A stretch of 52,574 bases of DNA from positions 1-52,574 of the forward strand of contig JAOPZA010000131.1 in assembly GCA_025964325.1 (NCBI GenBank), read 5' to 3'. Numbering within the stretch: position 1 is the stretch's first letter; each line of letters starts with the position of its first letter. Both the position numbers and the translations under genes were made by a program. The DNA comes from Conexibacter sp. (GTDB lineage Bacteria; Actinomycetota; Thermoleophilia; Solirubrobacterales; Solirubrobacteraceae). The notes under the pieces are model-generated. The model did no database searches. It saw only the letters and a program-made list of their open reading frames with translations, and had not been told where the DNA came from. Positions 1 through 52,574 of the stretch are shown here, piece by piece.

Positions 1-158
1 GGGTAGCCGCCCGCCGCCATCGCGCCCTGCACGGCCTGCCGCATCGCGGCGCGCTGACTCGCGCTGAACTGCGCCACGGCCGACGCCGGCGCCGCAGCCG
101 CGACCGTGCAGGCCAGCGCCAGCACCACCGACCAGACCAGCCTGCGATACGTGCGCAA
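1..158 (-). CDS. Secreted protein, N-terminal part only (possible serine hydrolase)
   Basis: The minus strand opens at a TTG codon (158) placed after a purine-rich GGGAGGGGG stretch, and runs off the left edge of the window. The first ~35 residues form a clear Sec signal peptide: basic MRTYRR, a hydrophobic core, then an Ala-rich cleavage region ending near ASAVA. The mature start (AQFSASQRAAMRQAVQGAM, then AAGGYP) resembles the first helix of beta-lactamase-related or D-alanyl-D-alanine carboxypeptidase-like serine hydrolases. The catalytic SxxK lies outside the window, so that family assignment is a guess. It precedes, on the same strand, no complete gene; the decayed gene at 192-566 lies just upstream. 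Confidence 0.5.
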   Translation of the reverse strand, partial: MRTYRRLVWSVVLALACTVAAAAPASAVAQFSASQRAAMRQAVQGAMAAGGY

Positions 159-191
159 CGCGCCCCCTCCCAGCTCGACGGTGCGCCGATT

Positions 192-566
192 CTAGGTGCG
201 ACGCGCGTCCGGCGCCAGGTCGGCTCTGGCGACCCGCATCCAGACGTTCGTCGCTCGCGGCGCGTGATTCAGACCGATGCGCTCGAGCTTGACGTTGGTC
301 CCGCCCGCGCGGTCGAACAGCCGGACGCCGTCGCCGAGCAGCACGGGCGCGATGCAGACGAACAGCTCGTCGAGCACGCCCGCGTCGAGGCATTGCCGGG
401 CGACTTCGGCGCCGAGGATGTTGACGTACTTGTCGCCCGCGGCGGCCGTCGCGGCGGCGACGCCGCTGTCGATGTCACCGACGAACGTGACGCCTGGCAC
501 CGGATCGACCGGGGCGTCGTGGGTGAGCACGAACTGCGGTCCGCTCCACCCCCCGCCGAACGGCTT
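192..566 (-). pseudogene. Dihydrofolate-reductase-like (RibD C-terminal) protein, N-terminus lost
   Basis: About 125 residues from GGGWSGPQFVLTH to the TAG stop at 192-194 match the C-terminal half of the small actinobacterial RibD-C/DHFR-like family. Visible landmarks are FVLTHDAPVDP, VNILGAEVARQCLDAG, LDELFVCIAPVLLGDGVRLF and a C-terminal beta strand. The expected first ~80-90 residues (the RSMDGFI-type start and the first NADPH-binding strand) are absent. Upstream in the same frame the translation becomes Arg/Gly-rich noise, and the DNA is soon shared with the leader of the penicillin-binding protein on the other strand. I read it as a gene truncated by deletion or replacement. A frameshifted N-terminus was looked for in the adjacent frames and not found. 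Confidence 0.6.
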
Positions 567-742
567 GCTTCCTTGTCCGCGATGCCCTTGTGTCGATCCG
601 GGAGCCTTCGGGCGGCGGCCGAACCGGGCGCCACGACGGGGGCGGTGGGCGCGGCGCCGGTGGGCGCGCGAGCTACGATCGGCCGACGGCACGCGACCAG
701 GGAGATGCAGCCGCCGACCGCGGCCCCGCCCGGGCTTCGCCC

Positions 743-2737
743 ATGGAGGACGAGCCCTGGGAGTCGCTGAGCCGTCCGGCCGCTCGCCGCAGGCGCGCGC
801 GCCGGCGCCGTCGCCGGACGGTCCGCCGCCTGCTCGTGCTCGCCGTCATGGCGGTGATCTTCCCGATCGCGGTCGGCGCCGTCGCGCTCGGGGTCTTCCT
901 CGAGGACCCGGGCCTCGTCTTGAGCTGCAACCTGCACTCGATGCCGCAGAGCGCGACCGGCGAGGACACGGTCGTCTCGGCGAGCGACCGCACGCCGCTC
1001 GGCGTGGTGCCGACGACCGCGAACCGCGAGTGGGTGCCGATCACGCGCATGTCGCCGTTCCTCGCGAAGGCGACCGTGGCGATCGAGGACCGCCGCTTCT
1101 GGAGCCGGTCCACGGCGCTCGACCCCGAGTCGATCGTGCGGGCCGCCTACGCCGACTTCAAGGCCGGCCGGACGGTGCAGGGCGGCTCGACCATCACGCA
1201 GCAGCTCGTCCGCGACCGCTACCTGGCGAACGACCGCGGGCTCACGATCGCGCGCAAGCTCAAGGAGGCGTGCCTTGCCGGCGAGGTCGCCCACGGGATG
1301 TCCAAGCGGGCGATCCTGCAGGCGTACCTCAACGGCGTGTTCTACGGCCACCACGCCTACGGCGCCGAAGCCGCCGCGCAGACCTACTTCTCGCGCCCGG
1401 CACGCAACCTGACGCTCGACCAGGCGGCCCTGCTGGCAGGGCTTCCGCAGGCCCCCTCGGTCTACGACCCGGTCGGCCGCAGGCAGTTGGCGCAGCGGCG
1501 CCGTGACGACGTGCTCACCGCGATGCGGTCGACCGGCGCCATCTCGCGTGGCGACTATCGGGCCGCGCTCGCGCGTCCGCTGCGCCTCGCGCCAAGCAGC
1601 CGCTATACGGCCGTTCGATCCCGCGACTTCTTCGGCTTCGCGCGACGTGAGCTGATCCGGCGCTACGGCGGCTGGCGCACCCACCATGGCGGCCTGCGCG
1701 TCCGGACGACACTCGATCCGCGCCTCCAGCAAGCGGCGATCGCGGCCGTCGGCCACTGGCTGTCGTTGCGCTCCGATCCCGCGGCCGCGCTCGTGGCGAT
1801 CGATCCCGCCAGCGGCGCGATCCGCGCGATGGCGGCGATCGCGCCGGGCCGGCGGCCGCTCGACTTCAACCTCGCGACCCAGTCGCACCGGCAGGCCGGC
1901 AGCGCGTTCAAGACCTTCACGCTGACCGCTGCGATGGAGGCGGGGATCCCGCTCGACTCGGTCTGGAACGGCCCGCCGTCGTTGACGATCTCGGACCGGA
2001 GGTGCCTGAACGCGAACGGCAGCTGGGTCGTGCACAACTACGCCGACGAGGGCGCCGGAACGATGAGCCTGCTGCAGGCGACCGCGTTCTCGGTCAACAC
2101 GATCTTCGCCCAGGTCGCGCTGCAGGTAGGGCCCGCGCGGGTCGTCGATGCCGCGCACCGACTCGGCGTCGAGTCGCCGCTCAAGCCGGTGTGCTCGATC
2201 ACGCTCGGCCCGGAGGGCGTCTCGCCGCTGGAGATGACGAACGCGTTCGCGACGCTCGCGGCGCGTGGCGTGCGCCACCGCCCCGAGGCACTGAGCGAGG
2301 TGAGGTCGCGGAACGGTCGCTCGCTGCTCGCGCGCGCCCCCGGCACGCGCGTCATCTCGCAGGACGTGGCGGATCGGGTGACGTACGCCCTCTCCGGCGT
2401 CGTGCTCGCCGGGACGGGCACGGCCGCGAACATCGGCCGTCCCGCGGCGGGCAAGACGGGCACGGCGGAGAGCTTCAAGGACGCCTGGTTCTGCGGCTTC
2501 GTCCCCCAGCTCGCGACGTGCGTCTGGGTCGGCCATCCGCAGGCGGAGATCCCGCTCGGCACCGTGGACGGCTTCGCGCAGGTGGTCGGCGGCTCGATCC
2601 CGGCCCGCATCTGGCACGACTTCATGGCGCCCGCGGTGCAGAGCCTGCCGCCGCTCCAGCTCCCGGCGCCGACCGCTGCCGGCCTCGGCCCTCCGCCGCA
2701 GCCCGCCAACGCCCCCGCAACGGTGACGACCCGCTGA
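743..2737 (+). CDS. Class A penicillin-binding protein (transglycosylase/transpeptidase)
   Basis: A 664-aa bifunctional peptidoglycan synthase of the PBP1a type. A very basic cytoplasmic tail (residues 13-29, mostly Arg) leads into one membrane anchor (about 30-52). The glycosyltransferase domain follows, with catalytic Glu115 in AIEDRRFW, QGGSTITQQL (147-156) and the AYLNGVFYG motif near 194-202. The transpeptidase domain has the nucleophile box SAFK (387-390), SVN (450-452) and KTGT (571-574). I chose ATG 743 because in-frame codons further upstream encode low-complexity sequence and overlap the decayed gene region. The protein polymerises glycan and cross-links stems at the outer face of the membrane. 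It stands alone, with no FtsW/RodA partner nearby. I saw no AGA arginine codon in it. Confidence 0.95.
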   Translation: MEDEPWESLSRPAARRRRARRRRRRTVRRLLVLAVMAVIFPIAVGAVALGVFLEDPGLVLSCNLHSMPQSATGEDTVVSASDRTPLGVVPTTANREWVPITRMSPFLAKATVAIEDRRFWSRSTALDPESIVRAAYADFKAGRTVQGGSTITQQLVRDRYLANDRGLTIARKLKEACLAGEVAHGMSKRAILQAYLNGVFYGHHAYGAEAAAQTYFSRPARNLTLDQAALLAGLPQAPSVYDPVGRRQLAQRRRDDVLTAMRSTGAISRGDYRAALARPLRLAPSSRYTAVRSRDFFGFARRELIRRYGGWRTHHGGLRVRTTLDPRLQQAAIAAVGHWLSLRSDPAAALVAIDPASGAIRAMAAIAPGRRPLDFNLATQSHRQAGSAFKTFTLTAAMEAGIPLDSVWNGPPSLTISDRRCLNANGSWVVHNYADEGAGTMSLLQATAFSVNTIFAQVALQVGPARVVDAAHRLGVESPLKPVCSITLGPEGVSPLEMTNAFATLAARGVRHRPEALSEVRSRNGRSLLARAPGTRVISQDVADRVTYALSGVVLAGTGTAANIGRPAAGKTGTAESFKDAWFCGFVPQLATCVWVGHPQAEIPLGTVDGFAQVVGGSIPARIWHDFMAPAVQSLPPLQLPAPTAAGLGPPPQPANAPATVTTR

Positions 2738-2927
2738 AGGGCGCGAGGCGCGCGCGGCGGCCCTACGCGCTCCCGATCGGGATCTGCCGGTCGAAGCCGT
2801 CGATCCAGGCGCGCTCGAGGAACAACCTTCCCGCGGCCCGACGGGCGCCTGTGAGAATCTCGTGAAGCGGGGCGAGCGACCGCGCTTCGCGCCCGGATCG
2901 GCGGCCCGTCGACCCGAGTGCAGCGGC
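2738..2927. other. Intergenic stretch with a short in-frame tail of unknown origin
   Basis: 190 bases between the PBP stop and the VOC gene stop (convergent). On the minus strand, in the frame of the VOC gene but after its stop, a protein-like tail FLERAWIDGFDRQIPIGSA ends at 2763-2765. No start codon or ribosome site precedes it, so it may be chance or the remnant of a gene end. No strong terminator hairpin is evident. Confidence 0.3.
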
Positions 2928-3656
2928 CTACCCGCGGTTGTGGTTGACGACCTCGACGTTGTTGCCGTCGGGGTCGAACACGAACGCCGCGTAGTAGCCG
3001 GGGTGATACGCGGGACGCTCGCCCGGGCCGCCGTTGTCGCGATAGCCGGCCGCGGTCGTCGCCTCGTGGAAGGCGTCGACGGACGCGTTCTCGTGCGCCG
3101 GGAAGGCGATGTGCACGTCCTCGCTCGGGCGCCCGGCGACGAGCGAGAGGGAGCCGCCGTCCTCGCCGGCGAAGCGGACCCGCTCCGCCGTCTCCGCGCC
3201 GAGCCGGAAGCCGCCGTGCGGCGCGACGGTCGCGTAGAAGCGCGCGGCTGCGGCGAGATCCGCGACGCGCATCCAGACGTGGTCGACGACCCCTCCCCTG
3301 CGCGTCCCGCTGCGATGCACGGCCTCCGCGCTGTTGCCGTCGGGATCGAGCAGGAACCCGCCGTAGTAGTCCTCCGAGTACTGCGGCCGCGGGCCGGGGG
3401 CCCCGTCGTCGCGGCAGCCGGCGGCCATGCCCGCGCGCCAGAATGCGTCGACGTGCTCGCGCGAGGGCGCGACGAACCCGATGTGGAGCCGGCGCGTCGG
3501 CGGCCGCGTGGGATCGGCCGGGACGACGAGGAAGTCGCTCCACCCGGCGAGCGACGAGCTCGCCGTCTGCTCGATCTCGAGCGCCGCCAGGACGGTCGCG
3601 TAGAAGCGCACGGACGCCGCGTGGTCGCCAGCGCGGATCCCGACGTGGTCGAACAT
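2928..3656 (-). CDS. Two-domain VOC (glyoxalase/bleomycin-resistance fold) protein
   Basis: A 242-aa cytosolic protein made of two fused vicinal-oxygen-chelate modules, about residues 1-115 and 123-240. Each has the family layout: an opening FDHVGIRAGD or VDHVWMRVAD strand, an FYATV helix, a central HIGF or HIAF strand, and a closing DPDGNSAEAV or DPDGNNVEVV strand carrying the metal-ligand Glu. Two modules in one chain can form the complete active-site pocket without dimerisation. Members act on glyoxal adducts, bind drugs or open aromatic rings; nothing here selects a substrate. ATG 3656 is the natural start because the first fold strand begins at once. It is convergent with the PBP gene and precedes the BAAT-like gene by 24 bases on the same strand. 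Confidence 0.88.
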   Translation of the reverse strand: MFDHVGIRAGDHAASVRFYATVLAALEIEQTASSSLAGWSDFLVVPADPTRPPTRRLHIGFVAPSREHVDAFWRAGMAAGCRDDGAPGPRPQYSEDYYGGFLLDPDGNSAEAVHRSGTRRGGVVDHVWMRVADLAAAARFYATVAPHGGFRLGAETAERVRFAGEDGGSLSLVAGRPSEDVHIAFPAHENASVDAFHEATTAAGYRDNGGPGERPAYHPGYYAAFVFDPDGNNVEVVNHNRG

Positions 3657-3680
3657 CCCCCGACTATCCCACGTGCGCGC

Positions 3681-4499
3681 CTACCGGCGTGCGCGCGGGC
3701 TCCCGCCGAGCTCGAGGAGCAGCGCGTCCCAGGCGCCGGCACGCGCGGCGGCGCCTGCCGCCCCGCCGGCGTCGCGCGCGCCGATCCCGGGCGGCAGCAC
3801 GACGGCGGCGGCCGGCACGTCGGGCGGCGCGGCGGCGTCGACGGCGTCGGCGACGGGGTCGCGCGCCGCCAGTTCGGTCAGCCTCCCGGCGGCGGCGGCC
3901 GCCGGCACGGCCGCCAGCCGCTCCCGCGCCGCCGCCAGCGTCGCGGCCGGCGGCGCGCCATCGCGCCCCGGCGCGACCGCCACCACGAGGACGCCACGGG
4001 AGGCCAGCAGCGGTGCGGCGAGCGCGGCGACCGCCGTCGGCTGCGGCCCGGCGGTCGCGTCGATCAGCAGCGTCGCGGTGGGCGCCGCCTGCGCCGGCAG
4101 GTAGAGCGTCGCGGCGAGGTCGCGCCAGCGCCGCACGCGCACCCCCTCCCCGAGCAGCAGGCGGGCGATCGTCCGCGTCGCGGCCCGGCCGTCGGATGAC
4201 TCGACGCGCACCTCGATGCTCGCGGGCCGCAGCGACCCGAGCGCCGCCAGTGGACCGCTGCTCGCCTTCGCCGGCACCCAGCCGCCCGCCAGGTCGTCCG
4301 CGCGCGCGGCGCTCGTCTGCCAGACGCGACCGTCGTCGTCTCTCAGCCGCGCGCGCCACAGCAGCGTCTCGTCGGGCCCCGCGCCGCGCGCGTTGAGCAG
4401 CAGCGGATCGTCGAGCAGGCCCGAGCCCGCGCCGCGGATCTCGAGTCCCGCGGTGCTCGTGGTGCCGGTGGGCGCGGATGCGCGCGATTCGCGTGTCAT
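3681..4499 (-). CDS. BAAT/acyl-CoA thioester hydrolase family protein, shortened
   Basis: A 272-aa protein. Residues ~18-115 match the beta-sandwich N-terminal domain of the bile-acid-CoA:amino-acid N-acyltransferase/acyl-CoA thioesterase family: LEIRGAGSGLLDDPLLLNARG, then LLWRARLRDDDGRVWQTSA, then a region like IEVRVESSDGRAATRTI. The following part begins like the alpha/beta hydrolase domain (AAPLLASRGVLVVAVAPG) but turns Ala-rich and ends without a GxSxG nucleophile elbow or later triad residues. Family members are usually over 400 aa. So it is either a degenerate enzyme or a binding domain that has lost catalysis. It lies 53 bases downstream of nagA on the same strand and could be co-transcribed. 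ATG 4499 is supported by the start of family similarity; no strong ribosome site is seen. Confidence 0.65.
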   Translation of the reverse strand: MTRESRASAPTGTTSTAGLEIRGAGSGLLDDPLLLNARGAGPDETLLWRARLRDDDGRVWQTSAARADDLAGGWVPAKASSGPLAALGSLRPASIEVRVESSDGRAATRTIARLLLGEGVRVRRWRDLAATLYLPAQAAPTATLLIDATAGPQPTAVAALAAPLLASRGVLVVAVAPGRDGAPPAATLAAARERLAAVPAAAAAGRLTELAARDPVADAVDAAAPPDVPAAAVVLPPGIGARDAGGAAGAAARAGAWDALLLELGGSPRARR

Positions 4500-4552
4500 G
4501 CCCACAGGATGGCGGGTGCGCGCAGCGGGGCGCTCAGACGCCGGCCCCGCCG

Positions 4553-5737
4553 TCAACTCGAGGTCGCGGCGCGCTCTCGGCGGCGGTCGCCGAACGCGTC
4601 GCCGCCGCGGACCCAGGCGCCCCGGGCGAGCACGCCGACGAGCGAGAGGTCGGGCTCCAGCACGACGACGTCGGCGTCGAGCCCGGGCTCGATCGCGCCT
4701 CTGCGATCGGCGATCCCGAGCAGCTCCGCCGGCGTCGTCGCCGCCATCCGCGCGGCCTGCTCGACGGTCACGTCGCAGAACGCGACGACGTTGCGCAGCG
4801 CCCGGTCCATCGTCAGCGTCGAGCCGGCGATCGTGTCGCTGCCGGGCAGCGTCGCGCGGCCGTCGCGGACGGCGACGGTCCGGTCGCCCAGGCGGTAGGC
4901 GCCGTCGGACAGGCCGGTCGCCTCGATCGCGTCGGTCACGAGCATCGTGCGCGCCGTCCCCTTGACGCGGTGCAGCAGCCGCACGGCGGCCGGATGGACG
5001 TGCACGCCGTCGCAGATCACCTCGCAGGTGACCTCGGGCAGGTCGAGCAGGCCGCCGAGCATGCCGGGCTCGCGCTGGTGCAGCGGGCGCATCGCGTTGA
5101 AGGCGTGCGTCGCCGCGCGCGCCCCGGCCGCGACCGCCGCGCACGCCTGCTCGTAGGTCGCATCGGTGTGACCGCAGGAGACGACCACGCCCGCCGCGAC
5201 GAAGCGGCGGATCAGCTCCAGCGCGCCCGGCAGCTCGGGGGCGAGCGTGACGAGCCGCACGCCGCCGCCCTCCAGCAACCGCTCGACGAGCTGCGGATCC
5301 GGGGCGAGGAAGTGACGCGCCTCCATCGCCCCGGGCCATACGGGGCTGAGGAACGGACCCTCGAGGTGGATCCCCAGCACGGCGGCCTCGCCCTCCCCGG
5401 GGGCGGCGATCACGGCACGGATCGCCTCCTCGGCGACGAGCAGCTCCTCGACGCCGCCGGCGACCGTCGTCGCCAGCAGCGCGGTCGTCCCGTGCTGGGC
5501 GTGGAAGCGCGCCATCCGCCGGACCTCGCCGGGATCGGCCGTGTTCGACTGCGCGCCGCCGCCGCCGTGCACGTGCACGTCGACGAAGCCGGGCAGCAGC
5601 CAGCGGCCGTCGAGCTCGACGATCTCGGCGGCGGGGTCGGCGTCGGCCGTGAAGCGGCCGCCCCGCACGTGGACGTCGCGCTCGCGCACGCCCTCCGGGG
5701 TCACGACGCGCCCGCCGCGCAGCGTCAGCGCAGCCAT
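4553..5737 (-). CDS. nagA: N-acetylglucosamine-6-phosphate deacetylase
   Basis: A 394-aa amidohydrolase-fold enzyme that removes acetate from GlcNAc-6-P to give GlcN-6-P in the cytosol. Family marks in order: the metal pair in VDVHVHGGG (His55, His57), the metal-binding Glu126 in HLEGPFLSP, His190 in CGHTDA, His211 in THAFNAM, substrate-binding DGVHVHP near 243-249, and catalytic Asp269 in VTDAIEATG. Length and layout are full. It is the third gene of a minus-strand operon behind the sugar-binding lipoprotein and the SIS protein, 19 bases after the SIS stop. The operon promoter carries a DasR-like operator, which fits induction by an amino-sugar phosphate. Confidence 0.95.
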   Translation of the reverse strand: MAALTLRGGRVVTPEGVRERDVHVRGGRFTADADPAAEIVELDGRWLLPGFVDVHVHGGGGAQSNTADPGEVRRMARFHAQHGTTALLATTVAGGVEELLVAEEAIRAVIAAPGEGEAAVLGIHLEGPFLSPVWPGAMEARHFLAPDPQLVERLLEGGGVRLVTLAPELPGALELIRRFVAAGVVVSCGHTDATYEQACAAVAAGARAATHAFNAMRPLHQREPGMLGGLLDLPEVTCEVICDGVHVHPAAVRLLHRVKGTARTMLVTDAIEATGLSDGAYRLGDRTVAVRDGRATLPGSDTIAGSTLTMDRALRNVVAFCDVTVEQAARMAATTPAELLGIADRRGAIEPGLDADVVVLEPDLSLVGVLARGAWVRGGDAFGDRRRERAATSS

Positions 5738-5756
5738 CGTGCGAGCTTCCGCCGGG

Positions 5757-6776
5757 TCATGTGACGGTCACCTTGTCGAGCCCCTCGGGTGCGTCGGGGT
5801 CGCGCCCGAGCGCGAGCGCCAGCTCGTAGGCGAGCTGCTGCGCGCGCACGACCGCGACGATCGACGCGAGCGCCTCCGGCACGTCGGGCAGCGGCAGGTC
5901 GGCGTCCGGGCCCGGCGCGATCGTGGTCACCTGCGCGCCGCGCTCGCGCAGCAGCGCGACGAGCTCGACGAGGTCGGCGTGCGCGGGTCCCGGCGCCAGC
6001 AGCGCGAGCACCGGGAAGCCGCGGTCGACGACGGCGATCGGGCCGTGGCGCAGATCGGCCGAGGAGAGGCCGTCGGCGACGATCGAGGTCGTCTCCTGCA
6101 GCTTCAGCGCCGTCTCCAGCGCGGCGCCGTAGAGCAGACCGCGAGCGGTCACGACGAGCCGCGTCGCGCCCGTCAGCGTCCGCGCGACGCGCCGCGCGGG
6201 CTCCGGGTCGGCCAGCACCTCCGCGACCGCGTCCGGCAGCGCGGTCAACGCGGCGTCGTCGAACGGCACGTCGCCGAGCCCGCGCGCCAGCAGCGCGAAG
6301 GCGACCAGCTGCGCGGTCACGGTCTTGGTCGCCGGGACCGCGTGCTCGTCGCCGGCGCCGAGCCACAGCGTCAGGTCGGAGGCGAGCCCGAGCGGGCTGT
6401 CGGGATCGTTCGTGATCGCCACCCCCCGCGCGCCGGCGTCGCGCAGGCGCGTGAGGGTGGTGACGATCTCGGGCGTGCGGCCCGATTGGCTGACGGCGAG
6501 CGCGAGCACGTCGCGGTAGTCGACGTGCGCGTCGTAGAGCGTGTGCAGGCTCGGCGCCGCGAGGCTGACCGGCCGGCCGGTCGCCAGCTCGAGCAGGTAG
6601 CGCCCGAGCACCGACGCGTGATCGGACGAGCCGCGCGCCACGATCGCCGTCGCCGCCAGCGGCGACGGCGCGACGCGGCGGACCGCCGCGGCGATCGCGT
6701 CGGCTCGCTCCACGAGCCGCGCGATCACCTGCGGTTGCTCGGCCATCTCGGCCGCCATCAGCGTTCCCGGGGTCAT
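5757..6776 (-). CDS. Double-SIS-domain protein, probable glucosamine-6-phosphate deaminase (NagB-II/AgaS type)
   Basis: A 339-aa protein with two sugar-isomerase domains (about 25-170 and 190-330). The first shows ARGSSDHASVLGRYLLE and the phosphosugar-binding loop SQSGRTPEIV. The second shows TRGLLYGAALETALKLQET, LRHGPIAVVD and the C-terminal EGLDKVTVT typical of the family (the conserved Lys near the end). GlmS-like glutaminase sequence is missing, so it is a stand-alone deaminase/isomerase. Between a GlcNAc-6-P deacetylase and an amino-sugar regulator, the likely reaction is GlcN-6-P to fructose-6-P plus ammonia. Its ATG overlaps the stop of the binding-protein gene (ATGA), so the two are translationally coupled. 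An in-frame Met six codons on is an alternative start. Confidence 0.85.
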   Translation of the reverse strand: MTPGTLMAAEMAEQPQVIARLVERADAIAAAVRRVAPSPLAATAIVARGSSDHASVLGRYLLELATGRPVSLAAPSLHTLYDAHVDYRDVLALAVSQSGRTPEIVTTLTRLRDAGARGVAITNDPDSPLGLASDLTLWLGAGDEHAVPATKTVTAQLVAFALLARGLGDVPFDDAALTALPDAVAEVLADPEPARRVARTLTGATRLVVTARGLLYGAALETALKLQETTSIVADGLSSADLRHGPIAVVDRGFPVLALLAPGPAHADLVELVALLRERGAQVTTIAPGPDADLPLPDVPEALASIVAVVRAQQLAYELALALGRDPDAPEGLDKVTVT

Positions 6777-7891
6777 CTGATCCCAGCAGCGTCGCACGCC
6801 GCCTTGTACGCGCTCGTGCAGATCTGCGCGACCGTCGCGTAGCCGTCCTTCACGACCGGGTCCATGATGTTGTCTCTCGTGATCACGATCGTGTCGACGA
6901 GCGCCGACGGGACCTGCATTCTGCCGTTGTCGCTTCTCGCCGGCGTGAGGCTCGCGGGCGGCGTTCTGCCCTGAGCGAGCGGGACCGCGAGCTGCGCGGC
7001 GATCGAGGCGATTCTCGCGATCGGCTGGTAGACGCTCATCGTCTGATCGGCGGCCAGGATCCGCTGCAGCCCCGCGACCTCGGCGTCCTGGCCGGTGAGC
7101 GGCCGCGTTCTCGGATCGATCCCCTGCCCCTTCTCGGCCGCGACGACGCCGCCGGCCATCCCGTCGTTGGCGCTGTAGACGCCGTCGTAGCCGTTCTTGC
7201 CGGCCGACGTGATCGCCTGCTCCATCTCCGTCTGTGCTCTGTCCGGGCTCCAGTCCGGCGTGTCGTACTCCTTCACGACCTTCACGCCGGCCGGGTCGAG
7301 GACCGAGTGCGCGCCTCTTCTGTACGGCGCCGAGTTGCTGTCGGTCGGCGAGCCGTTGATCATGATGATGCGTCTCCGCGGTCTGCCGGCGAGTGCTCTC
7401 AGGAGCGCCTGGCCCTGCTGCACGCCGACTCTGTACGGATCGATCGAGACGTAGGCATCGAGGTCGGCGCCCGCGATCAGGCGCCCGTAGGAGACGACCG
7501 GCACGTTCTTCTGCTTCGCCCGCGTCGCGATCGCCGTCGCCGATCTGACGTCGACGGCGTCGATCACGAGGACCTTGGCGCCGTTCGTCAGCGCCTGCTC
7601 GGCCTGCTGCTGCTGCTTCGCCGGATCCTGCTCGGCGTTCGCGTAGAGCACGTCGCAGCTCGGGCACTGCGCCTTCACCGCCTGCTCGAACAGCGGCTTG
7701 TCGGCGTGCTCGTAGCGCGTCGTTCTCGACTCCGGCAGCAGCAGCGCGATCTTCGCGGCACCGCCCGAGCCGCCGCTCGACCCGCTCGACGAGCTCGTGC
7801 TGCTGGTGTTGCTGCTGCTCCCGCACGCGCTCGCCCCCACGGCGAGCAGCCCGACGAGTGCCACCGACGCACCCCAGCGCTTCACTGACAT
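6773..7891 (-). CDS. Sugar ABC transporter substrate-binding lipoprotein (XylF-like, periplasmic-binding type 1)
   Basis: A 372-aa lipoprotein. The signal peptide ends in a lipobox (GASAC, Cys23), followed by a Ser/Gly linker. The type 1 sugar-binding fold then runs from AAKIALLLPES, with conserved stretches SYGRLI, MINGSPTDSN, DTPDWSPDRAQTEMEQAI, VYSANDGMAGGV, PLTGQDAEVAGLQRIL and VVKDGYATVAQIC. A GGAGGG ribosome site sits ~8 bases before ATG 7891. It heads the operon with the SIS protein and nagA, so an amino sugar is the likely ligand, although the fold is closest to xylose/rhizopine binders. No permease or ATPase lies beside it. By my hand count 16 of its 24 arginines use AGA (the rest CGG/CGC), although other codons are normally GC-ending. 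Confidence 0.92.
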   Translation of the reverse strand: MSVKRWGASVALVGLLAVGASACGSSSNTSSTSSSSGSSGGSGGAAKIALLLPESRTTRYEHADKPLFEQAVKAQCPSCDVLYANAEQDPAKQQQQAEQALTNGAKVLVIDAVDVRSATAIATRAKQKNVPVVSYGRLIAGADLDAYVSIDPYRVGVQQGQALLRALAGRPRRRIIMINGSPTDSNSAPYRRGAHSVLDPAGVKVVKEYDTPDWSPDRAQTEMEQAITSAGKNGYDGVYSANDGMAGGVVAAEKGQGIDPRTRPLTGQDAEVAGLQRILAADQTMSVYQPIARIASIAAQLAVPLAQGRTPPASLTPARSDNGRMQVPSALVDTIVITRDNIMDPVVKDGYATVAQICTSAYKAACDAAGIR

Positions 7892-7923
7892 GTCTCTCTC
7901 CCTCCGCATTCCGGTTGCCGCGC

Positions 7924-7953
7924 ACCGTACTGAGCTTGGTATAGACCAGTCAA
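7924..7953 (-). promoter_or_regulatory. Promoter of the binding protein-SIS-nagA operon
   Basis: On the minus strand, TTGACT (7948-7953) and TACGGT (7924-7929) are separated by 18 bases, matching a housekeeping promoter. The predicted start lies near 7917, giving a leader of about 26 nt before ATG 7891. The operator at 7935-7950 covers the spacer and part of the -35 box, so bound regulator would block polymerase. Confidence 0.6.
7935..7950. promoter_or_regulatory. DasR/NagR-like (GntR) operator 1
   Basis: The 16-mer CTTGGTATAGACCAGT matches the actinobacterial dre consensus ACTGGTCTAGACCAGT at 13 of 16 positions. It lies inside the minus-strand promoter spacer. The adjacent gntR gene (8742-9479) is the obvious regulator. 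The match is seen directly; binding is inferred from the DasR/NagR family. Confidence 0.75.
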
Positions 7954-8000
7954 GCGCGAAATGCACTCGTAACATCGACAGTGCGGTGCCACGGCTGCCT

Positions 8001-8030
8001 TTGTTCGATCGTCGTGGTCTAGTCCATGAT
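8001..8030 (+). promoter_or_regulatory. Possible promoter of nanE-gntR
   Basis: TTGTTC (8001-8006) and CATGAT (8025-8030) are separated by 18 bases. The -10 box is weak. Operator 2 occupies the spacer, the same geometry as the divergent promoter, which is the main support. The predicted leader before GTG 8050 is only about 13 nt. Confidence 0.4.
8013..8028. promoter_or_regulatory. DasR/NagR-like (GntR) operator 2
   Basis: CGTGGTCTAGTCCATG contains the core TGGTCTAGTCCA and matches 11 of 16 positions of the dre consensus. It lies 78 bases from operator 1 (about 7.4 helical turns), one in each divergent promoter. One regulator could therefore silence both arms, possibly with looping. Confidence 0.65.
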
Positions 8031-8049
8031 CTCGCGATAGGGTGGTGCC

Positions 8050-8745
8050 GTGTCGCTATTCGCCCAGCTCCGCGGCGGCCTCGTCGTCTCCTGCCAGGCC
8101 GCGCCGGGCAGCCCGCTGGACGAGCCCGCGCAGATGGTCGCGATGGCGCGCGCGGCGGCGCTCGGGGGCGCGTGCGGGATCCGCGCCGAGGGGCTGGCCG
8201 ACGTCGCGGCGATCGCGGGCGCACTCCCGGAGCTGCCGCTCGTCGGCCTGCGCAAGCAGCGGACCGCGGGCGGCGGCGTCTTCATCACGCCAACGCTCGC
8301 CGACGTGCGCGAGCTGGCGGGGGCGGGCGCGGCGCTCGTCGCCGTCGACGCGACCGGCCGCCTGCGGCCGGACGGCAGCACGACGGAGACGTTCGTGGCG
8401 CGCGCGGTCGAGGTGCTGGGCGAGACGCCGCTGCTGGCCGACGCCGACTCGCTCGACTCCGGGCTGCGCGCTCGCGCCGCCGGCGCGGCGGCGGTCGCGA
8501 CCACGCTCTCCGGCTGCCTCGGCGACGGCCCGGCGCCGCACGAGCCCGACGTCGCGCTCGTCGCCGCGCTCGTCGCGCAGCTCGACTGCCCGGTGATCGC
8601 GGAGGGCCGCTACGCGACCCCCGCCGACGTGCGCGCGGCCTTCGCCGCCGGCGCCCACGCCGTCGTCGTCGGCACCGCGATCACCGACCCGATCGCGCTG
8701 ACGCGGCGGCTGGCGGACGCGACGCCGGTGGGAGCGCCGGCATGA
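8050..8745 (+). CDS. nanE: N-acylmannosamine-6-phosphate 2-epimerase
   Basis: A 231-aa TIM-barrel enzyme converting ManNAc-6-P to GlcNAc-6-P, which then feeds NagA on the divergent operon. Family signature stretches are GGLVVSCQA at the start, GLRKQ with the catalytic-region Lys, VFITPTLADVREL, LVAVDATGRLRPDG, and the phosphate-binding end VIAEGRYATPADVRAAF followed by AVVVGTAITDP. The start is GTG 8050, after an AGGGTGG ribosome site. Its stop overlaps the ATG of the GntR gene (ATGA). No NanA aldolase or NanK kinase is in the window, so the ManNAc-6-P source is unclear. Confidence 0.92.
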   Translation: MSLFAQLRGGLVVSCQAAPGSPLDEPAQMVAMARAAALGGACGIRAEGLADVAAIAGALPELPLVGLRKQRTAGGGVFITPTLADVRELAGAGAALVAVDATGRLRPDGSTTETFVARAVEVLGETPLLADADSLDSGLRARAAGAAAVATTLSGCLGDGPAPHEPDVALVAALVAQLDCPVIAEGRYATPADVRAAFAAGAHAVVVGTAITDPIALTRRLADATPVGAPA

Positions 8746-9479
8746 GCCGGAGCGACGGCGAGGCCGTCGCCCCGCTCGACGACGACGCGCCGAAGGGCGA
8801 GCAGCTGCGCCGGACGCTGCAGGAGCTGATCGCCGGGCTCGGCCCCGGCGCGCTGCTGCCCTCCGAGCGCGTGCTGGCCGAGCGCTGCGGCGTCGCTCGC
8901 ATGACGGTGCGGCGCGCGGTCGACGGGCTCGTCGCCGAGGGGCTCGCCTACCGCGTGCACCGCCAGGGCACGTTCGTCGGCGAGCCGCGGATCGTCCAGA
9001 GCGACACGCTGACCTCGTTCAGCGAGGACATCGTCGCCCGCGGCCTGACGCCCGGCGCGCGCGTGCTGGCACAGGAGCTGATGCTCGCCGACGACGCCCT
9101 CGCGGCCGCGCTCGAACGGCCGCCGGGGATCGCCGTCGTGCGGATCCAGCGCGTCCGCACGGCGGACGGCGAGCCGGTCGCGCTGGAGTGGGCCTACCTG
9201 CCGAGCGAGGACTTCCCGATGTTGGAGCGCGCGCAGCTCGGCGGCCGGTCGCTCTACGGGCTGCTGCGCGAGCGCTACGGCCTGACCTTCGGCGACGCGC
9301 GCCAGCGCGTCAGCGCGGTGGCGCTGAGCGCCGAGGAGGCCGAGCTGCTCGACGCCGAGGAGGGCCAGCCGGCGTTCCTCTTCCGCCGCACGACGCGGCG
9401 GCCGAACGGGCGCGTGATCGAGAGCGCGCGATCGCTCTATCGCGGCGACCGCTACGAGATCGAGATGCGCCAGCAGTGA
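8742..9479 (+). CDS. GntR/HutC-family transcriptional regulator (DasR/NagR-like)
   Basis: A 245-aa regulator. A winged helix-turn-helix (about 20-82) has the GntR marks LLPSERVLAERCGVARMTVR and the wing HRQGTFVGEP. It is followed by a UTRA effector-binding domain (about 95-240) with GLTPGARVLAQ, ALEWAYLPSEDFP and a C-terminal ESARSLYRGDRYEIEM strand. UTRA domains of this subfamily bind GlcN-6-P or GlcNAc-6-P. Neighbouring nanE and nagA plus two dre-like palindromes between the divergent arms make it the likely local repressor of both, released by amino-sugar phosphate. It is translationally coupled to nanE by an ATGA overlap, giving negative autoregulation. Confidence 0.93.
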   Translation: MSRSDGEAVAPLDDDAPKGEQLRRTLQELIAGLGPGALLPSERVLAERCGVARMTVRRAVDGLVAEGLAYRVHRQGTFVGEPRIVQSDTLTSFSEDIVARGLTPGARVLAQELMLADDALAAALERPPGIAVVRIQRVRTADGEPVALEWAYLPSEDFPMLERAQLGGRSLYGLLRERYGLTFGDARQRVSAVALSAEEAELLDAEEGQPAFLFRRTTRRPNGRVIESARSLYRGDRYEIEMRQQ

Positions 9480-9498
9480 CGCATCCCCGCGAGCGCGC

Positions 9499-9846
9499 TC
9501 AGCGCTCGCGCGTGTCGGTCCACTCGACGATCGGGCGGGTGCTCTCGTGCTTGCGCACGACGACGTAGCGCTCGTGCGTCTCGATGACCCGCTCGACGTC
9601 GGGCTCGTCGTGGCCGGCGACGATCGCGAAGTGCAGCGGATCGGCGCGAACGCGCTCGTATTCATCGAACGTGAGGTCGATCGTCAGCTCGCAGTCCTGG
9701 CGGCCGCACTCGCAGACGAACGCGAAGCGCTCGGTCTCGTCGGCAGAGACGGCGCGCAGATCGCGCTCGAGCCGCTCGTTGATCTCGCGGAAGACGACCT
9801 CGTTCTCCGCGATCCGCCTCGTGCGCTGGTCGGGGATCGGCGGCAT
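9499..9846 (-). CDS. Conserved small protein with a CxCxxxxC motif, function unknown
   Basis: A 115-aa soluble protein. Residues 1-40 are a charged helix (QRTRRIAENEVVFREINERL). Then comes FVCECGRQDCELTIDLTFDEY, three cysteines in C-x-C-x4-C spacing that could bind zinc or iron, and a C-terminal part with HFAIVAGHDEPDVERVIETH and a beta strand YVVVRKH. Proteins with this layout are common in actinobacteria, and I know no assigned function. ATG 9846 was chosen because homology-like sequence begins at MPPIPDQRTRR; the frame stays open further upstream. It ends convergently 20 bases from gntR and lies directly downstream of the phosphatase gene on the same strand, overlapping nothing. Confidence 0.75.
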   Translation of the reverse strand: MPPIPDQRTRRIAENEVVFREINERLERDLRAVSADETERFAFVCECGRQDCELTIDLTFDEYERVRADPLHFAIVAGHDEPDVERVIETHERYVVVRKHESTRPIVEWTDTRER

Positions 9847-9856
9847 CGCCGGGAGC

Positions 9857-11311
9857 CTACTGGTCGCGGTCGTCCGCACCGAGCGCACGCAGCGCGACGG
9901 TCGCGATGTCGTCGCGCGGCTGGCCGTCCTGCAGCTCGAGCACCCGCCGCTCGAGCGCCTCGACGACGACGGCCGCCGGGCAGCCCGCGCGCGATCGCAG
10001 CGTCTCTTTCAGCGTCTGCACGCCGAAGTCGAGGTCGGCCGTCCGCAGCTCGGTGATGCCGTCGGTATAGAGCAGCAGCAGGTCGCCGGGCGCGAGCTCG
10101 AGGTCCTGCTGGGTGAAGCTCGGGTCGGGGAAGATCCCCAGCAGCGTGCCGGTCGCCGTCGTCTCCTCGATCTCGCCGCCGGCACGCGCGACGAACGGCG
10201 GCAGGTGGCCGGCGTTCGTGATCCGCACCTGTGCGCCGCCGCCCTCGCGCGGCCGCACGCGCAGGTGGACGAGCGTCGCGAAGCGCAGGCCGTCGCCACG
10301 CGCCAGCAGCGCGTCGTTCGCGAGTCGCACGCTCGCGAGCGCGTCGCTGCCGCGCAGCGCGGCGGCGAACAGCGTGTGGCGCGTCAGCGCGGTCAGCGCG
10401 GCGGCCTCCGCGCCCTTGCCGCAGACGTCGCCGAGGAAGACGATCCAGTCGCCGCCGGCGGCGCGGAACGCGTCGTAGAAGTCGCCGCCGACCTCGTGCT
10501 CGTCGCCCGCAGCGCGGTAGCCGGCGGCCAGGTCGATCCCCGGAATCCGCGGCAGCTCGGGCGGCAGCAGGCTGCGCTGGAGCGTCTGCGCGATGTGCGA
10601 GCGCTCGCTGTACATGCGCGCGTTCTGGACGTGCAGGGCGGCGCGCGCGGCGAGCGAGGCGGCGACCTCGACGTCCTCCTCTGCGAAGCGGCGCGCGGCG
10701 CTGCCGAGCGCGAAGGTGATCGCGCCGATCACGCGGGTCGGCGTCTTCAGCGGCACCGTCAGGACGGCGACGATGCCGAGCTCCTCGAGCGCGGCGCGGC
10801 GGTCCTCGTTCCCGCCCGCGGCGGCCGCCAGCGCGGACGCGTCGAACGCCGTCAGCAGCTCGGTCTCGGCCGTGCGGACCACCTTCGCGGCGCCGATGTC
10901 GCCGCCGGGACGCGGCGGGTGGCGCCGCAGCAGCTGCAGGGCGCGTTCCTGCTTCGCGCCGTCGGCGTGCGCGAGCGCGATCACGTCGAGCTCGCCGTCG
11001 GCGCCGACCATCGTGACCGCACACCAGTCGGCGAGCACGGGCACGGCCGCGCGCACGACCTCCCGCAGCGTCGTGCGGTAGTCCATCGAGACGGCCATCG
11101 CGCGGCCGGCGGCGGCGAGGAACTCGTGACGAGCGCGGGCCGCGTCGGCCTGCGCGCGCGCCTCCTCGGCGTCGCGCAGCGCCATCTCGGCGCGGGCCCG
11201 CGCCGCCTCCGCCTGCGCCCGCGCGGTCAGGGCGTCACGCAGCAGCGCCTCGCGCTCGGATGTCGCGGGCGCGCCCGCACCGGCCGGTTCTCGAGTGAAG
11301 CCTGAGGCCAT
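9857..11311 (-). CDS. GAF-domain PP2C/SpoIIE-type serine phosphatase (RsbU-like)
   Basis: A 484-aa cytosolic phosphatase. An Ala/Arg/Glu-rich coiled coil (about 20-60), starting at EREALLRDALTARAQ, leads to a GAF sensor (about 65-215) and a PPM/SpoIIE catalytic domain (about 235-475). Metal-binding motifs are EVGGDFYDAF, GDVCGKGAEAA, NAGHLPPF, GTLLGIFPD, YTDGITE and the final DDIATVAL. Such enzymes dephosphorylate anti-sigma-factor antagonists and so free stress sigma factors. A SigB/SigF-type sigma factor is in the window at 49351, but 38 kb away, and no antagonist/anti-sigma pair is adjacent, so the target is not shown. The GAF domain would sense a small ligand or redox state. Ten bases separate its stop from the next gene start. 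Confidence 0.92.
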   Translation of the reverse strand: MASGFTREPAGAGAPATSEREALLRDALTARAQAEAARARAEMALRDAEEARAQADAARARHEFLAAAGRAMAVSMDYRTTLREVVRAAVPVLADWCAVTMVGADGELDVIALAHADGAKQERALQLLRRHPPRPGGDIGAAKVVRTAETELLTAFDASALAAAAGGNEDRRAALEELGIVAVLTVPLKTPTRVIGAITFALGSAARRFAEEDVEVAASLAARAALHVQNARMYSERSHIAQTLQRSLLPPELPRIPGIDLAAGYRAAGDEHEVGGDFYDAFRAAGGDWIVFLGDVCGKGAEAAALTALTRHTLFAAALRGSDALASVRLANDALLARGDGLRFATLVHLRVRPREGGGAQVRITNAGHLPPFVARAGGEIEETTATGTLLGIFPDPSFTQQDLELAPGDLLLLYTDGITELRTADLDFGVQTLKETLRSRAGCPAAVVVEALERRVLELQDGQPRDDIATVALRALGADDRDQ

Positions 11312-11428
11312 CGAAATGAATCTAGCTGGCGCCGAGCCGCCCGCCTATGGCCGCGTGGCCGATCGCGGCGCATGCACGGTCGGAGCGCGCGTGTCCGCTT
11401 TCCGCCACCGCCGGGTATGACGTGAGCG

Positions 11429-12382
11429 ATGGCGCGCCAGACCGCATCCAGCCTTGCGATCCGCGCCGACGGCCGCACGATCGAGCTGTCGCGTCCCGGC
11501 AAGCCGCTCTTCCCCTCCGGCATCACGAAGGCCGACCTCGCGCGCTACTACGAGCGCGTCGCGCCGGTGATGCTGACGCATGTCGCCGAGCGCCCGCTGA
11601 ACCTCCAGCGCTATCCAGACGGCGTCGAGCACCGCGGGCTCTTCCAGCAGCAGATCGGGAGCTACTTCCCCGACTGGATCGCCCGCGTGACCGTTCCGAA
11701 GGAGGGCGGCGAGGTCACGCACGTGGTCGCCAACGACGCCGCCACGCTCGTCTACCTCGCCGGACAGGCGTGCATCACGCTCCACACGTGGCCGGCCCGC
11801 GCCGACCGCATCGACCGTCCCGACCGCCTGATCATCGACCTCGACCCGAGCGGCGGCACGCCCGACGACGTGCGCGCGGTGGCGCGCGAGACCGGTGCGC
11901 TGCTCGAGGAGTTGGGCCTGACGCCGTTCGCCTTGGCGACCGGCTCCCGCGGCTACCACGTCGTCGTCCCGCTGCGCCGGCGCGTCGACTTCGACGTCGT
12001 GAAGGCGTTCGCGCGCGACGTCGCCTTCCTCCTCGTCCTGCGGGACGCGAACGGCGCGCGCCGCGTGACGCTCCAGCAGCGCAAGGCGAAGCGGGCCGGA
12101 CGGATCCTGATCGACGTGATGCGCAACACGTACGCCCACACCTCCGTCGCGCCCTACTCGGTGCGCACGCGGCCGGAGGCGACGGTCGCGACGCCGCTGC
12201 ACTGGGACGAGCTCCAGGATCCCCACACGCGGCCGGACGTCTGGACGCTGCGCACGCTGCCGCGCCGGCTCGAGCGCGACGGCGACCCGTGGCACGAGAT
12301 CGCGACCGCCGCGCGCGGGCTCAGCGGCCCCCGCAGACGACTCGACGCGCTCCTGCGCGAGCTCAGCGACGCGCGGCCTTGA
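11429..12382 (+). CDS. LigD-type polymerase/primase domain protein (stand-alone)
   Basis: A 317-aa archaeo-eukaryotic primase-fold polymerase like the POL domain of LigD. Marks: GKPLFPSGITKADLARYY, then HVAERPLNLQRYPDG, the catalytic metal pair Asp137/Asp139 in IIDLDPS, and TGSRGYHVVVPL with the conserved His. LigD POL adds or fills nucleotides, with a preference for ribonucleotides, during non-homologous end joining. Here no ligase or nuclease domain is fused and no ku gene is nearby, as in several actinobacterial single-domain LigD-like paralogues. ATG 11429 follows GACGTGAGCG; the frame begins immediately with family sequence. Its last 20 bases overlap the end of the convergent 74-aa gene. 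Confidence 0.88.
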   Translation: MARQTASSLAIRADGRTIELSRPGKPLFPSGITKADLARYYERVAPVMLTHVAERPLNLQRYPDGVEHRGLFQQQIGSYFPDWIARVTVPKEGGEVTHVVANDAATLVYLAGQACITLHTWPARADRIDRPDRLIIDLDPSGGTPDDVRAVARETGALLEELGLTPFALATGSRGYHVVVPLRRRVDFDVVKAFARDVAFLLVLRDANGARRVTLQQRKAKRAGRILIDVMRNTYAHTSVAPYSVRTRPEATVATPLHWDELQDPHTRPDVWTLRTLPRRLERDGDPWHEIATAARGLSGPRRRLDALLRELSDARP

Positions 12383-12587
12383 GCTGCTTCTTGCCGAGCA
12401 GCTCGATCACCACGTAGCGACCGTCGGCGCGCCGCTCCGCGAGTCCGTCGCGCTCGAGCCGCTTGAGGACGACCGGGCAGCGCTTGCAGCGCGGCTTCGA
12501 CTTGCAGCAGCGCTGCTTCGGCTTGAGGACGCGCGCCTTCGCGGCCTTCTCCGCCTTGCGCTCCCGCTTGCTCTTCTTGTTCGCCAC
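12363..12587 (-). CDS. Small Cys-rich basic protein, function unknown
   Basis: A 74-aa protein starting at GTG 12587. A Lys/Arg-rich N-terminus (ANKKSKRERKAEKAAKARV) precedes a five-cysteine block, QRCCKSKPRCKRCPVVLKRL, and a short C-terminal alpha/beta tail GRYVVIELLGKKQLKAARR. The cysteine spacing CC-x5-C-x2-C suggests one metal site, and the basic charge suggests nucleic-acid contact. I recall similar short Cys-motif proteins in other actinobacteria, without known function. No Met alternative exists in this frame until far upstream, which runs through the CAP-protein gene. It converges on the LigD-type gene with a 20-base overlap. Confidence 0.7.
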   Translation of the reverse strand: MANKKSKRERKAEKAAKARVLKPKQRCCKSKPRCKRCPVVLKRLERDGLAERRADGRYVVIELLGKKQLKAARR

Positions 12588-12643
12588 CGAGACCGAGTCT
12601 ACGAGCGCGGCCGCGCGCTTCGCGCCCGACCGCGCCCGGCCGG

Positions 12644-13234
12644 CTACGAGCGCCGACCGAAGTCGGTCGTGTAGGTCGCGCCGCCGCCGCCGCCGGCGCC
12701 GCCGGTCGACGGCACGCCGTGCGCGATCCCGATGCCGATCTCGCGGAAGCCGGGCGCGAGGACGTTCGCGCGGTGGCCGGGACTGCGCATCCACATCCGC
12801 ACGATCGCGGCCGGGCTGGCGCCGCTCCCGCTCGCCCAGGCGATGTTCTCGCCCAGTGACCAGCCACGCGCGCCCCGCACGTAGCGGGTCCGCACGATCC
12901 GCGTCGCGAACGACAGGTTGCCGGGCGCGGTGTGGGAGAAGTAGTGGCGCCGGACCATGTCGGCGGAGTGCCCGCCAGCGGCCGCCGCGAGCCGCGGGTT
13001 GGCGCGCAGCGGGCGCAGCCCGTGACGGGCGCGCTCCTGGTCGAGCAGGCAGAGCGTCGCGCGAGCGGCCCGGTCGAGCTGGCCGGGGGACGGCGCGCTG
13101 GAGGCAGCCGCGCACGACCCAGCGGCGTGGGCGGGGATCGCGGCCGCGGTTCCGGCGCTCGGCGCGGCGATCGCGACGGCGGCAACGGCGGCGATCGCGC
13201 CGATCGCCGCGGACGACCTCGGATGGTGCGACAT
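12644..13234 (-). CDS. Secreted CAP/SCP-domain protein
   Basis: A 196-aa exported protein. The signal peptide is residues 1 to ~38 (SSAAIGAIAAVAAVAIAAPS core). The CAP domain follows (about 58-190): LLDQERARHGLRPLRANP, HSADMVRRHYFSHTAPG, SLGENIAWASG, then MWMRSPGHRANVLAPGFREIGIG and a final strand. The CAP His/Glu cavity residues (H in HSADM, E in GENIA, H in GHRANVL) are present. Bacterial CAP proteins are secreted and linked to cell surface or biofilm matrix; the biochemical role is generally unknown. An AAGGAG ribosome site lies just before ATG 13234. Directly upstream sits a class I cyclic-di-GMP riboswitch, so production is tied to the motility/sessility signal. Confidence 0.92.
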   Translation of the reverse strand: MSHHPRSSAAIGAIAAVAAVAIAAPSAGTAAAIPAHAAGSCAAASSAPSPGQLDRAARATLCLLDQERARHGLRPLRANPRLAAAAGGHSADMVRRHYFSHTAPGNLSFATRIVRTRYVRGARGWSLGENIAWASGSGASPAAIVRMWMRSPGHRANVLAPGFREIGIGIAHGVPSTGGAGGGGGATYTTDFGRRS

Positions 13235-13375
13235 GGGACTCCTTCGGCGTCGAGGACTCGCCGCGCTTCCTCGAATGCCGTGGTCCTTCGGCGGCCCGGC
13301 TGACTCTCGTGTGGAGAGCCCCGTGGCTTTGCGTCCCGCCCTCACGAGCGGTTTGCCGTTTCGAGACGCGAGTCA
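13235..13375 (-). promoter_or_regulatory. Class I cyclic-di-GMP riboswitch (GEMM-I) controlling the CAP-protein gene
   Basis: On the minus strand the aptamer (about 13366-13284) shows the hallmark pieces in order. They are GGCAAACC (13357-13350), a 6-bp helix CCGCUC/GGGCGG capped by a GUGA tetraloop, GGGACGCAAAGCCACGGG (from 13338), a CUCUC/GAGAG hairpin, and the 3' side AGUCAGCCGGGCCGCCGAA. CGGC and GCCG close P1. These match GEMM-I conserved positions, including the GNRA loop that docks into P3. Between aptamer and ATG lie a 7-bp hairpin UCGAGGA/UCCUCGA and the Shine-Dalgarno AAGGAG. The conserved core is direct observation; ligand identity follows from the RNA class. Confidence 0.9.
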
Positions 13376-13452
13376 GGTGTGCGATGCCAAGGCTAGTGCA
13401 CGGCTCGCGGCGCACACTCCTGGCCGCGTCGGGGCGCCGCCGCTCGCCGGGG

Positions 13453-15540
13453 TCAGGCGAGCCGGAACTGCCCGACCAGCCGCCCCAGCTGCTCGGCCGT
13501 CTTGGCCAGCTCCTGGGCCGAGGCGGCGATCTCCTGGCTCGAGGCCGAGGTCTCCTCGGTCGAGGCCGAGACCTGCTCGGCGGAGGCCGACGACTGCTCG
13601 GCGACCGAGGCGACCTCGCTCATGTTGCTGTCCATCTGCGTCGAGCTCTCCGAAATCTGCCCGACGGCCGCCGCGATCTCGCTGATGCGACCGCTCATGT
13701 CATCGACCGCGGTCCCGATGCGGACGAACGCCTCGCGCGCCTGCTCGACCGTCGCCGTGCCCGCGGCGGTGTGGCGCGCGCCGTCCTCGACGACCTCGAC
13801 CGCGCGGCCGGTCTCGCGCTGGATCTCCGCGATCAGACCGGCGATCGTCGACGCCGCCCGCTGCGACTCCTCCGCCAGCTTGCGCACCTCCTCGGCGACG
13901 ACCGCGAAGCCGCGACCCTGCTCACCGGCCCGCGCCGCCTCGATCGCCGCGTTCAGCGCCAGCAGGTTCGTCTGCTCCGCGATCCCCGTGATCGTGTCCA
14001 CGATCCCGCCGATCCGACCCGACTTCTCGCCCAACGAGCGGATCGTGGTGGTGACCTCCGAGGAGGAGGCGCTGACGGTCTGCATCCCGGCCGTCGCCTG
14101 GACGATGATCTCCGCGCCCTCCTGGGCGACGGCGCGCGCCTGCTCCGCGACCCGCGCGGTCGCCTCCGCGTTCTCGGCCGAGCTGCGCGTCGTCGCGACG
14201 ACCTCGTGGCTCAGGCGGCGCGCCTCCTCGACCGTGCGCACCTGGCGCTCGGCGCCGGCGGCCACCTCGCCGACCGCCGAGGCGATCTCGCCGACCGCGC
14301 GGCCGGACTCCTCCGAGGTCGTCGCCATCTGCTGCGAGGCGGCCGCGACCGCTTGCGTCTCCTGCGCGATCTCCGCCAGCATCCGCGCGACCTTCTCGCG
14401 CATCGCGTTGTAGCTGGCGACCGACGCCTGCAGGCGGCTGAGCATCTCGTTGAAGAGCGTCCCCAGCTCCCCCAGCTCGCGTCCGGCGCCCGCCGTGACC
14501 GGGGTCGTCCCCGCCTCCGCGACGTGCGTCAGGTCGCCGCCGGCGACCCCGGCGAGGCCTTCGTCGAGCGTCGCGATGCAGATGCGCGTGATGCTGTCCA
14601 TGCGCTCGAGCACCTGGTCGAGCGAGGAGTCCTCGCCGAGCGCGGCGCGCAGCTTCGCGCTCATCTCGGCGAACGCGACTCCGAGCGCGTCGCGGTCGGA
14701 CTTCGGCGTCACCTCGACGCTGAGGTCGTCGGCCGCGATCCGCCGCGCGGCGCTCGCCATCTCGGCGAGGTAGGCGATCATCGCGCGGAACGCGTCGCCG
14801 GCCTCGCCCAGCTCGTCGCGCGAGTGCAGCTCCACCGTCTGCTCGACGTCGCCCTCCGCGATGCCGCGCGCGGCCGCGACGAGCTGCCGCAGGCCGCCGC
14901 AGATGCCGCGGGCGATCAGCAGCGCGAGCGCGAGCGCGGCAAGCGCGGCGACGATCAGCAGCACGATGATCGTCGTGCGCCCCGAGGCGACGGTCGCGTT
15001 GGCGTGCTTCACCGACGTCGCCGTGAGCTTGTTCTGCAGCGTGTAGAGCGGCGTCAGCTGCGTGAAGGCCGCATCCTGGTAGGCGGCCGCCGGTCTCGGG
15101 CCCTCGATAGCCGCGAGCGCGGCGGCGTGGTCGCCGCGGTCGGCGGCGGCGCGCAGCGGCGCGCTCAGCTTCAGATACCGCTTCCACGAGGCGGCGAAGC
15201 CGTCGACGCCGCTGCGCTCGGCCGGGGTGCCCGCCTTCGCGCGCAGGCCGGCGACGGACGCCAGCAGTTGCGGGCCGTAGGAGTCGATGTCGTGACCGGC
15301 TCTTCTGCGTGCGGGGGCGTCCGTCGCGGTCGCGTACTGCAGCTGGTCCTCGCGGATCATGTGCGTGAGCGCCACGACCGAGAGCAGGTCCTGCATCGCC
15401 GGAACGGTCCGGCTGCCGAATCGCTTCGTCTCGGTGTTGACCGAGCTCATGCGCGCGATCGCGACGACCCCCACCACGACCATCAGCACGACGACGACGA
15501 GGAACGAGCCGAGCAGCTTCGTCCGGACGGTGAGCTTCAC
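13453..15540 (-). CDS. Methyl-accepting chemotaxis protein 1 (periplasmic four-helix sensor)
   Basis: A 695-aa receptor. TM1 (about 8-28, [18 protein letters not shown]), an extracytoplasmic sensor of ~160 residues resembling a four-helix bundle, TM2 (about 188-210) and tandem HAMP-like segments ([12 protein letters not shown], then a second with [11 protein letters not shown]) are followed by the long signalling coiled coil. The hairpin tip has [19 protein letters not shown] and [15 protein letters not shown]. No CheR/CheB-docking pentapeptide is at the C-terminus (ends GQFRLA). GTG 15540 is set by an AGGAGG ribosome site six bases before it. The sensor contains two tandem AGA arginines in PARRRAGHD, unlike the cytoplasmic part. 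The ligand is unknown. Confidence 0.93.
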
Positions 15541-15656
15541 GCTTGCCTCCTGGCGGTGGTCATGCCCCGAGTGATCGACCGGACGCGCGCGAAGTTCAGT
15601 GGGCCCGCGCGACCGCGCCCGGCGACGCGGGGCCGCGGCCACCGCGCGGTGGCATC

Positions 15657-16703
15657 ATGGAAGGCATGGACATCCTCGACGCCTACCTCCCCGCGCGCGA
15701 GCGGTACGAGGCGATGCGCTACCGCCGCTGCGGGCGCAGCGGCATCGAGCTGCCGGCCATCTCGCTCGGCCTCTGGCACAACTTCGGCGATGACAAGCCC
15801 TTCGCGACCCAGCGCGCGATCGTGCGGCGCGCCTTCGACCTCGGCATCGCGCACCGCGACCTCGCGAACAACTACGGACCGCCGTACGGAGCCGCCGAGA
15901 CCAACTTCGGCCGCCTCATGCGCGAGGACCTGCGGCCCTACCGCGACGAGCTCCTGATCTCCTCGAAGGCCGGCTGGGACATGTGGCCCGGCCCCTACGG
16001 CGACCACGGCTCGCGCAAGTACCTGCTCGCCTCGCTCGACCAGTCGCTCGCGCGGATGGGGCTCGACTACGTCGACGTCTTCTACTCCCACCGGTTCGAT
16101 CCCGACACCCCGCTGGAGGAGACGATGGGCGCGCTCGACGGCGCGGTGCGAGCGGGCAAGGCGCGCTACGTCGGGATCTCCTCCTACGGGCCCGAGCGGA
16201 CGGTCGAGGCGGCCCGCATCCTGCGCGAGCTGGGGACGCCGCTGCTGATCCACCAGCCGTCGTACTCGCTGCTGAACCGCTGGATCGAGAACGGCCTGCT
16301 CGACGTGCTCGGCGACGAGGGCGTCGGCGCGATCGTCTTCACGCCGCTCGCGCAGGGCATGCTGACCGACCGCTACCTCGACGGGATCCCCCAGGACTCG
16401 CGCGCAACGCAGGGCAAGTCGCTCGACCCGGCGTGGCTCAACGAGCAGAACCTCGAGCACATCCGCCGGCTGAACCAGCTCGCGCAGCGGCGCGGTCAGA
16501 CGTTGGCGCAGATGGCGCTCGCCTGGACGCTGCGTGATCCGCGCGTCACGTCGACGCTGATCGGCGCCAGCAGCGTCGCCCAGCTGGAGCAGAACGTCGG
16601 CGCGCTCGCGCGACTCGACTTCAGCGAAGACGAGCTGGCCGAGATCGACGCGGCCGCACACGAGGCGGGCGTCAACATCTGGACCGTTTCGAGTGAATCC
16701 TGA
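15657..16703 (+). CDS. yghZ: YghZ-type aldo/keto reductase
   Basis: A 348-aa NADPH-dependent reductase of the AKR14 group, related to E. coli YghZ (L-glyceraldehyde-3-phosphate and methylglyoxal reductase). Match points: YRRCGRSGIELPAISLGLWH, NFGDDKPFATQRA, the catalytic Asp and Tyr in DLANNYGPPYG, the catalytic Lys in ISSKAGWDMWPGPYG, YVDVFYSHRFDPDTPLEET, IHQPSYSLLNRW, FTPLAQGMLTDRYL, and the cofactor loop STLIGASSVAQLEQN. It is full length. ATG 15657 has a GGTGG-like site; ATG 15666 three codons on is an equally possible start. It diverges from the chemoreceptor gene across about 116 bases. Confidence 0.93.
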   Translation: MEGMDILDAYLPARERYEAMRYRRCGRSGIELPAISLGLWHNFGDDKPFATQRAIVRRAFDLGIAHRDLANNYGPPYGAAETNFGRLMREDLRPYRDELLISSKAGWDMWPGPYGDHGSRKYLLASLDQSLARMGLDYVDVFYSHRFDPDTPLEETMGALDGAVRAGKARYVGISSYGPERTVEAARILRELGTPLLIHQPSYSLLNRWIENGLLDVLGDEGVGAIVFTPLAQGMLTDRYLDGIPQDSRATQGKSLDPAWLNEQNLEHIRRLNQLAQRRGQTLAQMALAWTLRDPRVTSTLIGASSVAQLEQNVGALARLDFSEDELAEIDAAAHEAGVNIWTVSSES

Positions 16704-16897
16704 GCCGCGCGCGCTAACCTTCCAGGTCCGGCGGATCGCCAACTCGGCCTAGGGTCCCTCGAGGATCCAGTCGGCGCCACGCACCGCTCTTCGGAGTGGT
16801 GGCCCGTCCCGACGGCTGGGAGTGTCATGTCGCCCAGGCAAGACACATTTATAGTCCTGGGACAAGTAGTAACCCGGCGATCCATGACCGGAGCCAC
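16704..16897. other. Non-coding stretch with small UUCG hairpins
   Basis: Between the reductase stop and the terminator hairpin I see no convincing gene. CACCGCTC-TTCG-GAGTGGTG (within about 16775-16800) can form an 8-bp hairpin with a UUCG loop, and CTGGG/CCCAG nearby another. They may be termination or RNA-stability elements for the reductase transcript. No known riboswitch core was recognised on either strand. Confidence 0.35.
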
Positions 16898-16923
16898 CCG
16901 GGCGGGCCTTCGGGCCCGCCCGG
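16898..16923. terminator. Strong GC hairpin, bidirectional terminator candidate
   Basis: CCGGGCGGGCC-TTCG-GGCCCGCCCGG is an 11-bp perfect stem with a UUCG loop. It lies 38 bases beyond the stop of the small acidic-protein gene on the minus strand and also downstream of the aldo/keto reductase on the plus strand. There is no U-tract, as is common in high-GC actinobacteria. Confidence 0.6.
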
Positions 16924-16960
16924 CCGCTCCGGCGGTCTTCGAGGCGCCGCTGCGGGCGCG

Positions 16961-17137
16961 CTACTCCTGGTAGGCGTCCGAGTGCTGGTCGGTGTCGCCG
17001 AGCGGCGCGTCGTCCTTCGACGGCGCCCCCGGCAGCTTGTCCTTCGAGTCGCTCTTCGAGCCGCCCTCGGCGCCGGGCTCGCCCGGCTCGTCCTCGGGGG
17101 CACGGCCTTCGTCGTCGTACGTCTCATCACTGGTCAT
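16961..17137 (-). CDS. Small acidic protein, function unknown
   Basis: A 58-aa reading frame from ATG 17137 to TAG 16961-16963. It is dominated by Asp, Glu, Gly, Pro and Ser with three Lys: TSDETYDDEGRAPEDEPGEP, then GGSKSDSKDKLPGAPSKDD, then APLGDTDQHSDAYQE. There is no predicted membrane segment or cysteine, so it is probably intrinsically disordered. Codons are strongly GC-ending in this frame and the acidic composition is non-random, which supports translation. It sits 19 bases after the chemoreceptor stop on the same strand, with a terminator hairpin beyond it. It could be co-transcribed with the receptor. No function can be assigned. Confidence 0.6.
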   Translation of the reverse strand: MTSDETYDDEGRAPEDEPGEPGAEGGSKSDSKDKLPGAPSKDDAPLGDTDQHSDAYQE

Positions 17138-17156
17138 GACCTCGACCTACCCCCGC

Positions 17157-18905
17157 TCAGCGCAGCGTGAACTGTCCCACGAGCGTGTCCAGCTCCTCCG
17201 CCGTCTTCGCCAGTTCGTGCGCCGAGACCGCGATCTGCTGCGTCGAGGCCGACGTCTGCTGGGTCGAGGCGGAGACCTCCTCGCTCGCGGCCGAGGACTG
17301 TTCGGCGACCGCCGCGACCTGCGCGATGCTCGACTGCATCTGCCCGGCGCTCGCGGCGATCTGCGCGACCGCGGCGGCGATCCGCTCGACGCGGCCGCTC
17401 ATGTCGTCGACCGACGTGCCGATCCGCTCGAAGCTGGCGCGCGCCTGCTCGACCGTCGCGGCGCCCGCCTCGGTCTGCTCCGCGCCGGTCTCGACGACGC
17501 CGACGACGTGGCCGGTCTCGCGCTGGATCTCCTCGACCAGACCGGCGATCGAGCCGGCCGCGCGCTGTGACTCCTCCGCCAGCTTGCGCACCTCCTCGGC
17601 GACGACCGCGAAGCCGCGACCCTGCTCACCGGCCCGAGCCGCCTCGATCGCGGCGTTCAGCGCCAGCAGGTTCGTCTGCTCCGCGATCCCCGTGATCGTG
17701 CCGACGATCCCGCCGATCCGCTGCGACTTCGCGCCCAGCTCGCGGATCGCCGCGGTCGCGTCGGTCGAGGTCGCGTGCACTGCCCGGATCGCCTCGGTCG
17801 CCCGCGCGACCGCCTCGGCGCCCTCCTGGGCGACGGCGCGCGCCTGCTGCGCGGCGGCTGCCGTCCCCTGCGCGTTCTCGGCGCCCACGCGGGAGGCGGT
17901 CGCGACCTCCTCGGTCAGCTGCCGCGCCTGCGCGACCGAGCGCACCTGCCGCTCGGCGCCCTGCGCGACCTCGCCGAAGGTCGTCGCGATCTCGCCGATC
18001 GCGCGGCCGGTGTCCTCCGACGTCGACGCCATCTGCTGAGAGGCGGTGGTGACGCTGGCCGAGCTGTCGGAGATCTCGCCCAGCATCGTGACGACCTTCT
18101 CCCGCATCGCGCCGTAGGCCTCGACCGCGGTCTGCGCCCGTGCCAGCATCGCGTTGAAGATCTCCGCCAGCCGGCCCAGGTCGGCGCCCGCGCTCGGCGG
18201 CAGCGGCGTCGTCGTCGGCGTAGCGTCGCGCGTCAGGTCGCCGCGCGCCATCGCGCTCAGGCCCTGCTCCAGCTCGGTCAGGCAGTTCGCCTCGAGCCGC
18301 TCCAGCCGCTCCGTCAGCGGCGCGAGGCAGGAGCGGTCGCCGAGCGCGGCGCGCAGCTGCTCGCGCATCGTCTCGTACTCGGCGATCGAGGTGACGGTCT
18401 TGGCGAGGATCTCGTTGACGGCGAGCGCGATCTCGCCGATCTCGTCGCTCGATATGCGCTCGATCGGCCGCGTCGTCGGCTCGACCGCGACCGTCATGTC
18501 GCCGCCGGCGACCGCCCCGAGCCCGCGGTTGAGGCTGCTGACGCAGTCGTCGCGCAGGTGGTGCAGACGTGCGAGCACGCGCCGCACGCGATGGCGCAGC
18601 GCCAGCGTGATGATCACGGCCAACGCGATCGCCGTGAGCGCGCCGACGATCGCGAGCACGAGCACGAGCGTCCGCCCCGAGGAGAGCGACGCGTTGAAGT
18701 CGTGGTCGAGCGCCGTCAGCCGGTCCCGCTCAGCCGCCGCCAGCCGCGGCAGCGCGGTGCCGACGATCCGCTCGTGGTCGCTGCGCAGGCCGTCCAGCGT
18801 GACGATCGCGGCGACCGCGATCCCCAGCAGGAACAGCGTCACGGCGCCGAACGCGAGTCCGTTCTTCAAGCCGACGGTCCAGCGCACACCCAACAGGCCC
18901 TTCAT
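17157..18905 (-). CDS. Methyl-accepting chemotaxis protein 2 (minimal sensor)
   Basis: A 582-aa receptor. TM1 (about 13-35) and TM2 (about 81-103) are separated by only ~45 extracytoplasmic residues ([20 protein letters not shown] region), too short for the usual four-helix or Cache sensor. HAMP-like segments ([16 protein letters not shown] and [13 protein letters not shown]) and the signalling coiled coil follow, with the tip [19 protein letters not shown] and [15 protein letters not shown]. It ends GQFTLR without a docking pentapeptide. GAGGAGG lies six bases before ATG 18905. The signalling tip is nearly identical at DNA level to that of receptor 1. Its leader contains a cyclic-di-GMP-riboswitch-like sequence. 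It may sense membrane or energy state, or a partner protein. Confidence 0.92.
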
Positions 18906-18922
18906 CGATGCCTCCTCAGCCG

Positions 18923-19067
18923 CTCCGCTCGTGCGACCGCCCACGCTCCATCAGCTGGTCGATCGTCATCCCCTCTTTCGGCAGGAATCGGCTGGTATTG
19001 AGCGTTTGCGTCCCAGCTCGGCGTTTCGACCGAACGGCTGCGTTTGCGCGGAACCGCGATTCCGCGA
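18923..19067 (-). promoter_or_regulatory. Structured leader resembling a cyclic-di-GMP-I aptamer, non-canonical
   Basis: On the minus strand, upstream of chemoreceptor 2, GCAAACG (19047-19041), a hairpin closed by CAGC/GCUG, then GGGACGCAAACGC (from 19014), then CAGCCGAUUCC and GCCGAAA follow in the same order as in the GEMM-I element at 13284-13366. Differences: AAACG instead of AAAGC after GACGC, a longer second hairpin, and no ordinary P3 with tetraloop receptor in the short interval. ACGCUC (right after GACGCAA) and GAGCGU further on could pair. Just 5' lies a 7-bp hairpin CGCGGAA/TTCCGCG (19048-19067). It may be a variant, a decayed copy, or coincidence. Confidence 0.35.
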
Positions 19068-19112
19068 TGCGGGCTCTCGCCCGCGCGCCGCGGAGGCCAC
19101 AATGGAGGGACG

Positions 19113-21779
19113 ATGGCCATCTCTCCTCTTCGCTCCTCTTCGCAGACACCTGGCCCGACGCCGTTGGACCGTGACACCGCACTGCTCGAGCGGCTGCTGG
19201 CGGACGTGCTCGAAGAGCAGCGCGGCCGCACGTTCCGCGAGCGCCTCTTCTGGCTGCGCGACAACGCCGCCGCCCTGCGCGCCGGTGACGGCCGCACCGG
19301 CACGCAGCTGATCGACTTCCTGCGCCGCCTGCCGTCGGCGGAGCTCGAGCCCTACGTGCGCGCCTGCTCGATGCAGCTGCAGCTGGCCAACATCGCCGAG
19401 GAGCTGGAGCGGCTGCGGCGCCGCCGCGCCTACGACTCCGACACGAGCGGGCCGCAGCGCGAGTCGTTCGCGGCCGCCGTCGGCGCGCTCAGCCAGGTGC
19501 CGCGCTCGCGCGTCTCCGAGGCGATGCAGGAGCTCGACGTGCGGCTCGTGATGACCGCCCATCCGACCGACGCGACGCGCCGCTCGGTCTTCGACCACCA
19601 GCAGGCCGTGTGGCAGATGATGGAGCGGCTCGACGACCCGCGCCTCGGCTCGACCCGCCGCCGAGAGCTCGAGGACCAGCTGCGCGAGGTCCTGACGATC
19701 TGGTGGCAGACCGACGAGGTCCGCCGCGTGCGCCCGCTGGTCGAGGACGAGGTGCGCCGCACGCTCTTCTTCTTCGAGTCGGTCCTCTTCGACGCCGTCC
19801 CGCAGCTCGCCTCCGAGCTGTCGCGCTGCTTCGACGTGCCGTGGCCGCCGGCGGCGCCGATCCTGCGCTTCGGCAGCTGGGCCGGCGGCGACATGGACGG
19901 CAACCCCGAGGTCGGGCCGGCCAGCATCACGCGCGCGCTGGCGCTGCACCGCGGGACCGCGCTGCGACTGCTGCGACGCCGCGTCGACGCGCTCGCACGC
20001 GAGTTCTCGCAGGCCGACGACCGCCTCTTCGTCTCCCCCGCGCTGGTCGACTCGATCGCCCGCGACGAGGCCGAGCTGCCGGAGGTCAACGCCGGCATGC
20101 GCAATCCGCACGAGCCGTTCCGGCGCAAGCTCTCGCTCGTCAGCGCCCGCCTCGAGCGCACGGGGCGCGGGGCTGACGGCGGCTACGCGAACCCGGACGA
20201 GCTGGCCGCCGACCTCGAGCTGGTGCGCGACAGCTCCGGCTCGAGCCGCGTCGCGGGCGGCGCCGTCGCGCGCCTGCTGACGCAGGTGCGGTCGTTCGGC
20301 TTCCATCTCGCCACGCTCGACGTGCGCCAGTCGGCGGGACCGCTGCAGGCGGCCGTCGCCGCGCTGCTGCCAGGCTACGGCGAGGCCGGCGAGGACGAAC
20401 GCCAGGCAGCCCTCGCGCAGGCGATCGCGACGGTCGACGACGACCGTCCGGAGGCCCCGGAGGCGCTCGGCAGCGACGAGGCCGGCGCGCTGGCCGCCTT
20501 CGACGCGATCGCCGAGGGCGTACGCAGACACGGGGCGCAGGCGCTCGGGAGCGTCGTCATCTCGATGGCGCGCCAGCCCTCCGACGTGCTGTCCGCGCTC
20601 TTCCTGCTGCGCCGCGCCGGCGTCGGGGTCGGCGCGACGCCCGCGCTCCCGATCGTCCCGCTGTTCGAGACGGTCGAGGACCTCGCCGGCGCGGAGGCGA
20701 CGATGAACGCGCTCTACGTCGACCCCGCCTACGCGACCCAGCTGGACGCGTGCGAGCGGCGGCAGGAGATCATGCTCGGCTACTCCGACTCGGCCAAGGA
20801 CGGCGGCTTCATCGCCTCGCAGTGGGAGCTCTACGCCGCACAGGAGCGGCTCGTCGCGGCGGCCGACGCGCATCGCATCGGACTGCGCTTCTTCCACGGC
20901 CGCGGCGGCTCGACCTCCCGCGGCGGCGGCCCCAGCCACCGCGCGATCGGCGCGCAGCCGCCGGGCTCGATCCGCGGTCGGATCCGCATCACCGAGCAGG
21001 GCGAGGTGATCCCGCAGCGCTACGCGCATCCGGAGCTGGCGCTGCGCTCGCTCGAGCAGACGCTTTCGGGGGTCGTGCTCGCGACGCTCGTGCCGCCCGC
21101 CGACCCGCCGGCGCGCTATCGCGAGGAGGCGCAGCGGCTGGCCGACCGCTCGCGCGAGGTCTACCGGGCGCTGATCTACGACGACGAGCACTTCGAGTCG
21201 CTGCTGCGAGAGGCCTCGCCGCTGCACGAGCTGGCCGAGCTGAACATCGGCTCGCGTCCGGCGTCGCGCTCCGGCTCACGCGCGCTGCGCGAGCTGCGCG
21301 CGATCCCGTGGGTCTTCTCGTGGATGCAGAACCGGCTGCTGCTGCCCGCCTGGTACGGCGCCGGCACGGCGCTCGGCGAGGGCGACCGCGAGCTGCAGCG
21401 CGAGATGCGCGAGCGCTGGCCGTTCTTCCGCATGGTCATCTCGACGCTCGAGATGTCGCTCTTCAAGTCCGACCTCGGCGTCGCCGAGCGCTACCTCGAG
21501 CTGGTCGGAGACGACGACGCGAAGGCGCTCTGGACGCCGATCCGCGAGGAGCACGAGCGGATCGTCGCGCGCGTGCTCGAGATCACCGGCAACCGCACGC
21601 TGCTGGCCGACTCGCCCGCGCTGCTCGAGCGCCTGCAGCACCGCAATCCGTGGATCGACCCGCTCTCGCACATGCAGGTCGACCTGCTGCGGCGCGCGCG
21701 CGCCGACGACGCCGATGCGCGCACGCCGCTGCTTCACACGATGGCGGGCATCGCGGCCGGCATGCGCAACACCGGCTGA
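19113..21779 (+). CDS. ppc: Phosphoenolpyruvate carboxylase
   Basis: An 888-aa cytosolic enzyme adding bicarbonate to PEP to make oxaloacetate, the main anaplerotic step. Landmarks: catalytic His in VMTAHPTDATRRS, FGSWAGGDMDGNPEV, FGFHLATLDVRQS, the Lys of GYSDSAKDGGF, the loop FHGRGGSTSRGGGPSH with catalytic Arg/Gly residues, EQGEVI, and the conserved C-terminus AGMRNTG that reaches the active site (the same RNTG ending as in E. coli). The length is typical. ATG 19113 follows GGAGGG at good spacing. Its terminal codons are duplicated in the DNA just after the stop. I found a single AGA among more than 100 arginine codons. Confidence 0.97.
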   Translation: MAISPLRSSSQTPGPTPLDRDTALLERLLADVLEEQRGRTFRERLFWLRDNAAALRAGDGRTGTQLIDFLRRLPSAELEPYVRACSMQLQLANIAEELERLRRRRAYDSDTSGPQRESFAAAVGALSQVPRSRVSEAMQELDVRLVMTAHPTDATRRSVFDHQQAVWQMMERLDDPRLGSTRRRELEDQLREVLTIWWQTDEVRRVRPLVEDEVRRTLFFFESVLFDAVPQLASELSRCFDVPWPPAAPILRFGSWAGGDMDGNPEVGPASITRALALHRGTALRLLRRRVDALAREFSQADDRLFVSPALVDSIARDEAELPEVNAGMRNPHEPFRRKLSLVSARLERTGRGADGGYANPDELAADLELVRDSSGSSRVAGGAVARLLTQVRSFGFHLATLDVRQSAGPLQAAVAALLPGYGEAGEDERQAALAQAIATVDDDRPEAPEALGSDEAGALAAFDAIAEGVRRHGAQALGSVVISMARQPSDVLSALFLLRRAGVGVGATPALPIVPLFETVEDLAGAEATMNALYVDPAYATQLDACERRQEIMLGYSDSAKDGGFIASQWELYAAQERLVAAADAHRIGLRFFHGRGGSTSRGGGPSHRAIGAQPPGSIRGRIRITEQGEVIPQRYAHPELALRSLEQTLSGVVLATLVPPADPPARYREEAQRLADRSREVYRALIYDDEHFESLLREASPLHELAELNIGSRPASRSGSRALRELRAIPWVFSWMQNRLLLPAWYGAGTALGEGDRELQREMRERWPFFRMVISTLEMSLFKSDLGVAERYLELVGDDDAKALWTPIREEHERIVARVLEITGNRTLLADSPALLERLQHRNPWIDPLSHMQVDLLRRARADDADARTPLLHTMAGIAAGMRNTG

Positions 21780-21886
21780 ACAGCCGGCTGCGGCGGCCGG
21801 CCGTTCGCGGCCGGCATGCGCAACACCGGCTGACCAACCGGCTGCGGCGGCCGGCCGTTCGCGGCCGGCATGCGCAACACCGGCTG
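21753..21886 (+). repeat. 54-bp tandem repeat copying the 3' end of ppc
   Basis: Two full 54-base units (21753-21806, 21807-21860) and a 26-base partial third (21861-21886) run head to tail. The first unit contains the last codons of ppc and its stop; units 1 and 2 differ at two bases. Since 54 is a multiple of three, each unit repeats AGMRNTG in the ppc frame. Each junction forms an 8-bp UUCG-capped hairpin, GCCGGCCG/CGGCCGGC, at 21796-21815 and 21850-21869. Confidence 0.95.
21796..21869 (+). terminator. Paired UUCG hairpins after ppc
   Basis: Two identical 8-bp stems with UUCG loops (21796-21815 and 21850-21869), 54 bases apart, follow the ppc stop. They were multiplied by the tandem repeat. 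There is no U-tract. They probably terminate transcription or protect the 3' end. Confidence 0.5.
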
Positions 21887-21920
21887 GATACGACGCGACA
21901 TCAACCGCCCTGCGGCGGCC

Positions 21921-21945
21921 GCCCGGCTCCGTGCGGGAGCCGGGC
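21921..21945. terminator. Hairpin between convergent ppc and glycoside hydrolase genes
   Basis: GCCCGGCTCC-gtgcg-GGAGCCGGGC is a 10-bp perfect stem with a 5-base loop. It lies 15 bases from the stop of the minus-strand glycoside hydrolase and ~140 bases after ppc. A bidirectional terminator is likely. Confidence 0.6.
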
Positions 21946-21959
21946 AGGCCGCCCCGCGG

Positions 21960-23354
21960 CTAGTGGGAGACCGTCTTCGGGCCGGTGAACGTGTGGCCGG
22001 CGGCGTCCTTCCACTGCAGGCGCCAGACGCGGCCGGACTTCGTCGAGGCCGTCTTCGTGAAGTAGCCGGCGCTGTTGGTCGACTGGCGAGCGAGCGTCTT
22101 CCAGCCGCCGCTCTTGTCGGCGTACTGGATCGTCACCGTCGTGCGCTTGTGCGCCGGGCGCACGAGGCCCCACAGCGAGACATGGCTCGCGCTCTTCGTC
22201 TTGTTGACGACGAGCGGCGTGCGGAAGCCGTCGTAGGACGGCTTCTTCTTGTCGCCGGCGTAGTAGCGCAGGCCGGACTCGAACTTGCCGTACGCGCCCG
22301 CGACCGTCTGGTCGTCACGCATGAGGTACTGCGAGAACGAGGCGATCCGCGGGTTGGCGTAGAGCATCTGCTCGCCGATCGAGCGGTAGTCCGACTGCAG
22401 CGCCGGTGAGACGCCCTGCAGACGGTCGGGGAAGCTCTGCACGCCGAACTCGGTCACGTAGATCGGCAGGCGGCTCGGCAGCGCGCCGGCCTTCGCGGCC
22501 TTGTCGACCGCCGTGATCAGGCGCGAGACGACGCCGATCGTGACGTCGTCCTTGTTCGGCGGGACGAAGTGCGGACCCTGCTGCGTCGTGTACGGGTGCA
22601 TCGCGACGCCCTGCGTCGGGACCTTCCCGCACTTCCTCGACTTCTTGTAGTTGCCGTCGAGGCACAGCACGGCGCGCAGGAACGCGACGGGCGCGATCGT
22701 GCCGGTCGAGTGGTTCGAGTTGGCGCGCGGCGCCATCTCGCCGATCAGGATCGGCGCCTTCACGCCGGCGGCGTGCAGCCCCGAGTAGCCCTTGAGGTAG
22801 AGGTTGCGGTAGATCGTCGGGCTGGCGAGCTTGCTGCCGTTGTAGAGGGGGGCGAGCAGCTTGCCGAGGTTCGGCTCGTTCCAGACCGTCCACCACGAGA
22901 TCTTGTTGCCGTAGCGGCGACCGACGGCGGTCGCGAACTTGCCGAACGCGCTCGTGTCCGGGTTCGTGATCGTGTCGCGCTTCTTCGCCGTCGCCCACTT
23001 CGGCGCGCCGCCCGTGAGCGTCAGCATCACCTTCATGCCGTGCTGCCGAGCGCCGTTGATCGCGGCGTCGTAGCGGGCCCAGTTCCCCGCCGGGTATGCG
23101 GCGGGGTCGGTCTGGTTGAAATGCGGCGTCGTCTTGCTGCCGGCGTTCGGGGCGACCGTGCCCCACGGCATCTGGATGCGAATCGCGGTGACGCCCAGCG
23201 CCTGGAGCTCGTTGAGCGTGGCGTCCGGCGCGCCGTTCAGCACCTCCGCCGGGGCCTCGAACGTCGTGAACTGCTTCGAGTTCGCGTTTGCTGCGGCGGC
23301 CGGGATGAGCAGGGCGAGGCACGTCACGACGACGAGCGAGATCCGTTGGCGCAC
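21960..23354 (-). CDS. Secreted TIM-barrel glycoside hydrolase (GH39/GH5-like, clan GH-A)
   Basis: A 464-aa exported enzyme. A signal peptide (about 1-26, ending AANA) leads into a clan GH-A barrel. Strand landmarks are GVTAIRIQMPWGTVAPNAG, GMKVMLTLTG, the proton donor Glu160 in WWTVWNEPN, GVAMHPYTT, and the nucleophile Glu302 in PIYVTEFGVQS. A C-terminal ~90-residue beta-sandwich-like module (from about 375; HVSLWGLVRPAHKRTTVTIQ) may bind carbohydrate. The layout resembles PslG-like and GH39 proteins, so a surface or matrix polysaccharide is a reasonable substrate, unproven. GTG 23354 is set by AAGGAGG. A long structured leader precedes it. Unlike the two binding proteins, it is Lys-rich and not AGA-rich. 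Confidence 0.85.
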   Translation of the reverse strand: MRQRISLVVVTCLALLIPAAAANANSKQFTTFEAPAEVLNGAPDATLNELQALGVTAIRIQMPWGTVAPNAGSKTTPHFNQTDPAAYPAGNWARYDAAINGARQHGMKVMLTLTGGAPKWATAKKRDTITNPDTSAFGKFATAVGRRYGNKISWWTVWNEPNLGKLLAPLYNGSKLASPTIYRNLYLKGYSGLHAAGVKAPILIGEMAPRANSNHSTGTIAPVAFLRAVLCLDGNYKKSRKCGKVPTQGVAMHPYTTQQGPHFVPPNKDDVTIGVVSRLITAVDKAAKAGALPSRLPIYVTEFGVQSFPDRLQGVSPALQSDYRSIGEQMLYANPRIASFSQYLMRDDQTVAGAYGKFESGLRYYAGDKKKPSYDGFRTPLVVNKTKSASHVSLWGLVRPAHKRTTVTIQYADKSGGWKTLARQSTNSAGYFTKTASTKSGRVWRLQWKDAAGHTFTGPKTVSH

Positions 23355-23384
23355 TAGGCGTCCTCCTTCACTGTCTGGCTGAAT

Positions 23385-23487
23385 CGCCACATCGAATGTG
23401 GCGGCGGACCGAGCCCGCGACTGTTCGCGTACGGCGGGCTCCTATCGATGCAAACGCATCGCGAGGCGGAAGGTAGCGGAGTCCGCC
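23385..23487 (-). ncRNA. Structured leader RNA upstream of the glycoside hydrolase, candidate cis-regulatory element
   Basis: On the minus strand, GGCGGAC (23487-23481) pairs with GUCCGCC (23409-23403). Between them are CGATGC-GTTT-GCATCG (6 bp, 23446-23461) and GAGCCCGC/GCGGGCTC (8 bp, 23411-23441), a compact multi-branch junction. A further 8-bp hairpin CGCCACAT/ATGTGGCG (23385-23403) lies between the junction and the ribosome site and shares one base with the closing stem, so the two may compete. I do not recognise a known riboswitch core. The pairing is read directly from the sequence; a regulatory role is inferred. Confidence 0.45.
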
Positions 23488-23551
23488 CACATCTCCGACG
23501 CCGAGCGGATGCCCGCCGAGCTATCGCCGCGGCATGCCGGATCGCGGTGTC

Positions 23552-31723: not shown

Positions 31724-32794
31724 GTGCCCCGGACCCGCCGCGTCGACTGCTCCTCCCCCGGCATCGTCCGCGTGCGCCGCGGACGCGGCTTCGCCTACCT
31801 CGACCCCGACGGCGAGCGCGTCGGCGACCCGGAGCTGCTCGACCGCATCCGCGGCCTCGCGATCCCGCCGGCCTGGACCGACGTCTGGATCTGCGGCGAC
31901 GCCCGCGGGCACATCCAGGCGACCGGGATCGACGCGGCCGGGCGCAAGCAGTACCGCTACCACGACGACTGGCGGCGCCGCCGCGACCAGGCGAAGTTCG
32001 ACGCGATGGTCGAGTTCGCGCGCGTGCTGCCGCGGCTGCGCCGGCGCGTCGGCGAGGACCTCGAGCGCGACGCCGTCGACCGGCAGCGCGTGCTCGCCTG
32101 CGCCGTGCGGCTGCTCGACATCGGCTTCTTCCGCATCGGCAGCGAGGACTACGCCGCGCGCAACGAGACCTACGGACTGACGACGCTGCTCAAGCGCCAC
32201 GTGCGCGTGCAGGACGAGCTGGTCCGCTTCGACTACCCCGCCAAGCACGGCGTGCGGCGCGTCCAGCAGGTCGCCGATCCGGAGGTCCGCGAGCTCGTCG
32301 GCGCGCTCAAGCGACGCCGCGGCGGCGGCGCCGAGCTGCTCGCCTGGAAGGAGCGGGGCCGCTGGGTCGACGTGCGCGCCGACGACGTCAACGCCTACAT
32401 CAAGGACGTGACCGGAGGCGACTTCACGGCGAAGGACTTCCGCACTTGGAACGCGACCGCGCTGGCGGCCGTCGCGCTCGCCGTCAAGGCCCACGACGCG
32501 ACGACGCGCAGCTCCCGCAAGCGGATCGTCACGGCCGCGATCGGAGAGGTCGCGCTGTACCTCGGCAACACGCCGGCCGTCTGCCGCGGCTCCTACGTCG
32601 ACCCGCGCGTGATCGATCGCTTCGCCTCCGGCCTCACGATCGCCGACGCGCTCGCCGAGCCGGCCGAGCCCGATCCTGACGCTCCGGTCGACGAACGCCC
32701 CGTCGACGACCGCGTGCGCCGCGCCGTGCTCGACCTGATCGCCGGCGACGAGGAGGCCGCAGGCGTCGAGCGGGTCGCGCCGCTGGCGGCGTGA
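31724..32794 (+). CDS. DNA topoisomerase IB (poxvirus/bacterial type)
   Basis: A 356-aa type IB enzyme that relaxes both supercoil signs through a 3'-phosphotyrosine. N-terminal domain: GFAYLDPDGERVGDPELL and IPPAWTDVWICGD. Catalytic domain: the Arg in FRIGSEDYAARNETYGLTT, Lys/Arg in KDFRTWNAT, and the active Tyr in RGSYVDPRVID. The length is usual for bacterial members. It starts at GTG 31724. An acidic C-terminal tail follows. Bacterial TopIB genes are sporadic and probably acquired. I saw no other mobile feature here. Confidence 0.93.
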   Translation: MPRTRRVDCSSPGIVRVRRGRGFAYLDPDGERVGDPELLDRIRGLAIPPAWTDVWICGDARGHIQATGIDAAGRKQYRYHDDWRRRRDQAKFDAMVEFARVLPRLRRRVGEDLERDAVDRQRVLACAVRLLDIGFFRIGSEDYAARNETYGLTTLLKRHVRVQDELVRFDYPAKHGVRRVQQVADPEVRELVGALKRRRGGGAELLAWKERGRWVDVRADDVNAYIKDVTGGDFTAKDFRTWNATALAAVALAVKAHDATTRSSRKRIVTAAIGEVALYLGNTPAVCRGSYVDPRVIDRFASGLTIADALAEPAEPDPDAPVDERPVDDRVRRAVLDLIAGDEEAAGVERVAPLAA

Positions 32795-32949
32795 GGCGGG
32801 GCCGCCGCGTGCCCGGCGCGCGAATTCACACACACCTGGGGTGGAACCCCGCAGAAGCGGCGGTAGGGTCGCGTCCATGACGATTCCCGCGCACATCGCC
32901 GAGCTGCCGGAGGCCCGCCATCGACGTGATCGAGCTCGGCTGACCGGAC
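32795..32949. other. Short intergenic stretch with a small hairpin and an ORF-like scrap
   Basis: A GGGGT-GGA-ACCCC hairpin lies at about 32837-32849. At 32878 an ATG opens MTIPAHIAELPEAR. After a one-base shift the text reads as AIDVIELG and a stop at 32941-32943. This looks like the two ends of a deleted gene, but it is too short to prove. Confidence 0.25.
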
Positions 32950-33648
32950 TCAGGCCCGCCGCCGGCGCTCGATGCCGCGGCGCGTCAGGTCGCGGGCGAG
33001 CTGGGCGGCGTGTGCGGTGAGCGCGTAGCGGGCCGCGCCGCGGGCGCTGTCGTCTGGGTCGCAGAGCACCGAGGGTCGCTGCGGGACGGCGATGCCGGCC
33101 GCCTCGAGAGCGGCCGCGGCGCGGTCGGCGATCTCCAGCTGACCGCGCGCCGTCGGATGCACCGCGTCGGGCAGCACGAGCTGCCAGCCGGCCAGGTCCG
33201 CCAGGTCGACGACGACGGCGCGCTGCTCCCGCGCGCGGCGGGTGATGATCGCGTTCGCCTCCCCCACCTTCGCCGCTCCCGCCCGCGGCCGCCCGAGGTC
33301 GAGCGGGATCGTCGCGACCGCGAGCTGGTCGGCGTGCGCGGACAGCGAGGCCAGGACCCGCCCCAGGTCGGCGTCGAAGGCCTCGGCCGACCACGCCACG
33401 TCGCGGACGTCGTTGACGCCGGCATAGCAGCAGGCGAGGTCGTAGCGGACCTGCACCCGGGGCAACTGCTCGCGCACCAGGTCGGCGACGACGGCGCCGT
33501 CGCGCGCGAGGTTCGTGTAGGGCAGCTCGAGCGCCTGCGCCAGCCACAGCGCCCACGAGCGCGCCGGGACGCCGAGCATCGGATCGCCGTTCCCGTTCGT
33601 GATCGAGTCGCCGACGGCGAGCAGACCGAGGCGGCACGTCTCGCTCAC
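32950..33648 (-). CDS. SGNH/GDSL-type esterase, coupled to malQ
   Basis: A 232-aa alpha/beta hydrolase of the SGNH clan, without signal peptide. Block I is [12 protein letters not shown] with the Ser nucleophile, block III is [12 protein letters not shown] with the Asn, and block V is [19 protein letters not shown] with the Asp-x-x-His pair; the oxyanion Gly lies in the [10 protein letters not shown] region. GTG 33648 overlaps the TGA of malQ, so it is translated with the 4-alpha-glucanotransferase. An acyl-carbohydrate or lipid ester is the likely substrate type. Cytosolic location and coupling suggest deacylation of a glucan or glucoside, which is inference. Confidence 0.9.
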
Positions 33649-34910
33649 GGCCGCCCCGCTCGCAAGCGCCCCGATTCCGCCGTGAGGGCCCGCAGTCGCT
33701 CCGCTGCCGCGGCCGTCAGCTGCCCGCGCGCGAGCTGCCAGCGCCAGTTCCCCGCCGCCCTCCCGGGCGTGTTCATCCGCGCGGCCGAGCCGAGCCCGAG
33801 CACGTCCTGCGCCTGCGTCATCGCGAGCGCGCTGGGCGAGGAGAAGCCGAGCCGCATCAGCCCCCACGCCGGCTCGTCGTCGCCGAAGCCGGCGCCCCGC
33901 AGCGCGTCGAGCACCACGTCGCGCGCGGCCGGGGCGAGCGACTCCCACCAGCCCGGCAGCGTGTCGCTGTCGTGCGTGCCGGTGTACACGACCCCCAGCT
34001 CCTCCTGGGCCTCGAGCCGGTTGAGGTTCGCCGCGTCGCCGTCGAAGGCGAACTGCAGGACCGTCATCCCGGGGAAGCCGAGCCGGTGGCGCAGGCGCTC
34101 GACCGGCGGCGTGATCACGCCGAGGTTCTCGGCGATCACCGGCAGCGCGCCCAGCTCCGCTCGCGCGGCCTCGAAGACGGCGGCGCCCGGCCCGCGTCTC
34201 CACGCTCCGCGCGCCGCCGTGCGCGCGCCCTCCGGCACCGCCCAGTAGGCGGTGAAGCCGCGGAAGTGGTCGATGCGGGCGACGTCGAACAGCTCGAACG
34301 TCCGCCGCAGCCGCTCGATCCACCAGCGGTATCCGCGCCGCCGCAGCGCCGGCCAGTCGTAGAGCGGGTTGCCCCACAGCTGGCCGTCGCGGGTGTAGGC
34401 GTCGGGCGGGGCGCCGGCGACCGCCCCGCCCTTGAACAGCTCTGGGAAGGCGCGGTGGTCGGCCGAGCCCGGCGCGACGTAGATCGGCAGGTCGCCGATC
34501 AGGCGGACGCCGCGCGCGGCCGCGTAGGCGCGCAGCGCGCCCCACTCGCGCGAGAAGCGGACCTGGTCCGCTGCCGCCCGCGGTCCGGCGTAGGCCTCCC
34601 ACGGCCCGATCCAGGACGCCTCGCGGCGGCGGAGCTCGTCGATCTCCTCCGGCGCCACCTCCGCCTTCGGGTCGGCCAGCAGCCCCGGCCAGGCGGCGAA
34701 CGCGGAGGCCGATCTGTACGGCGAGCGCTGGCGGTCGGGCGGCCCGAGCGGCAGCACCTGCCACCACGACTGGCCGGCCTCCGCGAGCCAGTCGACGAAC
34801 GCGAACGCGTCCGGGCCGAGGGTGCCCGACGGCAGCGACGTGACGTGGAGCTGGACGCCGCTGCTGCGCGGCAGCTCGAATGCGGCTCGTTCCATCTGTC
34901 GAGATTCCAT
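33645..34910 (-). CDS. malQ: 4-alpha-glucanotransferase (amylomaltase)
   Basis: A 421-aa GH77 enzyme that transfers glucan chains between maltooligosaccharides. Landmarks: [74 protein letters not shown], the nucleophile Asp in [10 protein letters not shown], the acid/base Glu in [11 protein letters not shown] and the third acid in [11 protein letters not shown]. It is shorter than Thermus MalQ (~500 aa), with trimmed peripheral loops but an intact catalytic core. Met 34910 or Met 34895 may be the true start; neither has a clear ribosome site. It diverges from glgE over ~52 bases, so both arms of the cluster probably share regulation. Confidence 0.93.
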
Positions 34911-34962
34911 GGTGTGAAGATTGTGGAAGCGTCCGTGGTTACAGGTGCGTCGACCGGGAAGC

Positions 34963-36921
34963 ATGCTGAGCGTGCCCCTCCGCCCGCCCGTCAATGCGCC
35001 ACCTCGCATCATCATCGAGCACCCGACGCCAGCGGTCGACGGAGGGCGTTACGCCGCCAAGCGCTGCGTCGGCGATCGCGTCGAGGTCGGCGCCGACGTC
35101 GTCCGCGACGGCCACGAGGCGCTGCGCGCGGTCGTCCGCTTCCGCCCCGAGCGCGAGCGCGGCTGGCGCGAGGCGCCGCTGACGCCGCCGGCGCGCGGAA
35201 GCGGCTCGACACGCTGGAGCGGCGGCTTCGAGGTGGACGCGGTCGGCCCCTGGCTCTGGACCGTGCTCGCCTGGAGCGACCCCTTCGAGTCGTGGCGCGA
35301 GGAGCTGACGCGCAAGCTCGCCGCCGGCGAGCGCGAGCTCGACAGCGAGCTGGCGGAGGGCGCCCAGCTGCTGGCCGCCGCCGCCGAGCGCGCGGCCGGC
35401 GACGGCGCCGGCGACGACCTCGAGGCGATCGCCCGCGCGCAGACGATCCTCGAATCCCCTGCGAGCAGCTTCGAGGAGCGCGACGACGCGGCGCTCTCGC
35501 CCGCCGTCGCGGAGGCCGTCGGCCGCCATCCCGACCTGCGCGACGCGGCCGAACTGGAGCGGCCGATCCCGCTCGACGTCGACCGCCTGCGGGCGCGCTT
35601 CGGCAGCTGGTACGAGCTCTTCCCGCGCTCGTGGGGTGGCTTCCGCGGCGTCGAGGACCAGCTCGACGCGCTCGCGGGGCTCGGCTTCGACGTGCTCTAC
35701 CTGCCGCCGATCCACCCGATCGGCGTGACGAACCGCAAGGGCGCCAACAACGCGCTCGCCGCCGGCCCCGACGATCCCGGCAGCCCGTGGGCGATCGGCA
35801 GCCGCGAGGGCGGCCACACTGCGGTCGACCCCGCGCTCGGCACGCTCGCCGACTTCGAGGCGCTGGTCGTCTCCGCGCGCGAGCGCGAGATCGACGTCGC
35901 GCTCGACTTCGCGATCAACTGCTCGGCCGACCACCCCTGGCTGACGGAGCATCCCGAGTGGTTCCACCATCGCCCGGACGGGACGCTGAAGTACGCCGAG
36001 AACCCGCCGAAGAAGTACCAGGACATCTACAACCTCAACTTCGACAGCGCGGACTGGCGCGGGCTGTGGGAGGCGCTGCGCGACGTCGTCCGCTTCTGGA
36101 TCGAGCGCGGCGTGCGGATCTTCCGCGTCGACAACCCGCACACGAAGCCGCTGCCGTTCTGGGAGTGGCTGATCCGCGGCGTCCACAAGGACCACCCGGA
36201 CGTGATCTTCCTGGCGGAGGCGTTCACCCACCGCTCGCTGATGCAGGCGCTGGCGAAGATCGGCTTCACCCAGTCCTACACCTACTTCACCTGGAAGAAC
36301 AGCCGCTGGGAGCTGTCGGAGTACGTCCGCGAACTGGCCGACGGCGAGGAGCGCGAGTACTTCCGCCCCAACTTCTTCGTCAACACGCCGGACATCCTGA
36401 CCGCCTACCTCCAGGAGGGCGGCCGGCCCGCCTTCGAGGCGCGGCTCGTGCTCGCCGCGACGCTCTCGCCCAGCTACGGGATCTACTCCGGGTTCGAGAA
36501 CCTCGAGGATCGCGCCGTCGCGCCGGGCTCGGAGGAGTACCTCGACTCGGAGAAGTACGAGACGAAGGCGCGCGCGCTCGACGGTCCGCTGCTGCCGCTC
36601 GTCGAGCGGCTCAACGCGATCCGGCGCGCCAGCCCGGCGCTGCAGCGGCTCGACGACGTCACCTTCCTCGAGACCGAGAACGACGCCCTGATCGCCTATG
36701 TCAAGCAGCGCGAGGAGAACGCGATCGTCGTCGTCGTGAACATCGACGCCGCGAACCCGCAGGAGGGCCTCGCGGTCGTGCCCCACGACCTCGGCCTGCC
36801 GCCCTCCTTCACGGTGACGGACCTGCTGACGGGCGAGCGCTTCGCCTGGGGCATCGGTCGCAACTTCGTCGGCCTCGATCCCGCCGCTCGCGTCGCCCAT
36901 GTGCTCCAGGTCACCACATGA
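34963..36921 (+). CDS. glgE: Alpha-1,4-glucan:maltose-1-phosphate maltosyltransferase
   Basis: A 652-aa GH13_3 enzyme that extends alpha-glucan by maltosyl units from maltose-1-phosphate. The N-terminal beta domain is about 1-110, a helical insert about 110-205, the catalytic barrel from ~205. The GlgE-specific phosphate/substrate stretches are [15 protein letters not shown] and [15 protein letters not shown]. Catalytic residues are Asp390 ([10 protein letters not shown]), Glu419 (FLAEAFTHR) and Asp477 ([11 protein letters not shown]), nearly the numbers known for Streptomyces GlgE (394, 423, 480). It heads the seven-gene plus-strand cluster. ATG 34963 has a GGGAAG site; a TTG at 34921 is a weaker alternative. 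Confidence 0.97.
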
Positions 36922-36972
36922 CGGCGAAACCACTCGGACAGCGCCCTCGGGTTTCGGGCGAGATCTCGTCGA

Positions 36973-37004
36973 CGGAAGGCAAGCCCGCGGGGCGCGGCCT
37001 TCCG
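36973..37004 (+). other. Hairpin between glgE and treS
   Basis: CGGAAGGC (36973-36980) pairs perfectly with GCCTTCCG (36997-37004) around a 16-base GC loop. It sits in the 116 bases between the glgE stop and the preferred treS ATG 37038. A hairpin here favours reading this stretch as an intercistronic region, not as a TreS extension. Confidence 0.5.
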
Positions 37005-37037
37005 CAGGCTCCTCCTCGCGCCCGAGAAGATCCGCAG

Positions 37038-38729
37038 ATGCCGACGCGCACGTCGAGCCAGTGGTTCGAGTCGGATCCGCGCTGGTTCAAGACGGCGGTC
37101 TTCTACGAGATCCACGTGCGCGGCTTCTTCGACGCCGACGGCGACGGCTCGGGCGACTTCCGGGGGCTGATCGAGAAGCTCGACTACCTCGAGTGGCTCG
37201 GGATCGACTGCATCTGGCTGCTGCCGATGTACGCCTCGCCGCTGCGCGACGGCGGCTACGACATCGCCGACTTCTACCTCGTCCACCCCGACTACGGGAC
37301 CGTCGAGGACGTGCGCGCCTTCATCGACGCCGCCCACCAGCGCGGGATCCGCGTGATCGCGGACCTCGTGCTGAACCACACCTCGAGCGACCACCCCTGG
37401 TTCCAGGAGGCCCGTTCGAGAGCGGACTCGCCGAAGCGCAACTGGTATGTCTGGTCCGACACGGCCGAGCGCTACGAGGACGCGCGCATCATCTTCGTCG
37501 ACACCGAGTCCTCCAACTGGACGTGGGACCCGGTCGCCGGGCAGTACTACTGGCACCGCTTCTTCTCCCACCAGCCGGACCTCAACTTCGAGGAGCCGCA
37601 GGTCCAGGAGGCGATCCTCGACGTGATCAGGTTCTGGCTCGACCTCGGGCTCGACGGCTTCCGCCTCGACGCCGTCCCCTACCTGTTCGAGGAGGAGGGC
37701 ACGAACTGCGAGAACCTGCCGCGCACGCACGACTACCTGCGACGGCTGCGCGAGTACGTCGACGCCAACTACCCCGACCGCGTGCTGCTGGCCGAGGCGA
37801 ACCAGTGGCCGGCGGACGTGGTGCAGTACTTCGGCGACGGCGACGAGTGCCACATGGCGTTCCACTTCCCCGTCATGCCGCGCATGTTCATGGCGCTGCG
37901 TCGCGAGGAGGCCGCGCCGATGATCGAGATCCTGAACCAGACGCCGACGATCCCCGAGAACTGCCAGTGGGGCCTCTTCCTGCGCAACCACGACGAGCTG
38001 ACGCTCGAGATGGTGAGCGACGAGGAGCGCGACTACATGTACGCGGAGTACGCGAAGGATCCGCGCATGAAGCTCAACCTCGGAATCCGGCGGCGGCTCG
38101 CTCCGCTGCTCGACAAGGGCCGCGACGAGATCGAGCTGATGACGGCGATCCTCTTCTCGCTGCCGGGCAGCCCGATCCTGTACTACGGCGACGAGATCGA
38201 GATGGGCGACAACGTCTACCTCGGCGACCGCGACGGCGTCCGCACGCCGATGCAGTGGACGGGCGACCGCAACGCCGGCTTCTCGAAGGCCGACTGGGCG
38301 CAGCTCTACGCGCCGCCGCTGATGGACCCCGTCTACGGCTACCCGGCCGTGAACGTCGAGGCGTCGCTGCGGCTGTCGACCAGCCTGCTGCGGTGGGTCC
38401 GGCGCTTCATCGCGCTGCGCAAGGCGCACCCGGTCTTCGGCCTCGGCTCCTACGAGCCGCTGACGCCGAGCAACCCGAGAGTCTTCGCGCACGTGCGCAG
38501 ATACGAGGACGACATCGTGCTCTGCGTCCACAACCTCGCCCGCTCGGCGCAGGCGGTCGAGCTCGACCTGTCCGCGTTCGAGCGCCGCTACCCGGAGGAG
38601 ATGCTCGGACGCTCGCGCTTCCCGCGCATCGGCGAGCTGCCCTACCTGCTGACGCTCGCGCCGCGCGGCTTCTACTGGTTCCTGCTGAAGCGCGCGGAGG
38701 AGTACGCCGAGGACGATGTCGCCGGCTGA
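37038..38729 (+). CDS. treS: Trehalose synthase (maltose alpha-D-glucosyltransferase)
   Basis: A 563-aa GH13_16 enzyme that interconverts trehalose and maltose. The family start [20 protein letters not shown] comes ~19 residues in. Catalytic Asp211 is in [10 protein letters not shown], Glu253 in [12 protein letters not shown] and Asp319 in [12 protein letters not shown]; a calcium-loop-like [10 protein letters not shown] is near the start. The C-terminal beta domain (about 470-563) closes it. An in-frame ATG at 36918 overlaps the glgE stop (ATGA) and would add 40 low-complexity residues; I prefer 37038 because the family begins there. It is not fused to maltokinase, which follows as the next gene, overlapping by 14 bases. 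Confidence 0.95.
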
Positions 38730-40137
38730 GTCCCACACCGACGTCCCGCAGGCGGTCGCCGCCGGCGAGCTCGGCTTCCTCGACGAGCAGTGCGTCGGCG
38801 AGTGGGTCGTGCGCCAGCGCTGGTTCGGCGCCAAGGCCACCGAGCTGGGACGGCTCGAGCTGCTCGAGGCGCTGCCGCTGAGCGAGGAGCCGCCGCTCGC
38901 GATCGCGCTGGTCGAGGTGCGCCAGCCCTCCGGCACGCACGAGCTCTACCAGCTGCCGCTCGGCTTCCGCCCGGTCGCCGAGCGCTGGTCGCGCGGCGTG
39001 ATCTGCGAGGCCGCCGGCTGGACCGTCTACGACGCGCTCGCCGATCCGGCCGAGACGAGGACGCTCGCGCGCCTCGCCGTCGGCGAGCAGGTGCTCGCCT
39101 CGGGTCGAGCGCGGATGGCGTTCCACCTCGTCGACGAGGCGCGCCAGCCGCCGCCGCTGTCGAACGTGCGGGCGGTCGGCGCGGAGCAGTCGAACACGTC
39201 GCTCGTCTTCGACGACCGCCTGATCATGAAGCTGTTCCGCCGCATCGAGCCGGGCCCCAACCCCGAGCTCGAGATGCTGCGCTTCCTCGACGCCCACGGC
39301 TTCCCCAACATCGCGCCGCTGGTCGGCTGGGCCGAGTACGCGAGCGAATCGATCTCGGCGACGCTCGCGATCGTCCAGGAGTTCGTCGCCGGCGGGCGCG
39401 ACGGCTGGGAGCTGGCGCTCGAGGAGCTGGCCGCGAACCCGGCGCGGTTCGTCGAGCGCCTGCGCGAGCTGGGCGCGGTGACCGGCCGCATGCACAGCGT
39501 GCTCGGCTCCGACTCGGCCGATCCCGACTTCAGCGCGGAGGAGCCGAGCAGCGAGGCGCTCGCACTGCTGATCGCCTCGATCGACGAGGAGATCGAGCAG
39601 GTCTTCGCCGGCCTCCCGAACCGACCCGAGCTGGGGCCGATCGCCGGACGCGGCGGGGAGGTGCGGGACGGCCTCGACAGGATCGCCCGCATCAGCGCGG
39701 GCGGCCGCTCGATCCGCACCCACGGCGACCTCCACCTCGGCCAGACGCTGCTGGGCCCCGACGACCGCTGGATCGTCCTCGACTTCGAGGGCGAGCCGGC
39801 GCGGTCGCTGATCGAGCGGCGCCACCGGCGATCGCCACTGCGCGACGTCGCCGGGATGCTGCGCTCGTTCGCCTACGCGGCCGCCGCCTCGGAGCTGCAG
39901 CACGGCGTCAGACCGCCCGCGGGCTGGGAGCAGCGGGCCCGCGACGCGTACCTCGAGGGGTACCTGTCGGAAGCCGATCCGAGCCTGCTGCCGGCCGGCG
40001 CCGAGGCGACCCGCCGGCTGCTGACGATCTTCGAGCTGGAGAAGGCCGTCTACGAGCTGCGCTACGAGCTCGACCACCGGCCCGACTGGGTCGCGATCCC
40101 CGTCGCGGCGATCGCCCGACTGCTCGAAGATCAGTGA
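38716..40137 (+). CDS. mak: Maltokinase
   Basis: A 473-aa kinase phosphorylating maltose to maltose-1-phosphate with ATP, the GlgE substrate (Pep2/Mak family, aminoglycoside-kinase fold). The N-terminal cap has [20 protein letters not shown], typical of the family. The nucleotide-binding half has [20 protein letters not shown]. The catalytic loop is [14 protein letters not shown] and the metal-binding [13 protein letters not shown]. The C-terminal helices include [16 protein letters not shown] and YELDHRPDW. Start ATG 38716 lies inside treS, so the two are coupled; substrate could pass from TreS to Mak. Confidence 0.95.
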
Positions 40138-40168
40138 GACGTTCGTGCGCACGATCGGAGGTCCCGTC

Positions 40169-42342
<2,174 letters not shown>

Positions 42343-42346
<4 letters not shown>

Positions 42347-44061
42347 CGAGCTATCCGTGGGAGGACCCGCTCGGGGCGCGTCCGCTCTCCGAGGGCGGCG
42401 TCGAGCTGCGCGTGTGGGCGCCGAGGGCCGCGGTCGTGACGGCGCGCGTCGGCGCGCGCGAGCACGTGCTCGAGCCCGTCGCGCACGGCATCTGGCAGGC
42501 GCGCGTCGACGCGCGCCGGGGCGAGGAGTACGCGTTCGTGCTCGACGGCGGCGAGGAGCTGCCCGACCCCGCCTCGCGTGCGCAGCCGCACGGGCTGCGG
42601 GGCCGCTCGCGGATCGTCGACACCGCCGCGTTCGCGTGGAGCGACGCGGCCTGGAGCGGCGTGCCGGCGGAGGACCTCGTGCTCTACGAGCTGCACGTCG
42701 GCACGTTCACGCCCGCGGGCACGTTCGACGCCGCGATCGCCGAGCTGCCGCGCCTGCGGGCGCTCGGCGTGACGGCGATCGAGGTGATGCCGATCGCCGA
42801 GTTCCCGGGCGTCCGCGGCTGGGGCTACGACGGTGTCTACCTGTCCGCCGCGCAGTCGTCCTACGGTGGACCCGAGGGCTTCCAGCGGCTCGTCGACGCC
42901 GCCCACCGCGCCGGTCTCGCGGTCGTGCTCGACGTCGTCTACAACCACGTCGGCGCGTCCGGCCGGAACGCCTTCGAGGCGTTCGGCCCTTACTTCACCG
43001 CCAAGCACGAGACCTTCTGGGGCGGCGCGATCAACTACGACGACGCGCAGTGCGACCCGGTCCGCGAATGGGTCCTGCAGAGCGCCGAGGGCTGGGTCCG
43101 CGAGTTCCACGTCGACGGGCTGCGGCTCGACGCGATCCACGCGATCTTCGACGACGGCGCACGACCGCTCCTGGCCGAGCTGTCGGAGCGCGTCCAGGCG
43201 GTCCGGCCGAACGTCGTCGTGATCGCCGAGAGCGGCCTCAACGATCCGCGCGTGATCCGCCCGCGCGACCAGGGCGGCCTCGGCCACGACGCCCAGTGGG
43301 CCGACGACTTCCACCACGCGCTGCACGCGCTGCTGACCGGCGAGCGCGACGGCTACTACGCCGACTTCGGCGCCGTCGCCGACCTCGCGAAGGCCTTCCG
43401 GCGTCCGTTCGTCCACGACGGCAGCTGGTCGCAGTTCCGCCGCCGGCGCTTCGGCGCGCCGGCCGGCGACCGCCCGCCCCACCAGTTCGTCGTCTTCGCG
43501 CAGAACCACGACCAGGTCGGCAACCGCGCCTTCGGCGACCGGCTGGCGGCGGAGCTGCGGCCGCTGGCCGCGTTCTGCCTGCTGCTCTCGCCCTTCACGC
43601 CGATGCTGTTCATGGGCGAGGAGTACGGCGAGCCGGCACCCTTCCAGTTCTTCACCGACCACATCGACGAGGAGATCGCGGTGGCAACACGCGAGGGCCG
43701 ACGGCGCGAGTTCGCCGCATTCGCCGCATTCGCCCAGGACGTCCCCGACCCGCAGGAGGTCGCGACGTTCGAGCGCTCGAAGCTCACGCGCCGGGAGGAT
43801 CCCGCGGTGCGCGACCTCTACGCCCGCCTGCTGGAGCTGCGCGCGCAGCTGCCGCGCGAGGAGGTCGGCACGCGCCACGACGAGGACGGCCGCTGGCTGC
43901 TCGTCGCCCGGGGGGACTGGCGGATCGCCGCCAACTTCGCCTCAGAGCCGCGGGCGCTGCCGGCGGACGGCGCCACCGAGGTCGTCCTCGCGACGCATAC
44001 GGCGCAGCTCGACGGCGACCGCGTGACGCTGCCGCCACGCGCCGGAGCGCTGCTGCGATGA
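42343..44061 (+). CDS. treZ: Maltooligosyltrehalose trehalohydrolase
   Basis: A 572-aa GH13_10 enzyme that releases trehalose from the end of maltooligosyl-trehalose. An N-terminal beta domain (about 1-95, LRVWAPRAAVVTARV) precedes the barrel with LYELHVGTFTPAGTFDAAI. Catalytic Asp263 is in FHVDGLRLDAIHAI, Glu296 in VVIAESGLNDPRV, and the third acid in VFAQNHDQVGNRAFGDRL. It also has LFMGEEYGEPAPFQFFTDH, which is typical of TreZ. It overlaps glgB and glgX by ATGA at both ends. Confidence 0.96.

Positions 44062-52574: not shown

What the first reader, a model, noticed from the sequence alone, without database searches (positions are those of the whole stretch)
13284..13366. Class I cyclic-di-GMP riboswitch in front of a secreted CAP-domain gene
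The minus-strand leader contains all conserved GEMM-I blocks, including GGCAAACC, a GUGA-capped 6-bp stem, GGGACGCAAAGCCACGGG and the 3' GCCGGG...GCCGAA. The gene behind it encodes a secreted CAP/SCP protein. This ties the second messenger of motility versus attachment to an extracellular CAP protein in a high-GC actinobacterium, beside two chemoreceptors.
Basis: partly seen in the sequence, partly recalled or inferred. Interest (0 to 1): 0.75.

Follow-up and report, generated by a model that had tools for sequence, protein, structure and literature searches.

The report
c-di-GMP riboswitch before secreted CAP gene
A soil actinobacterium (Conexibacter) carries a well-preserved RNA sensor for the bacterial messenger cyclic-di-GMP directly in front of a gene for a secreted CAP protein; the sensor type is known, but the same sensor-plus-CAP pairing recurs in related bacteria, which makes the CAP protein a likely conserved output of this signal.

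Summary
Minus strand 13286-13366 matches Rfam RF03167 (63.0 bits, cut-off 59, E 1.3e-12) and RF01051 c-di-GMP-I (66 bits, cut-off 35). It ends 51 nt before the ATG (13234) of a 196-aa CAP protein with a likely signal peptide (PF00188, E 7.9e-18). The pocket is canonical: G20, A47 and C92. The RF03167 consensus has G at 47, whereas A is found in 162 of 162 related aptamers, so the 'GGC variant' label describes scaffold only. The genus is Conexibacter (Solirubrobacterales). The aptamer-CAP pair recurs in 5 of 7 Conexibacter and 7 of 7 genomes of a second genus, taken to be Solirubrobacter; CAP is the second commonest downstream family after type IV pilins, and nearly all targets look exported. 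The chemoreceptor neighbours are not conserved. No terminator was found; the leader suggests translational control with competing helices. Repression is favoured, but folding models agree in only 3 of 5 orthologues, so the direction is unsettled. This is a new member of a known kind with a target I found in no paper searched; moderate interest.

The parts
13286..13366 (-). Class I c-di-GMP riboswitch aptamer (P1, P2 with GUGA loop, P3)
   Evidence: RF03167 63.0 bits; RF01051 66 bits at 13287-13367
13357..13357 (-). G20 (Vc2 numbering), ligand-contacting guanine; first G of GGCAAACC
   Evidence: Sequence; G in 158 of 162 related aptamers
13330..13330 (-). A47, the base between the two ligand guanines; the RF03167 consensus has G here
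   Evidence: Alignment; A in 162 of 162 related aptamers
13291..13291 (-). C92, pairs with the second ligand guanine
   Evidence: Sequence; C in 160 of 162
13368..13374 (-). U1, GACUCGC, upstream switch strand; complementary to the loop of hairpin H (GCGAGUC) and, over GACUC, to the Shine-Dalgarno region (GGAGUC)
   Evidence: inferred
13360..13366 (-). U2, UCUCGAA, 5' strand of P1; also complementary to H5
   Evidence: inferred
13268..13275 (-). H5, UUCGAGGA, 5' arm of hairpin H in the leader
   Evidence: Alignment of five orthologues, fold
13255..13261 (-). Loop segment GCGAGUC, exact complement of U1
   Evidence: Sequence; partner changes together with U1 in the other Conexibacter leaders
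13250..13256 (-). H3, UCCUCGA, 3' arm of hairpin H; resembles U2
13239..13244 (-). Shine-Dalgarno sequence AAGGAG
   Evidence: Sequence, conserved in five orthologous leaders
12644..13234 (-). CAP/SCP-domain gene, 196 aa with likely signal peptide
   Evidence: PF00188 E 7.9e-18; solved relative 4ifa
13390..13395 (-). Possible -10 element TAGCCT, placing the start of the RNA shortly before U1
   Evidence: Similar TANNNT in three other Conexibacter leaders by eye; no sigma-70 consensus found; weak

Best explanation
This is a functional class I c-di-GMP riboswitch in the leader of a secreted CAP-domain protein. Shown by computation: the aptamer, its canonical pocket, the target gene, and conservation of the pair in two genera. 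Inferred: it binds c-di-GMP, and binding closes P1. P1 closure would release the hairpin arm H5, which otherwise pairs with the 5' strand of P1 (U2), so that hairpin H forms; the upstream strand U1 is then free to pair with the Shine-Dalgarno region. Translation of the CAP protein would therefore fall when c-di-GMP is high. Control is most likely at translation, as no terminator lies in the leader. Estimates: c-di-GMP riboswitch about 0.9; translational control about 0.75; OFF direction about 0.6.
For: Two covariance models above their cut-offs. Canonical G20/A47/C92, conserved in 158, 162 and 160 of 162 related aptamers. The genome has 12 GGDEF and 6 EAL domain matches, so c-di-GMP is very likely made and degraded. 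The aptamer-CAP pair occurs in 5 of 7 Conexibacter genomes and in all 7 genomes of a second genus, with a further case in Solirubrobacter pratensis. The host genome has only 3 CAP genes, and CAP is behind 9 of 80 aptamers in the first set, so chance placement is very unlikely. The five Conexibacter leaders keep the order U1-U2-aptamer-H5-H3-Shine-Dalgarno. U1 and its partners change together: GACUCGC with GCGAGUC and GGAGUC in two leaders, GCAGCUCGC with GCGGGC and GGAGUUGC or a close form in two others, and a GCAGCUCGC leader with partly different Shine-Dalgarno pairing in the fifth. The second genus shows a parallel U1-loop and U2-H5 complementarity (p 0.000 to 0.10 by shuffling the downstream strand). 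With the aptamer folded, pairing of the Shine-Dalgarno region with upstream sequence rises from 0.26 to 0.69 (window), 0.23 to 0.72 (L035) and 0.23 to 0.73 (L051). No terminator was found.
Against: In L043 and L063 the modelled Shine-Dalgarno pairing does not rise on binding (0.25 to 0.25; 0.89 to 0.78), and for L043 accessibility changes in the opposite direction. The window's Shine-Dalgarno accessibility changes little (0.42 to 0.32). Shuffle tests of the Conexibacter helices are not individually significant in 3 of 5 leaders because the DNA is GC-rich. Some class I c-di-GMP riboswitches in C. difficile are not functional, and direction cannot be extrapolated between species (PMC6366702). 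No binding data exist.
Confidence: 0.8

Rival explanations
1. The riboswitch works in the ON direction: c-di-GMP binding exposes the ribosome binding site and raises CAP production, as expected for a surface-attachment factor.
For: For L043 the modelled accessibility rises on binding (0.45 to 0.82), and for L063 slightly (0.12 to 0.30). Class I switches act in both directions elsewhere, e.g. Bc2 in B. thuringiensis is ON (PMC6366702).
Against: Window and L051 models go the other way, and pairing of the Shine-Dalgarno region with U1 rises on binding in window, L035 and L051. In the many relatives whose Shine-Dalgarno sequence overlaps or abuts P1, P1 closure lowers its accessibility in 17 of 25 cases, though the mean effect is small (0.57 to 0.44).
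Confidence: 0.35
2. The RNA senses 3',3'-cGAMP or both dinucleotides rather than c-di-GMP alone.
For: GEMM-I RNAs include cGAMP-sensing members; a single G20A change admits cGAMP (PMC6274999).
Against: Position 20 is G here and in 158 of 162 relatives, the c-di-GMP-type letter. Whether the GGDEF proteins make cGAMP was not examined.
Confidence: 0.06
3. It is a true c-di-GMP-I-GGC variant with altered ligand specificity, as the best Rfam label suggests.
For: cmscan with clan competition names RF03167.
Against: The RF03167 consensus G at position 47 is A here and in all 162 relatives, and in the four highest-scoring hits fetched from a phylum-wide search. RF01051 scores slightly higher (66 against 63 bits).
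Confidence: 0.03
4. The aptamer is intact but no longer regulates the gene (a relic).
For: Non-functional class I copies are known in C. difficile (PMC6366702). J1/2 has one base fewer (AAAC) than in L035 and L043.
Against: Pocket, stems and leader elements are kept across divergent orthologues while the rest of the leader varies.
Confidence: 0.08

Closest known systems
Class I c-di-GMP riboswitch (GEMM-I, Rfam RF01051)
   Same: Whole-model match over cut-off, canonical pocket G20/A47/C92, P1-P2-P3 fold, placed in the leader of an exported protein's gene.
   Different: P2 loop is GUGA; J1/2 is one base short relative to L035/L043; target is a CAP protein, a combination I found in no paper searched; no terminator platform.
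c-di-GMP-I-GGC (Rfam RF03167)
   Same: Scaffold match at 63.0 bits over the 59-bit cut-off; the family is widespread in Actinomycetota (125 of 296 sampled genomes).
   Different: The model's consensus G at position 47 is A here and in all relatives examined.
C. difficile class I riboswitches (e.g. Cd1 of flgB, zmpI)
   Same: Same aptamer class in front of motility and secreted-protein genes; the functional ones are OFF switches (PMC6366702).
   Different: Those act by transcription termination; here no terminator is present.

Membership tests
c-di-GMP-I (RF01051) | Covariance-model score above the gathering cut-off over the full model | tested here: met
   66 bits, cut-off 35, positions 1-87
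c-di-GMP-I (RF01051) | Pocket residues G20, A47 and C92 | tested here: met
   Sequence and alignment of 162 aptamers; residue roles from general knowledge of the Vc2 structure
c-di-GMP-I (RF01051) | Binds c-di-GMP | not testable with these tools
   Needs in-line probing or calorimetry
c-di-GMP-I (RF01051) | Regulates the downstream gene | tested here: inconclusive
   Conserved leader elements, but folding models disagree on direction
c-di-GMP-I-GGC (RF03167) | Covariance-model score above the gathering cut-off | tested here: met
   63.0 bits, cut-off 59
c-di-GMP-I-GGC (RF03167) | G at position 47, read from the model consensus; that the name GGC stands for positions 20/47/92 is my inference, the defining paper was not held | tested here: not met
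   A at 13330 and in 162 of 162 relatives
cGAMP-type GEMM-I | A at position 20 | tested here: not met
   G at 13357
CAP superfamily (PF00188) | Pfam match above the curated cut-off | tested here: met
   65.8 bits, cut-off 21.1

The most novel reading that the evidence does not exclude
In Conexibacter and Solirubrobacter, c-di-GMP directly sets production of a secreted CAP protein through a translational switch in which two strand pairs compete (U2 against H3 for H5, and the H loop against the Shine-Dalgarno region for U1), an expression platform not described for this riboswitch class in the papers searched; the CAP protein would then be a dedicated output of the motile-to-attached decision.
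Probability: 0.35. Interest if true: 0.5.

Novelty: new member of a known kind. Interest (0 to 1): 0.38.

Why it matters
Bacterial CAP proteins are common and mostly without a known role. A conserved c-di-GMP riboswitch in front of one gives a testable handle: it predicts that the protein belongs to the motile-sessile transition. The survey also shows that in Solirubrobacterales this RNA family sits in front of pilins, CAP proteins, WxL proteins and many other exported proteins. It further shows that automatic annotation as 'c-di-GMP-I-GGC' can mislead about the binding pocket.

Tried and rejected
The link to the chemoreceptors was dropped: the signalling-domain motif is absent near the CAP aptamer in the other Conexibacter loci; instead G003 and G005 carry a second CAP gene upstream. 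A terminator-based mechanism was rejected: no terminator-like site. The altered-ligand GGC reading was rejected on position 47. My first 'P1 forbidden' folding runs used a hard constraint that also blocked other pairings and are not used for the free state; one search replaces them with an energy penalty. An alternative window helix (GCGUCUC with GGGACGC) that breaks the aptamer appears in the window's unconstrained fold, but L035 lacks the matching sequence. MAFFT misaligned the hairpin loop of L202 in the second genus, so pair counting on that alignment was not attempted. Literature searches for CAP or SCP together with c-di-GMP riboswitches, and for Conexibacter with riboswitch, found nothing; subscription journals are mostly not held.

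Full report
Check of the observation. The Rfam scan of the whole window gives one match, RF03167 c-di-GMP-I-GGC at 13286-13366 on the minus strand, 63.0 bits against a cut-off of 59, E 1.3e-12, full model. The parent family RF01051 matches 13287-13367 with 66 bits against a cut-off of 35. The ATG of the next gene is at 13234, 51 nt after the aptamer, with AAGGAG at 13244-13239. The 196-aa product is a CAP-domain protein (PF00188; nearest NCBIfam profile YkwD, below its cut-off; solved relative 4ifa) with an N-terminus that reads as a signal peptide.

Where it is. The window is contig C130 of a 4.34 Mb draft genome. A same-genus genome, G004, has a contig of the same length (1,837,847 bases) and the same aptamer-CAP locus as Conexibacter arvalis DSM 23288, so the genus is Conexibacter. 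The genome holds one more aptamer, on contig C63 (55.1 bits), in front of a WxL-domain protein. It has 12 GGDEF and 6 EAL matches, 3 CAP genes of which only this one has an aptamer, and no match to the type IV pilin N-terminal family.

Pocket. In Vc2 numbering the window has G20 (13357), A47 (13330) and C92 (13291). In an alignment of 162 aptamers from 91 genomes these are G in 158, A in 162 and C in 160. The RF03167 consensus has G at position 47. Four top-scoring hits from elsewhere in the phylum also have A. The RNA is therefore a canonical class I c-di-GMP aptamer; the GGC label reflects scaffold similarity. That the name refers to these three positions is my inference, because the defining paper was not held. 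The roles of the three residues are from general knowledge; a paper held confirms that G20A is the change that admits cGAMP (PMC6274999).

Conservation and regulon. RF03167 matches occur in 37 of 61 relatives, 126 of 232 genomes of the order, and 125 of 296 sampled across the phylum, with none in 14 control genomes at the thresholds used. Of 80 downstream genes in the first set, 22 match the type IV pilin N-terminal family, 9 CAP, 3 GHL15, 2 WxL and 1 flagellin; most of the rest have signal-peptide-like starts (by inspection). Over 162 aptamers, 16 stand before CAP genes: 5 of 7 Conexibacter genomes, all 7 genomes of one other genus (two of them twice), G032 and, weakly, G060. In a tree of 28 CAP proteins the aptamer-linked ones are clustered but not one clade: 4 changes, against 9.2 in shuffles. 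The chemoreceptors are not conserved neighbours.

Leader anatomy. The five Conexibacter CAP leaders share, in order: U1; U2 (the 5' strand of P1); the aptamer; hairpin arms H5 and H3; the Shine-Dalgarno sequence. U2 and H3 are look-alikes and both complement H5. U1 complements both the loop of H and the Shine-Dalgarno region. Between lineages the partners change together: GACUCGC with GCGAGUC and GGAGUC in window and (nearly) L035; GCAGCUCGC with GCGGGC and GGAGUUGC, or close forms, in L051 and L063, with L043 sharing the loop but differing at the Shine-Dalgarno region. The second genus shows a parallel arrangement with CCCGA in U2 and H3, UCGGG in H5, and GUUC-GAAC type pairs between U1 and the loop, significant by shuffling in 5 of 6 leaders. 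In Conexibacter the same test is significant in only 2 of 5, and swapping strands between species gives similar energies, so this part rests on shared register and co-change rather than on energies.

Direction. With the aptamer folded, pairing of the Shine-Dalgarno region with upstream sequence rises in window, L035 and L051, stays the same in L043 and falls slightly in L063. In the other common layout, where the Shine-Dalgarno sequence overlaps or abuts the 3' strand of P1, P1 closure lowers its accessibility in 17 of 25 cases, with a small mean effect (0.57 to 0.44). I lean to repression by c-di-GMP at about 0.6. A review warns that direction cannot be extrapolated between species (PMC6366702).

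Verdict. The finding is real and its main reading is right. It is a member of a well-known riboswitch class. What it adds is a conserved CAP target, a hypothesis for a translational platform, and a caution about the GGC label.

Noticed in passing
L005 2184-2935 (own genome, contig C63): A second aptamer (55.1 bits, below the RF03167 cut-off but above that of RF01051) stands before a WxL-domain surface protein gene; a similar pair is in G001 (L106).
   Followed up: partly
L045, L061, L065, L071, L073, L079, L081, L083, L084 and others: Aptamers before type IV pilin genes often have GCCAG just upstream and CUGGC downstream, a likely outer helix around the aptamer and a possible separate expression platform.
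   Followed up: no
L052 (G006) and L082 (G025): Tandem aptamer-plus-gene units with identical aptamers before paralogous exported proteins.
   Followed up: no
L087 2126-3061; L058 777-2867: One aptamer stands before a flagellin gene. A GGDEF-EAL match appears once among the 80 targets and is probably L058, a possible feedback loop.
   Followed up: partly
L063 and L013 (G003, G005): A second CAP gene lies upstream of the aptamer-linked CAP gene.
   Followed up: no
window 11429-12382 (+): ORF that reads like a LigD-type DNA polymerase domain, convergent with the CAP gene; named from the sequence, not searched.
   Followed up: no
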